A stretch of 64,000 nt of DNA from Brachyspira aalborgi (lineage in GTDB: Bacteria; Spirochaetota; Brachyspiria; Brachyspirales; Brachyspiraceae), in NCBI RefSeq assembly GCF_008016455.1, contig NZ_SAXU01000001.1, forward strand, positions 620,001 through 684,000, written 5' to 3'. The position numbers and the translations under genes are program-made. Below the pieces are notes generated by a model. It made no database searches, was not told where the DNA came from, and saw nothing but the letters and a program-made list of their open reading frames with translations. How positions within the stretch are numbered: position 1 is the first letter of the stretch; each line of letters opens with the position of its first letter. Below are positions 1 through 64,000 of this stretch, in pieces.

Positions 1-890
1 ATGGAGAATTAATAGAACCTTCAAAATTTGAAGCGGATAAAGAATTTTTAAATAGATTTAATGATTATAAAGACGAAATTAAAATTTGGGTTGAAAGAGA
101 TATTGGAGAGTTAAATACAAAATTAACTTCAGACGAAGCTATATTTGGAGACAGTTATTTTTTAAGTTTTATTCATAATTTGCAATTTGAAATAGCTAAA
201 AAAGAACTTGGAGAGAAAGCGGATATTTCTTTTGCAGCGCCTTTAAGCAAAGACGCCGTTTTGAATATTGGAAAAGTTAAAGTTAGAGATATGTTTAATT
301 TGTATCCTTATGAAAATTTCTTTTATGTAATGAGACTTACAGGAAAGCAAATAAAATATATTATGGAATATTCTTATTGCAGACAATTTAATCGCATGAC
401 GAATATTAACGAACATTTGATATATTTTAAAAGAGACGCAAGCGGAAATTTGATTTTTAATAATAGATATAATTCTTACGATACTTTAACTCAAACTTAT
501 AATTATGAAAGCTTTGGAGGATTAAATTATATTGTCGATGTTAGAAAAGGTTATGGCGAGAGAGTAAATATAATTTCTATGTCTGACGGTTCTAATTTTG
601 ATTTGAATAAAGAATATAAAATAGCTATTAATTCCTATAGAGGAAGCGGAGGCGGAGGACATTTGACGCAAGGAGCTAAAATAGATTTGAAAACTTTGCA
701 AAATATGGATTTGGTAATTAAATCTACCGATAAAGATTTAAGATTTTATATGATGAAATGGTTTGAAGAGCAAACTAATAGTATAATGGTTGAAAAATTG
801 AATAATTGGAAAGTTATTCCCGAAGATTATCTTAAAGCGGGACGCGAAAGAGATTATAAATTATTATATCCCAATAAAGTAGGATTATGA
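1..890 (+). CDS. 5'-nucleotidase / metallophosphatase, C-terminal part (5' end outside window)
   Basis: The frame is already open at base 3 and runs to TGA at 888-890, so this is the 3' end of a gene that begins upstream. The visible part matches the C-terminal substrate-binding domain of the UshA/5'-nucleotidase family: a conserved stretch around DMFNLYPYENFFYVMRLTG, a GGLNY strand, and NSYRGSGGGGHL near the end. In the family this domain binds the nucleotide while an N-terminal metallophosphatase domain, outside the window, holds the two metal ions; the enzyme is normally secreted or periplasmic and releases nucleosides and phosphate. The TTG at 180 is internal, because coding continues upstream of it without a stop. 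Confidence 0.85.
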   Translation, partial: GELIEPSKFEADKEFLNRFNDYKDEIKIWVERDIGELNTKLTSDEAIFGDSYFLSFIHNLQFEIAKKELGEKADISFAAPLSKDAVLNIGKVKVRDMFNLYPYENFFYVMRLTGKQIKYIMEYSYCRQFNRMTNINEHLIYFKRDASGNLIFNNRYNSYDTLTQTYNYESFGGLNYIVDVRKGYGERVNIISMSDGSNFDLNKEYKIAINSYRGSGGGGHLTQGAKIDLKTLQNMDLVIKSTDKDLRFYMMKWFEEQTNSIMVEKLNNWKVIPEDYLKAGRERDYKLLYPNKVGL

Positions 891-995
891 ATTTAAATGC
901 TTAAATTAAAGTTTAGTAAATAATTAAATTCTTTATAATGAAAAATTAATTAAAAAAAATATCCGCTTCTGTTATAATATTAAAATTATAAAAAA

Positions 996-1664
996 TTATA
1001 AATTTATAATATAAAATCCTATTTGAAAACCAATATCAAACGATGCAATATTTTCTTTACTATATGCATCTTTTAATATTCCATTATTTTTCAAATTAAA
1101 AGGAAAATCATAATTCGCATAAACTCCAAGCGTCATCATAAATTTGTTTTTGCCTTTGATTAAAAAATCAACTGAAGCCTTAATATAAGGATAGTAAAAA
1201 TTATTCAAAGTGTCTCTTATATCGCCCAAATCTAATTTATACTTCTTTTCATTATCTCTTGAATAAGTCATTGAAATTGGAAATTTAACGCCTCCGCCTA
1301 TTCCAATAGATAAAAATCCAAAATTAATTCTTGGTAAAAGTCCGATAGAAATATTATTCAATCTAAAATTTTCAATTATTCTATTTTCGCTTTCTCCATG
1401 TCTAAATTCATATCTGTCTTTTCCATATCCAATATCTAAAAATATTGCTGAAGATATAGTATCGTAATAAGAAAAGAAAATTCCAGGCTGAACAGAAAAA
1501 GAACTTTCAAATTCTCTAAAATCGGAATTAAATATTTTTCCTTTCTCTGTAGTTGCGGCGCTTGCTCCAAACTGTCCCATAAAACCGACTACAAAATTTG
1601 CAGCGTCTAATTTATAAAAAGAAATTATAAATAAAATCGTAAATATAATAAATTTGTTTCTCAT
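996..1664 (-). CDS. Outer-membrane-type beta-barrel protein, paralogue A
   Basis: This 222-residue protein starts with a signal peptide (about residues 1-21, ending KLDAA) and then alternating strands rich in aromatic residues and glycine, as in small outer-membrane barrels. It contains the segment FLSIGIGGGVKFPIS, which recurs almost unchanged in the neighbouring gene at 1682-2356 and in the distant gene at 47797-48561, so the three are paralogues. Only 17 bases separate it from the upstream gene, so they are probably co-transcribed. A ribosome site (AAAGGAG) precedes the ATG. Barrel and location are inferred from composition; no specific function is recognised. Confidence 0.65.
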   Translation of the reverse strand: MRNKFIIFTILFIISFYKLDAANFVVGFMGQFGASAATTEKGKIFNSDFREFESSFSVQPGIFFSYYDTISSAIFLDIGYGKDRYEFRHGESENRIIENFRLNNISIGLLPRINFGFLSIGIGGGVKFPISMTYSRDNEKKYKLDLGDIRDTLNNFYYPYIKASVDFLIKGKNKFMMTLGVYANYDFPFNLKNNGILKDAYSKENIASFDIGFQIGFYIINL

Positions 1665-1681
1665 AAATAAAACTCCTTTTT

Positions 1682-2356
1682 TTATCTATTATATTTTTCA
1701 AAATTGACGAAATATCCAAGTTGAATTCCTATGTCTAATCCCGTCATATAATTTTTATTTACTATTATATTATCCATAAAATTATTTTTCTGAAATTTTA
1801 TTGGAAAATCATAATTAACATATAAACCGAATAATGCATAATTAAATATACTAAAATCAAGCGAAGCTTTTAAATACGGAATAATAGAAGTTTGAAAAAT
1901 ATCTTTTATATCTCCTCTGCTTAAATAATATCTATTGGCGCTTGAGTTAATTTCTTTTTTATAAACTGCCGAAATTGGAATTTTTATTCCTCCGCCTATA
2001 CCCAAAGAGAAAAAAGAAAAATGAAATTTTCCAAATCCTCCTATAAGAAAACTATCAAACTGATAATTTTCGGTTATTCTATCTCCCAACATATTATGTT
2101 TGAAATCATAAGAATCATGATAATATCCGAGTTCCGCTAAAATAGATACGGATAATGTATTAACTAAACTTTGATTTACTCCGATTAAAAAAGAAAATCC
2201 AGAATCAAAATCTCTAAAATCTGACGGGATAGATTTATTTGTAGACGCTCCGCTTATTGCAAATTGTCCTAAAAATCCCATAGACAAACTTACAGCCTTA
2301 AGATTATGCGAATAAACTGCAATTACTAATAAAATTGTTAAAAATATTTTTTTCAT
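1682..2356 (-). CDS. Outer-membrane-type beta-barrel protein, paralogue B
   Basis: The 224-residue product has a signal peptide (about residues 1-22, cleavage near LKAVS), then a barrel-like pattern of short strands ending in an aromatic segment. It shares the order of motifs with its downstream neighbour: GFLGQFA near the mature N-terminus, a DFRDFDSGFSF segment, FFSLGIGGGIKIPIS, a YYLSRGDIKD segment, and a C-terminal LYVNYDFPIKF. The tandem pair therefore looks like a local duplication with considerable divergence. It is the first gene of the minus-strand pair. No enzymatic motif is present; a surface or outer-membrane role is inferred. Confidence 0.65.
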   Translation of the reverse strand: MKKIFLTILLVIAVYSHNLKAVSLSMGFLGQFAISGASTNKSIPSDFRDFDSGFSFLIGVNQSLVNTLSVSILAELGYYHDSYDFKHNMLGDRITENYQFDSFLIGGFGKFHFSFFSLGIGGGIKIPISAVYKKEINSSANRYYLSRGDIKDIFQTSIIPYLKASLDFSIFNYALFGLYVNYDFPIKFQKNNFMDNIIVNKNYMTGLDIGIQLGYFVNFEKYNR

Positions 2357-2447
2357 TGTTATAAACCTAATTTTTTTTATTTATATATATAAATTTAGCA
2401 AATTTTATAAAAAAGTCAATATACTAATATAATCGGAATTTATAAAT

Positions 2448-3305
2448 TTAATTTTTACTATTATTAGTATGCGAATTTTTAAATATCGATATAGAATAAA
2501 TAATTGAAGCGGATATTATAATGCATAAAGTTATCGCTCTATTAATATTAATTTCTTCTTTGTAAACGAATATTGCAAGAATAGTAGCCATAAACGGAAC
2601 TAAAAATTGCAAAAATCCAAGCATAGAAATTTGAAGTCCTTTAGCGGCTTTTGCAAATAAGTATAGAGGAATTCCCGTAGCAATGCCAGAAAACATTAAA
2701 GCTATCCATTTTGAAATCGGTTGAGGATGTTGCGGAAAATAAATTTTAGCGATTATTATAGAAGGAATTATTATTGCAAAAGTCTCTAAAAATAAACTCT
2801 CCCAAGCAGAATAAACCGTAAATTTTTTAAGTATTCCGTAAATTGAAAAAGTTAAAGCTATACAAAAAGCCATAATCGGAAATTTGCCTAATGTTATTGT
2901 CTGATAAATCATTCCCGTAAACATTAAAATTATAGCCAAATATTCCAAAGGTTTTTTCTTCTCTCTAAAAAATACTATTCCTATAAAAATACTTAATATC
3001 GGACATATATAATACGCAAGTCCAGCCTCCAAAACATTTCCCGAATTTACGGTATAAATATATAAAAACCAATTAATGCCAACAAGAATTCCCGCGATTA
3101 TAGTTTGTAATAACGCTTTTTTCCCTCTGTTTAATTTTGGCTTTTTATAAATTATTATTATCAAAGTAAATATAAAAGTCGTTATAACTCTAATTCCCAA
3201 AACGAAAGCGGAATTAAAATTTTGAACCGTTTTCCAATATATAGGCAAAAGTCCCCATAGAATATAAGCTAATAAAGCAAGCGCTATAGATTTATTATTA
3301 TTCAT
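2448..3305 (-). CDS. rarD: RarD-type EamA/DMT-family permease
   Basis: The 285-residue product is almost wholly membrane-embedded, with about ten hydrophobic helices. It opens with ALALLAYILWGLLPIYWK, the characteristic start of RarD proteins, and has the internal duplication of the drug/metabolite transporter superfamily. RarD proteins are inner-membrane permeases; the E. coli name comes from a chloramphenicol-sensitivity annotation and the real substrate is uncertain. The start overlaps the end of the upstream plsC-like gene by 8 bases, which indicates translational coupling in one minus-strand unit with plsC, the small secreted protein and the LOG gene. Confidence 0.85.
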   Translation of the reverse strand: MNNNKSIALALLAYILWGLLPIYWKTVQNFNSAFVLGIRVITTFIFTLIIIIYKKPKLNRGKKALLQTIIAGILVGINWFLYIYTVNSGNVLEAGLAYYICPILSIFIGIVFFREKKKPLEYLAIILMFTGMIYQTITLGKFPIMAFCIALTFSIYGILKKFTVYSAWESLFLETFAIIIPSIIIAKIYFPQHPQPISKWIALMFSGIATGIPLYLFAKAAKGLQISMLGFLQFLVPFMATILAIFVYKEEININRAITLCIIISASIIYSISIFKNSHTNNSKN

Positions 3306-4041
3306 TATTATCCTTATTTTTTAATTCATTATAATTTTTTGTCATAATATCATGCCAATATTTTAATTTAGTATTTTCATCTCCTTCGATATCTTTAAAA
3401 TAAAAAGGTTTTAAAAATCTTACTTTAATTTTTCTAAAAGGATTTATTTTAAAACTCCTCGCTTTCATTATATCTTTAGTTCCGTATATAACTACGGGCA
3501 AAATTGGAATATCGGGACATTTATCGGCTACTTTTAAAATTCCTCTTTTTGGCATATTTATCTCTCCCGTTTTACTTCTTGTGCCTTCAGGATATAGAAC
3601 AATGCTAGTTTTATTATTTAATCTCTCTTTAATATCTTCTATCGATTTTACGGCTCCTACAGTTCCTCTTTTAACGAATATATAATTTGCAAGTTTCATT
3701 CCCAAACCAACCATTGGAACTTTTCCGTAAGTGTCTTTTGAAACGAAAGCGTATAAACCTTTGAATATACAGAAACTGCAGAATATATCAAAAGCGCTTT
3801 GATGATTTGGAGTTAGCAAATAAACTTTTTTCAAATCGTAATTTTCTTTATTTTCCAAATCAAATTTTATAAAAGCCATTTTCATTAAACTTCTTCCCCA
3901 AAATTTTGCAATCGAATGACTTATTATTATAGATTTTTTTTTGCTAAAAGGACGGACAAAAATATATAAAACAAATACCGCTATAAAATTTAATATGGTA
4001 AATATAATATTTATTAAAATATAAAAAATCGTAAAAATCAT
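3298..4041 (-). CDS. plsC: 1-acyl-sn-glycerol-3-phosphate acyltransferase
   Basis: This acyltransferase adds the second fatty acid to lysophosphatidic acid to make phosphatidic acid, the precursor of membrane phospholipids, at the cytoplasmic face of the inner membrane. The catalytic HX4D box is visible as NHQSAFD (His80, Asp85 from the ATG), and the substrate-binding box as YPEGTRSKTG near residue 150. One hydrophobic N-terminal segment anchors it. I start it at the ATG at 4041, giving 247 residues; a TTG 12 codons upstream (4077) is also open, and neither start has a clear ribosome site. It overlaps rarD by 8 bases. Confidence 0.85.
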   Translation of the reverse strand: MIFTIFYILINIIFTILNFIAVFVLYIFVRPFSKKKSIIISHSIAKFWGRSLMKMAFIKFDLENKENYDLKKVYLLTPNHQSAFDIFCSFCIFKGLYAFVSKDTYGKVPMVGLGMKLANYIFVKRGTVGAVKSIEDIKERLNNKTSIVLYPEGTRSKTGEINMPKRGILKVADKCPDIPILPVVIYGTKDIMKARSFKINPFRKIKVRFLKPFYFKDIEGDENTKLKYWHDIMTKNYNELKNKDNNE

Positions 4042-4091
4042 AGAAAATAGTTTATTATAGAAAATGAAAATTATCAATATTATAGATTATT

Positions 4092-4691
4092 TTATTTGTG
4101 TCGTTTATAATCTTTATTAATTTCTTTCATTTTAATTTCATCGTAAAAAGAAATTCTATAAGAATATTTTTTTATTGTTTTATCCAAAGTATCTAAATCG
4201 GGTTTTACATATAACGATATTGAAACCAAATCGGATGTCCACCATAAAATATATTCTTCAAAAGGTTTGTTATAATATGAAAAATATTTAATGTCGGTTT
4301 TTGAAGTATCTCCGTATTCCATTTTTAATTTTTCTTTTATATCGTCTATCTTCGAGCCTTCTGCGGGATAAGAAAATTTTGGATTATTATAACTGTATCC
4401 TATATGATTGCAAATTTCTATTCTATATAAAGCGTCTTTGTAAAAATATAAATAATAAGCCAATTCTTCTTTATCGTTTTTATAGATATTTAATAAAGTA
4501 TTTTCGTTTAATTCTATTGTTTCAAAATAATCGGCAAACAAAATTAAATTATAATTAGTAATTTTATTTTCGGTTTCTTCAACGCTCATTCCAAATTTTA
4601 AAGTTTTATAACCGTTTAATTCAAAAAGTTCGGGAAGAAATTGAGCGAATAAAATATTTCCCATTAATAAAATTATTATTACAATTTTCAT
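4092..4691 (-). CDS. Small secreted protein, unknown function
   Basis: The 199-residue product has a short N-terminal signal peptide (about residues 1-16, MKIVIIILLMGNILFA) and no further membrane segment. The mature part begins with a GYKTLKFGMSVEETENKI stretch, which resembles the start of small periplasmic domains where GMS.EE leads into a helix, and is rich in Tyr, Asp and Lys. Its start overlaps the stop of the upstream LOG gene by 4 bases (ATGA type), so the two are translated together. I do not recognise a family; export is the only supported inference. Confidence 0.6.
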   Translation of the reverse strand: MKIVIIILLMGNILFAQFLPELFELNGYKTLKFGMSVEETENKITNYNLILFADYFETIELNENTLLNIYKNDKEELAYYLYFYKDALYRIEICNHIGYSYNNPKFSYPAEGSKIDDIKEKLKMEYGDTSKTDIKYFSYYNKPFEEYILWWTSDLVSISLYVKPDLDTLDKTIKKYSYRISFYDEIKMKEINKDYKRHK

Positions 4692-5350
4692 TTTTTATTT
4701 TTATAAAACTTTTTAATTATATTTAAAGCGTCTTTTGGAGTTTCCATAAAATTAAGCAAATCCAAATCTTCCACATCTATATACTGTTCGTTAATCATAT
4801 CTTTTTTTATCCAATTTAAAAGGTCGTTATAAAATTCTTTTCCGTAAACTATAACGGGAATTCTATGCAATACTTTAGTTTGTATTAAAGTTAAAGTTTC
4901 AAACATTTCATCCATAGTTCCAAATCCGCCTGGAAATATTATTAAAGCTTTTGCATATTTAACGAACATAACTTTTCTTGCAAAAAAATATCTGAATTTA
5001 ATTTCTTCTTTAACATAAGGATTTGTTTTTTGTTCATGCGGAAGTTCTATGCATAATCCGATTGAATTCCCATTCGCATCGTAAGCTCCTCTATTTCCCG
5101 CTTCCATTATTCCAGGTCCGCCTCCAGTTATTATATCGTATTTATTTTTAGCGAGTAATTTTGCAGTTTCATAAGCCGCTTTATAATGCGGATGCTCCTC
5201 TTTAGTTCTTGCACTTCCGAAAATCGTAACCGCGTTTTTATAATAAGACATAGTTTCAAAACCTTCGACAAACTCTCCAATTATTCTAAATATACGCCAA
5301 GATTCCTGTTGCATATCAGCGTTTTGTAATTCAAAATTTTCTCTTCTCAT
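4688..5350 (-). CDS. LOG-family nucleoside 5'-monophosphate phosphoribohydrolase (TIGR00730-like)
   Basis: The product carries both family signatures: GGGPGIMEAGNRGA and PGGFGTMDEMFETLT, the Rossmann-like loops that bind the nucleotide phosphate and form the active site of the LOG (Lonely guy) lysine-decarboxylase-like family. Members cleave nucleoside 5'-monophosphates to base and ribose 5-phosphate; the old label lysine decarboxylase is wrong for this family. I choose the ATG at 5350 (220 residues), which follows GGAG at a usable distance, over the TTG 15 bases upstream. It is first in a probable four-gene minus-strand unit with the secreted protein, plsC and rarD. Confidence 0.85.
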   Translation of the reverse strand: MRRENFELQNADMQQESWRIFRIIGEFVEGFETMSYYKNAVTIFGSARTKEEHPHYKAAYETAKLLAKNKYDIITGGGPGIMEAGNRGAYDANGNSIGLCIELPHEQKTNPYVKEEIKFRYFFARKVMFVKYAKALIIFPGGFGTMDEMFETLTLIQTKVLHRIPVIVYGKEFYNDLLNWIKKDMINEQYIDVEDLDLLNFMETPKDALNIIKKFYKNKK

Positions 5351-5458
5351 TAAAAAATTCTCCAAATTTTATTAATTATGTTTTTCTAATTTATAAAGTA
5401 TTATGTTAATTTTTCGGAAACGGATAAAATATTTTTAATAATTTTTATTATCACTTAA

Positions 5459-5604
5459 TTAAAGAATTCTAAAATCAAGCGAATTTACTTCTATAAATTT
5501 TTCTTTTCCTAAAACCGCTCCTAAAAATATTGAAGGGTTTGAAGTATAACTTCCAAAACATAATTCAGAATTCAATAAAATCTCAATAGTTCTATTAATT
5601 TACA
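5459..5604 (-). pseudogene. Short coding relic, C-terminal fragment without start
   Basis: In the 322-base gap between the LOG gene and the methyltransferase, one minus-strand frame stays open for about 47 codons and ends at TAA (5461-5459). Its translation has protein-like composition (for example CFGSYTSNPSIFLGAVLG), unlike the Lys/Asn/Ile-only noise of surrounding spacers. It has no ATG, GTG or TTG with a ribosome site and is closed upstream by a stop. I read it as the decayed 3' end of a lost gene; a chance open frame is possible. Confidence 0.3.
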
Positions 5605-5672
5605 ATATAAATTATTTGAATAATATGCAAATATATTATTTAATTTTAAAGCAAATATTTAAATTAAATATA

Positions 5673-6611
5673 TTAAATTTTAAATTTATTTCTAAAATTA
5701 TCTCGCCATTTTCTAACGGGAATCCACCAAGCTAAAGTATCAATTAATTTATTTAATCTATCTAATTTATCATTTCTACTTTCAATTAAATTTTTATCAT
5801 TAATAAAAAACTTTTTATTTACTAGCATTATATTTATAAATTTATCTACTAAATCTTGTTTATAATGTTTAGAAAATAATTTTTGACATTCCAAAATATC
5901 ATTATCGGTAGGCAAATATTCCCAAGGCAAAGTTAATAAATATAGATAATCTAAAATATTGTCTTTTATATTTTCGTCTAAAATTACAGCGCCGATATTA
6001 GCAAATCTATTCCATAAACCTTCATTAAAACTTAATTTTTTGCCTCTTAAACAGCTAAATAATATACAATTTGTTATACTATGTCTTTCATTGCCATTAT
6101 AATGCAACGCAATGTCATGCAATATTAAAATAGCGTTCTTTTTAAGATATGGCAATACTATTAAAAAATCTAAAAATTCTCCAGGATTTATATGCATCGT
6201 ATCTATTAAGCATAAATTTATTTCTCCCCCGATTTCCTCCATATATTTTGCCGCTGTTCCTCCCGTATATAACTTCCATTTATTTTTAAGATTACTAAAT
6301 TTTTCATCTATAATAAAACCTGTATTTTTAGAATTATCATAATACAATTTTGTATTATAATCTACGGAATATAATTTAGCGTTATCAAAATCTTTTATAG
6401 CATTTAAAATAATAGCCGAACTCCCGCCAGCTGACACACCCAATTCAAGTATCTTTTTAGGTTTAGTTTGTCTGACTATTCCATTCAAAAAATACCTTTC
6501 TAAATAAGTCATTTCGCTAGTAAGCTTTGATTTAGTAATCTTTATATCTAAAATATCGTTGATTTGATTTAATACTTCATTTTCAAATTTTTCAGGTTTA
6601 TCTATTATCAT
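5673..6611 (-). CDS. Class I SAM-dependent methyltransferase, glycan-type
   Basis: The 312-residue protein has a Methyltransf_24 / cephalosporin-hydroxylase-like Rossmann core: KILELGVSAGGSSAIIL (motif I, about residues 54-70), an acidic strand YSVDYN, and CLIDTMHINPGEF with a DIALHYN loop that could bind a metal or sugar. The C-terminus ends WWIPVRKWRDNFRNKFKI, a basic aromatic tail that I associate with spirochaete and Campylobacter glycosyltransferase-type proteins (from memory). Modification of a surface glycan is therefore likely but inferred. GGAG precedes the ATG. The gene lies downstream of a leader that holds a 5-bp tandem repeat (6780-6933), so its expression may vary between cells. 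Confidence 0.7.
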   Translation of the reverse strand: MIIDKPEKFENEVLNQINDILDIKITKSKLTSEMTYLERYFLNGIVRQTKPKKILELGVSAGGSSAIILNAIKDFDNAKLYSVDYNTKLYYDNSKNTGFIIDEKFSNLKNKWKLYTGGTAAKYMEEIGGEINLCLIDTMHINPGEFLDFLIVLPYLKKNAILILHDIALHYNGNERHSITNCILFSCLRGKKLSFNEGLWNRFANIGAVILDENIKDNILDYLYLLTLPWEYLPTDNDILECQKLFSKHYKQDLVDKFINIMLVNKKFFINDKNLIESRNDKLDRLNKLIDTLAWWIPVRKWRDNFRNKFKI

Positions 6612-6779
6612 TTTTTACTCCTTCTTTCTTTATTTAATTTATTTTTTATTTGCGTAAATTAAATTTGAAAGAAGATTTTAATTTAGTAGTAAAATATGAT
6701 TTTATAATATTTGCTAAAATGAATATAAATAATAATCTATTCTTATTATAAAATTTAATAATTAAAACATATATATAAA

Positions 6780-6872
6780 TTAAATCTTTGCAATGAAAAA
6801 ATCGCCGAAAAAATTTATAATGCGGCGTGTAGTGTAGTGTAGTGTAGTGTAGTGTAGTGTCAAACTAAACAT
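6780..6872 (-). CDS. Leader open frame containing a pentanucleotide repeat
   Basis: An ATG at 6872-6870 follows an excellent ribosome site (GGTGGAG, 7 bases upstream) and a consensus promoter. After four codons it enters six ACACT units, encoding TLHYT repeats, and stops after 30 residues at TAA (6782-6780). Loss of one unit would shift the frame and extend it to 73 residues, ending at 6646, only 35 bases before the methyltransferase start; gain of one unit would stop it within a few codons. The strong signals argue that it is translated; its role as a switch for the downstream gene is inferred. Confidence 0.5.
   Translation of the reverse strand: MFSLTLHYTTLHYTTRRIINFFGDFFIAKI
6827..6860. 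repeat. Pentanucleotide tandem repeat (GTGTA / ACACT unit)
   Basis: Thirty-four bases of perfect 5-bp repeat, about 6.8 copies. On the plus strand every frame contains TAG, whereas on the minus strand all frames are open, which fits a coding repeat on the minus strand. A unit of five is not a multiple of three, so each slippage event changes the reading frame. Confidence 0.95.
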
Positions 6873-6904
6873 ATAAAATCTCCACCTTATTTTTTAATGA
6901 ATAA

Positions 6905-6933
6905 ATTATACAATATTTTAAAAAATATGTCAA
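6905..6933 (-). promoter_or_regulatory. Consensus sigma-70-type promoter of the repeat-containing leader
   Basis: Read on the minus strand, TTGACA (6933-6928) and TATAAT (6910-6905) are separated by exactly 17 bases. Transcription would start near 6898, about 26 bases before the leader ATG at 6872. This is one of the best promoter matches in the window. Confidence 0.75.
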
Positions 6934-7009
6934 ATTTATTTTTTAGTAATTTTTATTATAATTTGATATTATAACATAAATTATAGTTTATTTATAAGAA
7001 AATGGAAAA

Positions 7010-7114
7010 AATAAAGCAATTTCAATGGTAAAAGCAATGAATAATAAAAATATAGACATTAACCTTATAAGCGAAATCACAGGCTTAAACCTATAAGAAA
7101 TAAAAAAATTTTAA
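7010..7114 (+). pseudogene. Relic of an Rpn-type nuclease gene (C-terminal tail)
   Basis: The reading frame translates as an ISMVKAMNNKNIDINLISEITGLNL segment, then a stop, then EIKKF and TAA. It lines up with the end of the intact gene at 55131-55988 (ISIAKTMKKDGVDINLISKYTG..., then IKEIKKL). Only the helix-turn-helix-like tail survives and it carries an in-frame stop, so it is a dead fragment. It shows that this nuclease/transposase family has been active or copied elsewhere in the genome. Confidence 0.7.
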
Positions 7115-7165
7115 AATCTTAAACTTACAAAAAAATAAACTCACACTTTCAATACAAACAAAAAA

Positions 7166-7562
7166 TTAAAGAGAATTTATTTTATCTAAAATAGTTTCGT
7201 CTATTAAAAAAGGAGCGCCCAAAAATTTTGAAAATTTAATTATAGAATATTTATCGCCGTTAAAAACTACGACTCCAGATATGCTTCCCGTTTCAAAAAC
7301 ATACATAGTGTCGGAATATCCCGTTATATCGTATACGCTTATGCTTGTATAACCGAGTCCTGTAATATTAGATACGGTTCATCGGCAAAATATATTGTTA
7401 AGCCGCCTCCGCGAACTATTATAAATAAAAAATTACCGCCATCTAAAATATAATTTCTACTTCTATAATGTCCGTTATAAATATACGGAATGCCGATTGA
7501 TATCTTATTGACGCAATAAGATAAAAAATCGAAACAAATAAAAAATATATTTTAAATTTCAT
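7166..7562 (-). pseudogene. Frameshifted gene for a small secreted protein
   Basis: The ATG at 7562 opens a signal-peptide-like start (MKFKIYFLFVSIFYLIAS). Within about ten codons the coding continues in another frame (SIGIPYIYNGHYRSRN... LDGGNFLFIIVRGGGLTIYF), and near the middle it jumps again to a frame reading ITGLGYTSISVYDITG, ending GAPFLIDETILDKINSL and TAA at 7168-7166. The three pieces join into one plausible exported protein of about 130 residues, so at least two frameshifts have inactivated it. The family is not recognised. A sequencing error could explain one shift but hardly two. Confidence 0.6.
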
Positions 7563-7570
7563 CTCTATAA

Positions 7571-7879
7571 ATTTCTAACAATTATGTTTATATATTAACA
7601 AGTTCATTAGATAAAATATCTCTTAATAATGCTAGTATAGCAGGTTATATTAATATGGATTTAGGAGGTAAAGACGGAGGAATTGCTGTTCCTAATATGG
7701 GAGATAGTCAGGTTAATTATGTCTATATAGCGACTAAAAGAGCGATATTGAAAGGAAAAACTATAACTATATATGATGAGCAAGGAAATAAAATTGATAG
7801 AACGATTACTTTCAATGATGATAACAGCGTAGCAACTTATACATATAAAGGCAAGACTACAGAATTTAAGAGAGATTAA
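7571..7879 (+). pseudogene. 3' remnant of a secreted or lipoprotein gene
   Basis: A frame open from 7571 to TAA at 7877-7879 encodes a beta-rich C-terminal domain with segments DLGGKDGGIAVPNMGDSQV, YVYIATKRAI and TITIYDEQGNKIDRTITF, ending in a basic KRD. No signal peptide or ribosome site precedes it; the ATG at 7655 lies inside conserved-looking coding sequence and lacks AGGAG. The intact ancestor probably carried a signal peptide now lost. A genuine terminator follows. It could still be expressed as a 74-residue protein from 7655, but I consider it a truncated remnant. Confidence 0.5.
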
Positions 7880-7905
7880 ATAATTTATTATTCATTTTCA
7901 TTTAA

Positions 7906-7944
7906 GAGAGGAGGCTTTATTATTAAGTCTCCTCTTCTTTTTTA
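7906..7944 (+). terminator. Rho-independent terminator
   Basis: A 10-bp stem (GAGGAGGCTT at 7908-7917 with AAGTCTCCTC at 7925-7934, one G-T pair) closes a 7-base loop and is followed by TTCTTTTTTA. It ends the remnant gene at 7571-7879. Confidence 0.8.
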
Positions 7945-8060
7945 TTTTAAATATTTATTTTTATAAATTAAATTAATTTTTTTAATAAAATAATAATTTT
8001 TAAATCGTTATTCTTTATAATCTTATAAAATAATTTATACTATTATACTATTTTACAATT

Positions 8061-9197
8061 TTAAGCTTTTTTAAGAGCCGCCGCTAATATTTTATCTAAA
8101 GGCAAAATTTCATCAACTCCGCCTCTTGCAATAGCCTCTCTCGGCATTCCAAATACGGTGCAAGTCTCTTCGTTTTGAGCTATATTATAAGCGCCCGCGT
8201 CATGCATTTCTTTCATGCCGTTTGCTCCATCGTCTCCCATACCCGTGAGAATAATTCCTATAGCTTTATGTTTTGCGTAAACTGCGCCGCTTCTAAATAA
8301 AACATCGACTGAAGGTCTATGTCTTGTGACAGGGTCGCCGTCTCTAACTTCGACATAATATTTTCCGTTTCTTACTTTTATCATAGTATGTTTTGCGCCT
8401 CGAGATAAAATAGCCTGTCCTCTTCCAACGCTCATTCCGTCTTCGGATTCAAAAACTTCTATTTTCAAAACATTATTCAATCTTTTTGCAAAAGAAGTTG
8501 TAAAATGTTCGGGCATATGTTGAGTTATAACTATAGGAGGAGCGGACGGAGTGACATCTTTTAAACATTCGACTAACGCTTCAGTTCCGCCCGTAGAAGA
8601 ACCTATTAAAATTATTTTATCTAATGGAACTTCTCTCGAAGGAGTTAGAGGAAGTATAATATCCGCCGTATTTTTTTGATATACTTTAAATCCCGAAGTT
8701 TGCGGAGCCTCCAAATTAATAGAAGAAGTATGAATAACGCTTTCTTTAATATCGCCAGGCATAGATATACCATGCTTTTTGTAGAATTTGCCTCTGTTTG
8801 CATAAGCGTTTTTTATCTTTTCAACCAAATCGGTGGCAAGCTCTTCGACTCCATCTCTAACATTAGCCGAAGGTTTTATAACATAATCGAAAGCGCCTAT
8901 ATTTAAAGCGTCCAAAGCAAGCTCTCTATGTTTTTCAAGCAAAGAGCTAAACATAATTACTGGAATAGGGTTATTCAGCATAAGCTTTTTTAAATAAGTT
9001 ATTCCGTCCATTTCGGGCATTTCGATATCCAAAGTTAGAATATCGGGTTTTAAGGTTTTAATTTTACTTTCGGCAAGTATAGGATTAGCCGCCGTCCCAA
9101 CCATTTCCAAAGAAGGGTCAGAACTCACGATTTTAGTAAGAAGTTGCCTAATCAAGGCGCTGTCATCGACAGACATTACTTTAATTTTAGTAGCCAT
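8061..9197 (-). CDS. cheB: Chemotaxis protein-glutamate methylesterase CheB
   Basis: CheB removes methyl groups from (and deamidates) chemoreceptors when phosphorylated by CheA, giving adaptation. The 378-residue protein has a receiver domain (acidic pair Asp11-Asp12, phosphoacceptor Asp57 in LTLDIEMPEMDG) and a C-terminal esterase with the catalytic triad in order: Ser in GSSTGGTE (about residue 197), His in TQHMPEHF (about 224) and Asp in GMGDDGANGM (about 321). A ribosome site (AAAGGA) precedes the ATG. It is the last gene of the minus-strand chemotaxis operon, 23 bases after cheD. Confidence 0.97.
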   Translation of the reverse strand: MATKIKVMSVDDSALIRQLLTKIVSSDPSLEMVGTAANPILAESKIKTLKPDILTLDIEMPEMDGITYLKKLMLNNPIPVIMFSSLLEKHRELALDALNIGAFDYVIKPSANVRDGVEELATDLVEKIKNAYANRGKFYKKHGISMPGDIKESVIHTSSINLEAPQTSGFKVYQKNTADIILPLTPSREVPLDKIILIGSSTGGTEALVECLKDVTPSAPPIVITQHMPEHFTTSFAKRLNNVLKIEVFESEDGMSVGRGQAILSRGAKHTMIKVRNGKYYVEVRDGDPVTRHRPSVDVLFRSGAVYAKHKAIGIILTGMGDDGANGMKEMHDAGAYNIAQNEETCTVFGMPREAIARGGVDEILPLDKILAAALKKA

Positions 9198-9220
9198 ATA
9201 ATAATCCTTTAAAAATTTTA

Positions 9221-9814
9221 TTAAAACAATGTAATATCAGATTTCTCTTCAATTTTGTTTTGTAAGCTTTTAGAATATTTAATTTCTTGCTCAACGGAAA
9301 ACTCTTTAGTTTGACTTTCCATTTTCTTCATTAAAACTCTATTTTCCGTATTGAAAAAAAATACTTTTCTGGGCCATGAGCCTCCTATATCTTCGCTTAT
9401 AATCGGAATTTTCTCTTCGGATAAAAAATTTTTTGCAAATCTTATATTCTTATCGGGAATTTGAAGTAAATTGCTAGTCATACCCGTAAGAACATGTCCG
9501 CCTCCAAATATTTTTGCCGTAAGATTTTCTTTTTTTCCGCCTAATTTTATTATTTCGTTAATCAAAACTTCCATAGCAAATAATCCGTATCTCGTATGAT
9601 TATAATCGTCTTCTGGATTTTCCCATTCTCTCATTTCTGGAAGCATAAAATGATTCATTCCGCCGAATTTTAATTTATTTTCAAAAAGGCATACCGAAAT
9701 ACAACTTCCCAAAACAGTCTTTATAACGGCTGGCTCTTTAGAAGCGTAATAGCCTCCTATGTATATCGTAATTCTCTTAAAATTACTATCGGCGGCGGAT
9801 GGAAAATCTACCAT
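9221..9814 (-). CDS. cheD: Chemoreceptor glutamine deamidase CheD
   Basis: CheD deamidates receptor glutamines and, in many bacteria, is regulated by CheC or CheX. The 197-residue product has the catalytic Cys in VLGSCISVCLFE and the His in GGMNHFMLPE, then the conserved RYGLFAMEVLINEI and AKIFGGGHVL segments. A C-terminal extension of some 35 residues beyond the usual core is Lys/Glu-rich. It lies between cheR and cheB in the operon; no cheC or cheX gene is present in this cluster, so its partner, if any, is encoded elsewhere. Confidence 0.95.
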   Translation of the reverse strand: MVDFPSAADSNFKRITIYIGGYYASKEPAVIKTVLGSCISVCLFENKLKFGGMNHFMLPEMREWENPEDDYNHTRYGLFAMEVLINEIIKLGGKKENLTAKIFGGGHVLTGMTSNLLQIPDKNIRFAKNFLSEEKIPIISEDIGGSWPRKVFFFNTENRVLMKKMESQTKEFSVEQEIKYSKSLQNKIEEKSDITLF

Positions 9815-9835
9815 AAAACTAAATCCCTCTATATA

Positions 9836-10690
9836 TTAAATCTTTTTATATATATTACTTGAAACATATCTAAATTTATCCGATATTCCAAATAAAGTTT
9901 CAGAATGCCCTATAAATACCAAACTATCTTCTTTCATATATCTATAAAATTTATTAAATAATTCTTTTTGAAAATCTTTATCAAAATAAATTATAACATT
10001 TCTACAAAAAATCAAGTCAAACATAGTATGAATATCAAAATCGGATTCTTTAAAATTTAATTGCCTAAAAAATAAATCCTTTTGCAATATTTCTTTTACT
10101 TTATAAAATCCCGCCTTTTCCCCCGTGCCTTTAAGAAAATATTTTTTCAATATGCTATTCGCTATCGGGTCTACGGATTCTTCTTTATAAACTCCTCGCA
10201 TTGCATGAGAGAGAACATTTGTATCAATATCGCTTGCCAAAATTTTAATATCGTATTTGCCATATCTTTCGCCAAAATATTCATGCAAAGTCATAGCTAT
10301 AGTATAAGGTTCTTCTCCCGTAGAACAAGCCGCCGACCATATTCTTAAATTTTTAACTCTGCCTTCTTGATATGATTTTTCCCAAGACGGCAAAAAATTG
10401 CTTTTCATATATTCAAAATGTTTATTTTCTCTAAAAAAATCGGTTTTGTTTGTGGTAACGGCGTTTATAAAATTTGTAATCTCTTCTTCATCGGATACAT
10501 TTTTTAAGAAATCTATATATTCTTTAAAAGAAGACATATTTAAAGCTCTTAATCTTTTGATTATTCTTGAATTAACTAAAGCTCTTTTATGCTCCGACAT
10601 TTGAATACGAGTTTTATCGTATATAATTTTAACCAAATCGTTAAACTCGGCGTCTGTCAAGGATGGCATACGAGAATTTAAATCTTCCAT
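9836..10690 (-). CDS. cheR: Chemotaxis methyltransferase CheR
   Basis: CheR methylates receptor glutamates using S-adenosylmethionine. The 284-residue protein shows an N-terminal helical domain (residues 1-80), the SAM site RIWSAACSTGEEPYTIAM, and the late motifs FDLIFCRNVIIYFD and GHSETLFG, all characteristic of CheR. Length is typical. It has no C-terminal pentapeptide-binding extension. It sits between cheW and cheD, with short spacers, in the chemotaxis operon. Confidence 0.97.
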   Translation of the reverse strand: MEDLNSRMPSLTDAEFNDLVKIIYDKTRIQMSEHKRALVNSRIIKRLRALNMSSFKEYIDFLKNVSDEEEITNFINAVTTNKTDFFRENKHFEYMKSNFLPSWEKSYQEGRVKNLRIWSAACSTGEEPYTIAMTLHEYFGERYGKYDIKILASDIDTNVLSHAMRGVYKEESVDPIANSILKKYFLKGTGEKAGFYKVKEILQKDLFFRQLNFKESDFDIHTMFDLIFCRNVIIYFDKDFQKELFNKFYRYMKEDSLVFIGHSETLFGISDKFRYVSSNIYKKI

Positions 10691-10700
10691 AAATCAAAAC

Positions 10701-11228
10701 CTATTGTATCATTTTATTAATTTCTTCGTTTGATTTCACTATATCATCTATAGGCAAAACCATAATAATTTTATTTTCAAGCCTTATAACATTTGATATT
10801 TGAAGTCCTCTCATATTGTCAATAGGAGTTTCCGTTATTTGACTTTCAAACACGGTTATAACATCGCTTACTATATCCGCCAATATTCCAAATCTTCTAT
10901 TCGAGTTAGATATTACTATAATAACATCATCTTCAATAGAATGGTCGTCTCTTCTTTCAAGTCCAAATCTTATTCTTATATCGACTACATGCAAAATATT
11001 TCCTCTTAAATTAATAAGTCCTCTCATATATTTAGGGCTTCCAGGAACGGGAGTAATATTTGTAACGCTTACTATACTTTCAATACTCAAAACATCTAAA
11101 GCGTATTCTTCATTATCTATTTTAAATACCAAAAACTGTTGACTAGGTTCGGTAGAAATATTTTCTTTATTTTCTAAACTTCCAACTTGAGGTATATTAG
11201 CCGAATTAATTTTTTGATTATCTAACAT
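10701..11228 (-). CDS. cheW: Chemotaxis adaptor CheW
   Basis: CheW couples chemoreceptors to the kinase CheA. The protein is a single CheW domain: FLVFKIDNEEYALDVLSIES near the start, then PGSPKYMRGLINLRGNI and DIVSDVI, the typical SH3-like double-barrel pattern. I start it at the ATG at 11228, because AAAGGAG lies just upstream; the alternative start at 11252 would overlap cheA and lacks a comparable site. About 20 extra residues precede the domain. Operon position: directly after cheA. Confidence 0.95.
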   Translation of the reverse strand: MLDNQKINSANIPQVGSLENKENISTEPSQQFLVFKIDNEEYALDVLSIESIVSVTNITPVPGSPKYMRGLINLRGNILHVVDIRIRFGLERRDDHSIEDDVIIVISNSNRRFGILADIVSDVITVFESQITETPIDNMRGLQISNVIRLENKIIMVLPIDDIVKSNEEINKMIQ

Positions 11229-11248
11229 ATTTAATTCTCCTTTATTTC

Positions 11249-13417
11249 TCAACCATTATTAATTTTGCCTTGCAAGGATATATTAACCAATCCTTGAATA
11301 TCTATAATAAGAGCTATTCTTCCGTCTCCAAGTATAGTTCCGCCAGAAATTCCAGAATGCTTACTAAATGCAGAATCCAAAGATTTAATAACCACTTGTT
11401 GTTGGTCTAATAATTCGTCTACAAAAATAGCGCATCTTCTATATCCAGCTTCGACAACTACTACTATGCCGTTATCTATATCTTCAATATGAGTGTCGAT
11501 TTCAAAAACTTTGTGAAGTCTTATAAGAGGCAAATATTCGTCTCTGATTTTTATCATCTCGCCTCTTCCTTCAAAAGGTTTTATTTGCTCGTTTTTCACT
11601 TTCATTTGTTCTATAATAGATATTAAAGGCATTATATATATTTGTTCGCCCAAAGCGAAAGTAATTCCTTCTATAATAGCCAAAGTTAAAGGCAATTTTA
11701 TTATAAATGTGCTTCCTTTTCCTTCTTCCGACTTTATCTCTATTTTTCCTTTCATTTTTTCAACATTCGCTCTAACGACATCCATGCCGACTCCTCTACC
11801 CGATATATCTGTAATTTTTTCGGCGGTTGAAAGTCCAGGGCTGAATATTGTTCTGTAGATTTCCGCATCCGAATATTTTCCGTCTTTAGATAATAAGCCT
11901 TTTTCTATTGCCTTATTATAAATTCTTTCTTTATTTAATCCGTTGCCATCGTCTGAAACTTCAATTACGACATGCCCTTCTTGATGAGCCGCCGACATAG
12001 TTATAGTTCCAAATTCTGGTTTTCCTCTTGCAATTCTCTCTTCTTTTGTCCTTTCTATTCCATGGTCCATAGAATTTCTTATAATATGTTTCAAAGGGTC
12101 GGATAACTGCTCTAACATATTTTTATCTATTTCGGTAGTCTCCCCTTTAAGAACGAGTTTTACTTCTTTATTTAATTCTAAATTCAAATCTCTAACATAT
12201 CTATGGAATTGATTAAAAATCGGTCCTACAGGCATCATACGAATATTCATAACTTCTTCTTGTATCTGTCTTGAAGTTCTATCCATTGAACTTACCGCTT
12301 CTTTTAATCCGTTATCTATATCCAAGCTTTGAGTAAGTTGCATTATTCTTGATTGCGCTATAACAAGCTCTCCAATTAAATTCATTAAACTGTCTAACTT
12401 TCTTGTATCGACTCTAACGGTAGAAGGCGCTTGCACTTTTACAGAAGAAGACGCTTGACTTTTTGCAGCTGAAGTTTGAGGTTTTGCTTGCTCTGTTTTA
12501 ATCTCTTCTTTAGTTTCTTTTTGGCTTTTAGTCTCTTCAATAGTTTTTTCTTCTTTTGTTTCTTCTGCAACTTGAGTTTCCTTTTGAGTTTCGATTTTAT
12601 CTTCTTTCTGAACCGAAACTTTTGCATCCGAAATATTAATATCGTTATCGTCTATTACGAATAAAAATATATTTTGAACCTGCTCTAAAGTAGAATTTGT
12701 AGAAATATCTAATGAAAATTGAGTATAACATGTATAAGGGTCTTCCAAAGCGGAAATTGGAGGCACATTTGAGCTATCAATTTTCAAATTGCTTATAGTT
12801 CCTATATCTCTAAGGTCGTTTAAAAACATAAGAGGGTCGATACCGTTGTCAAATATTGTGGGTTTAAAACTCATACTTATATGAAATACATTAGAACCGC
12901 TTGAGCTTTCTTCTTTTTTTTCAGGCTCTTCTATAGCTTGCGCTTGAGTTGAAGTTTGGGTTTCTTTTTTTACAGTAGGAGCGGCGCTTGGAGTCGTTGG
13001 CGCTTGAACGGATGCGTCTATTTCGTTTCCGTCCGCTATCGCTTTAATTTTTGCCTTTAGAGATTCTATATTATTAACTCCGTCAGCTTCGCCTTTTCCG
13101 TCTATAATATTTTGAAGCATTATTTTAACGGTATCTAAAAATTCCAATAAAACGGTTATCATTGTGGGAGTTACATCCAATTTACCGCTTCTAACTTTCT
13201 CAAGTAAATTTTCCGCCACATGATTTAATTCGCTCATAGTAGTAAATCCAACCGTTCCAGCTGAAGATTTTAAAGTATGGGCACTTCTGAATATTTTATT
13301 TAATAAATCTTCATCGCTTTTATTGTCTTCCAATAAAACTAAATCGTTTTCAAGACCTTCGACTATTTCATTAGCTTCGCTTAAAAATATCGAAATAAAC
13401 TCATCGCTATCAAACAT
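11249..13417 (-). CDS. cheA: Chemotaxis histidine kinase CheA
   Basis: CheA phosphorylates itself and passes the phosphate to CheY and CheB. The 722-residue protein has, in order: an Hpt domain with His47 (RSAHTLKSSAGTVGF), a low-complexity spacer, a P2-like alpha/beta domain (about 175-265), a long Lys/Glu/Thr-rich linker (about 268-330), the dimerisation helices, an ATPase domain (NSMDHGIE, DDGNGLN, GRGVGMDVVRANVEK) and a C-terminal CheW-like domain. There is no added receiver domain. An AGAGGAA ribosome site precedes the ATG. It lies between cheY and cheW. Confidence 0.97.
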   Translation of the reverse strand: MFDSDEFISIFLSEANEIVEGLENDLVLLEDNKSDEDLLNKIFRSAHTLKSSAGTVGFTTMSELNHVAENLLEKVRSGKLDVTPTMITVLLEFLDTVKIMLQNIIDGKGEADGVNNIESLKAKIKAIADGNEIDASVQAPTTPSAAPTVKKETQTSTQAQAIEEPEKKEESSSGSNVFHISMSFKPTIFDNGIDPLMFLNDLRDIGTISNLKIDSSNVPPISALEDPYTCYTQFSLDISTNSTLEQVQNIFLFVIDDNDINISDAKVSVQKEDKIETQKETQVAEETKEEKTIEETKSQKETKEEIKTEQAKPQTSAAKSQASSSVKVQAPSTVRVDTRKLDSLMNLIGELVIAQSRIMQLTQSLDIDNGLKEAVSSMDRTSRQIQEEVMNIRMMPVGPIFNQFHRYVRDLNLELNKEVKLVLKGETTEIDKNMLEQLSDPLKHIIRNSMDHGIERTKEERIARGKPEFGTITMSAAHQEGHVVIEVSDDGNGLNKERIYNKAIEKGLLSKDGKYSDAEIYRTIFSPGLSTAEKITDISGRGVGMDVVRANVEKMKGKIEIKSEEGKGSTFIIKLPLTLAIIEGITFALGEQIYIMPLISIIEQMKVKNEQIKPFEGRGEMIKIRDEYLPLIRLHKVFEIDTHIEDIDNGIVVVVEAGYRRCAIFVDELLDQQQVVIKSLDSAFSKHSGISGGTILGDGRIALIIDIQGLVNISLQGKINNG

Positions 13418-13452
13418 ATATTATATTCCTCTTTTATATTTCTTAAAATAGC

Positions 13453-13821
13453 TCAATTTAAGAATCGTTTAACTACATCTAAAAGCTGAGTAGGATTAAA
13501 CGGTTTTACAAGCCAACCGCTCGCTCCCGCCGCCTTGCCTTCCATTTTCTTTTCATCTTGCGATTCTGTCGTAAGCATAAGAATAGGAGTATATTTGTAT
13601 TGGTCGAATTTTCTAACATTTTTTATAAATTCTATTCCGTCCATTTTAGGCATATTAAGGTCGGTTATTATCATATCGATAGTAGGAGATTTGCCTAAAA
13701 CCTCCAAACCCGTAGTGCCATCGTCTGCAGACAAAACTTCATAACTGCCTTTTTTTAAGGTATATTCAACGGATGCGCGAGCAGTATTTGAATCGTCCAC
13801 TATTAGTATTGTTTTAGCCAT
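13453..13821 (-). CDS. cheY: Chemotaxis response regulator CheY
   Basis: A single 122-residue receiver domain. The acidic pair Asp9-Asp10, phosphoacceptor Asp54 (ITDLNMPKMDG), a Thr pair in LMLTTES and the conserved Lys in WLVKPF are all present, so it should be phosphorylated by CheA and act on the flagellar switch. The gene lies directly upstream of cheA. The presence of a stand-alone receiver inside the operon makes CheY, rather than a sporulation-type regulator, the likely identity. Confidence 0.95.
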   Translation of the reverse strand: MAKTILIVDDSNTARASVEYTLKKGSYEVLSADDGTTGLEVLGKSPTIDMIITDLNMPKMDGIEFIKNVRKFDQYKYTPILMLTTESQDEKKMEGKAAGASGWLVKPFNPTQLLDVVKRFLN

Positions 13822-13856
13822 ATATTTAACCTCTTATTTTCATTTATATTAAAATT

Positions 13857-14096
13857 TTAATTATTTAAATATTCTATAAATAAATTATCTAATCCTTCAA
13901 CTATAAGTTTTTTTTGATTTTTATCAAGTTCTTTTTTCACGGCATATAGTATTTGAAGTCCAGCCAAATCCACATGCGCTCCTTCGGGAAATTTTACGGT
14001 AATATCTTCGTTATAATTAGCGGCTTTAAATACATTCTTAAAATATTTTCCCATAGTTCTCACATTAAGATTATCGTCTATTTCCATAACGGACAT
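13857..14096 (-). CDS. Small STAS-domain protein of the chemotaxis operon
   Basis: This 79-residue protein fits the core of a STAS domain (anti-sigma-factor-antagonist fold), with the signature loop HVDLAGLQILYAVKKEL. In SpoIIAA-type proteins the loop reads DSSG and its first Ser is phosphorylated; here it reads DLAG, so no phosphorylation site remains. It begins after a strong GGAGG ribosome site and lies between the receptor-like gene and cheY. STAS proteins are known companions of chemotaxis operons in several phyla, but the biochemical role is unsettled; a scaffolding role with the receptor-like protein is a guess. Confidence 0.75.
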   Translation of the reverse strand: MSVMEIDDNLNVRTMGKYFKNVFKAANYNEDITVKFPEGAHVDLAGLQILYAVKKELDKNQKKLIVEGLDNLFIEYLNN

Positions 14097-14139
14097 TTTT
14101 AATACCTCCGAATAAATTATAATATATTATAAATCTATA

Positions 14140-16071
14140 TTAAAATAAAGTAAAATCGCCGCTATCGGCTCCTTCCTCTATATTTATATCGACATTTGGC
14201 GCATTTTCTCCAGTTAAAACGCTATTTGCAATCATTCTCTCTTTCTTTATAGTATAAGAATTTATTATATCCCAATATTTATTGCTTTCTATTTTCCACT
14301 CCTTAATGCCCAAAGAATCGTAATATTTATCTTTCTTTTCTTTTATAATTCCTCTCATTTTATCAAAAATATCCGTAATTTCGTTTATTTTTGTAAGTAA
14401 AACGCTTAAAGAACTTAAATCTATTAAAGTTTTATCTATAAGCACAAATAATTCTTTTGCATGACTTTCTAATCTTTTAACATTATTATCTATTATATAT
14501 TTTGATTCTTGCAACCTATTATTAACATTTTCCGTCATAGATTCTATAAAAAAATTCTCGTTTGACTGCTGATTAATATTTAACTTAAACTTATTTATAG
14601 ATTTTATTATTTCCGCTTTAATATCTCTAAACTGTTCTAAACATTTATCAACCGTTTCCGTTATATCCGAAGCTATGCTTTCTATACTTTCCATAGAAAA
14701 ATTTTGAGAGTTTGTAAACATATCGGCGTTTTTTTCAAGCTCTATTTTCGATAAAAAATTAATAGAGTTAAAAGCCTTCGCTATATTTTTCGTCTCTAAA
14801 AACATATTTTCTAATTCTTCTATAGAATCGACTATCGCTACATTATTATCGGAAATTCTATACTTATTTGTTAAAGATAATTTAAAATTTTCTAAATAAA
14901 GTTTAATAAAATTAACATATTCTTCAAATATCAAATCCGAAACCGTGAAAGGAAATTCCGATTTTCCCGATTCCGTGCCTATCATATATTCGACTATAAT
15001 ATTTCTATCGAAAGCGATATCCGAAAGCAAATTTTCAAATTCTTTCAAACTCTTATATATAAAAGAATTCGTATCGCTTATCTCTTCATAAATAGATTTA
15101 AAATTTTCTATAATCAAATTTAATACGACATCGTCAAAAGTCAATAAATCTAATAATTTATGCTCTATAGATTTATTGCTATCTTCTTCCAATTCTTTAA
15201 AATCCATATCTTCTACCATAGAACCGTAATATTCAATAAATTTTTTATTTTCATGAACTATAGATTTTATCGATTCTATTATATGTTCGGTTTGCTGTCT
15301 TACAATATCCTCTCTCGGCAAAACCATCATTATTTCAAAAATATAATCGTAAGTATTATCGATTCTCGAAAGAATATTCGATATCATATTTGAAAAAGTA
15401 GCGAAAGAATTAACCATATTATTATGTTCTTTAAATAATTGCTCTTTCATTATAATAAAATTCTGTTTTTGAAGCTCATTGACTTTAAGAATTTCGGTTT
15501 TAAAATTTTCAAATCTGTCAAATAATTCATGTCCTAATTTATTCATATTATCCGCTTGTTCGTTTGAAATATCCGACATATTTATTATATTTTTTGATAT
15601 CTCTCCGAAAGCTCTTCCTTCTACTCCATGTTTTGAAGAAATAATAATTGCATTCAAAGAATATACTTTTATTTGGTCCGCTAACTTTTTTATCTGTTCT
15701 ATCGATTCTACTACGGCGTTTATTCTATCGACATCCTGAATAAGAGTTTCCGATAGCTGATTATCGTTATCTATAAGATTTTGCATTCTGTCAAAAGATT
15801 TTAAAAAATCATCCTGATTTTCTTTTAAGTCGTCTGAAAATTTCTTTTTATTTTTGTCTTTATCTTCGCCTAAAAAATATGATAATAAATAATTTGCTTT
15901 TTCATTTTCTTTTTTCATTTCTTGTTCAATTATTGGAAATTTTTCTGCAATAAAACCATATACTCTTCCAACTTCAATTAAAAAAGATTCTATATCCTTA
16001 ACCGTAGTTTCGAGTATTGCCGAATAATCGAATATATCTTGACTTATATTTTTATCTATCACTTCAGGCAT
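14140..16071 (-). CDS. Cytoplasmic methyl-accepting chemotaxis-like protein
   Basis: The 643-residue protein is first in the chemotaxis operon. It has no signal peptide or membrane segment and is largely coiled coil. A diverged receptor signalling hairpin is visible around residues 108-175 (QIKVYSLNAIIISSKHGVEGRAF), comparable with the LNAAIEAARAGE.GRGF tip of standard receptors, though several consensus residues are changed. A second motif, LPREDIVRQQTEHIIESI, follows at about 255-275 and resembles the QD.VRQ motif seen in other operon-borne receptor-like proteins. Input could be cytoplasmic, or it may be an adaptor. No ligand domain is recognised. Confidence 0.7.
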   Translation of the reverse strand: MPEVIDKNISQDIFDYSAILETTVKDIESFLIEVGRVYGFIAEKFPIIEQEMKKENEKANYLLSYFLGEDKDKNKKKFSDDLKENQDDFLKSFDRMQNLIDNDNQLSETLIQDVDRINAVVESIEQIKKLADQIKVYSLNAIIISSKHGVEGRAFGEISKNIINMSDISNEQADNMNKLGHELFDRFENFKTEILKVNELQKQNFIIMKEQLFKEHNNMVNSFATFSNMISNILSRIDNTYDYIFEIMMVLPREDIVRQQTEHIIESIKSIVHENKKFIEYYGSMVEDMDFKELEEDSNKSIEHKLLDLLTFDDVVLNLIIENFKSIYEEISDTNSFIYKSLKEFENLLSDIAFDRNIIVEYMIGTESGKSEFPFTVSDLIFEEYVNFIKLYLENFKLSLTNKYRISDNNVAIVDSIEELENMFLETKNIAKAFNSINFLSKIELEKNADMFTNSQNFSMESIESIASDITETVDKCLEQFRDIKAEIIKSINKFKLNINQQSNENFFIESMTENVNNRLQESKYIIDNNVKRLESHAKELFVLIDKTLIDLSSLSVLLTKINEITDIFDKMRGIIKEKKDKYYDSLGIKEWKIESNKYWDIINSYTIKKERMIANSVLTGENAPNVDINIEEGADSGDFTLF

Positions 16072-16341
16072 TTAAATATTTTCCTATTTTACCGTCTAAT
16101 TTAATAATTTTTATATATTTGATTAAATATAACATTTATTATAACTTTTTGCAAGTAATATATTTAATATAATTTATATAGAAATATTTTTAAAATGAAA
16201 TATATTAATTAATATAAAACTTTTTAGTTTATTATATAATTTTAAAATAATCTTTAAATTAAGAGGAACTTTTTTGAGATTTATTCGTCTAAATAAATTA
16301 TACAAATAATAAATATTAAAATAAATAAAGGAATATTATTA

Positions 16342-19300
16342 ATGAGAAATTTTTTAGAATTAGTAGTAAAAAGACCCGTTTCGGTTTTTATGGGAATGGT
16401 TGCCGTTTTGATTTTGGGATTTGTAAGTTTAACAAAATTGTCTGTTGATTTTCTGCCCGATATGGAACTTCCTTATATAACGGTTCAAACTAAATACGAA
16501 AATGCTGGACCAGAAGAAGTAGAGAAATCGGTTACAAGAATAATAGAAAATTCCGTAGCGACTGTAAGCGGCATTAAAACTATAACTTCAACTTCAAAAG
16601 AAGGACAATCTACAGTATTCGTTGAATTTAATTGGGGAATAGATTTGGCAAGCGCAACCGCAGACATTAGAGAAGCTATAGATTCTGCTAAAAATTCTTT
16701 GCCAGACGATGCCGATAGTCCGACAGTTTTTAAATTTTCAACCGATATGATGCCAATGATGGAAATAGCTTTTTTTGGAACTGATAATTTAGGCGCTTTA
16801 TATAATTTAGTCGACAATCAAATTTTAAATAAAATAGAACAGGCTTCGGGCGTTGCAAGAGCGGAAATAAGAGGCGGACTTAAAACCGAAATGAAAGTCG
16901 ATATAGTTTTAAATAGACTTCATGCTTATGGATTAAATATTAACGATATAGTTTCTTTGCTTTCTTCAGAAAATCAAAATTTATCGGGAGGAGAAACTTA
17001 TGAAGGAGTTTATAAATATACTTTAAGAACTATGGGCGAATTTACTGACGAAGAAGATATTGAAAATACCGTTGTCGCTTTAAAAACAAATAATACTCCG
17101 ATAAAATTAAAAGAAATAGGCAGAGTTTATCAAGGTTATTCTGACGATACGGAAATTGTAAAAATAAACGGTTCGCCTTCCGTGTCGGTTTCGGTAAATA
17201 AAGAATCGGGAGGAAACGCCGTTAATGTTTCAAAGTCGGTTCAAAAACAACTTGATAATTTAAATTTACCCGAAGGCATTGAATATCAAATATTATTTAA
17301 TAGCGCCGATACGGTTAATGAATCTATTAAAGGAGTTTTGAATACGGCTTGGCAAGGCGGACTTTTTGCAATAATGATTCTTATGATTTATTTATGGAAT
17401 ATTAAAACCGTGTCGGTTATAGCGATTTCGATTCCTATGTCTATAATAATAACTTTTACTTTAATGTATTTTATGGGAATAACTTTAAATATAATTTCTT
17501 TATCGGGTTTGGTTTTGGGAATAGGAATGATGGTTGATAATTCTATTGTAGTTTTGGAAAATATATTTCATTACAGAAACGAAGGCTATGGAAAATATTC
17601 AAGCGCAATAAACGGAACTTCTTCGGTGGCGCTTGCAATATCGGCTTCAACTTTAACTACAATCGCGGTGTTTTTGCCTTTCTTGTTTGTGGAAGGAGAG
17701 ACGGGACAATTATTTAAAGATTTATGCATAACTGTTACGGTTTCTATGATTGGCTCATTGTTCGTGGCTTTAACTATAGTTCCAATGCTTGGAGCGAGAT
17801 TAATTACAAATAAAAAAATAGAGGCTTTAATTCCGATAGAAAATTTCTTTAATGAAAAATTTCACGGTAAAATAAAAAATATTTATTCAAAAATTTTAAA
17901 TTATTCTATAAAAAATAAAATGAAAGTTTTTATTCCTTCTCTATTGGTGGCTTTTATTATAATTATATTAGGATTAATATTTATAGGAAAAGAAGGCTTT
18001 CCGTCTACGGACGAAGGACAATTTAAAATAGATATAAAAATGCCCGTTGGGACAAAATCGGCTCAAACTCAAACATTTGTTAACAGAATGGAAAAAGAAA
18101 TTGAAACTGCAATAGGAGAAGATTTTGACAGAATGCAATCGAGAGTAAAATCGGGTTCGGATGAAAATTCTGCAGAAATAAGAATTCAATTAAGAGAAAA
18201 AAGCGAAGGAAGAAAAAAATCTCTAAACGAATACATTGAAATTACTAGAAATATCCTCTCTTCTTATCCCGCTCAAATAAATATATCGGCGGTTTCTACA
18301 ACGGTAATAGGAGGCGGAGGAAATAATAGCGGCGGACAGTCAATAAAAATAGAACTTATAGGAGACGATTTAGATAAATCAACGGAAATAGCAAATAATA
18401 TAATAAATGCAATTTCTGATATTGAAGGAATAAGAGAGCCAAGATTAAGTCGAGATGATTCAAATCCTGAACTTAAAATTTATGTCAATAGAGAGATAGC
18501 CGCTAAAATGGGAATAAATGTAAAAACTATAGCGAATATAGTAAAGACGAGTTTCGCGGGAACTACCGCTACTACTATGACGCCTGCAAATTCGGATGTC
18601 ACGGATATCGATGTTAAAGTGCAACTTGGAGAGCCAGACAGATTAAATATTGACGATATAAATAGATTAATGATTCCAACTTCAAGCGGAATGACTCCGA
18701 TATCTTCAATAGCAACAGTTGAAAAAAGCTATGGACCTACAGAAATAGAAAGAAAAGACAGCGCAAGAATAACGACTATAACGGCATCGGGTTATGGCAG
18801 AGCTTTAAATGAAATAATAGCCGATATTCAAAATAAAATAAAAAACGAAGTGTTTATTCCTTCGGGATTTAGTATAAATTATAGCGGAGATTTTGAAGAT
18901 ATGAATGAAGCTTTTGGACAACTTTTACAAGCTTTAATACTCGCTTTGGTTTTAGTTTATTCTATAATGGCAAGTCAATTTGAATCTTTTATAGCGCCTT
19001 TTGTAATAGCTTTTGCAGTTCCTTTTGGATTTGCAGGTTCTTTAATAGCTTTATTTTTAGGACGACAGACTTTAAATGTTTACAGCGCTATAGGTTTTAT
19101 AGTTTTGATAGGAATTGTTGTTAATAACGGAATAGTTTTAATCGATTATATGAATCAACTTATGCAAGAGAAAAAGATAAACGGAGATGCGGCTGCTTTA
19201 GAATCTGGCGAGAGAAGACTTCGCCCCGTTTTAATGACGACATTAACTACTATTTTAGGGCTTTTACCTATGGCTTTGGCAAGCGGAAGCGGAAATGAAA

Positions 19301-19470
19301 TGTATCAGCCTTTATCTCTTGCGATATTAGGCGGACTTATAGTTTCGACCGCTTTTACTCTTATAATCGTTCCGACAATTTACGCTGCGATAAGAAATAA
19401 AATTCCTCTTAAAGATTATGAGAAAAAAGATATTGAAAGTATAAAAGATTTTAGAGAGTATAAAATATAA
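16342..19470 (+). CDS. RND-family efflux transporter (AcrB/HAE1 type)
   Basis: The 1042-residue protein has the full length and layout of the hydrophobe/amphiphile-exporting RND pumps: an N-terminal helix, a large periplasmic loop, six helices, a second loop and six more helices. Signature segments are VKRPVSVFMGM, LSGLVLGIGMMVDNSIVVLENIF (part of the proton pathway) and MTTLTTILGLLPMALASG. It exports lipophilic compounds using the proton gradient. Unusually, no membrane-fusion gene precedes it and no TolC-like gene follows, so these partners must be encoded elsewhere. AAGGA precedes the ATG. Confidence 0.9.
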   Translation: MRNFLELVVKRPVSVFMGMVAVLILGFVSLTKLSVDFLPDMELPYITVQTKYENAGPEEVEKSVTRIIENSVATVSGIKTITSTSKEGQSTVFVEFNWGIDLASATADIREAIDSAKNSLPDDADSPTVFKFSTDMMPMMEIAFFGTDNLGALYNLVDNQILNKIEQASGVARAEIRGGLKTEMKVDIVLNRLHAYGLNINDIVSLLSSENQNLSGGETYEGVYKYTLRTMGEFTDEEDIENTVVALKTNNTPIKLKEIGRVYQGYSDDTEIVKINGSPSVSVSVNKESGGNAVNVSKSVQKQLDNLNLPEGIEYQILFNSADTVNESIKGVLNTAWQGGLFAIMILMIYLWNIKTVSVIAISIPMSIIITFTLMYFMGITLNIISLSGLVLGIGMMVDNSIVVLENIFHYRNEGYGKYSSAINGTSSVALAISASTLTTIAVFLPFLFVEGETGQLFKDLCITVTVSMIGSLFVALTIVPMLGARLITNKKIEALIPIENFFNEKFHGKIKNIYSKILNYSIKNKMKVFIPSLLVAFIIIILGLIFIGKEGFPSTDEGQFKIDIKMPVGTKSAQTQTFVNRMEKEIETAIGEDFDRMQSRVKSGSDENSAEIRIQLREKSEGRKKSLNEYIEITRNILSSYPAQINISAVSTTVIGGGGNNSGGQSIKIELIGDDLDKSTEIANNIINAISDIEGIREPRLSRDDSNPELKIYVNREIAAKMGINVKTIANIVKTSFAGTTATTMTPANSDVTDIDVKVQLGEPDRLNIDDINRLMIPTSSGMTPISSIATVEKSYGPTEIERKDSARITTITASGYGRALNEIIADIQNKIKNEVFIPSGFSINYSGDFEDMNEAFGQLLQALILALVLVYSIMASQFESFIAPFVIAFAVPFGFAGSLIALFLGRQTLNVYSAIGFIVLIGIVVNNGIVLIDYMNQLMQEKKINGDAAALESGERRLRPVLMTTLTTILGLLPMALASGSGNEMYQPLSLAILGGLIVSTAFTLIIVPTIYAAIRNKIPLKDYEKKDIESIKDFREYKI

Positions 19471-19533
19471 TAATTTATATTTAGTAAATAAATATGTCAG
19501 ACTAAAGTCCGCCGTTTACGAACGAATAAACCG

Positions 19534-19660
19534 ACTTTTAATAAAATTCATTAATTAAATGAAGCCAAATTTTTAAAGTTAACTTTATTAATAGTGGATT
19601 GCTTGGCGTCTGCCCGACTTTGTAGCGGACTTCGTCCTCGCGGTGACGGAGAAAATAAAA
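19534..19660 (-). repeat. Degenerate dispersed intergenic repeat, copy 1
   Basis: The 341-base gap between the RND and cstA genes (19471-19811) has no gene. Most of it is a G+C-richer element. Its reverse complement aligns with 45468-45606: both contain GCAATCCAC, an AAAGTTAA segment and a perfect 19-base block (19534-19552 here, 45557-45575 there). An 11-base piece, GCGTCTGCCCG, recurs at 54757-54767. It looks like an old non-coding mobile or REP-like repeat. Confidence 0.65.
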
Positions 19661-19723
19661 GTTGCAATAACGAATAAAATAAAAAAATTTTGCAATTAAT
19701 TATGTAATTCTAATAATTTATAT

Positions 19724-19763
19724 AATAAAAAAAACCTCGCCCATAAAATCTTTATGAACGAGG
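19724..19763 (-). terminator. Terminator of cstA
   Basis: A hairpin with arms 19735-19747 and 19751-19763 pairs over 11 of 13 positions around a 3-base loop. On the minus strand it is followed by eight T residues, so it ends the cstA transcript; read the other way, the T-run is weaker, but it may also stop the converging RND transcript. Confidence 0.8.
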
Positions 19764-19811
19764 CTTATTTTCTTAATTTGGTATAGTTTTTTTTCGCCTA
19801 ATTTCTAATTT

Positions 19812-21476
19812 TTATTTATTTCTTACGGTTTCATTAGGGTCGCTTACAGAATCTTTCAATCCTCTTGCCCATTGTCCCGTAATAAATAATTCTACAACCG
19901 CCAATATAATCATTACGGCTGCTATAACTGCCAATACATAACCGTCAAAGGTTGCTTTTTTAATATTATTATAAACAACCAAACCTAAAGCGGAAAGCGT
20001 AACGACAAACATAAACACTAAAGGAATAATAGTTTCCCAAGATGTTCTTTTTTGGCGATTCTTTATCCAAGCTGCAACGGCAAGCAAAGACAAACCAGCT
20101 AATAATTGATTTGCGCTACCAAAAATTGGCCAAATTCTTTGATAACCGTAAGCCGTAAATCCTAAAGATAATCCAACGGTTATTGCCGTAGCTAAATAAG
20201 GATTTGTTAAAACAGTTTTTACAACCTTTCCATCCGCATTTGTATATTCGCCTAATTCTTGCACCAAATATCTTCCGATACGAGTCGCGCTGTCAAGCGA
20301 AGTTAACGCAAATGAAGCGTATGCCAAAGTTACAAAAGTTTGTCCTATGCCCATAGGAATTCCAAAAGAATTCATAAATGTGGCAACTCCGATTGCAAAT
20401 CTTTGAGCAGGCGAACCTTCTCCATTACCAGCAACCGCCGCAACGCTTAATAAAGCTACTATTGCAACGATACCTTCTATAAGCATAGCGCCATATCCAA
20501 CCAATTTAGCGTCTTTTTCGCTATTAAGCTGTTTCGCGCTCGTTCCCGAACTTACCAAAGCATGGAAGCCAGAAATTGCTCCGCAGGCAACGGTAATAAA
20601 TAATATAGGGAATAGATAATTTCCAGCGCTTGGATTAATGCTTGTAAACATAGGCGCTTGCATAGCGGGGCGTCCTACAATCAAACCTAAAACTCCTCCT
20701 ATAACCATTGCATAAAGCAAGAATGAAGAGAGATAGTCTCTTGGTTGTAATAATATCCAAACAGGCATTAAAGAAGCGGCTATAATATAAATCGTTAATA
20801 TTATTTGCCAAGGGAATTTATTTAATTGCAAGAATGGATATTTATCTGAAGCAAATACTACTAAAGCAAGTAAAACAACTCCTATAATAGTAGACAAAAG
20901 AACTCCCGCGCCTTTTCTGTAAACCATGAAGCCGAATACAAGAGCCAAAACTATAAATAGCATTGACGCCGTTCCAGCGGCTGCGCTTATATTAGGGTCT
21001 CCGTCATTTACGCCGAAAGTTCCAGCGGTAATATCTAAAAACGCGGCTACAACCAAACAAATTGTTATAAAAGCGTAAAGCGTAAACATTATTTTACCTT
21101 TTTGTCCAACATTTGCTCTTATAACCTCTCCGATTGATTTTCCTTCATGTCTTAAAGAAGCAAGAAGCGAACCGTAATCATGAACTCCGCCGAAGAATAT
21201 GCAACCCAAAACTATCCAAAGATAAACGGGAAGCCATCCAAACATCATAGCGATAATAGGTCCTGTAATAGGACCTGCGCCCGCTATTGAAGAAAAGTGG
21301 TGTCCGAGTAAAACTTTAGCGTCTGTCGGAACATAATCTCTTCCGTCCGTTAGAGTATGAGCTGGAGTTTTCTTTCCAGGGTCAATACCCCACTTCTTTG
21401 CCAACCAAGAACCGTAGCTTATATAGGCGATAAAAAAAGCTACTATACCAATTAGTAAAAGTATGAAAGCGTTCAT
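19812..21476 (-). CDS. cstA: Carbon starvation protein A (pyruvate/peptide transporter)
   Basis: The 554-residue protein is a polytopic membrane transporter of the CstA family. The N-terminal signature GHHFSSIAGAGPITGPIIA and the mid-protein GFHALVSSGTSAKQL are diagnostic, and about 15 hydrophobic helices are visible. Known members import pyruvate or small peptides during carbon limitation. AAGGAG precedes the ATG. It follows a 174-residue unknown protein by 38 bases on the same strand, so the two probably form an operon ending at the hairpin at 19735-19763. Confidence 0.93.
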   Translation of the reverse strand: MNAFILLLIGIVAFFIAYISYGSWLAKKWGIDPGKKTPAHTLTDGRDYVPTDAKVLLGHHFSSIAGAGPITGPIIAMMFGWLPVYLWIVLGCIFFGGVHDYGSLLASLRHEGKSIGEVIRANVGQKGKIMFTLYAFITICLVVAAFLDITAGTFGVNDGDPNISAAAGTASMLFIVLALVFGFMVYRKGAGVLLSTIIGVVLLALVVFASDKYPFLQLNKFPWQIILTIYIIAASLMPVWILLQPRDYLSSFLLYAMVIGGVLGLIVGRPAMQAPMFTSINPSAGNYLFPILFITVACGAISGFHALVSSGTSAKQLNSEKDAKLVGYGAMLIEGIVAIVALLSVAAVAGNGEGSPAQRFAIGVATFMNSFGIPMGIGQTFVTLAYASFALTSLDSATRIGRYLVQELGEYTNADGKVVKTVLTNPYLATAITVGLSLGFTAYGYQRIWPIFGSANQLLAGLSLLAVAAWIKNRQKRTSWETIIPLVFMFVVTLSALGLVVYNNIKKATFDGYVLAVIAAVMIILAVVELFITGQWARGLKDSVSDPNETVRNK

Positions 21477-21514
21477 GTTTCATCTCCTTTTAAAATAATA
21501 TTAAATTATATACA

Positions 21515-22039
21515 CTAAAAATCGGAAAGCAGAACTTTTAATTCTTTTTTCCTCATTTTAGGCAGATACAAAGTTTTATCTTTTATAGAAGTTAAAGCGT
21601 ATTGAGTTTCAGACCATCCATGAAACAATAATTTATAACTTGCTCTATAAAAGAATTTTCTTATTCTTTTTTCCCATTCGGGCTTTAAAGAACTTTCAGT
21701 AATAATTACTCCCGTTATAATGCTTCTTTTATGAAATTTATTCGGATTAGAAAGTATGGGAGTTAATCTAACAAGCATATCCTCGAACTTTTGCAATTCT
21801 TCGTCCGAGCATTCTTTAATATAACGAACCAAAACATGTTCAAAAACAGAATAGCCTTCATAAACCGTAGAACGAGTTATAAAAGACTTGAAAAAATTAT
21901 TTTGGTGAAAAGCGTATAAATCAAAATATTCGTTTTCTTTATTTATTTGATATTCCAAATCAAAATGTCTCATAAGTTTTTCAGACATTGAATAAATATA
22001 TTTTTTAACGCTTTCGTTATCAATATTAAGTCTTGCCAT
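21515..22039 (-). CDS. Hypothetical protein upstream of cstA
   Basis: The 174-residue product is soluble and charged, without signal peptide or membrane segments. It has paired aromatic and basic stretches (YEGYSVFEHVLVRYIKE, EWEKRIRKFFYRASYKLLFHGW) and a basic C-terminus. I do not recognise the family. Because it precedes cstA with a short spacer, a role linked to transporter expression or to the same nutrient response is possible but not shown by sequence. Confidence 0.6.
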   Translation of the reverse strand: MARLNIDNESVKKYIYSMSEKLMRHFDLEYQINKENEYFDLYAFHQNNFFKSFITRSTVYEGYSVFEHVLVRYIKECSDEELQKFEDMLVRLTPILSNPNKFHKRSIITGVIITESSLKPEWEKRIRKFFYRASYKLLFHGWSETQYALTSIKDKTLYLPKMRKKELKVLLSDF

Positions 22040-22294
22040 ATTTTTACCTTCAAATTAACTATCTTATGTTATTAGTATAATAAATTATTTTTAATTTGTC
22101 AAGTTTAAAACGCTTATTTATTAAAAAAAATTCCTAATAAATTAATATTATTACTTTCATATTTCTATACTAAAATTATTATAATTTTTATAATATTTTT
22201 ATTAAATCGAAATTTATATTATTTACTTTAAAAGATTTATATTATAAACTTTACTAATTAATTTTAATATTTAGAGATTATCGCATTTTATATT

Positions 22295-24325
22295 ATGAAT
22301 AAATTTAAAATAGAATCAAGTTTTAAACCTTCGGGCGACCAAAGTCAAGCTATAGAAAATTTGGTAAAAGGAATTGAAAATAAAAATAAATATCAAACAT
22401 TGCTCGGAGTGACTGCAAGCGGAAAAACTTTCACTATTGCAAATGTTATAGAAAAAGTAAATCGCCCTACTCTCGTTCTCTCGCATAATAAAACTTTGGC
22501 GGCGCAACTTTACAGAGAGCTTAAAGATTTTTTCCCAAGTAATGCGGTTGAATATTTTGTTTCATATTACGATTATTATCAACCCGAAGCTTATGTTCCT
22601 GCAAGAGATTTGTATATCGATAAAGACGCTTCCGTTAATGACGAAATTGACAGATTGAGACTAAAAGCCACAACCTCTTTGCTTGAAAGAAGAGATGTTA
22701 TAATAGTCGCTTCAGTTTCATGCATATACGGATTAGGCTCTCCCGAAGATTATAGACAATTATATATAGCCGTAGAAAAAGACGAAGAATACGACAGAGA
22801 TGAAATTATTGAAAAACTTGTAACTATACAATACGAAAGAACAAGAGATATATTAGAGAGAGCGAAATTTAAAGTTATAGGCGACACTTTGGAGATAATG
22901 AGCGCTTATGCCGATGAAGTTATAAGAATAGATTTTTTCGGAGATACGGTTGAGAAGATAGTAAAAATAAACGCTTTAACAAGAAAAAAAATATCCGAAC
23001 AAGACAGAGTCGTTATATATCCTGCAAAACATTTTGTTACGGGAGGCGATAAATTAAACAGAGGAATAAAACTTATAGAAAAAGAGCTTGAAGAACAATA
23101 TAAAAAATTTCAAGACGAAGGCAAACTTGTAGAAGCCGAAAGAATTTACGGAAGAACAAAATACGATTTGGAAATGCTTAAAGAAGTCGGTTATTGCGCG
23201 GGAATAGAAAATTATTCTCGTCCTTTATCGGGCAGAAACGAAGGAGAGCGTCCCGCTTGTTTGATTGATTATTTTCCTGAAGATTTTTTAACCGTTATAG
23301 ACGAATCGCATGTAAGCGTTCCGCAAATAAAAGGAATGTATCATGGAGACAGAAGCAGAAAAGAGACTTTAGTAAAATACGGATTTAGACTTCCTTCGGC
23401 TTTAGATAATCGCCCTTTATATTTTGAAGAATTTGAAAATTTGACAAACGACATTATATATATAAGTGCGACTCCTTCCGAATACGAAATTAAAAAAAGT
23501 TCGCAAGTTGTAGAGCAGATAATAAGACCAACGGGACTTTTGGACCCAATTATAGAAGTTTATCCGATTGAAGGACAGATTGATAAAATAATCGAAGAGA
23601 TAAAAAAAGTAGTAGAAAGAAACGAAAGAATTTTTATAACGACTCTAACTAAAAAAATGGCGGAAGATTTAACTAAATATTTAAACGAACATGATATAAG
23701 AACTCGATATTTGCATTCGGACATTCATACGGTTGAAAGAGTGGAAATAATAAGAGATTTACGGCTCGGAGCTTTTGATGTTTTGGTTGGAATAAATCTT
23801 TTAAGAGAAGGATTAGATGTTCCAGAAGTTTCTTTAATATTAATACTAGACGCGGATAAAACGGGATTTTTAAGAAATACTACAACTCTTATACAAACTA
23901 TAGGAAGAGCGGCAAGAAATTCTAACGGAAGAGTTATAATGTTTGCCGACACTATAAGCGAAGCTATGAGAATGGCTATAGACGAAACTAACAGAAGAAG
24001 AGAAAAACAAATTGAATATAATAAAGAACATAATATAACGCCAAAAACTATAGTAAAGAAAGTTCAAGATATAATAGAGAGAGAAGAAAAAGTTGAAACT
24101 TCTTACGAAATTCATTTTGACTTTAGAAGATTTAACGAAAAATTAAAAATTGACCCTGAAAAGCAAAGCGCAAATTATATAAAAGAGCTTGAAAAAGAAA
24201 TGAAAATTGCTTCAAATAATTTGGAATTTGAAAAGGCTATTGAGATAAGAGAGAGAATAAATCAATTAAAAAATACAAAATCGTCAAATAAAAATAAAAG
24301 CAAGAGTAAAGTAAAAATAAAATAA
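22295..24325 (+). CDS. uvrB: Excinuclease ABC subunit B
   Basis: UvrB is the damage-verifying helicase-like subunit of nucleotide excision repair; it is loaded by UvrA and recruits UvrC. The 676-residue protein has Walker A GVTASGKT (39-46; Ala where Gly is usual), the DNA-inserting beta-hairpin with YYDYYQPEAYVP, the helicase motif DESHV, QTIGRAARN, and a C-terminal UVR coiled-coil motif (NLEFEKAIEIRERINQLK) that binds UvrC. Length is normal. It is a single plus-strand gene with no other repair gene beside it. Confidence 0.97.
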   Translation: MNKFKIESSFKPSGDQSQAIENLVKGIENKNKYQTLLGVTASGKTFTIANVIEKVNRPTLVLSHNKTLAAQLYRELKDFFPSNAVEYFVSYYDYYQPEAYVPARDLYIDKDASVNDEIDRLRLKATTSLLERRDVIIVASVSCIYGLGSPEDYRQLYIAVEKDEEYDRDEIIEKLVTIQYERTRDILERAKFKVIGDTLEIMSAYADEVIRIDFFGDTVEKIVKINALTRKKISEQDRVVIYPAKHFVTGGDKLNRGIKLIEKELEEQYKKFQDEGKLVEAERIYGRTKYDLEMLKEVGYCAGIENYSRPLSGRNEGERPACLIDYFPEDFLTVIDESHVSVPQIKGMYHGDRSRKETLVKYGFRLPSALDNRPLYFEEFENLTNDIIYISATPSEYEIKKSSQVVEQIIRPTGLLDPIIEVYPIEGQIDKIIEEIKKVVERNERIFITTLTKKMAEDLTKYLNEHDIRTRYLHSDIHTVERVEIIRDLRLGAFDVLVGINLLREGLDVPEVSLILILDADKTGFLRNTTTLIQTIGRAARNSNGRVIMFADTISEAMRMAIDETNRRREKQIEYNKEHNITPKTIVKKVQDIIEREEKVETSYEIHFDFRRFNEKLKIDPEKQSANYIKELEKEMKIASNNLEFEKAIEIRERINQLKNTKSSNKNKSKSKVKIK

Positions 24326-24523
24326 AATATCGTATAGATTTTTAATCCTATAATAACCATTATATCTTTTCTTTCGTTTTTATACTCGCTGAAATAATCT
24401 ATAACCGCTTTCACAGAGATATTACCGTAAAAAATTTCAACTTTATTAAAGGCTTGACTTATTATATTTTTTATATATTTTATATTTATCAATAATTTTA
24501 TTTTTGTTTTTAGGTAAAAATTA

Positions 24524-25645
24524 ATGCAAAACCATTTAAATAAATCTCAAACTATAAATTTAGGCAGCTTTTACACACCAGATTATATTGTAGAAATTGT
24601 ATATAAAATGCTCTTAAATTATTTAGTAAAGAATAAATTAAATTTAAATGATTTTGTTTTACTTGACAGTTCTTGCGGATACGGAAATTTTTTGCAGAAT
24701 TCTAAAAAATATAATAATTTAGATTTTAAAAAGAAAATCGGAGTAGATATTGATAAAAAGGCTTTGAAAATAGCTAAAGAAAAATTTATAAATTATAAAA
24801 ATCCGCCTTTGTTTTTGCATAAGAATTCGCTTATAAATGTTATTAGAAAAAACTTTAAAATCGATAATTCTGACAAACTTATTATAATAGGAAATCCGCC
24901 TTATAACGATAAAACTTCAATAGTTCAAAATCATATTAAAAATAAAAATTATGAGGTTGATTTAAATCTTAAATGCCGAGATTTAGGAATGAGTTTTTTA
25001 CTTTCATTTAACGAATTAAAAGCCGATTATATTTGCATCTTGCATCCTCTGTCTTATCTTATAAAAAATGCAAATTTTAAAATATTAAAAAAATTCTTTT
25101 CAAATTATAAACTTATAGATTCCATTATTATTAGCTCTCAAATTTTTTGTCCTTATTCTTTAGGATTTTTCCCTATAATAATCGCTTTATACGAGAAAAA
25201 CGAAAAAGGCATAAACTATGATTTTATTAAAAATTATAATTTTAAAACCATAGACAATAAAATATTTTGTTTAAATGATTTTGATTTTATCTCAAAATAT
25301 ATTGACAAATACCCAAATAAAAATCGCGTGTCGGATAAAGTCGCTATGTTTTATACAATGAGAGATATTAACGCCCTTCGCCGTTCAAAAACTTTTATTA
25401 AAAAAGACTGCGCAAATGCCGTTTATGTTCCAAAGTCAAAATATAGCCTTTATTGTTATGTCGATGTTTTCAAGCAAAATATTAAAACAGTGCCTTATTA
25501 TTTTGGAAATTGCGATATTATGATTGATTATAATAAATTTAAAATATTAGAGAAAGACTTTATTAAGGCTTCAAAATCAAAAATATTAAATTCCAAAATT
25601 TTAAACTATTTTGAAAATCTTTTAGGAGAACATTATGCGAATTAG
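24524..25645 (+). CDS. DNA adenine-N6 methyltransferase, type II, now probably solitary
   Basis: The 373-residue protein has a SAM-binding motif I (LLDSSCGYGNFL, about residue 47) and the catalytic motif IV NPPYND (about residue 124), in the order typical of gamma-class adenine methyltransferases such as those of the Eco57I/TaqI type, with YTP near the N-terminus. A DNA target-recognition region would lie in the C-terminal half. Its stop codon overlaps the start of a second gene (25635) by 11 bases; that partner is truncated, so the methyltransferase probably acts alone, in protection or gene regulation. Confidence 0.85.
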   Translation: MQNHLNKSQTINLGSFYTPDYIVEIVYKMLLNYLVKNKLNLNDFVLLDSSCGYGNFLQNSKKYNNLDFKKKIGVDIDKKALKIAKEKFINYKNPPLFLHKNSLINVIRKNFKIDNSDKLIIIGNPPYNDKTSIVQNHIKNKNYEVDLNLKCRDLGMSFLLSFNELKADYICILHPLSYLIKNANFKILKKFFSNYKLIDSIIISSQIFCPYSLGFFPIIIALYEKNEKGINYDFIKNYNFKTIDNKIFCLNDFDFISKYIDKYPNKNRVSDKVAMFYTMRDINALRRSKTFIKKDCANAVYVPKSKYSLYCYVDVFKQNIKTVPYYFGNCDIMIDYNKFKILEKDFIKASKSKILNSKILNYFENLLGEHYAN

Positions 25646-25775
25646 CAAACTTGAAGATAATAAAATATATGTTGGAATTCCTCTAACTTCTCAAAGCGGT
25701 AAGGCAAGAGTAAAAATTAGAAATAGTTTTTATGAATACGGATTGCCAACGGCTACAAAACAAAATCCTTTTTGA
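25635..25775 (+). pseudogene. Truncated restriction-endonuclease-like gene
   Basis: An ATG at 25635 has its own ribosome site (AGGAGA, inside the end of the methyltransferase gene) and encodes 46 residues beginning MRISKLEDNKIYVGIPL, then TGA at 25773-25775. The overlapping start is typical of a coupled M-R gene pair. The product is far too short for an endonuclease, and no continuation is visible in other frames in the 79 bases before the convergent gene, so the 3' part has been deleted. Its nuclease identity is inferred from position only. Confidence 0.55.
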
Positions 25776-25789
25776 GACAAAGTTTTCTC

Positions 25790-25835
25790 TAAAATAAATA
25801 AAAGGCAGAAACTATAAATACATAATTCCCGCCTT
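25790..25835 (-). terminator. Terminator of the alpha-2-macroglobulin gene
   Basis: On the minus strand a 10-bp stem (arms 25826-25835 and 25802-25810, two G-T pairs) is followed by TTTTATTTATTTT. It lies just beyond the stop of the large gene at 25855. Confidence 0.55.
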
Positions 25836-25854
25836 AATTATTGCTTAAAATTTA

Positions 25855-28800
25855 TTATCTATCTTCTATAATAATTTTATGCTGTCCGTCATAACCAAAT
25901 ATATCGGGATTATACATCTCTTCCGCTTTAGTCGCAGGAAGCAAATATTCTCCTGGAGTAGCCGCTCTTACAACATACTTATAAACATGCTCGCCTTTAT
26001 CTAGTATATCGGCAAATAATAAAACTTTATCTTTATAGTTTTCCGTATGATTAAATCCGCCCCACCATCTGTCGCTATAATTTCCCGTTATATCTTTTAT
26101 CTCTTTGCTCTCGGTTTCAAAATTAGAATTTAATATTCTCATTCCGCCCGCTATAGGAATATCGGCAATTACAAATCTTCTCTCATAAGGAGCGGTAATT
26201 TTAACTGTGACAATATATTCTTCGCCTTGCTTGAAAGTGTCTTTATTTAAGTCTAATCTTTTTCCGTCTTTGGTTTCATAATATCTTTCTACTTTTATTC
26301 CCGCATCTCTATTAACGGCTAAATCTCTCGGAGCGTATTTCAATCTAACTCCATAATATAGTCTTCCTTCTCCATTTCTTGCTATTGTAGCGTTAGCATT
26401 TTTTGAATTGGCATTACTAAATCTCTCTCCGTCAAATTCTGAAAGCGAATAAGATTTAATAACGCTCGGATTCGTTCTATCTGAAAAAGTTTCGGATAAT
26501 AAAGTTTTGCTCTGATATATAAACTCCGCTTTGAAATTAGGATTAACACTTTCGTATTTTTTGAAATATATATTCATTGAAGAATAGGCAGCTACATTAT
26601 CCTGCGTATTTAAATATCTTCCGTTTTTTCTCGTTTGAATTAGCCAACGAACCACTTTCTCGTTTATAGGATTATCGTATCCGATTTCAATTAAAGAACC
26701 TAAAGCTACAGAAGTATCTCTAACCGCCGAAGAATGAATCCAATATAAATTAGAATATTTATCTTCAAGTTCATAATGCGCCGTTGTAGAATCTTCTTTT
26801 AAAGCGTTTAATACATACTGACGAACTCTATTAAGCGCGACATTTCCGTATTTATTATAATACATTGCTCGCATTAATTGAACCTGTCCGTAAAAAGGAA
26901 TATTATTTATTTGAGGATATAATCTATCTATTATCGCTCTAACCTCAATAGAATCGTATCCGCCTTCTGAAAGAACCGAAGAAATATAAGCTATAGAAGA
27001 CAAATTAATATATTCGTCATCCCAAAAATTTGGCTTTTCTGCTTTTCCGCTTTTCGCATAATGATTAAGATATTCTAAAGCCAAATTTAAAGATTTTTCA
27101 TCTATTTTATAGCCTTCTTTTTTAGCCTTTATCATAGTTTCCGTAGCGTAAGCGGTAAGCCATGGAGAAACCCAAGTTTTGCTAGTCCAATATGCAAATC
27201 CGCCATCCGCCGTTTGATATGAAGGCATATTTTTAAGAAAATCTTCAACCATATTATCTAATTCTTTTTCGGTTTTATCCGTAAGTTTCATATCTACAAT
27301 TAGCCTTTTGCTTACTATTATAGGATAGATTCTCGAAAGCTGCTGCTCCAAACAAAGATAAGGATAATTTATTAAATATTCCAAACCGCCCGTTAATTCG
27401 CTGAACGCGCTTGGCGACATATAAACATCCAAATTTCCCGCTCCCGAATAAACTTCAGAATTACCTGGAATTCTTAAACCAATATTTAAATTGTCGTTAG
27501 TCATACTTGAAAACATAGCGACAGATTCTGTAGTCATAGGAGTATTAACTTCAAAAGTTTTTTCAACCGCATCGCTATATTCTCCGCCTTTTGCAAGAAT
27601 CGTAATTTTAGCCTCGCCTCTATTTGTAGCTATAATATCAAATCTTATATCCGCGTTTCCTCCTTTAGGGACATTTATTTTTTGAATGGCGTTTTCTATA
27701 TTTACATTCGAGCCAACCGCTTGAATTTCAATTTCCAAATCTTCGTTTGAATAATTATAAATTAAACTTCCTGCTTTAAATTTATCTTCCACATAAGCAA
27801 ATTCGGGTAAAGTCGGCATAAGCATCAAATTCTTTTTAACTATAACGACATCGTCCGAAGCTCCAAAATATCCGTCTTTATTTATAGCCGAAGCCATTAT
27901 TCTAAAAGATGTAATATTATCGGGCAAATTAAAAGTAACTTTTGCTTTTCCGTCCGTATCCGTTTTTACTCTTCCTTGATAAAATGCCGTGCTTAAGAAA
28001 TTTTTTCTTATGCTGAATATATCCATTCCCATATCGGCGGCGGCTTTCATAAGCTTTGAGCTTTCCGCTATTCCGTCTCCGCCTGGAATATCGCCTTTCT
28101 CTCCATAATTTCTCTGCCCTATCAAATGAATTCTCGTATCCGCGCTCGCCACACTTAAAGGTCTCGCTCCATAAAAAGTATTAAACCAATTTGGCGTTCT
28201 ATATCCGATTAAATTTAAAACTCCCAAATCGACTACGCTTAACATAATTTCAGTTTCAATAGCCTGCCCTTCTTTAGTTTCGACATATAAATCTACGCTC
28301 ATCTCATCGCCAGGTTCTCTGCTTTCATGCGATTTTGTTATTTTTACATTAAGCTCTTTTTCTCTTGGCGATACGGAAAGTCCCGCATATCCTATTTTAA
28401 ATGAAGGCTTTCCTTCGTCAGTCGCATAATTTGTATAAGATTCGTCTTCAACTCTACCTTTAACCAAAGAAACTCCGACATAAATATTAGGCAAATATTC
28501 TTTTTTAATCGGAACTTCTATTAAAGCGGCGCTTCCTTCTATATTTGTGACATAACTATCGATAACGAATTCTCTTTCAACCGTAACTAAAGCGGTAGCG
28601 TTTTCATAAGGAGATTTTACCATTATACGAGCGGTTTCACCAGGTACATATTCCTCTTTTTCCGTTATAAGCTCGAGCAAATCATCGTCAAACATAGCCC
28701 AAGCCGCGTAATCTTTTCCTATAACATACATATATTCGTCCGCTGCGACTTCTCTGTTTGCGGAATCTTTCGCTCTCGCCGTTATTATATATAATCCCGA

Positions 28801-31596
28801 ATTTTTAGGCGTAAAAGCGAAAGCGACAGGATTAATTCCCGTAGTTATAGTTTTTGTTTCTATAATATCGTCTATCTGTTTTGATTCCCATTGAAATCTT
28901 CCTCCCGTTATAGCTTTTCTTACCGATTCCCAATGTCTTCTTATAATTTGAATTTCAATTTTTTTGCCTTTGAGTCTATTTCCTTCAGGGTCAACCGCTA
29001 TAAAATCTAATTGAGTTTTTTTGTCGGTTTCAAGAAAATATCCTTGCCTTCTTATTCCTATATAAAAATCGCTTCCATGAACTAAAACATTTTTACTTGA
29101 ACTTACTTTTTGCGAATCTTCTCCCGTTATTGTAGCTTCTATCATAAGATTTGCCGAATGAATAGAACGACTCGCGTCAATTTTAGGATTATAAAGATAT
29201 TCTCCTTTATTATCCAAAGCTCCCGTTCCCGTAGACAAAGTAGAATAATAATCGCTGTAATATTCGTCTTCATACCAACTTAATTTTGTAAATCTAAATC
29301 CCGCATTATTTGGAGGAATAAAGAAAGTCTCTCTCATTGAAATATTATAATCAATCGTATTTGAAATCATAGGCTCGCCAAATAAATACCAACCCGACAT
29401 TTTTATAGGCATAGTGTCGCCCAAAAAATATTTTTTATCTTCAACCCAAAGTCTCGATTCAAATTCTAAAGCCTTATATTCTTCAACTCTAAAACTTTGA
29501 CTCAAACTAAATAAATTATAATCGTTTGTAGAACCGTTTGTAAAAGAAACAGAAACATTATAATATCCCGTAGGAGCGTCAACGGGAAGAGTAAAATCTA
29601 TTAAATAAGAACCAAATTCGTTTATCTCGACATTTCCTTTAAGTATCTCGTCTCCTCTCGAATTGTCAACTGTAAATATAGCGTTGCTCAAATCGGTTGG
29701 AATTTGCCAATTTCCAATTTTATTTTCGCGCACTACTCCTTTTATATGGACATCTTCTCCTGGTTTATAGAGTCCTCTTTCGCTAAACATAGCGCCATTA
29801 TAATTTTTATCTTCTTGATAATAATCATAATTTACATCCATTCGCCAAGGAGATATTCCCGTTCCAAAGTCGCTATTTATGAACGAAATATCCTCGCCTT
29901 TTGTTACTATAGCCCATTGTCTCGGCGTATCCCATCTGCTCGTTCTTTTAATATTTAAAGCTCTAAAACCTTCGGTATTCGCTATTCCGTTTTCATCGGT
30001 AGTAGCGGTAGCCAAAATTTTATTAAAATCGTCTCTTATTTCAACTTGAGCGTTAGCGACAGGATTTCCCGTTCTTAAATCGGTTACAAAAATTGTGTTG
30101 GAATCGCCCGAAAATTTTCCCGTAACTCCCATACTTGTTATCTGAATCTGTGAAGAAGATTTATAAGTATAATTATCATAACCGACTAAAGCGTTAAAGT
30201 TCAAAGACAAAAAACCGTATTTTTTATTATTCATATAATTTGTTAAATATAAAGGCGTTGTAATATATCTATTTCTTGGAACATTAGCTTCAAAAGTAGA
30301 TTTAGAATCATAGCCTAATAAATTTTTATGCATATTCGTATAATTTTTGAATTCTGTAGAATTATCGTATCTATAAACTCCTCCATTAATCAATAAAAAT
30401 GGAATTATATTATTTTTATCAACATATCTACTCTGCACGGTTATAGGATTAGGATTTATAACCTCGATTGGAAATCTTACTCCTTCATAGGCTTCCACTA
30501 TTCCCATGCCAGAAGGAATAGAAACTCTCGGATTATAATCGGTAACATTTAAAATAATAGTTTCTTCTTTTCCCAAAGTCTGCCCGTAAATATCTTTAAG
30601 GCTTTCTTTTATTTTTATAGAATATTTAATATTAGGATTAAATCTTAAACTATATAATGAAAAATCTTTTCTACTCCAAGTTTCGTCTTCCAAATCTTCT
30701 TCGGACGGAAGTTGAATTTGAGGAGTTATTTCAATATTTCTTATCAAATCTGCCCAATTAACTCTAGTAGAAAAAGAAATTTTAGGAGGTTCAGGAGAAT
30801 AAGACGCGCTTAAAGTTTGCTCTCTATTTTTTTCGCTTAAATAAAAATTATCATGAGTATGGAAATGAAAACTATAATGTTCGGCGCTTCCCAAATCTCC
30901 GTCAATAGCGGCAAGTCCAGAATCTATATGAACGACTACCGCTTCGTTTTTATCAAATTTTTCTTTAGGAGTTATTACCAAAACCTGCCTCAAATCGTAT
31001 TCGTCTATTTCCCAATATCTCAAATCGTTAGTCGTAGCGTATCTTATATCGAAATCTATATTGTAATTAAAATACTCTTCGCTTTCGCTAATCAATGTAA
31101 TTTTTTCTTTTGCGCTTTGCAAATAAATAGGCATATTATAATAAACGACTATATTTACATCTGTCGCTACATCCCATTGCTCGTTGTAAGGAGAGCTTTT
31201 TACTCTTATCGGTCTTATAGTGTTAAATTCCCAAGTATAATCGTTTGCCAAAACTTCTCCGCTAACCTCGCTCTTAATTCCTTTTTTTAGAGTTATCGCT
31301 ATTTTTGTATTATCGGGCAAAGTTTCCGAAGGATAGAAAGCCAAAGTATTAACCGAAAGCCATCTATAAGAACCTTTTATATCTATATTAAAACTAAAAT
31401 ATTGATTAGTTATTTCTTTTATAGTTTGCAGATTTACCATTTGTTGATTAAACGAAACGGTTATAGCCTCGTAATTATATCTGCTATTATTCTCGCCTAT
31501 TGGAGTCGCTCTATCTACCAAAACGGCGCAAAATAAATTATCTCCTGCAAATAAAAATATTAATAAACAAATAATTTTTGAAATGATATTTTTCAT
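25855..31596 (-). CDS. Bacterial alpha-2-macroglobulin family protein, thioester type
   Basis: At 1913 residues this is the largest gene in the window. A signal peptide covers about residues 1-24. The rest follows the bacterial alpha-2-macroglobulin plan: repeated Ig-like MG domains, a bait-type region, and a thioester domain with the intact motif YLCLEQQLSRIYP (Cys at about 1413), followed by an alpha-helical barrel and a C-terminal receptor-binding-type domain. Such proteins trap attacking proteases in the periplasm. The residue before the signal-peptide Cys is Phe, so a lipoprotein anchor is doubtful. In other bacteria the gene often sits by pbpC; no penicillin-binding protein gene is present here. 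Confidence 0.92.
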   Translation of the reverse strand: MKNIISKIICLLIFLFAGDNLFCAVLVDRATPIGENNSRYNYEAITVSFNQQMVNLQTIKEITNQYFSFNIDIKGSYRWLSVNTLAFYPSETLPDNTKIAITLKKGIKSEVSGEVLANDYTWEFNTIRPIRVKSSPYNEQWDVATDVNIVVYYNMPIYLQSAKEKITLISESEEYFNYNIDFDIRYATTNDLRYWEIDEYDLRQVLVITPKEKFDKNEAVVVHIDSGLAAIDGDLGSAEHYSFHFHTHDNFYLSEKNREQTLSASYSPEPPKISFSTRVNWADLIRNIEITPQIQLPSEEDLEDETWSRKDFSLYSLRFNPNIKYSIKIKESLKDIYGQTLGKEETIILNVTDYNPRVSIPSGMGIVEAYEGVRFPIEVINPNPITVQSRYVDKNNIIPFLLINGGVYRYDNSTEFKNYTNMHKNLLGYDSKSTFEANVPRNRYITTPLYLTNYMNNKKYGFLSLNFNALVGYDNYTYKSSSQIQITSMGVTGKFSGDSNTIFVTDLRTGNPVANAQVEIRDDFNKILATATTDENGIANTEGFRALNIKRTSRWDTPRQWAIVTKGEDISFINSDFGTGISPWRMDVNYDYYQEDKNYNGAMFSERGLYKPGEDVHIKGVVRENKIGNWQIPTDLSNAIFTVDNSRGDEILKGNVEINEFGSYLIDFTLPVDAPTGYYNVSVSFTNGSTNDYNLFSLSQSFRVEEYKALEFESRLWVEDKKYFLGDTMPIKMSGWYLFGEPMISNTIDYNISMRETFFIPPNNAGFRFTKLSWYEDEYYSDYYSTLSTGTGALDNKGEYLYNPKIDASRSIHSANLMIEATITGEDSQKVSSSKNVLVHGSDFYIGIRRQGYFLETDKKTQLDFIAVDPEGNRLKGKKIEIQIIRRHWESVRKAITGGRFQWESKQIDDIIETKTITTGINPVAFAFTPKNSGLYIITARAKDSANREVAADEYMYVIGKDYAAWAMFDDDLLELITEKEEYVPGETARIMVKSPYENATALVTVEREFVIDSYVTNIEGSAALIEVPIKKEYLPNIYVGVSLVKGRVEDESYTNYATDEGKPSFKIGYAGLSVSPREKELNVKITKSHESREPGDEMSVDLYVETKEGQAIETEIMLSVVDLGVLNLIGYRTPNWFNTFYGARPLSVASADTRIHLIGQRNYGEKGDIPGGDGIAESSKLMKAAADMGMDIFSIRKNFLSTAFYQGRVKTDTDGKAKVTFNLPDNITSFRIMASAINKDGYFGASDDVVIVKKNLMLMPTLPEFAYVEDKFKAGSLIYNYSNEDLEIEIQAVGSNVNIENAIQKINVPKGGNADIRFDIIATNRGEAKITILAKGGEYSDAVEKTFEVNTPMTTESVAMFSSMTNDNLNIGLRIPGNSEVYSGAGNLDVYMSPSAFSELTGGLEYLINYPYLCLEQQLSRIYPIIVSKRLIVDMKLTDKTEKELDNMVEDFLKNMPSYQTADGGFAYWTSKTWVSPWLTAYATETMIKAKKEGYKIDEKSLNLALEYLNHYAKSGKAEKPNFWDDEYINLSSIAYISSVLSEGGYDSIEVRAIIDRLYPQINNIPFYGQVQLMRAMYYNKYGNVALNRVRQYVLNALKEDSTTAHYELEDKYSNLYWIHSSAVRDTSVALGSLIEIGYDNPINEKVVRWLIQTRKNGRYLNTQDNVAAYSSMNIYFKKYESVNPNFKAEFIYQSKTLLSETFSDRTNPSVIKSYSLSEFDGERFSNANSKNANATIARNGEGRLYYGVRLKYAPRDLAVNRDAGIKVERYYETKDGKRLDLNKDTFKQGEEYIVTVKITAPYERRFVIADIPIAGGMRILNSNFETESKEIKDITGNYSDRWWGGFNHTENYKDKVLLFADILDKGEHVYKYVVRAATPGEYLLPATKAEEMYNPDIFGYDGQHKIIIEDR

Positions 31597-31750
31597 AGTA
31601 TTTTATCCTTTTATATAATGATTGTTATAAATATTATAGTATAAACGGTTTTAAGTAAAGTAGTTAAAAGATTTATATATTAAACATATTAAATAAAGAA
31701 TTTTCGTATATTTTACATATCATAGAATTAAATTTTTTTTAATTAAATGC

Positions 31751-31779
31751 TTGACAAATTTTTTAATCTATGTTATATT
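31751..31779 (+). promoter_or_regulatory. Consensus sigma-70-type promoter of the repeat/lipoprotein locus
   Basis: TTGACA (31751-31756) and TATATT (31774-31779) are 17 bases apart. The start of transcription would be near 31786, about 36 bases before the ATG at 31822 and about 310 bases before the lipoprotein ATG at 32096. Confidence 0.7.
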
Positions 31780-31821
31780 TTAATTATATTTATAGTTAAA
31801 TAAATAATGGATTATAAAAAA

Positions 31822-31896
31822 ATGAATAAAAATACTGTAATTTTGTTAAGCAAAGCAAAGCAAAGCAAAGCAAAGCAAAGCAAAGCAAAGCCATAA
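31822..31896 (+). CDS. Leader open frame containing a pentanucleotide repeat (SKAKQ)
   Basis: From the ATG at 31822, nine codons (MNKNTVILL) run into eight CAAAG units, which encode SKAKQ repeats, and the frame ends at TAA (31894-31896) after 24 residues. In the next frame the DNA is open from 31850 through to 32587, including the lipoprotein. One extra repeat unit, or two fewer, would therefore join the leader in frame to the lipoprotein, adding 93 residues in front of its Met. No ribosome site precedes the leader ATG. Translation of this frame is inferred from its layout. Confidence 0.4.
   Translation: MNKNTVILLSKAKQSKAKQSKAKP
31848..31890. repeat. Pentanucleotide tandem repeat (CAAAG unit)
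   Basis: Forty-three bases: AAG followed by eight perfect CAAAG units. The unit length is not a multiple of three, so slippage changes the downstream reading frame. All three frames of the repeat are open on the plus strand. Confidence 0.97.
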
Positions 31897-32095
31897 TTGT
31901 CTTTTAAATAATAATTTTAAATTTTATATATCTAAATTTTTAAAGGCATTTAAATTTTTAAGTGTCTCAATTTTATTGCATAATTTAGTTAAAACTTTTT
32001 TAACTTCAATCAAATTTACTTTCGATAACTTATCAAGGAAAATAAAAAATCCTTGTTTAGTTATAAATAAAAATTTTTTAAAGGAGGATTTCACA

Positions 32096-32587
32096 ATGAA
32101 ATCTAAACAAATTATTATTATGCTCTTATCGTTTATTATCCTGTTTGCGATAAGTTGCAAAAATGACGACAAAACGGGAGGAGGAGTCGATGAAGGTTTA
32201 GTAGTTCAAAATCGTAATCATCCGCCAGCTGGAAGCTATTATGATGGTGGTAATACTAACACGGGTTCAGCACATACCGTCACACATAATATAGACGGTT
32301 CTTGCAAAATATCTGGAAAAGTTTATCCCATTAATGGAAACGGTTTAGACTATGAGATTACTGTAACAAATTGGTTAAATTATCCCAATATCACAACCGT
32401 CCAAAATCTTAATTATGTTGGCACATCGTATGGTGGAGAATATACTATTACTAAACCATCTCCTAATTCTTTAGACTCTTTCAATGTAATATATGACTTT
32501 ACCACTGAAACTATATCCTCAATATCTTTAAGAACTGCTTCGGACAGCAAACACTATAGCGCATTAAATTTGAAAAGGGGTAATTAA
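32096..32587 (+). CDS. Secreted lipoprotein, unknown function
   Basis: A perfect ribosome site (AAAGGAGG) stands 7 bases before the ATG at 32096, which fixes this start over longer in-frame alternatives such as the TTG at 31976. The 163-residue product has a lipoprotein signal peptide with lipobox AIS-Cys at about residue 20, then a Gly/Asp/Asn-rich linker and a beta-rich domain (ITVTNWLNYPNITT). It should be anchored by lipid in a membrane. The gene lies downstream of, and in frame with a possible slippage product of, the CAAAG repeat, so surface expression may be variable. Family not recognised. Confidence 0.75.
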   Translation: MKSKQIIIMLLSFIILFAISCKNDDKTGGGVDEGLVVQNRNHPPAGSYYDGGNTNTGSAHTVTHNIDGSCKISGKVYPINGNGLDYEITVTNWLNYPNITTVQNLNYVGTSYGGEYTITKPSPNSLDSFNVIYDFTTETISSISLRTASDSKHYSALNLKRGN

Positions 32588-32669
32588 TAAATATGTCAAT
32601 CAAATCTTCCTGTTGCCTAGTTCTTGATATCTATGTAATCAAAATACATACTTTACTGACTACAGTGTT

Positions 32670-32688
32670 AATTCTAATTTTTGGAATT
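32670..32688 (+). other. Perfect hairpin upstream of a small peptide gene
   Basis: AATTCTAA and TTGGAATT pair over 8 bp (one G-T) around TTT; a flanking T-A pair extends the stem to nine. It lies about 75 bases before the ATG at 32762, in a stretch (32588-32761) with visibly higher G+C than nearby spacers. A nominal 61-codon frame (32593-32778) overlaps it; I do not count that as a gene because it has no good ribosome site and atypical codons. Confidence 0.4.
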
Positions 32689-32761
32689 ATCGCTCACCCT
32701 CGCTATTCTTTTTTAACTGAAAGACTTCATTTAAATTTGGATAGAGGGGAGGTGATGCATA

Positions 32762-32920
32762 ATGAAGAGACGACATGACGCTTATAGGAGACGCAAAAGA
32801 AATATTGATTATGATAAAAAAATAGGAGTAAAGATAATATTAAATATAACATTTACTACTATACCTATTATATCTATTATTAGATTGATAATAGAAATAA
32901 TTAATTTTTATTATCGCTAA
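32762..32920 (+). CDS. Small basic single-span membrane peptide, candidate type I toxin-like
   Basis: A very strong ribosome site (AGGGGAGGTGAT) precedes the ATG at 32762. The 52-residue peptide has a highly basic N-terminus (MKRRHDAYRRRKRN) and one hydrophobic helix of about 25 residues ending in YYR. Small basic membrane peptides behind an AGGGGAGGTGAT-type site are a feature of type I toxin families in Firmicutes, which suggests a comparison but not an identity. A bidirectional terminator follows. I rate it as a probable real small gene with unknown function. Confidence 0.5.
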   Translation: MKRRHDAYRRRKRNIDYDKKIGVKIILNITFTTIPIISIIRLIIEIINFYYR

Positions 32921-32965
32921 TAATAAACGCTTTTAATTTATCATAAAAAATATTTACTTGAAAAT

Positions 32966-33005
32966 AAAACCGAGTTCTTTTTAATTAAAGGCTCGGTTTT
33001 TTATT
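32966..33005. terminator. Bidirectional terminator
   Basis: AAAACCGAG (32966-32974) pairs perfectly with CTCGGTTTT (32992-33000); an inner CTTT/AAAG pairing continues the stem. A-rich and T-rich flanks make it work in both directions, ending the small peptide gene on the plus strand and mgtE on the minus strand. Confidence 0.85.
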
Positions 33006-33033
33006 GAAATTATTACTTATAATAATTATATTA

Positions 33034-34401
33034 TTAATTTCCAAATTTCGATAAAATAATCGTAGCTAAAAATAAATAAATAGAAGTTCCGCTAATATCG
33101 CAAATTGAAGCGACTAAAGGAACGCTGCTCGTAGTCGGGTCTTTCTTTAATTTTATAAATATAAACGGCAAACATAAACCTATTAAACTTCCTATTATAA
33201 CGACTAATACCATAGATAAAGAAACGACAAAAGCTATAATAAATCCGCCTCTAAAAATCGCAAGCAAAGAAACTGTTAAACCCATAGTTAAACCCAAAGC
33301 CGCCGATATTAATATTTCTTTTCCTAACATAAAAAGCCAATCGCTCTTTTTTACATCGCCAACCGATAAACTTCTTATTATTAAAGTTGAAGATTGCGCG
33401 CCCGCATTTCCCGCGCTGTCTATTAATAAAGGCAAAAAGAAAATAAGAGAAACATATTTGCTTATAGTCGCTTCAAATAAACCGATAAAATATCCCGAAA
33501 TTATATTAATAAATACAAGTATAAAAAGCCAAACAATTCTTTTTTTATATAAAGTAAATATTCCAGCCTGTTTAATATTTCCTGAAAAATCATCGTCTAC
33601 GCTTATAGCTCCAAGTTTATGAAAGTCTTCAGTATCCTCTTCTTCCGCGATATCAAAAATATCGTCTATCGTTACTATTCCAATTAATGCGTTTTTAGAA
33701 TCGACTACGGGAATATAAAGCAAATCGTATTTTCTGCCAACTTTTACCGCTTCCTCTTGGTCCGAATAAACCGACAAATATATAATATCCGTATGCATTA
33801 AATCTTTTATTTTAGCTTCTTCATTTTTTGCAAATAATAAATCTTTTAATAAAATATATCCTAATAATATATCGTTTTTACCTACTACATAAATAACTTC
33901 AAAAGTTTCAGAATCTTTGCCGAACTCTCTAATATATTCTAAAGTTTGTTTAATTGTAAAATCGGGCTTAACATCTATATATTCTGGCGTCATTATTCTT
34001 CCAACGCTATCTTCGGGATAACCCAATAATTGCCTTGTAATATTTAAATCGGTTTCTTTCATTAAAGAAAAAATATTTTTTGTAATATCGCTTGGCAATT
34101 CCTCAAATAAAGAAGTTCTATCATCGGGACTCATTTCATGAATAAGTTCCATTAATTGATTATCGTTCATTGAAGATATTAAAGCTTCCTGTTCGCTTGA
34201 ATCCAATTCTGAAAAAACATCCGCCGCTTTTTCTGTAGATAATAATCTAAATAATATGCTTTTATTTTTATCGTTGTCGAGTATGCGAATTATATCTACT
34301 ATTTCCGCCGCATGCATATCGGCTAATGAATATTTTAATTTATCCCATCTTTTATTTTCGATAATATTAATAATTTCCGTATATTCTCTATTTTCTGTCA
34401 T
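33034..34401 (-). CDS. mgtE: Magnesium transporter MgtE
   Basis: The 455-residue protein follows the MgtE plan: an N-terminal superhelical MgtE_N domain with SPDDRTSLFEELP, two CBS domains (about 130-255, with SVGRIMTPEYIDV and GIVTIDDIFDIAEEEDTED), a connecting helix, and five membrane helices with NAGAQSSTLIIRSL and a C-terminal DISGTSIYL pore-region segment. MgtE channels admit Mg2+ and close when cytosolic Mg2+ binds the acidic CBS and N domains. It faces pfkA divergently. Confidence 0.95.
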   Translation of the reverse strand: MTENREYTEIINIIENKRWDKLKYSLADMHAAEIVDIIRILDNDKNKSILFRLLSTEKAADVFSELDSSEQEALISSMNDNQLMELIHEMSPDDRTSLFEELPSDITKNIFSLMKETDLNITRQLLGYPEDSVGRIMTPEYIDVKPDFTIKQTLEYIREFGKDSETFEVIYVVGKNDILLGYILLKDLLFAKNEEAKIKDLMHTDIIYLSVYSDQEEAVKVGRKYDLLYIPVVDSKNALIGIVTIDDIFDIAEEEDTEDFHKLGAISVDDDFSGNIKQAGIFTLYKKRIVWLFILVFINIISGYFIGLFEATISKYVSLIFFLPLLIDSAGNAGAQSSTLIIRSLSVGDVKKSDWLFMLGKEILISAALGLTMGLTVSLLAIFRGGFIIAFVVSLSMVLVVIIGSLIGLCLPFIFIKLKKDPTTSSVPLVASICDISGTSIYLFLATIILSKFGN

Positions 34402-34519
34402 AATTTTATATTTTTTACTATATCAATTCTTTAAGAATTAATATATAATATAGGCAATAAATTTGATATATTATATCATTAATTATATAAATTATATACT
34501 TAAAAGGAGTTATTTCAAT

Positions 34520-35500
34520 ATGGCTGAAATAAAAAGAATAGGAATATTAACTAGCGGAGGAGACGCTTCGGGAATGAATCCCGCAATAAGAAGCGTTGTT
34601 AGAACCGCTATAGCAAACGGACTTGAAGTTGTAGGAATAAGAGAAGGCTATCAAGGTCTTATGTATAATAATGTATATGAAATGAATCCAGGAAGCGTTG
34701 GCGGAATAATAAATCATGGCGGAACTATATTATTTTCGGCAAGGTCGCCCGAATTCCAAACCGAAGAAGGAATGAAAAAAGCGGCAGATAATATGCGTTA
34801 TCATGGAATTGAGGCTTTGGTAGTTATAGGCGGAGACGGAACTTATAAAGGCGCTTTAGATTTTGCAAGTCATCATCCTGAATTTCCTATAATAGGAATC
34901 CCTGGAACTATAGATAACGATATATACGGAACTGATTATACTATAGGATACGATACGGCTGTTAATGTCGCTATGGAAGCGATAGATAAATTAAGAGATA
35001 CGGCTACAAGTCATGGAAGATGTTTTGTAGTTGAAGTTATGGGAAGACATGCAGGATATATAGCTTTGGAAGTTGGAATCGCTTCTGGAGCGGAAGATAT
35101 ACTTATACCTGAAACTCCAACCGATTTAGACAAAATTGTAGAAGAATTACAACTTGCTAAAAAGAGAGGTAAAAAATCTTCTATAATAGTTGTCGCCGAA
35201 GGAGATGAATCTGGCGGAGCTATGGAAACGGCTAAAAGTATAGAAGGAAAAACGGGATTTGATACTAGAGTCACTATATTAGGACATATGCAAAGAGGAG
35301 GCTCGCCTACTTCAAGAGAAAGATTAATGGCGGCAAGATTTGGATATATCGCAGTTAAAGCTTTATTAGAAGGAAAAACAAATGTAGCGGTTGGAATTTG
35401 GAAAGGAGAATATACTTATACTTCTTTAGCGGATGCCGTTAAAAAAGTGCCAAAAATAGACCCTGTAGATTTGGAGTTATGCAGAACTCTCGCTATATAA
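34520..35500 (+). CDS. pfkA: ATP-dependent 6-phosphofructokinase
   Basis: This enzyme phosphorylates fructose 6-phosphate in glycolysis. AAAGGAG fixes the start at the ATG at 34520 (326 residues) rather than 19 codons upstream. The ATP loop reads GGDGTYKGA (about residue 104) and the catalytic loop PGTIDND (about 128); Gly in both positions marks the ATP type, whereas pyrophosphate-dependent forms have GGDD and PKTIDND. MGRHAGYIA and GHMQRGGSPT are also conserved. A glycosyltransferase-like gene follows 31 bases downstream. Confidence 0.96.
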   Translation: MAEIKRIGILTSGGDASGMNPAIRSVVRTAIANGLEVVGIREGYQGLMYNNVYEMNPGSVGGIINHGGTILFSARSPEFQTEEGMKKAADNMRYHGIEALVVIGGDGTYKGALDFASHHPEFPIIGIPGTIDNDIYGTDYTIGYDTAVNVAMEAIDKLRDTATSHGRCFVVEVMGRHAGYIALEVGIASGAEDILIPETPTDLDKIVEELQLAKKRGKKSSIIVVAEGDESGGAMETAKSIEGKTGFDTRVTILGHMQRGGSPTSRERLMAARFGYIAVKALLEGKTNVAVGIWKGEYTYTSLADAVKKVPKIDPVDLELCRTLAI

Positions 35501-35531
35501 TTATAATTTTAAAGACTATGGTTTTATATTT

Positions 35532-36281
35532 ATGATGGAAGGAATGGAAAGCAAATCAATTTTAGGCGTTAGAATAGACAATTTTAATAATAATTTTGAA
35601 GATATTTTAGAGAGATTAAAAAATAAAGAAAACGCTTTAATAGTCACTTTAGATATTCATCAATTATTAAGAGTTCGTTCTAATAAAAAATTAAAAGAAA
35701 CTGTAAATAATGCTTCTTTAGTTATAGCCTCTCATCATACTATAGCCAAAGGTTATAATTTTATCCATAAAGAAAAATTAGAATATATGAAAGATTTTAT
35801 ATTTTTTTCAAATATATTGTCCTATATGGATAAGAAAAAAATGTCTATGTTTTTATTCGGAAACGAAGAGAAATACTTTTTTTCTATTTTAGAAAAGATA
35901 AAAAAAATATATCCTAATATAACTAATATTGGAAGTTTTGAAAATACAAAAAATAAAACAGAATTAGAAAAAGCGTTTATAGGATTAAAAAAGATAGACC
36001 CAAATATGCTTTTAATATATATGCCTTTTAAAAAATCTTTATATTGGTTTTCGGATAATAAAGAAAATTTAAAAGTAAAATTATGCGTTCCCGTTTCAAG
36101 ACCTTTAGACGGTTTTGCAGGAAAAACGGAATCTCCAAATAGAGATATACTTGAATCAAATAAAGAAGAAATATTTTATCTAAAGAAAAATATATTTAGA
36201 ATATTTCTCTATTTTGATTATATATTTTTTTGGATTCTCGTTTTATTTGAAAAATTAACTTTAAATAAAAATAAGAAATAA
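35532..36281 (+). CDS. WecG/TagA/CpsF-like glycosyltransferase, diverged
   Basis: The 249-residue protein has the overall order of the WecG/TagA/CpsF family: LGVRIDNFN at the start, a strand IVTLDIHQLLRVRSN, SLVIASHHT, MSMFLFGNEE and VPVSRPLDGFAGK. In standard members the second block reads TPN or NPE and is followed by a catalytic DGxG; here DGIG is replaced by SHHT, so activity may be altered or lost. A C-terminal hydrophobic helix with a basic tail could bind the membrane. It would transfer a sugar to a lipid carrier in envelope biogenesis. It probably shares a transcript with pfkA. Confidence 0.6.
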   Translation: MMEGMESKSILGVRIDNFNNNFEDILERLKNKENALIVTLDIHQLLRVRSNKKLKETVNNASLVIASHHTIAKGYNFIHKEKLEYMKDFIFFSNILSYMDKKKMSMFLFGNEEKYFFSILEKIKKIYPNITNIGSFENTKNKTELEKAFIGLKKIDPNMLLIYMPFKKSLYWFSDNKENLKVKLCVPVSRPLDGFAGKTESPNRDILESNKEEIFYLKKNIFRIFLYFDYIFFWILVLFEKLTLNKNKK

Positions 36282-36312
36282 TAAATCTTTAATTAATCTA
36301 AATTTTAAACTT

Positions 36313-37353
36313 TTAATTCAAAGTTAATAAGGTTTCCTGTAAAGCTGCCATATATTCTTTTGCCCTTGGAACATTCGCATTATTCGGATATTGAGAAACG
36401 AAAGAATCCAAAGTTTTATAAGAATCGTTATATCGTCCAACTTTGAAATATGACAATCCTATATAAAGCAAAGCTTCCGCGTCTAAAGTGTCGACATTAT
36501 TATATCTCACTCTATTATAATATTCTATAGCTCTGTCGTAATTTTTTTCGTTATAATAAGATTGTCCTATTCTAAATAAAGCGTCTTCTTCGTATTTTGT
36601 TCTTGGGAATAGAGTCGCTATTTTATTATAATACATTCTCGCTTTTGTATAATTTCTATCTAAAAAGAATCTATGCGCTCTTGCTGGAACTTGTATTAAA
36701 TATGTTCTCGTAACCTCGTTATAATAAATACTCGTTTTATAATATTGTAAAAAATCTTCGTATATTTCAAAAGCTCTGTCATAATCATTCATACTAAAAT
36801 AAACTCTCGCTCTTCCCAATACTGCAAGCTCTCCGTTCGCTCTTAAAAAATAACTTAAAGCCTCTCCGTATTTTTTTTGAAAAAATAATTGATAACCATA
36901 TTCCATATTCATAGTGGCTGCAATATCTTTATCTTTAGCTCTTAAATTATTCTGTAATTTCGGCGTTATATAATCGTCAAAAGCGTTTTCCAATCTCGCT
37001 ATATCCGCATAAACCATTATAGCGTTTGTAGAATAACTTATAAATTCGGGATTATCTATAATGTCGGTAAGCCTTTCTTTAGCCAAATGATATTTTTTTT
37101 GTTTTTTTAGAGAATCGGCAACCAAAAAATAAGATTGAGCCACATTTTCTAAAGGTCTTAATTTTGTTTCTATAGATAAATATTCGTTCAAATTATTTAT
37201 AGCTTCGTCATAATTGCCCATTTCATAATATCTCTTACCTTTTTGAAAATATCTTTCAGGCGAAGATAAAGAGGAAGCCTTTGTTATAAAAACCGCGCCC
37301 AAAATGGCGACTATAGTAATAACGGACGCTAAAATTGCTGAATAAATCTTCAT
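36313..37353 (-). CDS. TPR-repeat membrane-anchored protein
   Basis: The 346-residue protein has one N-terminal membrane helix (about residues 5-27) and then tandem tetratricopeptide repeats: GKRYYEMGNYDEAINNL, ARVYFSMNDYDRAFEIYEDF, GQSYYNEKNYDRAIEYYN and GLSYFKVGRYNDSY. TPR arrays bind partner proteins; in spirochaetes such proteins often sit in the periplasm. It is the downstream gene of a pair with 37368-38423, 14 bases apart on the same strand, and both have TPR-type content. A partner is not identifiable from sequence. Confidence 0.75.
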   Translation of the reverse strand: MKIYSAILASVITIVAILGAVFITKASSLSSPERYFQKGKRYYEMGNYDEAINNLNEYLSIETKLRPLENVAQSYFLVADSLKKQKKYHLAKERLTDIIDNPEFISYSTNAIMVYADIARLENAFDDYITPKLQNNLRAKDKDIAATMNMEYGYQLFFQKKYGEALSYFLRANGELAVLGRARVYFSMNDYDRAFEIYEDFLQYYKTSIYYNEVTRTYLIQVPARAHRFFLDRNYTKARMYYNKIATLFPRTKYEEDALFRIGQSYYNEKNYDRAIEYYNRVRYNNVDTLDAEALLYIGLSYFKVGRYNDSYKTLDSFVSQYPNNANVPRAKEYMAALQETLLTLN

Positions 37354-37367
37354 AATATCTTCTCCAA

Positions 37368-38423
37368 TTATAAATCGCTTAACACCTGATTAACCCAAAA
37401 ACTAACCTCTTCATGATTAATCGACTGTATTCGTCTAAATACCGTCAATGCGTTTTGTTTTTGCTTTGCATATTTATAAGCTTTTCCAAGCAGTAAATTA
37501 ATATTATAATATAAATCTCTATTAACATTTTTTGTCGAAACAGGTTTAAGTAAAGTAATTACCGTAGAATAATTACCCAACTTAAATTGAGCTAAAGCTT
37601 TATTATATTCGCTCATATACTCGTCATATTCTATTTGAAATTCGTTCGCTGTATTAGTAGCTGGCGTTTCAAAAGAATTTTCGCTTAAATCGATTAAAGT
37701 CTCGTTTGTATATTCTAAACTTGTTTTGCTTTCATCTTCCAATTTTTTATTTTTAATAGCGTTATTTGAAATATTATTTGTATTTGGTTTTAAATATATT
37801 TCAGTCGTATTATAATAGTTTGTAAAATTATAATAATTCGTTTGATTATAATAATTAGTTTGCTCATAATAATTTGTGTGAGATATAAAATTTGTAGCCG
37901 TATTCAAATCATTAGTCGCCACAATTATCATAGTATTTGTATTAGTCATAATAATATTTGTATTAATCGCATTAGGGTCCTTAAATTCAAAAGATACCGT
38001 ATCTACATCAGAATCTGCCGTATAAAAACCTATATTATCAACATAAGATATAACTGCATAATAATATTTTCCGTATCCTGGCAATATGTCTAACATAGAA
38101 TATGAATTAAAACTATTAGTAGCTTTAACCGAACCTATAATTGTAGCCGTGCTTAAAAGCGGACGAGATAATATAGGATTATTGCTTCTATAAACATAAT
38201 AAGTTAAATTAGGATGATATATGCCTTCCCATTCCACATATAAAGAATCTTCGTTTATAGGTTTTATGGAAATCTTGCTTGCTAATCTTTTAGAATTAGG
38301 TAAATTCGTAAAAGAAACTTCGGCATTAGTTGAAGTTTGAGAATATAAAAATCCTGCAGAAATAAATAATATTAAACTAAATATTAAAAATAATCTTGCT
38401 TTATTAAATTTTATTCTATGCAT
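37368..38423 (-). CDS. Secreted protein with fibronectin-III-like domain, NYY repeats and TPR
   Basis: The 351-residue protein has a signal peptide (about 1-28), a domain (about 50-145) with the look of a fibronectin type III fold (YVEWEGIYHPNLTYYVYRS, YYYAVISYVD), an Asn/Thr-rich tract with four imperfect six-residue repeats around TNYYxx (about 180-205), and C-terminal TPR-like helices (YNKALAQFKLGNYSTVITLL). The 18-base DNA repeats that encode TNYYxx may be unstable in length but keep the frame. It is the first gene of a pair with the TPR protein. Export is likely; function unknown. Confidence 0.65.
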   Translation of the reverse strand: MHRIKFNKARLFLIFSLILFISAGFLYSQTSTNAEVSFTNLPNSKRLASKISIKPINEDSLYVEWEGIYHPNLTYYVYRSNNPILSRPLLSTATIIGSVKATNSFNSYSMLDILPGYGKYYYAVISYVDNIGFYTADSDVDTVSFEFKDPNAINTNIIMTNTNTMIIVATNDLNTATNFISHTNYYEQTNYYNQTNYYNFTNYYNTTEIYLKPNTNNISNNAIKNKKLEDESKTSLEYTNETLIDLSENSFETPATNTANEFQIEYDEYMSEYNKALAQFKLGNYSTVITLLKPVSTKNVNRDLYYNINLLLGKAYKYAKQKQNALTVFRRIQSINHEEVSFWVNQVLSDL

Positions 38424-38501
38424 ATTAGTTCACCCTTTTTCATTACTATATATATTCGGAATGAAATTATATAAAATTTAGGTATATTATAAAATAAAAT
38501 A

Positions 38502-39353
38502 TTAGACTTTTTCCATAATAATTGCCACAAGAAAACCCATGCACATTGATAAAACGGTAGCTATTAACATAGGAACACTTAAAGAAGTTATATTTGGCCA
38601 AAGACTTAAAAAAGAAACTACCAAAATACCCAATACGAAACCAAAAAGAGTCGACCTGTATTTTTGAATAAGAATCGTTATTAATTTTGATATAGCGAAT
38701 ATTCCAATAATAACTCCTATTCCTAAAAATATTAAAGGATAAACATTATTAAAATTAGATTTTAAAGTCGAAACAAAATAAGAAATATTCTCATATTCTC
38801 CCAATATCAATAAAAGAAGAGAGCCAGATATTCCAGGAATTACCATCGCAATTGCCGCAGCTATTCCGCAAAAGAATAATTTTATTCCGTAAAAAACAGA
38901 AAAATTTCCCGAATAAGTAGCCTCTCCCATAGGCTTATTAATATCGAAATAAACGAATATAGCCATTATAAAAGCGCCTAAAAAGAATGCAAAAAATACT
39001 TTAAAATTATATTCTTCAACGGTTTTCGTTATAAACGGAAAAGAACCTAACACGAGTCCGACAAAAAATATTTTAGTCGGAACGGGATAATTTGAAAATA
39101 AATAATTAATAATATTTAAAAATAAAAATATCGAAACGGCTGCTCCCAAAAAAGTAGGAATTAATATTTTTAAACTTTCAATTATATCTTTCCATTTTAA
39201 TTTAATTAATGCAATAGGCAAAGTCGATATTGAATAAGTTAATTTTTCGTAAATTCCAAGAACAAAAGCTATAGTTCCTCCCGACACTCCTGGTATTGCG
39301 TTAGCTATTCCTATTGCCATTCCTTTTATAAAATAGGATAAATAAACTCTCAT
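38502..39353 (-). CDS. DUF368 family, undecaprenyl-phosphate flippase-type (PopT-like)
   Basis: This polytopic membrane protein has the two pseudo-symmetric signature loops of DUF368: IPGVSGGTIAFVLGIYEKL near the N-terminus and IPGISGSLLLLILGEYENI past the middle. Members of the DUF368 family (PopT) have been shown to return undecaprenyl phosphate across the inner membrane for reuse in cell-envelope synthesis. I start at the ATG at 39353 (283 residues), which follows an AGAGAG stretch, rather than 12 codons upstream. A terminator at 39371-39411 separates it from ridA. Confidence 0.88.
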   Translation of the reverse strand: MRVYLSYFIKGMAIGIANAIPGVSGGTIAFVLGIYEKLTYSISTLPIALIKLKWKDIIESLKILIPTFLGAAVSIFLFLNIINYLFSNYPVPTKIFFVGLVLGSFPFITKTVEEYNFKVFFAFFLGAFIMAIFVYFDINKPMGEATYSGNFSVFYGIKLFFCGIAAAIAMVIPGISGSLLLLILGEYENISYFVSTLKSNFNNVYPLIFLGIGVIIGIFAISKLITILIQKYRSTLFGFVLGILVVSFLSLWPNITSLSVPMLIATVLSMCMGFLVAIIMEKV

Positions 39354-39370
39354 ATTATCTCTCTTTAATT

Positions 39371-39411
39371 TTAATAAAATAAAAACCATGAATAATTTTC
39401 ATTATGCATGG
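39371..39411 (-). terminator. Terminator of ridA
   Basis: On the minus strand CCATGCATAAT (39411-39401) pairs with ATTATTCATGG (39396-39386) with one mismatch, around a 4-base loop, followed by TTTTTATTTTATT. It lies between ridA and the DUF368 gene. Confidence 0.75.
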
Positions 39412-39425
39412 CTTATATAATTCTT

Positions 39426-39809
39426 TTAACCTATTACCGCCGTTATTTCAACTTCAACCAAAGCGTCTTTCGGCAGCGACTTTACGGCAACCGTGCTTCT
39501 TGCAGGCGGATTTTCCGTAAAATAAGAACCGTAAACTTCATTAAATGCGGCAAAATTCGACATATCGCTTAAATAACATGTAGTTTTAATAATATTAGAC
39601 AAATTAAGATTTTCCGATTCCAAAAGCCCTTTAATATTTTCCATAACTCTTTCGGTTTGCTTTTTAATATCGTTTTCCGCCATATTGCCGCTTACTGGGT
39701 CCAAAGGTATTTGCCCTGAAGCAAAAATAAAATTACCGCTTTTAATAGCTTGAGAATAAGGTCCTATAGCCTGCGGAGCTTTATGAGTTTTAATAATTTT
39801 CTTATCCAT
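39426..39809 (-). CDS. ridA: RidA-family enamine/imine deaminase
   Basis: The 127-residue protein matches the RidA (YjgF/UK114) family: HKAPQAIGPYSQAI near the N-terminus, FASGQIPLDPVSG, and the Arg-containing ARSTVAVKSLPKDALVEVE near the end, with the Arg that binds the substrate carboxylate. RidA hydrolyses reactive 2-aminoacrylate and similar enamines made by pyridoxal-phosphate enzymes. It is a single gene with its own terminator. Confidence 0.95.
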   Translation of the reverse strand: MDKKIIKTHKAPQAIGPYSQAIKSGNFIFASGQIPLDPVSGNMAENDIKKQTERVMENIKGLLESENLNLSNIIKTTCYLSDMSNFAAFNEVYGSYFTENPPARSTVAVKSLPKDALVEVEITAVIG

Positions 39810-39947
39810 ATTTATTTTCCTTAAACTTATTTTTATTATTGATTAAAGTAAATTATAATAATTTTTTTATAAAATATCAAGTATTTAGAGTATTAACATA
39901 TTCAATTTATTATGATATAATTAAAATAATATTTATCAGAGTAGCTT

Positions 39948-40952
39948 ATGTGTATTGCAATATTAAAAAAAGTTTTCATTTTAATTATAATTTTTTTATC
40001 TTTTTCATATATATTATTTTCGGATAATATTTATTCAAAACATTCTTTATCGATTTTAAATTCGACAAGCGCGAGAAATAGAGGAATTATGGATTCGGGA
40101 TTTTTAACGGGAAAAGATTCTTCTGTTATATTTATTAATTCTTCTTCTTTAATGTCTTTAATTAGAGATTCTATTAATTTAAATTATACTTTATCTCCAA
40201 ATTTTAAAGACGAATATTTATTTAACGGTTCTTATTCTCATACGGATAATATTTACGCAATTGGAATAGGTTTCGCTTCTGAAATTAATAAAATAAAAAC
40301 TTATAATAATTCGGGAATAAGAGATAAAGATATATATAATGGAAATTATTTAATAAATATAGGAGCGGCTTATATGATAAATGAAAATTCTTTTTTTGGA
40401 GCGAATATTAAAGCCGTTATAAATAATTTTGATAAAGAAAATATATTTGGAGGATTTTTAGATTTATCTTATATGCAATCAATATTTAATCCCTCATTTA
40501 AAATTGGAGTTGGAATAAAAAATTTCGGATTTTACGATAAAGTATTTGCGGCAATAGACACGGATATAATAACTTCTATAGCTTATGCAAAAGAAGATTC
40601 AAGTTTCGCCGTTTCTTTAGAATATGATATTTCAGTTCCTTCGATAAGTCATAGAGTAGCGATTGGATTAGAAGCTATAATAATAAATTTTAATAAATTA
40701 GGTTTATTCAATTCAAATATAGATTATGACGATTTGCCCGAAAGCGCGCTTGACGAACCTAACGCTATGCAAAAAAGACATTTAACAAAATTGCCAAGCG
40801 GAATTTTAGGAAGACTCGGAGTTGGAAATAAAGGAGTTTCTTTAGGCTTATCCTTATATGTCGATTTATTTAGATTAGATTATGCAATCGTATTCGATAA
40901 TTTTAATAAGAATAATATTTCGCATGATTTTGGATTAAGTTTTATGTTTTAA
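39948..40952 (+). CDS. Outer-membrane beta-barrel protein (PorV/UPF0164-like)
   Basis: The 334-residue protein has a signal peptide (about 1-25, cleavage near LFS-DN), then a start (STSARNRGIMDSGFLTGKDSSVIFINSSSL) that resembles the GARAAGMG...DASAIYWNPAG opening of PorV/UPF0164 and FadL-like barrels. Strands of 8-12 residues fill the rest, and it ends in FGLSFMF, with the C-terminal Phe expected of an outer-membrane barrel. The pentapeptide gene follows after 2 bases. Family assignment is moderate. Confidence 0.6.
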   Translation: MCIAILKKVFILIIIFLSFSYILFSDNIYSKHSLSILNSTSARNRGIMDSGFLTGKDSSVIFINSSSLMSLIRDSINLNYTLSPNFKDEYLFNGSYSHTDNIYAIGIGFASEINKIKTYNNSGIRDKDIYNGNYLINIGAAYMINENSFFGANIKAVINNFDKENIFGGFLDLSYMQSIFNPSFKIGVGIKNFGFYDKVFAAIDTDIITSIAYAKEDSSFAVSLEYDISVPSISHRVAIGLEAIIINFNKLGLFNSNIDYDDLPESALDEPNAMQKRHLTKLPSGILGRLGVGNKGVSLGLSLYVDLFRLDYAIVFDNFNKNNISHDFGLSFMF

Positions 40953-40954
40953 TT

Positions 40955-41746
40955 ATGCCACAGATTTGCAAACAAAAAATTTCAAATACTCAAAACTGCG
41001 ACAGAGAAGAATATAAAGACGGTTTTTGCATAATTCATCATAATGGAAAAGATAAACCGAATAATATATTTAGAAAAATTATAAGAGACGATATATACAG
41101 AGGATTTTATAATTTTTCTTATATGATTAGCTACGATGGATTTAGTTTAGAAGAATTAAAAATTGAAAAAGACGCCGAAATGATTTTTAGAAATTCTAAT
41201 TTTGCGGGACCTTTTCAAATAAAAAATAGAGATTTAACCGCTTCTTTTGATTTTACGGACGCTAATTTTGATTCGGGATTATTTATAACATTATCCGATA
41301 TTAAAAAAGAAATAATAATAAAAAATTCAAATATATCGATGGATTTAAATTTTTCTTTAAGCAATTTCGATTCTCTTATTACATATAATACAAAAATTAA
41401 TTGCAAAGCCGATTTTTCAAATACTCGTATAAACGGAAAATTTGAATTTAATCATATTCATTTTAAAGATAATTTAAATTTTTTAAATGCCGTTTTTAGA
41501 GACGATTTTACTTTTCAAAATATAATTGTAGAAAAAGATATTGATTTTAGAAACGCCGTATTTTTTAAGAAAATGAAATTTGAAAATGCGGAATTTAAAG
41601 GCGAGTTTAAACCAGGGGAAATAATTTATAACGATAAAATCGAAATGAAAAATGTTTTAATCAATGGCAAATTAATTGAAAATAATCAAAAAGCTAAAGA
41701 AGATAAAAAGAAATTAGAAAAAATTAAAAGAATTAAAAAAACTTAA
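40955..41746 (+). CDS. Pentapeptide-repeat protein with N-terminal Cys/His motif
   Basis: The 263-residue protein begins with a compact Cys/His motif (Cys5, Cys15, Cys25, then His28-His29), which could bind a metal. A region from about 70 to 220 contains pentapeptide-type repeats of the form A(D/N)FxxxxF, such as FDFTDANFDSGLF, FDFRNAVFFKKMKFENAEFKG. Such repeats form a right-handed quadrilateral beta-helix. The C-terminus is Lys-rich. It directly follows the barrel protein and is cytoplasmic by prediction (no signal peptide). Function unknown. Confidence 0.65.
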   Translation: MPQICKQKISNTQNCDREEYKDGFCIIHHNGKDKPNNIFRKIIRDDIYRGFYNFSYMISYDGFSLEELKIEKDAEMIFRNSNFAGPFQIKNRDLTASFDFTDANFDSGLFITLSDIKKEIIIKNSNISMDLNFSLSNFDSLITYNTKINCKADFSNTRINGKFEFNHIHFKDNLNFLNAVFRDDFTFQNIIVEKDIDFRNAVFFKKMKFENAEFKGEFKPGEIIYNDKIEMKNVLINGKLIENNQKAKEDKKKLEKIKRIKKT

Positions 41747-41773
41747 TGAAAATTATTTTATAAAGAAAAGTAA

Positions 41774-42853
41774 TTATAAAAATTTTCTGTTATCTTTTAA
41801 TTCTTCTTTTTCTCTTATATCTTTTAATATTTCTTTTATTTTTGAATCTTTATTATCAGAATATATTAAAAGCGCTCCGTTAGATTTTACTATAGTTAAA
41901 TTGTTTATTCCGTCAACGGTTATAAAATCTTTATCATCGTTTATTATTATATTATTTTTAGATTCTTTAATATAAGCGTTTCCTATAATAACATTATTAT
42001 CTTTATCTTTTTTATATATTCTTCCAAGAGCCGAAAAAGCTCCTAAATCGTCCCAAAAAAATTCGGCTTTTATGCAAATAATATCTTTTAATTTTTCCAT
42101 AATTCCAAAGTCGAAAGATATTTTTTCTATTTTTGCAAATATTCCTTTTGCCAAATGCAATTTTTCTTTATTTCTTATATTATTAAAAGCCTCGATAACT
42201 TTATTATAAGTGTCTGGCATTAAAGATTTTACCGCTTCTAAAACGCTTTCTATATCCCAAATAAACATTCCGCTGTTCCATAAATAATTTCCGTCTTCCA
42301 AAAATTTTTTAGCGTTTTCTAAATTAGGTTTCTCTACAAATCTTTCAACTTTAAACTCGTTATCTTTAATATTATCTATCAATTTGATATAGCCGTATCC
42401 CGTTTCCGCTCTGTTTGGTTTAATTCCTATAATGACGGTTTTTTTAGTTTTTGAAGTAACCTCAACCGCTTCTTCTAAAGTTTTTGTAAATAAATCTTCT
42501 TCTTTTATAATAGGGTCCGCGGGAAGTATAGCTATAATTGAATTACCGATTCTTTCTTTTATTGTTAAAACGCCTAAAGTAACCGCCGCCGCCGTGTCGC
42601 GTCCTAAAGGTTCGTATATTATATTTTCTTCTTTAAAACTTGGTATATATTTATTAAAAGCATTTTTATATCTTATTCCCGTTATGATAAAAATATTTTC
42701 TTCGTTAGTTATTTTTAAAGCTCTCGATATAGTTTTTTCTATTAAAGATTTATTATCTCCGATTCTTAAAAATTGTTTAGGTTTATTTTCTCTGCTTAAT
42801 GGCCAAAGTCTTTCTCCTATTCCTCCCGCCATTATAAGAACGGATTTTTTCAT
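41774..42853 (-). CDS. Mannose-1-phosphate guanylyltransferase
   Basis: This enzyme makes GDP-mannose from mannose 1-phosphate and GTP for surface glycans. The N-terminal signature reads AGGIGERLWPLSRENKPKQF, followed by EPLGRDTAAAV, ILPADPII, FVEKP and WNSGMF, as in bacterial GDP-mannose pyrophosphorylases. At 359 residues it has only the transferase domain and lacks the C-terminal isomerase half of bifunctional ManC/AlgA proteins. GGAG precedes the ATG. It is followed upstream on the same strand by ymdB and rny. Confidence 0.9.
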   Translation of the reverse strand: MKKSVLIMAGGIGERLWPLSRENKPKQFLRIGDNKSLIEKTISRALKITNEENIFIITGIRYKNAFNKYIPSFKEENIIYEPLGRDTAAAVTLGVLTIKERIGNSIIAILPADPIIKEEDLFTKTLEEAVEVTSKTKKTVIIGIKPNRAETGYGYIKLIDNIKDNEFKVERFVEKPNLENAKKFLEDGNYLWNSGMFIWDIESVLEAVKSLMPDTYNKVIEAFNNIRNKEKLHLAKGIFAKIEKISFDFGIMEKLKDIICIKAEFFWDDLGAFSALGRIYKKDKDNNVIIGNAYIKESKNNIIINDDKDFITVDGINNLTIVKSNGALLIYSDNKDSKIKEILKDIREKEELKDNRKFL

Positions 42854-42874
42854 AATTAACGCTCCGTATTACTT

Positions 42875-43684
42875 TTAAAGTCTTTCAACTTCGTCATTAT
42901 AATAAACGGTATTTATTCTCTTTATAGATAATGCTCTTCCCGAATCTATATCGACTTGCACTATAATTCCGTTAATCATAGGCGAAGTAGTTTCAACCTC
43001 AAATCTATGCGGGATTTTAGAAACGAATCTTGAAACTGCGGCTTCTTTTTTCATTCCTATAACCGAATCATAGCTTCCGCACATTCCCAAATCGGAAATA
43101 TAAGCGGTGAAAGAAGATAATATTTTTTCATCGGCGGTTTGAACATGAGTATGAGTTCCAAATATGCAGCTAACCTGTCCTTCCAAATAATAAGAAAAAG
43201 CTATTTTTTCGGCTGTCGCTTCCGCATGAAAATCTATAAATATAATATTCGTTTTTTCTTTAATATGTTTAATAGCGATATTCGATTTTTTAAATGGGCA
43301 ATCTAAAGCGTCCATAAAAGTTCTGCCCATAAGATTTATTACTCCAATTTTGCAGTCGAATATATCGTAAATATAATAACCTAATCCAGGCGATTCGTTA
43401 GGATAATTATAAGGACGCAATAATCTATTTTCAAATCCTATTAAAGCGAAAACATCTCTATTATTCCAAATATGATTTCCCGAAGTTAAAACATTTACGC
43501 CCGAATTAAATAATTCCGCCGCCGTATCTCTAGTAATTCCTATACCGTTGGCGGCGTTCTCTCCGTTAGCTATTACAAAATCTATATCATGTTCTAATTT
43601 TATCTCTTCCAAATGCCTTCTAACGGCATATCGTCCCGTGATTCCTATAATATCTCCAAGACATAATATATTTTTTACAGACAT
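42875..43684 (-). CDS. ymdB: YmdB-family metallophosphoesterase
   Basis: The 269-residue protein carries the TIGR00282 pattern: LCLGDIIGITGRYAV, VIANGENAANG, LTSGNHIWNN, IFIDFHAEATAEK and IFGTHTHVQTADE, supplying the dinuclear metal ligands. Members act on cyclic nucleotides (2',3'- and 3',5'-cAMP) and affect biofilm and motility genes in Bacillus. The position next to rny is the same as in Firmicutes, which supports a functional link in RNA or nucleotide turnover. Confidence 0.92.
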   Translation of the reverse strand: MSVKNILCLGDIIGITGRYAVRRHLEEIKLEHDIDFVIANGENAANGIGITRDTAAELFNSGVNVLTSGNHIWNNRDVFALIGFENRLLRPYNYPNESPGLGYYIYDIFDCKIGVINLMGRTFMDALDCPFKKSNIAIKHIKEKTNIIFIDFHAEATAEKIAFSYYLEGQVSCIFGTHTHVQTADEKILSSFTAYISDLGMCGSYDSVIGMKKEAAVSRFVSKIPHRFEVETTSPMINGIIVQVDIDSGRALSIKRINTVYYNDEVERL

Positions 43685-43725
43685 ATTTAAAACCTTTATC
43701 CTATAAATTTTATAATAATAAAAGA

Positions 43726-45261
43726 TTACCTAGCTACTTCAACCGCTCTCGTCTCTCTTATAACAGTAACCCTTATTACACCTGGATATTTTAATTCGTC
43801 TTCAATTCTTTTCGCTATATCTCTCGCTATCTGTTTTGCTTGAGCGTCATCGACTATATCGCTTTTAGCCATAACTCTTAATTCTCTACCCGCCTGAATC
43901 GCGAAAGATTTTTCAACTCCGTCTATACTGTCCGCTATCTTTTCCAAATTATCCAATCTTTTAATATAATTTTCAAAAGACTCCATTCTAGCTCCAGGTC
44001 TTGCGGCGCTTATCGCATCCGCAGCCTTAACTATAACCGCTTCAACCGTTTGAGTTCCAACATCGTTATGATGCGCTCTTATAGAGTTGACTATCTCTTC
44101 TTTCTCTCCGCATCTTTTAGCCAAATCAGCTCCAGACATTGCATGAGAGCCTTCGCCTTCAACTTCTATTGCCTTTCCAATATCATGCAAAAAAGCGCCT
44201 CTCTTTGCCATTTCTACATCCGCTCCAATTTCAGCCGCTATCATAGCCGCAATATTTGCAACCTCTTTGCTATGAAGAAGCATATTCTGTCCATAGCTCG
44301 TTCTATATTGCAATCTTCCCATATGTCTAACTAACTCATGATGCATAGCCGTAAGATTTAAATCTGCAATAGCATTTTCTCCCGCGCTTATAATAGAATC
44401 TTCAACTTCTTTTCTCGTCTTCTCAACGACTTCTTCTATTCTTGCAGGATGTATTCTTCCATCTAAAATAAGTTTTTCCAACGAAACTTTAGCTATATGT
44501 TTTCTCACAGGGTCAAAGCATGAAATTACAACCGCTTCGGGAGTATCGTCTATAATAATATCCACTCCCGTTAAAGTTTCAAGCATTCTTATATTTCTGC
44601 CCTCTCTTCCGATTATTCTTCCTTTCATCTCTTCGCTTGGCAAAGAAACTGAAGTAACAGAAGTCTCTTGAGTTACATCGCTTGAAATTCTTTGAATAGT
44701 TTGAACGATAATCTCTCTCGCTTTTCTTTCTCCCGTTTCTATAGCGTTTTTTTCTATATTATCGACTATTTTTGCCGCAGATTTTTTAGCGTCTTCTTCT
44801 ATGCCTTTAATTAAAGCGTTTTTAGCTTCTTCTGCGGAAAAGCCCGATATTTTTTCTAACTCTTTTCTCTCTTCTTCTATTATTCTTTCTAATTTTTCCT
44901 CTTTTTCTTTTATTTGTTTCATTTTATTCTCAATATTGCGTTCTTTATCTTCCAAATATTGAGATTTTTTGTCTATATTTGCCTCTCGTTGTAGCACTCT
45001 GTTTTCCAATTTTTGAATCTCAGCTCTTCTATCTCTGTTTTCATTTTCTAATTTATGCCTCTCTTTCTGTATTTCAGAATTAGCCGAAGATATCGCATGT
45101 TTTCTTTCGCTCTCGGCTTTTTCTTTTGCCTCTTGAATTATTTTATGTTTTCTTAATTCCGCAGAGTTAGCGTCCATCTTCGCCATTACAAAGCGGATTA
45201 AATATCCTAAAACAATACCGACTACAACAGAGGTGATAATAATCATAATTGATGCATTCAT
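43726..45261 (-). CDS. rny: Ribonuclease Y
   Basis: RNase Y is a membrane-bound endoribonuclease that starts mRNA decay. The 511-residue protein has an N-terminal membrane helix (about 4-26), a long coiled coil (about 30-190), a KH RNA-binding domain (about 200-260, with GRIIGREGRNIR) and an HD catalytic domain with FLHDIGKAIE (about 355) and AHHNDVG. GAGGTG precedes the ATG. It is upstream of ymdB on the same strand. Confidence 0.96.
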   Translation of the reverse strand: MNASIMIIITSVVVGIVLGYLIRFVMAKMDANSAELRKHKIIQEAKEKAESERKHAISSANSEIQKERHKLENENRDRRAEIQKLENRVLQREANIDKKSQYLEDKERNIENKMKQIKEKEEKLERIIEEERKELEKISGFSAEEAKNALIKGIEEDAKKSAAKIVDNIEKNAIETGERKAREIIVQTIQRISSDVTQETSVTSVSLPSEEMKGRIIGREGRNIRMLETLTGVDIIIDDTPEAVVISCFDPVRKHIAKVSLEKLILDGRIHPARIEEVVEKTRKEVEDSIISAGENAIADLNLTAMHHELVRHMGRLQYRTSYGQNMLLHSKEVANIAAMIAAEIGADVEMAKRGAFLHDIGKAIEVEGEGSHAMSGADLAKRCGEKEEIVNSIRAHHNDVGTQTVEAVIVKAADAISAARPGARMESFENYIKRLDNLEKIADSIDGVEKSFAIQAGRELRVMAKSDIVDDAQAKQIARDIAKRIEDELKYPGVIRVTVIRETRAVEVAR

Positions 45262-45467
45262 CTTTTCACCTCATTAATTTTATATTTTATATATTATAAA
45301 AATAACATATATTTTATATAAAGTCAATAAGATTATATGATATTTTTTAAATTTTTTATAATTTAGATGTAAAATGAAGAAAATAATGGAATTTTAGATA
45401 TAAATTAGAAATAAATTCATAATAATAAATTTTATTCTTTTTATAATAAATTGACAATTTTTTCCTT

Positions 45468-45606
45468 ATCTTTGTCATTGCGAACCGAACAGAGTGGGGC
45501 GTGGCAATCCACATTTAAGTAAGAAAGTTAATTTTAGAAATTTAGTCTCATTAATAAATGAATTTTATTAAAAGTAAATTACTTCAGACAAAGCCCCCAA
45601 GATTAC
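45468..45606 (+). repeat. Degenerate dispersed intergenic repeat, copy 2
   Basis: The 476-base gap between rny and the DUF4340 gene (45262-45737) has no gene. It holds a G+C-richer element that begins GTCATTGCGAACC and includes GGCAATCCAC, AAAGTTAATTT and a 19-base block (45557-45575) identical to the reverse complement of 19534-19552. Copy 1 lies inverted. Outside it the spacer is plain A+T-rich DNA. Confidence 0.65.
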
Positions 45607-45737
45607 TATATTTTTACGAAATTAAAAAATTAAAAAATCATATAAATAATACTTTACAATTTTCATTATTCATAGTATATTAAATTAATTAATTTTATAA
45701 TTTTAATTTATTTAATAAAAAAAGGAGATATTATTTA

Positions 45738-46640
45738 ATGTCTAATATAAATAAAAAATACGCGATTCTTTCGTCAATAATAGTAATTCTTGCGGTTATT
45801 TTAGTATTAACTATATTATTAAAAAATAGAGGTTATTCGCTTCCGACTTTAAAAGCTATTAATTCCAATATAAGCGAAATAAAAATTAATAGAGGAACAA
45901 ACGAAACTTTATCTATAAAATTAAACGAAGGAAAATGGATTTTAAACGAAGAATATATTGCCGATTCGGATATTATCGAAAGTATGACAAACGCTCTTAA
46001 TTTGATTAAGCCCGTTGAGATAATTTCAAGAGGCGAAGACGATAAAGAAAAATACAAACTTTTAGAAGAAGAATTATTAACCGTTATAGCTATAGACAAT
46101 TCTTTAAAAGAATTAAGAAATATAAAATTCGGAATGAAAGCCACGCTCGGAAATAATGTTTACGCTCAAATCGATAAAGATAAAAATATATATTTGCTTG
46201 GAAATTTATCTTCAAATCCTAAAGATATATTCGATAAAAGCGAAGACGATATTATAAATAAAACTATTTCGTCTATAAGAAACGACAAAATAAATAAAAT
46301 TACCGTTTCGTATAATAATAAAGATTATACTTTAGAAAAATCGGAATCTATAAATTGGTTAAAAGTTTGGAATAATTCAACCGTAAAAGTTGACGATTTA
46401 TATAGCCCAATATATACGATAGCAAATTTTAAAGCGGACGGATTGATAAGAGAAAATTTAGATAAAAATTTAGCTTTATATAAAATTGAAATATTTGCAG
46501 ACAACGATTTTGTTTTATACGAAATTTTAAATAAAAATAATAATTATGAAGTTTCGCTTTCAAACGACAATAACAGATATTATATAAACGATGCGACATT
46601 TAGCAATTTAAAAGAAGCGATAGACAATATTATAAAATAA
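45738..46640 (+). CDS. DUF4340-domain membrane-anchored protein
   Basis: The 300-residue protein has an N-terminal membrane helix (about 9-28) and an extracytoplasmic domain with the DUF4340 pattern: SEIKINRGTNETLSIKLNEGKWIL, then LKELRNIKFGM and a NIYLLGNL strand. DUF4340 proteins often accompany GldG-type ABC export genes, but none is adjacent here. A strong AAAGGAG precedes the ATG. It stands alone between the dispersed repeat and the convergent recR. Confidence 0.65.
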   Translation: MSNINKKYAILSSIIVILAVILVLTILLKNRGYSLPTLKAINSNISEIKINRGTNETLSIKLNEGKWILNEEYIADSDIIESMTNALNLIKPVEIISRGEDDKEKYKLLEEELLTVIAIDNSLKELRNIKFGMKATLGNNVYAQIDKDKNIYLLGNLSSNPKDIFDKSEDDIINKTISSIRNDKINKITVSYNNKDYTLEKSESINWLKVWNNSTVKVDDLYSPIYTIANFKADGLIRENLDKNLALYKIEIFADNDFVLYEILNKNNNYEVSLSNDNNRYYINDATFSNLKEAIDNIIK

Positions 46641-46644
46641 AAAT

Positions 46645-47247
46645 TTAATTCATATCGATTCTATCTAAAATACTTCTTGCCAAAGAACGAGAATCCGCGT
46701 TTTCTATATCGCTTGCCAAAGAAATTCCATAAGTTATTCTTGTTATTTTTCCGTTAAAATTATTATTTCTTAAAGTTTTGTATATAAAAGACGCCGTAGT
46801 ATCCGCTTCCAAAGACGCGCTGAAAGCTATTATTATTTCGTCTATATTATCGTTTATTCTTCCAACAAGTTCTTTTATTCTTATATCGCTTATTCCTATT
46901 CCTTTAATCGGCTCTATCAAGCCGCCCAAAACATGATAGATTCCGTTATATTCTTCCGTTTTTTCAATAGCCAATATATCGGGATAGGATTCCACTATGC
47001 ATATTTTTTTTTTATCTCTTTTTTCGCTTAAACATATAGGACAAATATTATTTTCGCTTAAAGAATAACATTCTTCGCATAATTTAATATTTTCATGCAA
47101 AGTCGATAACGATTTTGAAAATTCTTCCAAATATTCTTTATCGCTTTCAAATAAATATAAAGCGAGTCTCATTGCAGTTCTTCCGCCGATTCCAGGAAGC
47201 CTAGATATTATTTGAGTAAGTTTTTCTAAAGAAGGAGTTATATTCAA
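46645..47247 (-). CDS. recR: Recombination protein RecR
   Basis: RecR works with RecF and RecO to load RecA at gaps. The 200-residue protein has the helix-hairpin-helix LPGIGGRTAMRLALY, a zinc finger of four Cys (CEECYSLSENNICPICL), a Toprim domain (ICIVESYPDILAIEKT, YHVLGGLIEPIKG) and a C-terminal Walker B-like region. It lies 2 bases after the ybaB-like gene, the usual partner. Confidence 0.96.
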   Translation of the reverse strand: MNITPSLEKLTQIISRLPGIGGRTAMRLALYLFESDKEYLEEFSKSLSTLHENIKLCEECYSLSENNICPICLSEKRDKKKICIVESYPDILAIEKTEEYNGIYHVLGGLIEPIKGIGISDIRIKELVGRINDNIDEIIIAFSASLEADTTASFIYKTLRNNNFNGKITRITYGISLASDIENADSRSLARSILDRIDMN

Positions 47248-47249
47248 AA

Positions 47250-47639
47250 TTAATCTCTTTTGTCTTCTTCGTCTTTCTCTAATTCGTCCATCATACTATT
47301 AACTTTCGACATAATCTCTGGACTTATAGAATCTAAAGAAAAACTTAAAATTGGCTTTCCGTTTTCAAATCTAACCGAAGACATTTTTGCAAGGTCGCCG
47401 AAAACTTTATTTAAATCTTGAGCGTCAAATTTAATTTTATCGTTAGAGCTATGATTTAATTCTTTTATTTTAGAAATAGCTTCGTTTACGCTTGAAGTTA
47501 ACATCTCTTCCAAAAGTTCTTTCTGTTCTTTAGTTAAAAGGCTTTCGTCTATAGTTAAATCCGTAATATTATAAGATTTATCTATTGTTAAAGATATAAG
47601 ATTTCCTGGCGAACTATGTTTAATTGTGTTATCGCTCAT
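47250..47639 (-). CDS. YbaB/EbfC-like nucleoid-associated protein, atypical ends
   Basis: The 129-residue protein has the YbaB core LISLTIDKSYNITDLTIDES followed by EQKELLEEMLTSSVNEAISKIKEL, and it precedes recR as YbaB genes usually do. It lacks the N-terminal coiled-coil helix that standard YbaB (about 105 residues) uses to form the tweezer-like dimer, and instead has about 60 extra C-terminal residues with an acidic end. It may bind DNA differently. No alternative upstream start restores the helix. Confidence 0.7.
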   Translation of the reverse strand: MSDNTIKHSSPGNLISLTIDKSYNITDLTIDESLLTKEQKELLEEMLTSSVNEAISKIKELNHSSNDKIKFDAQDLNKVFGDLAKMSSVRFENGKPILSFSLDSISPEIMSKVNSMMDELEKDEEDKRD

Positions 47640-47736
47640 TTAATACTCCTGATATTAATAATAAAATAATATATATCTTTTTTCATTATTTTTCAATTAT
47701 AAATATTTGTATTTTTTATTTAATTAAAATAAACAA

Positions 47737-47764
47737 TTGACATATTTTTTTAATACTATAATAT
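47737..47764 (+). promoter_or_regulatory. Promoter of the outer-membrane protein gene
   Basis: TTGACA (47737-47742) is followed after 16 bases by TAATAT (47759-47764). The ATG at 47797 has an AAAGGAG ribosome site. Confidence 0.55.
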
Positions 47765-47796
47765 ACTCATTATAAAATTATTAAAGGAGTTTTAAA

Positions 47797-48561
47797 ATGA
47801 AATATTTAAGAAAAATTTTTACAACAATAGCATTAATGACAATTTTTAGCGTTTCGGTTTTTGCAAAAAGCGGTTTTGAATTCCACTATAACGCTTTGCT
47901 TGGAGTCGGAGTTAGTTTTCCAACGACAAGTATGAAAGACATGGGATTTAAAAACGATATAGGATTTGACGGGACAGGTTTATTTCAAATTGGATATATG
48001 CGTCAAGTTAAAGAAGGTTTTGGAATAAGCTATTTATTAGAATTGGGTTATAATTTCAGCTCTTATACCATTTCTGGAAAACCAGATTTTAATAGCATAG
48101 TTTCGGATGCATTAAACGAAATGTTTGGCATAAATATTAATCCTAATCAAGTGGGAATGCCTAACGATATTTCGGTAGCTCTCGATTTTACTTTTTATAA
48201 TATTCAAGTCGGTTTATTTCCTAAATTCAATTTCGGAAATTTTTCAATCGGAATCGGCGGAGGAATCAAAATCCCTGTGATTGGCGAAATGTCTGTAACC
48301 GCAACCGCTATCAATGTCGAAGAAACTCAAAAATTAAGCAGAACCGATATAGCGGATATGTTCAATCCTCCAATTTTCGGATATGTAAAAACTTCTTTAG
48401 CTTATTCGTTTTATCTTACCGATAAAGTCGCTCTCGATGTGGGATTATATTTGAGCTACGATATTATGCAATTTATAAACGAAGGAGGAAAAGACGAATA
48501 CGGCGGAACTCTCAATACAGGAATAATATTCGGACTTAAATTTGGAGGAAAAGTCGATTAA
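47797..48561 (+). CDS. Outer-membrane-type beta-barrel protein, paralogue C
   Basis: The 254-residue protein has a signal peptide (about 1-22, cleavage after VFA) and a barrel-like pattern. It contains GNFSIGIGGGIKIPVIG, a shortly following LSRTDIADMF, and a late LYLSYDIMQF segment, which match the two tandem genes at 996-2356 in order and spacing, so the three belong to one family. This copy has its own promoter and terminator and a strong ribosome site. Surface exposure is inferred. Confidence 0.7.
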   Translation: MKYLRKIFTTIALMTIFSVSVFAKSGFEFHYNALLGVGVSFPTTSMKDMGFKNDIGFDGTGLFQIGYMRQVKEGFGISYLLELGYNFSSYTISGKPDFNSIVSDALNEMFGININPNQVGMPNDISVALDFTFYNIQVGLFPKFNFGNFSIGIGGGIKIPVIGEMSVTATAINVEETQKLSRTDIADMFNPPIFGYVKTSLAYSFYLTDKVALDVGLYLSYDIMQFINEGGKDEYGGTLNTGIIFGLKFGGKVD

Positions 48562-48584
48562 TCATAAATAAATAATTTAAAATA

Positions 48585-48622
48585 AAAACGGGCGGGAATT
48601 AATCTCATCCGTTTTATTATTT
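48585..48622 (+). terminator. Terminator of outer-membrane protein gene
   Basis: AAAACGGGCGGG (48585-48596) pairs with CTCATCCGTTTT (48604-48615) with two G-T pairs and one mismatch, followed by ATTATTTATTT. Confidence 0.7.
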
Positions 48623-48640
48623 ATTTAAATGCGATTAAAA

Positions 48641-49459
48641 TTAAACATTAATTACAGAATTTACTCTTTCATCCGTTATAGCTTTTGTCGGGCATTTAGC
48701 TATGCTTTCGTCAGTAAGGCAATAATCTTCATAGTTAACTATAGCAAGATAATTATCTATTTTCATTCCGCCTTCTTTTGTCGCTTTAACGCAAATGCTA
48801 CATCCAATGCATGCTCTATCGCATGATTTTTTGGCTATAGGACCTTTATCTTTAGATTTGCAATAAACATGATATTTTTGAGAGACAGGATGAATCTCTA
48901 TAAGTTTTTGAGGACAGGCTTTAACGCATGCATTACAAGAAACGCATTTATCTTCCACTATAATTGGAATTCCCGTTTCGCTTTTGACAATCGCCCCAAA
49001 CTCGCAAACTTTCATACAATCGTAAAAACCTACGCATCCGTAAGTGCAATCTCTATTTCCTCCCGACATAACCGCAGAAACGCAAGTCTCCGCTCCGTTA
49101 TAAACTTTATTTGTTTTAGCGATTCCTTCATGTCCATGACAGAAAATATACGCTCTCGTTCTCTCTTTTTGAGGAGGTGCGACTTTTCCCAAATAATTAG
49201 CGACTTTTGAAGCCGTATCCGCTCCGCCAACAGAACAACCATCAAGAGGAGCTTTTTCATCAACCAAAGCTTTTGCAAATTGAGCGCAACCTGGAAATCC
49301 GCAACCGCCGCAATTAGCGCCTGGCAAAATTTCCGTAAGTTCCGCAACTCTTTCATCCGTTTCAACTTTAAATATTTTAGAAGAAAATATTAATATAATC
49401 GCAAGTATTAAAGTTATTAAAGCAGCCGATATAGACGCTATAGTTATTGTAGTAATCAT
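48641..49459 (-). CDS. rnfB: Rnf complex iron-sulfur subunit RnfB
   Basis: RnfB carries electrons in the Rnf complex, which couples ferredoxin:NAD+ electron transfer to ion pumping. The 272-residue protein has an N-terminal membrane helix, the [4Fe-4S] domain with GANCGGCGFPGCAQFAKAL, and ferredoxin-type Cys clusters (CVSCNACVKACPQ and CIGCSICVKA). I start at the ATG at 49459, 9 bases after AAGGA. It is the last gene of rnfEAB here. Confidence 0.95.
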   Translation of the reverse strand: MITTITIASISAALITLILAIILIFSSKIFKVETDERVAELTEILPGANCGGCGFPGCAQFAKALVDEKAPLDGCSVGGADTASKVANYLGKVAPPQKERTRAYIFCHGHEGIAKTNKVYNGAETCVSAVMSGGNRDCTYGCVGFYDCMKVCEFGAIVKSETGIPIIVEDKCVSCNACVKACPQKLIEIHPVSQKYHVYCKSKDKGPIAKKSCDRACIGCSICVKATKEGGMKIDNYLAIVNYEDYCLTDESIAKCPTKAITDERVNSVINV

Positions 49460-49498
49460 AATCAAATATCCTTAATTTAAATTAAACTATTTTTTATT

Positions 49499-50077
49499 TT
49501 ACTTAATGATTCCTGAAAATCCGTAAAATATTAAAGCCAATATTCCCGCGGTTACAAAAGGCATTGAAGGACCTTTAAATGCTTCGGGTATATCCGCAGT
49601 TAACAATCTCTCTCTTATGCTAGCCATTATTACAAGAGCTAAAGTAAATCCGATTCCCGCTCCTAAAGCGAAAACTATATTTTCTATAAAGCCATATTGA
49701 TATAAAACTCCAAATAAAGCCAAACCCAATACGCAGCAATTAGTCGTTATCAATGGAAGATAAATTCCTAAAGCTAAATATAAACCTTCGCTTGTTTTTT
49801 TAATAACTATTTCAACAAATTGAACTAAAGCCGCTATAACTATAATAAAAAGTATAGTTTGCAAAAATTCAATTTTAAAAGGCGCTAAAATATAATATTG
49901 AATTACCCAACTAACCGCAGCCGTCAAAACCAAAACAAAAGTTACGGCAATTCCCATACTTATAGCCGAGTCAAGTTTATTTGAAACGCCCAAAAATGGA
50001 CATATTCCTAAAAATTTAGTTAATACAAAATTATTAACCAATACCGTTGCAATGAATAAAAATATTAAATTTGTCAT
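49499..50077 (-). CDS. rnfA: Rnf complex membrane subunit RnfA
   Basis: RnfA is one of the two related six-helix subunits that form the core of Rnf. The 192-residue product shows NNFVLTKFLGICPFLGVSNK near the N-terminus and YLPLITTNCCVLG in the middle; the Cys residues in these half-helices are conserved in RnfA/RnfE and hold an iron-sulfur site. The start is set at the ATG at 50077 after AAGGAG. It lies between rnfE and rnfB. Confidence 0.95.
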   Translation of the reverse strand: MTNLIFLFIATVLVNNFVLTKFLGICPFLGVSNKLDSAISMGIAVTFVLVLTAAVSWVIQYYILAPFKIEFLQTILFIIVIAALVQFVEIVIKKTSEGLYLALGIYLPLITTNCCVLGLALFGVLYQYGFIENIVFALGAGIGFTLALVIMASIRERLLTADIPEAFKGPSMPFVTAGILALIFYGFSGIIK

Positions 50078-50095
50078 AATCAATTTCTCCTTAAA

Positions 50096-50752
50096 TTAAG
50101 CCTTTTGAGATTTTTTAGAATCAATAGTTCTTTTTATCGCTATTAAAACAGCCAAAGTAAAGAAAGCTCCTGGCGCCATAATCATAACTACCCAAGGAGT
50201 CGTTACTTCGTTATAAGCGTTTAATGCAAAAGGAAGCGAGGTTTCTATAAAATTTCTTATAGAACCTACTATATCCATACCAAGCCAACTTCCATTTCCT
50301 AATAATTCTCTTATAGAACTTAAAAGCAATAAAGCTATAAAAAAACCGCAACCGTTTCCCAAAGCGTCAACTATGCTTGGAACTATTCCGTTTTTATTTG
50401 CAAAAGCTTCCGCTCTTCCTAATATAATACAGTTTACCGTTATTAAAGGAAGATAAGCTCCTAAAGCAAGAGATAAAGTATAGAATTTAGCTTTCATTAT
50501 AATATCGGTTAATGTAACGAAAGCGGCTATAACTACAATGTATCCCATTATTCTAACTTCGTTTGCATAAGCTTTTTTCAAAATAGAAATTAAAGCGGAA
50601 GAACAAACCAAAACGAATATAGTGGCAACGGACATGCCGATAGCGTTTTCTACGCTGCTCGTCACCGCCAAACTAGGACACATTCCAAGAATCTGAACGA
50701 AAGTAGGATTATTTTTCCATACTCCGTCTATAAATACATCAGAATTTTTCAT
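50096..50752 (-). CDS. rnfE: Rnf complex membrane subunit RnfE
   Basis: RnfE is the inverted partner of RnfA. The 218-residue product has NPTFVQILGMCPSLAVTSS and YLPLITVNCIILGRAEAFA, with six helices. It is the first gene of the cluster, with a 149-base spacer before it and the divergent lepB gene beyond, so rnfC, rnfD and rnfG do not precede it. The order E-A-B matches the tail of the usual CDGEAB operon. Confidence 0.95.
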   Translation of the reverse strand: MKNSDVFIDGVWKNNPTFVQILGMCPSLAVTSSVENAIGMSVATIFVLVCSSALISILKKAYANEVRIMGYIVVIAAFVTLTDIIMKAKFYTLSLALGAYLPLITVNCIILGRAEAFANKNGIVPSIVDALGNGCGFFIALLLLSSIRELLGNGSWLGMDIVGSIRNFIETSLPFALNAYNEVTTPWVVMIMAPGAFFTLAVLIAIKRTIDSKKSQKA

Positions 50753-50901
50753 AATATTTAACCTTTATTTAATTTTAATGATTTATAATTATATTAACAT
50801 AAATATTTATTTTTTCAAGTATCTATATATTCTATAATTGATATTTTATCTAAAATATTATATAATTCTACATTAATATTTTTATTTATATAGGGCTTAA
50901 A

Positions 50902-51969
50902 ATGGAAAATCCAATAAAAAATATTACAGAAACAATAACGGGCGAGTGCAGAAATTTTAAACATACCTTAAAAGAAATTCTCTACGCCATAGTTATAGTT
51001 TTTATAATAAATACTTTTTTAATTCAAAATTATCAAATACCTACGGGTTCTATGATTCCAATAATAATGCCAGGCGATAGATTATTTGCAAACAGATTCG
51101 TTTATGGAGTTAAGTTTCCGTTTACTGACGGACTTTTAGGTTATAGGCTTCCAAAAATAAAATCGCCTCAAAGGGGAGATTTGGTTGTTTTTAGAGCGCC
51201 GCCATCTTCGACATTTGGATGCGAATCTTCAATGCCTTATTATGAGCCTTCGCCTTTTGTTCAATTAATTAAACTTCCCGTTATGATATTTTCGATTACG
51301 CCGTTTACTTGGGACCCGAGATTTTTATTAGCCGATTTTATAGGAGAAAAACTTACGGGCGGAAAACATTTAGCGCCAATGCCTTTATTTTTCGGACTTA
51401 AAGCGGTTGATTTAGACCCAAGAAAAGAATTCGTAAAGAGAGTTATAGCGACTGCGGGAGAAACCGTTGAATTGAGAGATAAAAATATATTTATAGACGG
51501 AAAGCAAATAGAAGACAAATGGGGATATTTCTTTTACGGCGAGAGAGAATTTTATCCAATTATAGATATATACGGACCTGTTTATGTTCCTAAAAAAGGA
51601 GATATAATTATATTCAAAAAAATTATGGATAGAGCGGATTATTATAACGATTTAAGTTCTTTTGAAGTTTATATAAATGATAAAGTTGTAAGCGATGATG
51701 TAAAATTATGGTTTTGGATGAATGTATATATTCCAAACGCTAATTCTAAAGGGATGCAGAGCGAAAACGGAGAAAAAGAATTTATATATACAGTTCCCGA
51801 AGATTATTTTTTTGTAATGGGAGATAATAGAGACCAAAGTTGCGATAGCAGAATGTGGGGATTAGTTCCTTATAGATTAATAAAAGGACAGCCAATGATT
51901 GCTTGGATACAATCGAAAAGACCTGACGATGTTAAACAGGGATTTTTTAAATATTTTATAATAAAATAA
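50902..51969 (+). CDS. lepB: Signal peptidase I
   Basis: LepB removes signal peptides from exported proteins at the outer face of the inner membrane. The 355-residue protein has a membrane helix (about 24-42), the catalytic Ser50 in IPTGSMIP, a substrate-pocket segment RGDLVVFRAP, the catalytic Lys in FVKRVIATAGE (about 179) and the C-terminal MGDNRDQSCDSRMWG box. It is larger than minimal LepB owing to insertions between these boxes. An unknown 546-residue gene follows after 17 bases. Confidence 0.95.
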   Translation: MENPIKNITETITGECRNFKHTLKEILYAIVIVFIINTFLIQNYQIPTGSMIPIIMPGDRLFANRFVYGVKFPFTDGLLGYRLPKIKSPQRGDLVVFRAPPSSTFGCESSMPYYEPSPFVQLIKLPVMIFSITPFTWDPRFLLADFIGEKLTGGKHLAPMPLFFGLKAVDLDPRKEFVKRVIATAGETVELRDKNIFIDGKQIEDKWGYFFYGEREFYPIIDIYGPVYVPKKGDIIIFKKIMDRADYYNDLSSFEVYINDKVVSDDVKLWFWMNVYIPNANSKGMQSENGEKEFIYTVPEDYFFVMGDNRDQSCDSRMWGLVPYRLIKGQPMIAWIQSKRPDDVKQGFFKYFIIK

Positions 51970-51986
51970 ATTAATTAGAAAATAAT

Positions 51987-53627
51987 ATGTATGAACAAAT
52001 TTCGGCGGATACTCTAAAAGAATTATTTAAAATTTGGAAAGTAAAAAATATAGAAGAGTTAGAAAATAAAACCTCAAATATTTCTATTGTTTCTTTCAAA
52101 TTTTATGAGCTTTCAATAGAATGTAAAAATATAATTTATCATTTAGTAAAAAATTGCGATAAAGAATTAAGTTCTATAGATGTCGCTTATTCGCTTCATT
52201 ATAATCCTAAACACTTGCCTGCATTTCTTGATATTGTGGAAGAAATAAAAGAATCTGGTTTTTTATATGTCAAAATGAGAAGAAGAAGATTAAATTCTGG
52301 AGACGATATATTATATTTAATTCCTAAAGTAAAAGAGATTATAGAAAATATAATTTTAGAAGAATTAAAGATTAAAAATTTTATCGATATTCAATATAAT
52401 TCAAATATATATAAAAAATATTTAAAAGATATAATTTCCATACATGAAAGCGGCGGAATATTTGAAAAAAATAAATTAAATATAGAAGACGAAGATTTAT
52501 TAGCTTTATGCAAGGCAAATATATTCTGCGTTTATTTTTACGGCGAAAATTTTAAAACTTATATTGGAATAAATAATAATCAAGTTATAGAAAAAATAGA
52601 AAAAAGTTATGACGAAAATATTCCTTCTTCAGTTTTTATTTACAATCATTTTAATATATTAAACGATATAGAAACTTTGATTTATGAAGCCGATATGCAA
52701 AAACTAAATGTTTATGATATTAACATTAAATTTTTAAGCGAGAATATCGATTCAAAAACTATAATAAATATATGTTATAAATCTAATTTAATAAAAATCG
52801 ACAATAAAGGATTTATTTTTTTGGAATACGATAATATAAAAAATTATTTAGCTCAAGATATAGAAACGAGAATAGATTTTATATTAAAAAATTCTTATAA
52901 AAATTATTTGCCTTATAACGAAAAAATTTTAAAAATATTGAAAGACGAAGATATTATTTCAAAATCAAAATTATTTTTGAAGTTAAAAGAAAAATATAAT
53001 ATTATTCTTAATTCGGAAGAATTTAATAATATTTTATATTCTATGTTTTTATTAGGATTTTTAGAAGCTTCTTTTTATGAAAGCGCGATTATATCTTTAA
53101 GAAATCTTTATTATAGCGATAGTTCCGTAAAAAAATGTTTTGTAAACGGAAATTTTGAAATAACTTTAATTAATCATAATTTATTTTCAAACGATTTTAT
53201 TTATATGTGCAATTTATATTTTGAACTTGATAATAACGAAACGGTTTATACTTATTCTATGACTGAAGATAAAATTTTAAAAGGAAAAACTATAATTAAT
53301 AATCCCGATTCAAAATATAGTTTTTATAATTTTTTAAATATTCTAAAAAATACATTTGAAAAGAATTCGATAAATATTCCAAAACATATTGAAACGAATC
53401 TTAAAAGATGGTATGAAAGAGGAATAATATCTTCAATATACGAAAATGTCACTCTTATAAATATAAAAAATCAAAATAAACTTGAAGAGATAATTTGCGA
53501 GGCTAAAAGAAAAGGAATAAATATAATTAAAATAAACGAAGAGTTTGCCATAGTAAAATCAACTTCTATAAATAATAAAAGTTTAATTAAATTTTTAAGA
53601 CAGAGAAAGATAATAATAAATTTTTAA
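51987..53627 (+). CDS. Hypothetical protein between lepB and queA
   Basis: The 546-residue protein has no signal peptide or membrane segment and is rich in Asn, Ile and Lys. The N-terminal third has a helical, winged-helix-like pattern (VAYSLHYNPKHLPAFLDIVEEIKES, then a basic RMRRRRLN-like stretch). The C-terminal part (LKRWYERGIISSIYENVTLI then IKFLRQRKII) reminds me of the domain associated with XPB/Ssl2-like helicases, but no helicase motor is present. It lies between lepB and queA with short spacers (17 and 18 bases), so it is probably in the same transcript. Function unknown. Confidence 0.55.
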   Translation: MYEQISADTLKELFKIWKVKNIEELENKTSNISIVSFKFYELSIECKNIIYHLVKNCDKELSSIDVAYSLHYNPKHLPAFLDIVEEIKESGFLYVKMRRRRLNSGDDILYLIPKVKEIIENIILEELKIKNFIDIQYNSNIYKKYLKDIISIHESGGIFEKNKLNIEDEDLLALCKANIFCVYFYGENFKTYIGINNNQVIEKIEKSYDENIPSSVFIYNHFNILNDIETLIYEADMQKLNVYDINIKFLSENIDSKTIINICYKSNLIKIDNKGFIFLEYDNIKNYLAQDIETRIDFILKNSYKNYLPYNEKILKILKDEDIISKSKLFLKLKEKYNIILNSEEFNNILYSMFLLGFLEASFYESAIISLRNLYYSDSSVKKCFVNGNFEITLINHNLFSNDFIYMCNLYFELDNNETVYTYSMTEDKILKGKTIINNPDSKYSFYNFLNILKNTFEKNSINIPKHIETNLKRWYERGIISSIYENVTLINIKNQNKLEEIICEAKRKGINIIKINEEFAIVKSTSINNKSLIKFLRQRKIIINF

Positions 53628-53645
53628 ATATTAACCTAAATTATT

Positions 53646-54704
53646 ATGATAGATTATTTGAATAAAGAAACTTATAATTTTTATTTACCTGAAGAATTAA
53701 TTGCCACTAATCCAAATCATAAAAGAGATAATTGCAAATTAATGACAATGAATATTAAAACGGGAGAAATCGAACATAAAATTTTTTACGATATAATTGA
53801 TTATCTTAAAAAAGACGATATTTTAATTTTAAACGATAGCAAAGTTATACCAGCAAGAATATTTGCAAAAAAAAATACGGGCGGAATTGTTGAAATTCTA
53901 CTTTTGCAAAAAAAAGATTCTGACGAAAGTTATTGGGAATGTTTAATAAAAGGAAAAAATATAAAAGAAAAAGACATTTTATATTTAGATTATGATAATA
54001 TAAAAGCGATTATTGAAAAAGATAATATATCTACAAAATTAATTAAATTTTCAAAACCGTTAAATAACGATATTTTAGAGAATATAGGCAATATTCCTCT
54101 TCCGCCTTATATAATTCAAAATAGAAAAAAAAAAGGAGAAAAAGAATATACTGAAAACGATAAAGAATTTTATCAAAATATTTTTGCTAAAAACGAGGGA
54201 AGCGTTGCATCTCCGACTTCGGGACTTCATTTTACAAAAGAACTTTTAGATAAAATAAAAAATAAAGGAATAAAAATTTGTTATATAACTTTGCATGTTG
54301 GTTTTTCAACTTTTAATCCGCTTAAAGAAGATAATATTAAAAATCATATAATGCATAAAGAAAAATTTTTAATCGAAAAAGAAACTGCAGATATAATTAA
54401 AGAATCTAAAATAAACAAAAAAAGAATAGTAGCATGCGGAACAACTGTCGCTAGAGTTTTAGAAAGCGAATTTGATAACGGAAATTTTAAGAGATTGAAA
54501 GGAGAAACAGATATATTTATTTATCCGCCTTATAAGTTCAAATGCATTGACGCTTTAATAACGAATTTCCATACTCCGCATTCGACTCTTTTAGCTATGG
54601 TAAGCGCGTTCGCTGGATACGATAATATAATGAAGTCTTATAAAAACGCTATAGAAAATAATTATAGATTTTTTTCTTATGGCGATGCTATGTTTATGTA
54701 TTGA
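53646..54704 (+). CDS. queA: tRNA preQ1 ribosyltransferase-isomerase QueA
   Basis: QueA transfers the ribose part of S-adenosylmethionine to preQ1 in tRNA, making epoxyqueuosine. The 352-residue protein has LPEELIATNP near the start, DILILNDSKVIPARIF, SVASPTSGLHFT and the late HTPHSTLLAMVSAFAG box. A run of ten A (54125-54134) inside the gene could slip. It ends the lepB-unknown-queA run. A weak hairpin (GCAAAAAA/TTTTTTGC, 54734-54756) lies after it. Confidence 0.95.
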   Translation: MIDYLNKETYNFYLPEELIATNPNHKRDNCKLMTMNIKTGEIEHKIFYDIIDYLKKDDILILNDSKVIPARIFAKKNTGGIVEILLLQKKDSDESYWECLIKGKNIKEKDILYLDYDNIKAIIEKDNISTKLIKFSKPLNNDILENIGNIPLPPYIIQNRKKKGEKEYTENDKEFYQNIFAKNEGSVASPTSGLHFTKELLDKIKNKGIKICYITLHVGFSTFNPLKEDNIKNHIMHKEKFLIEKETADIIKESKINKKRIVACGTTVARVLESEFDNGNFKRLKGETDIFIYPPYKFKCIDALITNFHTPHSTLLAMVSAFAGYDNIMKSYKNAIENNYRFFSYGDAMFMY

Positions 54705-55095
54705 GTAGTAAAGTTGGTAGAAGGTAAAAGTAAGCAAAAAAGCATTTCTTTTTTGCGTCTGCCCGTATTTTGTGTGTGAAAAAAGAAACAAGGATAAAAC
54801 CAGCTTTCAGCAAAAAAAATAACAATCGGAATTTATAGTTTTTTAGTTTATTTGATATATTTTTAATTTTAAATTTTATCAAATTAATCAACAGAAATTT
54901 TATTCCCTCAATTCTGAAATATTAACTTTATTTATATTTTTCGTCATTACAATAATTTATATCTAAAAATCCAATTTATAATCCATTAACTCTTTCAAAT
55001 TCAACACTTCCTCTCAATTATTCTAATCAACCAAATTCTCAATTTATTTCTTTATTTTTTATCGAATTCAGAATAAATATAAATCGTATTCTCTT
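54705..55095. other. Non-coding spacer with a small repeat piece
   Basis: No gene is visible. The segment 54757-54767 (GCGTCTGCCCG) matches part of the dispersed repeat at 19534-19660. Further on the DNA is A+T-rich without recognisable structure until the promoter at 55096. Confidence 0.5.
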
Positions 55096-55123
55096 TTGAC
55101 AAATAAAATTATTCTGTTATAAT
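55096..55123 (+). promoter_or_regulatory. Consensus promoter just upstream of the Rpn-type gene
   Basis: TTGACA (55096-55101) and TATAAT (55118-55123) are 16 bases apart. Transcription would begin near 55130, at or next to the ATG at 55131, so the mRNA would have almost no leader. Confidence 0.7.
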
Positions 55124-55130
55124 TATATCT

Positions 55131-55988
55131 ATGAAAAGAAATAGAGAAATTGATAAACTAAACGACTTATTCGTCCGATACTTACTCGGCAAAAACGGAA
55201 ATGAAAATATGCTTGAGGATATGGTTAACGCCGCTTTAAGCGATTTCAATTTTGAAGAAGTTAAAGATTTAGAAATAATAGACCCTTATAATTTATCCGA
55301 AAATATCGATTTAAAAGAATCTATAATTGATATTAAAGCAAAAACAAAAGATAATCAAACCGTTATAATTGAAATTCAACTTTGCGGAAATATGGATTTT
55401 GTCAAAAGAATTTTTTATTATATTTCAAAAAATATTGTTAATGAATTAAAGGAAGGCGAAGATTATAAAAAATTGCCAAGAATTATTAGCATTAACTTAT
55501 TAAATTTTAATTTAGATTTCGGAGACGAAGGAAAACCTCACCGTTGCTTTAAATTAATCGACACAAAAAACCATAATATAGATTTAGACTTTATTCAAAT
55601 GCATATTTTAGAAGTTCAAAGATTTATTGAAATAATTGAAAAATCAACTTTAGACGAACTTAAAAAGAATAAGTTATTGACTTGGATGAAATTTTTTACA
55701 AGCAAAAATTTAAGAGCTATAGAAAAAGAATTAATGGAGGCAAACCCGATTATGACGAAAGTAATTGAAGAATACAAAAGATTTACTTCTGACGATAAAC
55801 TTATGAGAGCTTATGACGCCCGAGATGCATTTTTATTGGGGCAAAAAATGATGCTTAATAGAGAGCGAGAAGAAGGCATAAAAGAAGGACAAATATCAAT
55901 AGCCAAAACCATGAAAAAAGACGGCGTTGATATTAACCTAATCTCAAAATACACAGGCTTAACAATTAAAGAAATCAAAAAACTATAA
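55131..55988 (+). CDS. Rpn-family recombination-promoting nuclease / PD-(D/E)XK transposase-like
   Basis: The 285-residue protein starts with the family pattern FVRYLLGKNGNENMLEDMVNA and has the nuclease core IIDIKAKTKDNQTVIIEIQL, with the Asp and the ExQ that bind the metal. The C-terminal helices (GVDINLISKYTG then IKEIKKL) form the short tail that also survives as a relic at 7010-7114. Rpn proteins cut DNA and increase recombination; they are widely scattered among genomes. A promoter overlaps the start. The gene converges on the type IIG enzyme. Confidence 0.85.
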   Translation: MKRNREIDKLNDLFVRYLLGKNGNENMLEDMVNAALSDFNFEEVKDLEIIDPYNLSENIDLKESIIDIKAKTKDNQTVIIEIQLCGNMDFVKRIFYYISKNIVNELKEGEDYKKLPRIISINLLNFNLDFGDEGKPHRCFKLIDTKNHNIDLDFIQMHILEVQRFIEIIEKSTLDELKKNKLLTWMKFFTSKNLRAIEKELMEANPIMTKVIEEYKRFTSDDKLMRAYDARDAFLLGQKMMLNREREEGIKEGQISIAKTMKKDGVDINLISKYTGLTIKEIKKL

Positions 55989-56023
55989 ATATTTTCTTTA
56001 TTGCCGAAACTATAACCGACAAA

Positions 56024-59000
56024 TCAATCCTTCCCCTCAATAATCTTTATCTCTTCCTCGCTCAACTCATAAAGCTTGTAAACCAACCTATCAACCTCTT
56101 CCTCCAACTCTCTCATATCAATTCCGCTTTTCTTTCCTTCAATTATTCTATCGACTAAATTAATAATCTTATCTTCCAACTTTTTATTTTTAGAATTGAC
56201 TTCAAAAATAGGCAATGTTTCTAAATTATTCTTATTAATTCCTAAATATCCACCCGCCAAATGCTTGTCTTGAAATTTATTTGTAAAAACATAATTCATA
56301 AATTTACTATTTAATACGCCTAAAATCAATAATGGATTTAACCCTTTAAAATCATAAATTGCATAAACGCCTACTCCTATTGCTAACGGTTTTTTAATAT
56401 AACAAGCTTCCAAAATTTTTGTCATTCCAGCAATAACAATCTTTTCACTACACCAAAAATTCCATTTATCATTAGATATGGCATTATTCGGTATAATATA
56501 TGGATTTTTATAAACTTTTTTCATATATTTAACTTCATCTGTATTAATTAAATATCTGTCAATGTTTCCACTTACGGCGAAAGGAATAGCATTTTTTATT
56601 TTTTCATTTATTAGAAATTCTATTATGGAATGCGCTTGAAAACCAGCTAAACCAGATTGTATTTTTAATCCAAAATCATAAAAAGTTTTAAATCTATTCC
56701 AATCTATATATTCTCTTTGTTTTAAATTACCAACTGATAAATCTTCCTGTCTTTCGATATAAAATTTTTGAAATTTTGATTTTTTACTTCCTAAAACTAT
56801 AATAGGATATATAGAAGCATTTTCAAAAGTATTAACATTTGAAACATCAATACAATCTCCTAAAAAATTATTTTTTATAAACATATCTAATGTTTCCTTT
56901 GCATATTTAGCAACTAAAAATTTATTAGGAATAATCCAAGCAAAACAACCATTATAAGATTTTATTTTTAATCCAAGTAAAATAAATAATAAATAAATGT
57001 CATAAAGCCCATTAATATTCGGATAATGTTTTTTATAAATATCTTTAGCTTGAGTATTTGATTTAGATAAATCTAATGTGCTTATATACGGCGGATTTCC
57101 AATTATTAAATCAAATCCCTTAAAATTGCCTTCATAATCCAAAACTTCGGGGAATTCAAAACGCCATTCAAAAGTTTTCTTATTTTCAAAATCTTCATAA
57201 GCTTGCATTAATGTTTTAATTTTTGAAAGCTCTTTTTCTTTAACTTCTCTAATAATATTTTTTTCAAAACTCACAAATTCATGAAATTTAAAATATTCAA
57301 TATAATTTTTCAATTTCGATTTTATTTGTTCGTTAGAAATATTATTTATATTGATATAGCCGTAATTATAAAAGAAGTCATGCAAACCTTGATAAAAATT
57401 TATATATTCGTTGCAAGTTCGCTTAAAAAGTTTTATCAAATATAATATGCTCTCTTCGTAAATATCTTTAGATTTTTTAGCTTCCGTTTTATCGCTTGCA
57501 TTCTTATAAATTTTAGATTGGACTTTTGCATTTTCAAATCTTTGAGGAATCTCTTTCTTTATATCGTCAAATTCTTTTTTCAAAGTTTCTCTTTCAAACA
57601 TATCGGCTTTATCAATTCTACTTTTTAAATTCGATAAAAAATTATCTTTACTAATTCCAAAATCTATATTTGAAATTAAAGAATTTCCGCATTTAATATT
57701 TATATCGATATTCGGCAAAGTTTGAAGATTATGATAATTTTCGCTATCGAAACTTAAATAATAACTATTCTTTAATAATTCTATCCAAAGTCTAAGTTTT
57801 GTAATTTCGCATGAATTAGAATTAATATCCGCGCCGAAAAGATTATTTTCAATAATAGATTTTTTAAGATTAAAAATTTCCATCTGTATTTTATGATTAT
57901 CGTTTTGAGATTTCGGACGCTTATATTCAAAATTTCCGCCTTCTCTATCTTTAATTAAAATCTCATCGTTTTCAATTTTCAAATCCGAAACGGAAATATT
58001 GATAAGCCCAAGTTTATAATAAATATAAATCATTTCATTTAAAGCCGAAACTAAAAAATGCCCGCTTCCAACCGCAGGGTCGCAAATTCTAATCTCTTCT
58101 AAAATATTTATAGCCTTATCTCTAAAATTAAAATCGGCATTTACATTTACTAAAATTTGTTTTTGAAGAATATCTAAATTTTCAGCGTTTAATCCGTTTT
58201 CAGAAAATTTTTGCAAAACTATTCTATCCAAACTTTCTTTACACATATAACTTGTAATAAAATTTGGAGTATAAAAACTGCCTTCTTTATAACCGTTTAA
58301 TTTTTCAAATACGAGTCCTAAAACGCTTGAATTAATCAAATCTTTTTGAGCGAGTAAATTTTCATTATCATAATTTGCCCCAAAATCAAAAGAGTTTAAA
58401 AACTCAAAAATCATTTTAAGCCAATCTTCTTTTCCTTTTTTAGCTTTCCCGCTTTTATCTTTAATTTGCGTATTTTTAAAATATTCTAATTGCAAATTTG
58501 AAAGTTGCGAAATTTCAATAATCTCTTTATTTGAACGAGTAAATAAACTTGAATTCAAATAAGGCAAATAAGCCAAATCTTTAATATTATTTTGTTTTCT
58601 GTCGTTATCGTTTGATTTTTTAGCCAATATTTTAAAAAATAATTCGTTTAATTTATTATAATTTTGAATCTTATCAATATTTAAAAATGCAAGATTCTTA
58701 TCATCGTTAAAATTTATTAAACTTGATTCTAAAAGCTTTAAAAATAAAATTCTGTTTATCCAAATAATTAAAATCTCTAATGCGTTTTCGTCAATTTCGT
58801 TTTCCGAATTTTCTTTTTTATCTATCTTATATTCTGGCAAATGTTGAAGTATATTATAATAAAGCGTTCCATCTTTATCAATCGAATTTTTGCTTGGCGC
58901 TATAAGAGTTTTACCGTTTATAACTTTTTCGCAAAGTCCTAATAAATAAAGAAGTTCGTCATAAAATCCTTTATTAAGTTGATTTGCATCGTTAGGATTA

Positions 59001-59716
59001 AATTCTTGAAGTAAAAAATCTCTATTGAAAATCTTAAAATAAGGCTTTAAATCCTTAAAATTATATTCTGCATCCGTTTTTATAATTTCGTTTAAATCTA
59101 TAAAAGCGCCTTTAAGAGCGAAATTTTTTAAATCCAAAATTTTTTTAGCTTCCAAATAAAACTCTTCCGTTCTTCCGTCAAATATAGAATTTTTATTTGT
59201 AAAACTTTTATATAATTTCTCAAAATCTTTATTTTTATAAAATCCGTTTTCAAATTCTTTTGCTTCAAAAATATAGAATTTATAAAAATCGGTAAGAATA
59301 ATATATTTTATAGTCGAATTGCTTTCTTCTCTAATTCTAAAATAATATAAAATAGCTTCATGCAAAGCCTTGCAATTAGGATTTTCGGCGTAAAAAAAAT
59401 CTTTATCGTTTGGTTTTTTAGCTTCAATAATAACTTGAATATCGGAATCTTTAAGAATTGCCAAATCAATCTCGCTTTTCCCTTTCATTTTATATTTTAT
59501 ATGCGTTTCAAAATTTAATTTTTTAAAAAACGGAGAGAGACAATTTGCAACTAAAGAATCTTCATTTTTATTTTCCCGTTTATTCATATCTTTAATATAA
59601 TTAATTAAAATATTTTTAAAATTTTCAAATTCATTTTCTAAAATTTTATAGCGATAAAAATATTGATTTATAAAGTCTTTATTTTCTATATTTATAAACT
59701 CTAATTTTTTAGACAT
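56024..59716 (-). CDS. Type IIG restriction-modification enzyme (Eco57I-like)
   Basis: The 1230-residue protein combines nuclease and methyltransferase. The N-terminal part has a PD-(D/E)XK site (Asp84 in SEIDLAILKD, Glu98-Ala-Lys100 in IIEAKKP). The methyltransferase region has motif I DPAVGSGHFLVSAL at about residue 543 and motif IV IGNPPYIS at about 875. The C-terminal quarter (IKNAIPFAVSGNIDRYLI and beyond) would recognise the DNA target, and the end has a KLEDKIINLVDRI helix. No separate specificity subunit is needed for this class. GGAG precedes the ATG. Sites are not predictable from sequence. Confidence 0.88.
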   Translation of the reverse strand: MSKKLEFINIENKDFINQYFYRYKILENEFENFKNILINYIKDMNKRENKNEDSLVANCLSPFFKKLNFETHIKYKMKGKSEIDLAILKDSDIQVIIEAKKPNDKDFFYAENPNCKALHEAILYYFRIREESNSTIKYIILTDFYKFYIFEAKEFENGFYKNKDFEKLYKSFTNKNSIFDGRTEEFYLEAKKILDLKNFALKGAFIDLNEIIKTDAEYNFKDLKPYFKIFNRDFLLQEFNPNDANQLNKGFYDELLYLLGLCEKVINGKTLIAPSKNSIDKDGTLYYNILQHLPEYKIDKKENSENEIDENALEILIIWINRILFLKLLESSLINFNDDKNLAFLNIDKIQNYNKLNELFFKILAKKSNDNDRKQNNIKDLAYLPYLNSSLFTRSNKEIIEISQLSNLQLEYFKNTQIKDKSGKAKKGKEDWLKMIFEFLNSFDFGANYDNENLLAQKDLINSSVLGLVFEKLNGYKEGSFYTPNFITSYMCKESLDRIVLQKFSENGLNAENLDILQKQILVNVNADFNFRDKAINILEEIRICDPAVGSGHFLVSALNEMIYIYYKLGLINISVSDLKIENDEILIKDREGGNFEYKRPKSQNDNHKIQMEIFNLKKSIIENNLFGADINSNSCEITKLRLWIELLKNSYYLSFDSENYHNLQTLPNIDINIKCGNSLISNIDFGISKDNFLSNLKSRIDKADMFERETLKKEFDDIKKEIPQRFENAKVQSKIYKNASDKTEAKKSKDIYEESILYLIKLFKRTCNEYINFYQGLHDFFYNYGYININNISNEQIKSKLKNYIEYFKFHEFVSFEKNIIREVKEKELSKIKTLMQAYEDFENKKTFEWRFEFPEVLDYEGNFKGFDLIIGNPPYISTLDLSKSNTQAKDIYKKHYPNINGLYDIYLLFILLGLKIKSYNGCFAWIIPNKFLVAKYAKETLDMFIKNNFLGDCIDVSNVNTFENASIYPIIVLGSKKSKFQKFYIERQEDLSVGNLKQREYIDWNRFKTFYDFGLKIQSGLAGFQAHSIIEFLINEKIKNAIPFAVSGNIDRYLINTDEVKYMKKVYKNPYIIPNNAISNDKWNFWCSEKIVIAGMTKILEACYIKKPLAIGVGVYAIYDFKGLNPLLILGVLNSKFMNYVFTNKFQDKHLAGGYLGINKNNLETLPIFEVNSKNKKLEDKIINLVDRIIEGKKSGIDMRELEEEVDRLVYKLYELSEEEIKIIEGKD

Positions 59717-59938
59717 TTTTTACTCCGAATTATTAATTATAACATTTTATAAAAATTCTTATATTATGCAATATTATTAATATTAACTATTATAAGTTTT
59801 AATATTTTCTTAAATGAAAACTATATTTTAAAATTAATTTAAATTCCTAATAATTTTTATTTCATTTCCGATAATCTAAAAACATAAAAAATTTTGTAAA
59901 TTTAAAATTTTTACTCTTATAAAAGAATAGGAATATTT

Positions 59939-60304
59939 ATGAATATAATCGACAATTACAATTTAAATATAAATAGCGCAAATTTAACAAAGTTAGAAAA
60001 TACCAAAAAAAAATACGAAAATGAAAAAACTTCTAAATTTTCTTTAAATATTGAAAACGATAAAATTGTTAATAATGAAAAAAAAAGATTAAGAGAAGTT
60101 TCTGAAGATTTTGAAGCGCTTATGATTAATCAAATGCTTAAAGAAATGCGAAAAACTGTTCAAAAAAGCGAATTAATAAACGGCGGAATGGCTGAACAAA
60201 TTTTTGAAGATATGCTTTACGATGAATATTCAAAAGAATTTTCAAAAACAAAAACTTTTGGGCTTGCCGATATTATATACAATCAATTAGAAAAATATGT
60301 TTAA
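59939..60304 (+). CDS. flgJ: Flagellar rod-binding protein, FlgJ N-terminal type
   Basis: The 121-residue protein is a rod-binding domain: LREVSEDFEALMINQMLKEM, then INGGMAEQIFEDMLYDEYSK and FGLADIIYNQLEK. E. coli FlgJ has in addition a C-terminal muramidase domain, which is absent here, as expected for spirochaetes, whose flagella lie in the periplasm. It helps rod assembly at the inner face of the peptidoglycan. An AGGA ribosome site precedes the ATG; a long hairpin terminator follows. Confidence 0.85.
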   Translation: MNIIDNYNLNINSANLTKLENTKKKYENEKTSKFSLNIENDKIVNNEKKRLREVSEDFEALMINQMLKEMRKTVQKSELINGGMAEQIFEDMLYDEYSKEFSKTKTFGLADIIYNQLEKYV

Positions 60305-60333
60305 TAGTTTTAAGTAATAGTGTTTATATATTT

Positions 60334-60371
60334 AAAGCATAGTAAAATTTTATTTTATTATGCTTTTTTTA
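60334..60371 (+). terminator. Terminator of the flgJ-like gene
   Basis: A 14-bp stem (60334-60347 with 60053-type spacing ruled out; the partner arm is 60353-60366) has one G-T pair, a 5-base loop and a following T-run. Its T-run overlaps the lepA stop codon on the other strand. Confidence 0.8.
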
Positions 60372-62180
60372 TTTTATATTATAGTCTGTTTTAAGAACGC
60401 TTATAAATGCATCTTGAGGAATTTCAACATTTCCGATTGACTTCATTCTCTTTTTCCCTTCTTTTTGTTTTTCAAGCAATTTCCTTTTTCTCGTAATATC
60501 TCCGCCGTAGCATTTTGCCGTTACATTTTTTCTTAATGCGCTTATATTTTCTCTCGCAATTATTCTTCCTCCGATTGCAGCTTGCAAAGGAATTTGAAAC
60601 ATATGACGCGGAATAAGATATTTTAATTTTTCTATTATTTGTCTTCCTCTAATTTCGGCGTTACTTCTATGAGACATAAAAGATAAAGCGTCCACAACTT
60701 CTCCATGAACTAATATATCTATTTTTTCAATTTGACTTTCTCTAAAATCTGAAAAATCATAATCAAAAGAAGCGTATCCTCTCGAGATTGATTTTAATTT
60801 ATCGTAAAAATCGTAAACGACTTCTATTAAAGGCAAATCAAATTTTATTTCCGCTCTTCTATCGTCCAAATAATTTAACGAAGTTTGAACTCCTCTTCTG
60901 TCTATGCATAAAGATATAATATTTCCCAAATAATCGGTAGGAACTATAATTAAAGCGTTTATAAAAGGTTCGTAGCATTTTTCTATATATTGATTAGAAG
61001 GAAAATCTGCAGGATTATCGATTAATTTTTCTTCTCCGTTTGTTAGTTTTAATTTTACTTCGACTGACGGACTTGTAATAACCAAATTTAAATTAAATTC
61101 TCTTTCCAATCTTTCTTGAACAATTTCTAAATGCAAAAGCCCCAAAAATCCGCATCTATAACCGAATCCTAAAGCAATAGAGCGTTCGGGTTCATAAATA
61201 AAAGAAGCGTCATTTAATTTTAATTTTTCTAAAGCTTTTTGTAAATTTGCATAATCTTCATCTTCTGCAGGAAAAATACCCGCAAAAACCATAGGCAAAA
61301 CTTCTTTATAACCTATAAGAGGTTCGTTTGAAGGATTATTTTCCAATGTAATAGTGTCGCCAATTTTTATATCCGAAATATTTTTTATTCCCGCTATAAT
61401 ATATCCAACCTCTCCGCTTTTTAATTCGTTTGAAGGTTTTAATCCTAAAAGTAAAGTTCCGCATTCTTCAATTTCGTAAACGGCTTTGCTTTCCATTAAA
61501 AGAATTTTATCTCCTTTTTTTACCTTTCCGTCAAATATTCTCATTATCATAACCGCTCCTCTAAAAGCGTCATAATAAGAATCAAATATTAAAGCTCTTG
61601 TTTTAAGATTTGAATTATTTTTTGGCGGAGGAATTATTTTTACAACGGCTTCAAGTATTTCGTCAATTCCTATATCGTTTTTTGCGCTTGCTAAAACTAT
61701 ATCGTTTTGATTTACTCCAAATTCTTTTTCCATTTGAGCTTTGCAAAGTTCGATATTAGCCGCGGGCAAATCTATTTTATTAATTACGGGAACTATTTCT
61801 AAATTATTTTCAAAAGCCAAATAAAAATTAGAAATTGTTTGCGCTTCCACTCCTTGTGCGGCGTCTACAATAAGTATAGCGCCTTCGCAAGCTGCAAGCG
61901 AACGAGATACTTCATAATTAAAATCTACATGCCCAGGCGTGTCTATTAAATTAAAAGTATAAGTTTCGCCGTTTTTAGATTGATAAGATAATTTTATCGC
62001 CTGACTTTTTATTGTAATTCCTCTTTCTCTTTCTATATCCATAGAATCTAATATTTGAGCTTTCATCTCTCTGCTTGAAATAGCTTTTGTATGTTCTATA
62101 ATTCTATCGGCTAAAGTGCTTTTCCCATGGTCGACATGAGCGATTATGCAGAAATTTCTAATCTTATCGGAATAGGACAT
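60369..62180 (-). CDS. lepA: Elongation factor 4 (LepA)
   Basis: LepA is a ribosome-associated GTPase that acts in translation under stress and initiation. The 603-residue protein has the GTPase boxes AHVDHGKST (G1), RERGITIK (G2), DTPGH (G3), NKID (G4) and a SAK-type G5, then EF-G-like domains and the LepA-specific C-terminus with LRKNVTAKCYGGDITRK. Length is normal. It converges on the flgJ-like gene, with the stop overlapping the terminator T-run. Confidence 0.97.
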   Translation of the reverse strand: MSYSDKIRNFCIIAHVDHGKSTLADRIIEHTKAISSREMKAQILDSMDIERERGITIKSQAIKLSYQSKNGETYTFNLIDTPGHVDFNYEVSRSLAACEGAILIVDAAQGVEAQTISNFYLAFENNLEIVPVINKIDLPAANIELCKAQMEKEFGVNQNDIVLASAKNDIGIDEILEAVVKIIPPPKNNSNLKTRALIFDSYYDAFRGAVMIMRIFDGKVKKGDKILLMESKAVYEIEECGTLLLGLKPSNELKSGEVGYIIAGIKNISDIKIGDTITLENNPSNEPLIGYKEVLPMVFAGIFPAEDEDYANLQKALEKLKLNDASFIYEPERSIALGFGYRCGFLGLLHLEIVQERLEREFNLNLVITSPSVEVKLKLTNGEEKLIDNPADFPSNQYIEKCYEPFINALIIVPTDYLGNIISLCIDRRGVQTSLNYLDDRRAEIKFDLPLIEVVYDFYDKLKSISRGYASFDYDFSDFRESQIEKIDILVHGEVVDALSFMSHRSNAEIRGRQIIEKLKYLIPRHMFQIPLQAAIGGRIIARENISALRKNVTAKCYGGDITRKRKLLEKQKEGKKRMKSIGNVEIPQDAFISVLKTDYNIK

Positions 62181-62324
62181 TTATAAAAAACCTTTGCTAT
62201 ATAAATTTTTATTTAATATATTAAGGTTAATTATAATTCGGTTATTAGGTTTTTGCAAATTAATTTATTAAAAGTCTTATAATTTAATAAAGTTAAATTT
62301 TGTAAAAATATATTGATTTAATAT

Positions 62325-62352
62325 TTGACAAATTTTTATTTTATGTTATTTT
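62325..62352 (+). promoter_or_regulatory. Promoter, first copy, upstream of grdX
   Basis: TTGACA (62325-62330) and a TATTTT box (62347-62352), 16 bases apart, in the first duplication unit. Confidence 0.45.
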
Positions 62353-62403
62353 ATATATGTTAAATGATAAATTAAATTTTGTAAAAATATATTGATTTAG
62401 TAT

Positions 62404-62431
62404 TTGACAAATTTTTATTTTATGTTATTTT
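62404..62431 (+). promoter_or_regulatory. Promoter, second copy, directly at the grdX start
   Basis: TTGACA (62404-62409) and TATTTT (62426-62431), 16 bases apart, with the ATG only 4 bases after the second box. Transcripts from here would be leaderless; transcripts from the first copy would have a leader of about 75 bases. Confidence 0.5.
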
Positions 62432-62435
62432 ATAT

Positions 62436-62828
62436 ATGTTAAATAAAAAGAAAAATATAATAATTACGAATAATCCGAAAATATTAGAAGAAATTTCCGA
62501 TAAAAATATAGAAATTTCTTATTTTGAGCAAGCGGATTTTATGGAGATTTCATATAAGGCGAGGGATTTTATACATTTAGGATATAAACTTTTAACTCAT
62601 CCTATTGTCAGCAGTATAAAACCTTATGAAACTCCTTATAAAACCATAGTTCTTGCTTATAATAACGGAGAAATTGATTTAGAATCTATAGAATTAATAG
62701 AAAATTCTATAGAATTATTAAAAAATTTTTTAGATAAACCGAGAAGAAAATTGACTAAAAGTATAGACGAAGATTTTAAATTAATAGATTATAAATTAAT
62801 AAGCGAGGCTATAGAAAGTATAGCTTAA
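62436..62828 (+). CDS. grdX: GrdX family protein
   Basis: The 130-residue protein has the GrdX pattern: KNIIITNNPKILEE at the N-terminus, ARDFIHLGYKLLTHPIVSSIKPYE in the middle and SIELLKNFLDKP further on. GrdX opens glycine reductase operons in Clostridia and in spirochaetes that use glycine as electron acceptor; its biochemical role is not established. The ATG at 62436 lies at the end of the second promoter copy without a ribosome site, so translation from a leaderless message is possible. trxB follows after 17 bases. Confidence 0.88.
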   Translation: MLNKKKNIIITNNPKILEEISDKNIEISYFEQADFMEISYKARDFIHLGYKLLTHPIVSSIKPYETPYKTIVLAYNNGEIDLESIELIENSIELLKNFLDKPRRKLTKSIDEDFKLIDYKLISEAIESIA

Positions 62829-62845
62829 ATTTTTAAGGAGATTTT

Positions 62846-63799
62846 ATGAGTAATTTGTATGATTGTATTATAATAGGCGGCGGACCTTCAGGATTGGCTG
62901 CGGCTATATATTCTGCAAGAGGCAAAATGAAAACTATTCTTTTTGAAAAAGGTAGTTTTGGCGGACAAATAAGCATAACGGACGAAATAGCAAATTATCC
63001 TGGTTTTTATGAAACTACTGAAGAAGGCAGGCATCCTAAAAATCTTATAAATAAAATGATAGAGCAGGCTAAAGAATTCGGAGCGGAAATAGAGCATAAA
63101 GAAGTTATAGATGTTAATTTTAATGATAAAATAAAAGAGATTAAAACTTCCGACGGCAATACTTACCAAGCTAAAGCCGTTATTATAGCTACAGGCGCTC
63201 AACCTAGAAAATTAGGTTGCAAAGGCGAATTAGAATATACGGGAAAAGGCATTTCTTATTGCGCTACTTGCGATGCAAACTTTTTTGAAGGAATGGAGGT
63301 ATTTTGTATAGGTGGAGGCGATACTGCCGTTGAAGAAGCTATGTATTTATCTAAATTTGCAAGAAAAGTAACTTTAGTGGTTAGAAAAGATTATGTTCGT
63401 TGCGCCGATTCTATAGAAGAAAAGGCTAAAGCTAATCCGAAAATAGAAATTAAATTTAGAACCGAACTTTTGGAAGTTAAAGGCGAAGGCATAGTTGAAT
63501 CCGCTATATTTTTAAATAATGAAACGGGCGAACAATGGGAATATAAAGCCGATGAAGAAGACGGAACTTTTGGAGTATTTATATTTGTAGGATATGTTCC
63601 TCTTACCAAGTTATTTGAAGGCAAGGTTAACATGGAAGAAGGCTATATAATAACTGACGAAGAGATGAAAACAAATATACAAGGCGTTTTTGCCTGCGGA
63701 GATTTAAGACCGAAAATGCTTAAACAAGTGATTACGGCAACGGCAGACGGCGCTATAGCGGCAATATCGGTAAATAAATATATTGAAGCTAATTTTTAA
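62846..63799 (+). CDS. trxB: Thioredoxin reductase of the glycine reductase locus
   Basis: The 317-residue flavoprotein has the FAD loop IIGGGPSGLAAAIYSARG, the redox-active CxxC in SYCATCDANFF (about 135-139), the NADPH loop CIGGGDTAVEEAMYL and the C-terminal GVFACGD. It reduces thioredoxin with NADPH; in glycine reductase operons this supplies electrons for the reductase. AAGGAG precedes the ATG. It follows grdX in the usual order; trxA and grd genes would be expected to the right of the window. Confidence 0.96.
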   Translation: MSNLYDCIIIGGGPSGLAAAIYSARGKMKTILFEKGSFGGQISITDEIANYPGFYETTEEGRHPKNLINKMIEQAKEFGAEIEHKEVIDVNFNDKIKEIKTSDGNTYQAKAVIIATGAQPRKLGCKGELEYTGKGISYCATCDANFFEGMEVFCIGGGDTAVEEAMYLSKFARKVTLVVRKDYVRCADSIEEKAKANPKIEIKFRTELLEVKGEGIVESAIFLNNETGEQWEYKADEEDGTFGVFIFVGYVPLTKLFEGKVNMEEGYIITDEEMKTNIQGVFACGDLRPKMLKQVITATADGAIAAISVNKYIEANF

Positions 63800-63854
63800 T
63801 TTTACAATTTAATATTTGATAGGTTTAATAATTAAGAGATTTTAAGGAACAACA

Positions 63855-64000
63855 ATGAGAGATATTTTAATTTACAAACTTTGCGAATGAGAATTAATTG
63901 GCTATTGCGGCGCAATAAAAAGTATTATCATAAAAACTATGATTTGTAAATTATTATATTGCATTAATATTTTAAAAAAGTGGAAAAATAATATATTTTT
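63855..64000 (+). other. Short frame with in-frame TGA and SECIS-like hairpin (runs off window)
   Basis: An ATG at 63855 has a ribosome site (AAGGA, 6 bases upstream). The frame reads 11 codons (MRDILIYKLCE), then TGA (63888-63890), and continues without another stop to the window edge. Eighteen bases after the first base following TGA lies the loop of a 6-bp hairpin (TATTGC, loop GGC, GCAATA; 63903-63917), within the range where bacterial selenocysteine signals sit. The downstream residues do not resemble a known selenoprotein, so this may be chance. It is listed as a site to examine, not as a gene. Confidence 0.25.

Follow-up and report, generated by a model that had tools for sequence, protein, structure and literature searches.

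A repeat-bearing leader before a Brachyspira aalborgi methyltransferase gene as a probable phase-variable switch with many counterparts in the genome

Results and discussion

Anatomy of the methyltransferase leader

The stretch of DNA analysed here (the window) comprises 64,000 nucleotides of the Brachyspira aalborgi genome (positions 620,001-684,000) and carries on its minus strand a gene (5673-6611) for a 312-residue protein with a Pfam Methyltransf_24 domain. This gene has a ribosome-binding site of its own (AAGGAG, 6623-6618). Further upstream on the same strand lies a consensus promoter (6905-6933), with TTGACA at 6933-6928, a 17-nt spacer and TATAAT at 6910-6905, matching at 12 of 12 positions, and this is followed by a second ribosome-binding site, AGGTGGAG (6887-6880), and the ATG (6872-6870) of a short leader open reading frame. 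After four codons the leader enters a perfect period-5 array of 34 bp (6860-6827) made of six full ACACT units and four further bases, (ACACT)6.8, which codes for HYTTL, is free of stops in all three frames and is the presumed site of slippage. Elsewhere in the region five promoter-like sites score 9-10, their total being equal to the shuffle mean, and a promoter scan of the region and leader gave no strong downstream promoter able to bypass the leader. A search of the locus for known RNA families found none.

The promoter, leader ribosome site, leader ATG and array agree with the first-pass annotation of the window, as does most of the reading-frame arithmetic when the frames are recomputed. 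At the present copy number the leader comprises 30 codons and a stop (6780-6872), ending 168 nt before the methyltransferase gene. With one unit fewer (n = 5) it runs to 73 residues and stops at a TAA (6648-6646) 34 nt before the methyltransferase ATG at 6611, and with one unit more (n = 7) it stops early, after 20 residues. The annotation had further held that one arrangement only brings ribosomes close to the gene; one unit fewer does open the frame (6826-6646), but so does every third copy number, for instance 8 and 11. Thus n = 8 gives 78 residues and n = 2 gives 68, both ending at the same distance of 34 nt, and n = 4 gives 15. Dinucleotide shuffling of this leader leaves a frame open as far as the last 40 nt before the gene in 0.6% of cases (p ~0.006).

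Absent from the earlier annotation is a terminator-like hairpin with a U-tract, CGCCG-15-CGGCG-ATTTTTT, placed directly past the array (6827-6796, minus strand) and equalled by 2 of 100 shuffles. It is modest (five pairs around a 15-nt loop, -5.1 kcal/mol), its folding z of -1.24 is not exceptional, and a default terminator scan, which considers loops of 3-8 nt, passes over it. Relative to this hairpin the three phases of the leader stop inside it, 23 nt past it and 157 nt past it. The present six-unit state had been taken as OFF; it need not be, because its stop is the one that falls just past the hairpin.

The protein was also described as a glycan-type methyltransferase. The domain match bears out the methyltransferase, and a glycan substrate would be in keeping with that domain and with the company of related genes. 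The nearest named relative is a protein from an uncultured Brachyspira, and among 26 Brachyspira genomes, one per species, matches occur in 21 if short hits to a C-terminal motif are included, about ten being full-length. Many methyltransferases and glycosyltransferases of the genus carry a short motif resembling AWWIPVRKWRDNFRNKF, perhaps an anchoring helix, at the N- or C-terminus; the protein encoded here has it at the C-terminus.

Arrays and cassettes across the genome

Pattern searches and fetched stretches of the 2.50-Mb genome revealed about 45 arrays of penta- or heptanucleotides. A 300-kb sample, chosen without regard to arrays, holds four pentamer and three heptamer arrays, which extrapolates to a total of ~58 per genome (95% range 23-120); in this sample arrays of period 6 or 9 were not found. 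Among units of at least 4 bases, only non-triplet periods (4, 5 and 7) are enriched. Markov sequences of the same composition contain no array of at least four pentamer units in 64 kb or 300 kb, as against two in the window. The same sampling of two other species gave one array and four arrays per 400 kb.

A search of the genome with the ACACT unit returned ~13 arrays which, except for one that lies outside the cassette (L049), share their flanks: the promoter described above, TTTTATATGTTTAGTTTG ahead of the array and CGCCGCATTATAAATTTTTTCGGCGATTTTTTCATTGCA behind it, with small variations. We refer to this dispersed element as cassette A. Four more copies have the unit TACAA in place of ACACT, and copies stand before unrelated genes. 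The 5' arm of the hairpin is lost in two copies of cassette A (L051 and L052). At the methyltransferase locus only the 5' part of the leader belongs to cassette A, the remainder being different and longer, and the leader ends at -34, unlike the ATGA overlap of stop and start that is typical of other copies.

A second element, cassette B, has the unit AAGCA and over a dozen copies, one of which provides the second array locus of the window. Here, on the plus strand, a promoter (TTGACA-17-TATATT, 31751-31779) precedes a leader reading frame with an ATG at 31807 or 31822 and an (AAGCA)8.8 array (31848-31891), followed by a hairpin, CAAGGA/TCCTTG then TTTAGTT (32034-32055), and a lipoprotein-like gene (32096-32587). 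With n = 6, 9 or 12 the leader runs in frame through the lipoprotein-like gene and with n = 7 or 8 it stops early, as it does in the present phase. In the assembly early-stop phases are found in 8 of 11 copies of cassette A and 11 of 12 copies of cassette B.

Genes led by arrays elsewhere encode FkbM and class I methyltransferases, GT8 and PMT_2 glycosyltransferases, a pyruvyl transferase, an ABC transporter and lipoprotein-like proteins. They are mostly of surface type, and surface variation is the natural reading of such a set. Arrays of the classical type, within the 5' coding region of surface-type genes, are also present in this genome (L056, 5981-6009; L076, 14578-14606; L057, 5740-5763). 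Assembly gaps or contig ends lie in or beside several arrays (L062, 6087-6185 and 9626-9723; L083, beside 2658; the ends of C3 and C4, at L051 and L052), possibly reflecting mixtures of copy number, although they would fit ordinary assembly trouble as well. The window additionally contains a near-perfect 79-bp tandem duplication (62287-62444) that includes a promoter-like stretch, TTGACA...TATATATG.

Reading frames, promoters and hairpins

We chose 28 array families, roughly one per cassette or unit and with failures included, and compared the three frames that leave each array with those in dinucleotide shuffles of the same leader. An open frame comes within 40 nt of the next start, or passes it, in 22 of the 28, where the shuffles predict 7.4, and stop and start form an ATGA overlap in five, where they predict 0.26. 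The nominal p of 6e-16 for the open frames is overstated, given some dependence among the families and a rule-based choice of gene starts, yet the excess is still large and it spans different repeat units and species. Of 26 array families, 14 are preceded by a strict promoter (TTGAC/TAnnAT), the expected number being 0.13.

Between array and gene many leaders also have a hairpin with a T-run behind it. The CGCCG/CGGCG stem of cassette A becomes AGCCA/TGGCT in the TACAA-unit copies, with the same U-tract, so that two pairs have changed on both sides. In cassette B, where the T-run (TTTAGTT) is imperfect, changes on both sides affect four of the six stem pairs among copies; these pairs were tabulated by script, since a MAFFT alignment misaligned the arms owing to unequal loops. 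In an imperfect alignment of cassette B only 7 of 16 gap runs have a length divisible by three, and indel length was not used as evidence of frame conservation. Of 12 cassette B copies, 11 have the same frame open. A division of the frames into those that stop before the hairpin and those that stop inside or past it is seen in cassette B, in L091, L092, L104, L105 and L107, and in all six of the CAGAC loci tested. Cassette A, whose early stop falls in the hairpin loop, is less clear in this respect. L152 and a few other arrays break the rule, L152 in the position of its stops relative to a hairpin.

Counterparts in the genus

Most full-length homologues of the methyltransferase in other Brachyspira are also led by arrays, with other units (AACAC, ACAGTCT, AAGC and AAGAC). 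Only one other genome (G002) has clear copies of both cassettes; its methyltransferase homologue is preceded by a leader resembling cassette B, in which the array amounts to only 2.8 AACGC units and one frame is still open past the gene start. An orthologous lipoprotein leader in four species has kept an ACACT-type unit with copy numbers of 9.6, 10.8, 12.8 and 19.2.

In several species CAGAC arrays occupy instead the 3' ends of glycan-type genes, with a strong terminator behind them that only some frames run into. This position suggests that 3'-end arrays may control read-through to the next gene. At six such loci (L084, L092, L094, L095, L097 and L098) one phase leads into a conserved tail that ends in KKLQPMLQYxIAA, with its stop within the strong terminator before the next gene.

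Comparison with known systems

In classical intragenic phase variation, of the Haemophilus lic and Neisseria opa type, slippage in a non-triplet repeat shifts the frame of a surface gene. Such slippage would shift a frame in Brachyspira too, but here the repeat lies in a separate leader reading frame, ahead of a gene with a start and a ribosome site of its own; even in its longest phase the methyltransferase leader ends 34 nt upstream of the gene. There is also a likeness to attenuation of the trp operon type, in that the position of a leader ribosome would decide whether a terminator forms. The signal, unlike that of the trp operon type, would be DNA copy number, heritable and random, and not amino-acid supply.

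The closest design is that of pil1 and pil3 in Streptococcus gallolyticus, where ribosomes on a leader peptide frame disturb a terminator or leave it intact according to the GCAGA repeats in that leader, and where two phases of pil1 are ON and one is OFF (Danne et al. 2014, PMC3894217). Both systems consist of an own promoter, a ribosome site, a short leader reading frame with a pentanucleotide repeat, a stem-loop downstream and then the gene, and in both copy number fixes the leader stop relative to the terminator, which in Brachyspira is a terminator-like hairpin. The methyltransferase locus has the promoter upstream of its leader (12 of 12) as well as a leader with a ribosome site and a stop-free non-triplet repeat. 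Brachyspira departs from the streptococcal loci in having dozens of loci in one genome, with many units and two dispersed cassettes, in leader frames that run to the gene start, often with ATGA, and in a version that relatives of B. aalborgi carry within operons, at the 3' ends of genes. Function has been demonstrated experimentally only in Streptococcus, and it is by analogy that we regard the Brachyspira leaders as putative attenuators set by copy number.

A putative switch and its alternatives

The first-pass annotation proposed that a translated repeat leader makes expression of the methyltransferase phase variable. Comparison lends that proposal strong support: the design recurs, in this genome and in related ones, at dozens of loci with different units, one of its frames repeatedly reaches the next gene, and pil1 provides a tested precedent. 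We consider it probable that the methyltransferase locus is a phase-variable leader and one copy of a genome-wide set of switches, and we infer, with good support, that array-led genes are phase variable more generally. Transcription would start at the constitutive-looking promoter and ribosomes would enter the short leader frame with its (ACACT)n. Gain or loss of units by slipped-strand events at replication would change the frame of the ribosomes leaving the array, such that in one phase they stop immediately, inside the hairpin, in a second their stop comes shortly past the hairpin, and in a third they translate the whole leader, ending 34 nt before the gene. Leader translation might then suppress an intrinsic terminator, as in pil1, so that transcription continues into the methyltransferase gene, and/or prevent Rho polarity and couple translation to the gene start; early stops would lower methyltransferase expression.

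The annotation had attributed the effect to the proximity of ribosomes to the next gene. Coupling is kept here as a candidate, but it is probably not the sole mechanism because a terminator-like hairpin sits in the leader. If the gate were translational coupling or Rho polarity, the switch would be ON at n = 5, 8 and 11 alone and the present state would be OFF, as the annotation had it. Frames open to the gene in so many families, the recurrent ATGA overlaps, a genome that encodes Rho and the prevalence of early-stop phases in both cassettes all speak for such a gate, which is possible though somewhat less likely than not. It accords poorly with the good ribosome site of the methyltransferase gene itself, which means that strict coupling is not obligatory, with a leader stop 34 nt off, and with certain leaders, such as that of L092, that end just beyond a strong terminator and far from the gene.

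It is possible, if rather doubtful, that attenuation is instead the sole gate, in which case any phase that crosses the hairpin would be ON, including the present n = 6, and only n = 4, 7 and 10 would be OFF. The hairpin and U-tract directly past the array, with their compensatory changes, fit this reading, as do the n = 6 stop just beyond the hairpin, the one OFF and two ON phases of pil1 and a leader that lacks another strong promoter. Yet the hairpin is weak, and the early stop of cassette A falls within its loop and not upstream of it, a position that is ON in pil1. Attenuation as sole gate also leaves unexplained the frames that are open right to the gene, often with an ATGA overlap.

The arrays could also be passive passengers of dispersed promoter elements, with the gene expressed whatever the copy number. 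The cassettes are clearly dispersed copies, and recurrence within one cassette is for that reason not independent evidence; the passenger explanation is nevertheless unlikely, given that one frame logic is common to unrelated units and cassettes from several species, that only non-triplet periods are enriched and that the hairpins covary. That the leader encodes a functional variable small peptide, the downstream gene being incidental, is very improbable, for although the leader frames are open and their peptides show partial conservation among copies, these peptides are of low complexity and wholly different between cassettes, and what the leaders have in common is the position of their ends with respect to hairpin and gene.

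Conclusions

Beyond the single locus, it seems reasonably probable that cassettes of promoter, repeat leader frame and hairpin have been copied before surface-glycan and lipoprotein genes as a genome-wide contingency network, with units that differ by species and, in some species, a position at gene ends where they would decide operon read-through. Our search of the open literature, with subscription journals outside its scope, found no report of repeat-based phase variation in Brachyspira. If the proposal is true, a mechanism so far known in a single Streptococcus species, at two pilus loci, would be the main on/off system for surface diversity in a genus of gut spirochaetes. About 50 genes would switch independently in B. 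aalborgi, giving a concrete basis for surface variation in Brachyspira, and as the states of the switches can be read from any deep sequencing data, the proposal is directly testable.

Follow-up and report, generated by a model that had tools for sequence, protein, structure and literature searches.

The opa genes of Neisseria carry CTCTT repeats in the region coding for the signal peptide, and the lic genes of Haemophilus are translational slipped-strand contingency loci. The mod genes as well as the p78 lipoprotein gene of Mycoplasma fermentans are assigned to the same kind of locus (cited in PMC3711429), and translationally coupled gene pairs are recognized by a distance of no more than 10 nt between a stop and the following start (PMC3711429). 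Treponema pallidum exhibits poly-G phase variation of tprL and tp0126 (PMC7864442), while in Helicobacter pylori a G-repeat in the tlpB leader is read by the small RNA RepG (PMC8295292). For Brachyspira, no account of repeat-based phase variation was found in open-licence PMC full text, and a keyword search for phase variation or repeats in the papers on the genomes of B. pilosicoli and B. aalborgi yielded nothing relevant.

The window, i.e., the whole 64,000-nt stretch of Brachyspira aalborgi DNA that was analyzed, contains a lipoprotein gene preceded by a pentanucleotide array within a separate leader. This locus is composed of the following features:

31751..31779, + strand, sigma-70-like promoter of the leader, TTGACA-17-TATATT (motif scan)
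31822..31896, + strand, leader ORF MNKNTVILLSKAKQSKAKQSKAKP, ATG at 31822 and stop at 31894-31896
31851..31890, + strand, (CAAAG)8 pentanucleotide array, eight perfect units read from the sequence
31891..32095, + strand, linker with one frame open (SHNCLLNNNFKFYISKFLKAFKFLSVSILLHNLVKTFLTSIKF...); leader out of phase with it at 8 units, lipoprotein in phase
32025..32064, + strand, conserved two-part hairpin ATAACUUAUCAAGGA...UCCUUGUUUAGUUAU, 31 nt upstream of the gene start
32081..32087, + strand, Shine-Dalgarno AAGGAGG of the lipoprotein gene
32096..32587, + strand, lipoprotein gene, 163 aa, MKSKQIIIMLLSFIILFAISC lipobox

Re-reading reproduced to the base the eight CAAAG units, the ATG at 31822 and the frame end at 31896 that the sequence-only reading had described. 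The promoter it had placed upstream of this ATG is the TTGACA-17-TATATT element at 31751-31779, the best in the region, with 11/12 matches and a TG ahead of the -10; no other site in a 500-base scan scored above 9/12. An ATG at 31807 is in frame with the leader and is an equally possible leader start. Neither of these two ATGs has a Shine-Dalgarno sequence, while most sister leaders have one (GAGGAAAG), and this absence counts against the cassette model set out below. The frame after the array is open from 31850 to 32587 and includes the whole lipoprotein, as had been claimed, and 205 nt separate the array end from the lipoprotein ATG. By frame arithmetic, leader and lipoprotein are in phase whenever the array has a multiple of three units: nine units give a 256-aa product in which the lipoprotein Met is residue 94, six units also join the frames, and at 5, 7, 8, 10 or 11 units the leader product ends early. 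The earlier statements that one unit more or two fewer would fuse the leader, with 93 residues ahead of the Met at nine units, and that the lipoprotein gene keeps a good ribosome site of its own were both correct. As in known contingency loci, the array is perfect, has a unit length that is not a multiple of three and lies within a reading frame, and one class of unit numbers joins the start to a long open frame while the others end early. The 163-aa lipoprotein itself matched no Pfam family above cut-off.

The likeness to Neisseria opa consists in a pentanucleotide array near the 5' coding end, the presence of many such loci, surface proteins as targets and a phase set by unit number. In contrast to opa, the lipoprotein locus and about 25 others have a distinct leader ORF for the array, which is placed about 140-217 nt upstream of the gene and outside the signal-peptide coding sequence, the downstream genes have their own ribosome binding site and start, the units vary by locus, and non-surface genes are included. 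Frame change by gain or loss of repeats and surface targets are shared with Haemophilus lic and mod and with p78, but in these the repeat or homopolymer lies inside the controlled gene. Treponema pallidum poly-G tracts resemble the present arrays in being simple repeats of a spirochaete associated with outer-membrane proteins, yet they are homopolymers in promoters that act on transcription and involve no leader ORF. Similarly, the mRNA leader ahead of tlpB in H. pylori contains a repeat of variable length, but there the length affects binding of a small RNA and not a reading frame.

A second arrangement of this kind is present in the same window, with the leader out of phase with the linker frame:

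6829..6858, - strand, (ACTAC)6 array within a leader ORF (MFSLTLHYTTLHYTT...) starting at 6872
6648..6828, - strand, linker with one frame open, ending 37 nt ahead of the gene start
5673..6611, - strand, downstream gene, methyltransferase domain PF13578

Throughout the B. aalborgi genome, 28 leader-array-linker loci had analyzable frames, a count that stands for at least 28 rather than for a complete pentamer census. The left-edge search with the pattern BAAGCAAAGCAAAG gave 19 matches, all starting TAAG(CAAAG)n with n = 3 to 19, while the reversed control of the pattern had 0 matches in this genome. The 19 matches represent 18 real loci because one pair consists of overlapping contig ends with 128-nt identity, and L014 was rejected as a separate locus since it represents an overlapping contig end, that of the contig carrying L013 and L029. 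At L029 (about 2.004 Mb of the genome) a (TCATC)n array adjoins a 98-N gap, and the contig ends appear to disagree, with 7 versus at least 8 units, a hint of length heterogeneity in the culture or of an end error. Six matches came from a pattern scan of viral_contigs. Searching with the leader brought in three more copies, of which L121 has an interrupted array, L122 only one unit and L123 a CAACG repeat, and the linker search, with 29 matches in this genome, added AACAG copies (L191-L194) as well as CAGTA copies (L195-L197); L190 has just one CAAAG unit. The pentamers accordingly differ among loci (CAAAG, CAACG, AACAG, CAGTA and ACTAC), and compared between copies and species the arrays have 1-19 units among the paralogues and other numbers in B. 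catarrhinii. The common leader upstream of the CAAAG arrays consists of a promoter, GCCGAGAAATCGGTGAGGAAAGTTTGATATG in most copies and an ORF beginning MKITINNNTVNLLSKAKQSKAKQ. Sister leaders have a TTGAC...TATAAT block upstream, and their Shine-Dalgarno is preceded by a CCGA-GAAA-UCGG hairpin, which in one copy shows a paired double change to CCAA-GAAA-UUGG.

Most of the genes downstream encode either lipoproteins (MKHTKN, MKSKQ, MKLLKK and MKEQRK types) or outer-membrane-like proteins (MKKIKKF type). Others encode an ABC transporter ATPase, two dynamin/septin-type GTPases and proteins with a TM2 domain (one) or a methyltransferase domain (one). With downstream genes this varied, the cassette looks portable. 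At L024 (genome position ~1524342), leader and array are fused directly to an outer-membrane-like gene that is missing both its signal peptide and its first residues and is apparently a truncated copy.

At all linker loci of the B. aalborgi genome except L032, where the linker is closed, one frame only is open from the array to the gene start. The chance of an open linker in dinucleotide shuffles was 0.2-10% per locus (0.75% at the lipoprotein locus), and unrelated linkers (L029, L031+, L033 and the ACTAC and CAGTA types) are likewise open. Among the 26 loci with two starts, the open linker frame runs into the gene at 14, while at the remaining 12 it ends -37 to +5 nt from the first base of the ATG, in several cases in an ATGA stop-start overlap (L028, L123, L031+ and L033) or, at L029, in another type of overlap. 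These 12 loci, with a leader frame that terminates at or close to the ATG of the gene, often in ATGA, resemble coupled gene pairs, and no more than about 10 nt separate the stop from the following start at L027, L028, L029, L123, L031+, L033 and, in B. catarrhinii, L081. What sets them apart from such pairs is the array, which interrupts or connects the upstream frame; at the lipoprotein locus this frame is fused in frame to the gene. As 14 of the 26 frames enter the gene and 12 end near its start, fusion is optional and one of two outcomes; the common property is an open path from the array to the gene start.

The plainest form of the arrangement was found at L023 and at L075, its counterpart in B. 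catarrhinii, the only loci with the array in the signal-peptide coding sequence. Here the array directly precedes the hydrophobic stretch of a lipoprotein signal peptide, which is where the likeness to opa is strongest, and the sole ATG lies upstream of the array. Both copies have five units, are out of phase and constitute plain, opa-like on/off switches. This on/off form sets the likeliest meaning of the in-phase and out-of-phase states for the family as a whole. The leader is in phase at only one of the 28 B. aalborgi loci (P = 0.0002 against one third, treating paralogues as independent), and adding four B. catarrhinii loci gave P = 0.00004 for in-phase depletion under equal use of the three phases, values to be read with the fact that the paralogues are not fully independent, though their unit numbers vary widely. 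The sole in-phase locus is L029, with nine units, before a sugar-type ABC transporter ATPase. Because the in-phase state occurs at just 1/28, the phase states are not neutral, and this state seems to have been selected against in the sequenced isolates.

On balance, and with some reserve, we favor the reading that these loci are modular slipped-strand contingency cassettes that would control expression via translation of the leader. The modules follow each other as promoter, short leader ORF, array of 5-nt units, open linker of about 140-205 nt, and ribosome binding site with gene start, and gain or loss of units would shift the leader's phase. When leader and linker are in phase (unit numbers divisible by three at the lipoprotein locus), ribosomes from the leader would translate the entire linker and reach the gene start, where they could finish at or next to the start codon and re-initiate, or continue into the gene. 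In the other two phases translation would usually break off no more than about 25 nt from the array. The linker would then stay untranslated, and the gene should be expressed less through loss of coupling and through transcriptional polarity. Since Rho is encoded in the genome, polarity is possible. We infer that slippage takes place in the living cell at useful rates, that in-phase means ON, and that coupling or polarity is the route. With eight units and the leader out of phase, the predicted present state of the lipoprotein locus is OFF or low. The strong ribosome binding site of the gene, together with inconsistent predicted accessibility of its Shine-Dalgarno, counts against the effect that the model ascribes to linker translation. 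Masking of the Shine-Dalgarno by an untranslated linker was rejected, as predicted accessibility shows no consistent dependence on the linker being held open.

The sign could also be the opposite, with translation of the linker hindering initiation at the gene's own ribosome binding site, so that the in-phase state would be low and the out-of-phase state expressed. The good Shine-Dalgarnos of the genes and the predominance of out-of-phase loci (27/28) agree with this, but stop-start overlaps usually raise downstream initiation by translational coupling, and out of phase L023 and L075 have no ATG start for their gene at all, which makes the opposite sign unlikely.

According to the sequence-only reading, slippage would change the localization of the lipoprotein rather than its amount, the in-phase state giving the extended 256-aa form with a buried signal peptide and the out-of-phase state the normal product from the gene's own ribosome binding site. 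The 14 of 26 loci in frame somewhat exceed one third (P 0.025, paralogy uncorrected), and at not one of them is the leader in phase, both of which would fit this proposal. However, fusion is impossible at 12 of the 26 loci, a single downstream family has versions of both kinds (the MKHTKN/MNNTK lipoproteins are in frame at six loci and out at one), and the array position at L023 and L075 allows on/off control only. Nor is there amino-acid conservation in the linker in a DNA-level test. A protein-guided alignment, which favors the tested frame, had given 44 synonymous changes versus 30.7 expected (P 0.004), but the excess vanished in the DNA-level alignment, where no synonymous preference was detected in the linker with the limited power of about 50 changes per group, and a conserved leader or linker peptide was rejected. 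This lack of preference suggests that translation through the linker, rather than its peptide, is what counts. Because the frame relation is not conserved in the family and in relatives, fusion was rejected as the general design. What has endured of the earlier proposal is that the array decides the phase of the leader and that the gene has its own ribosome binding site, both of which recur throughout the family, while a change of localization as the design of the system has not been borne out. As a general account it is quite improbable; such switching is unproven and not general, though the loci with an in-frame linker, about half of them, may use it, and a fused product may be made at the lipoprotein locus.

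The linker hairpin bears on the idea that array length acts independently of frame, by altering RNA structure, spacing or small-RNA binding in the mRNA leader, in the manner of the tlpB G-repeat of H. pylori (PMC8295292). Four pairs of this hairpin are changed on both sides among seven distinct sequences, and 98.9% of cells are paired versus 24-47% when the pairing is slid. Where present, it lies ~30 nt ahead of the gene start. Divergent linkers are without it, and the hairpin is therefore dispensable for the switch. A scan found no intrinsic terminator in the linker, and by that scan the hairpin is none; Rfam families gave no match up to E 1, i.e., no known structured RNA leader. A covarying hairpin and an array within the transcribed leader would suit frame-independent action, but it leaves the open linkers ending at gene starts and the 5- and 7-nt units unexplained, the repeat sequence is exchangeable and the Rfam match is absent, and we regard it as very unlikely. 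A lipoprotein paralogue at L129 (genome position 602547) has linker and hairpin without the repeat leader.

That the repeats are a passively spread element of no regulatory effect, with frames left open by a recent ancestral coding segment, is similarly hard to credit. The close paralogy of many copies, the single CAAAG unit of L122 and L190 and the closed linker of L032 would agree with it. Against it, unrelated linkers are open as well, the shuffle probabilities per locus are 0.2-10%, the hairpins covary and in-phase states are depleted.

The proposed contingency cassette was followed in a comparison set of 26 genomes, all of the genus Brachyspira. B. catarrhinii has the same CAAAG family, and its loci keep open the intervening frame in which the sequence-only reading had proposed to look for stops in relatives: at L102 the linker frame enters the lipoprotein gene, while at L081 (ATGA) and L085 it ends at or beside the start. 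The linkers of L085, L090 and L102 carry inserted repeat elements (encoding, e.g., KKWIASLVSLARND) with the frame still open. Other Brachyspira have the heptamer CATACAG at the equivalent site, together with homologous leader, linker and hairpin, with 15 units in G004 (L200), at least 13 in G007 and 6 in G009 (L209). In a second heptamer gene type (L206, L210 and L211 in G003, G017 and G021), the open frame was judged by eye to extend to, or almost to, the gene start. The homologous leader in G003 (L199, 1522-1672) holds (CAACAG)25, an array of hexamers. Units of this length are unable to alter the phase, and the locus counts against the cassette model. This leader is perhaps a locked former switch.

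A more far-reaching reading is tentative, though worth serious consideration: a portable Brachyspira phase-variation module with an exchangeable 5- or 7-nt array would stand before unrelated genes, nearly all of them off, so that each cell might express a random small subset of surface proteins, controlled through translation of a separate leader instead of the gene. If the cassette works as proposed, a single gut spirochaete would have at least 28 independently switchable loci, many for lipoproteins or outer-membrane proteins, with a bearing on surface diversity, typing and vaccine candidates. A working cassette would further mean that a repeat can be relocated from the gene to a leader ORF that is separate and exchangeable.

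Elsewhere in the window, at 62287-62444, two tandem 79-bp promoter-like units (TTGACA ... TATTTTATATATG) that are 97% alike were observed, and both are similar to the leader promoters.
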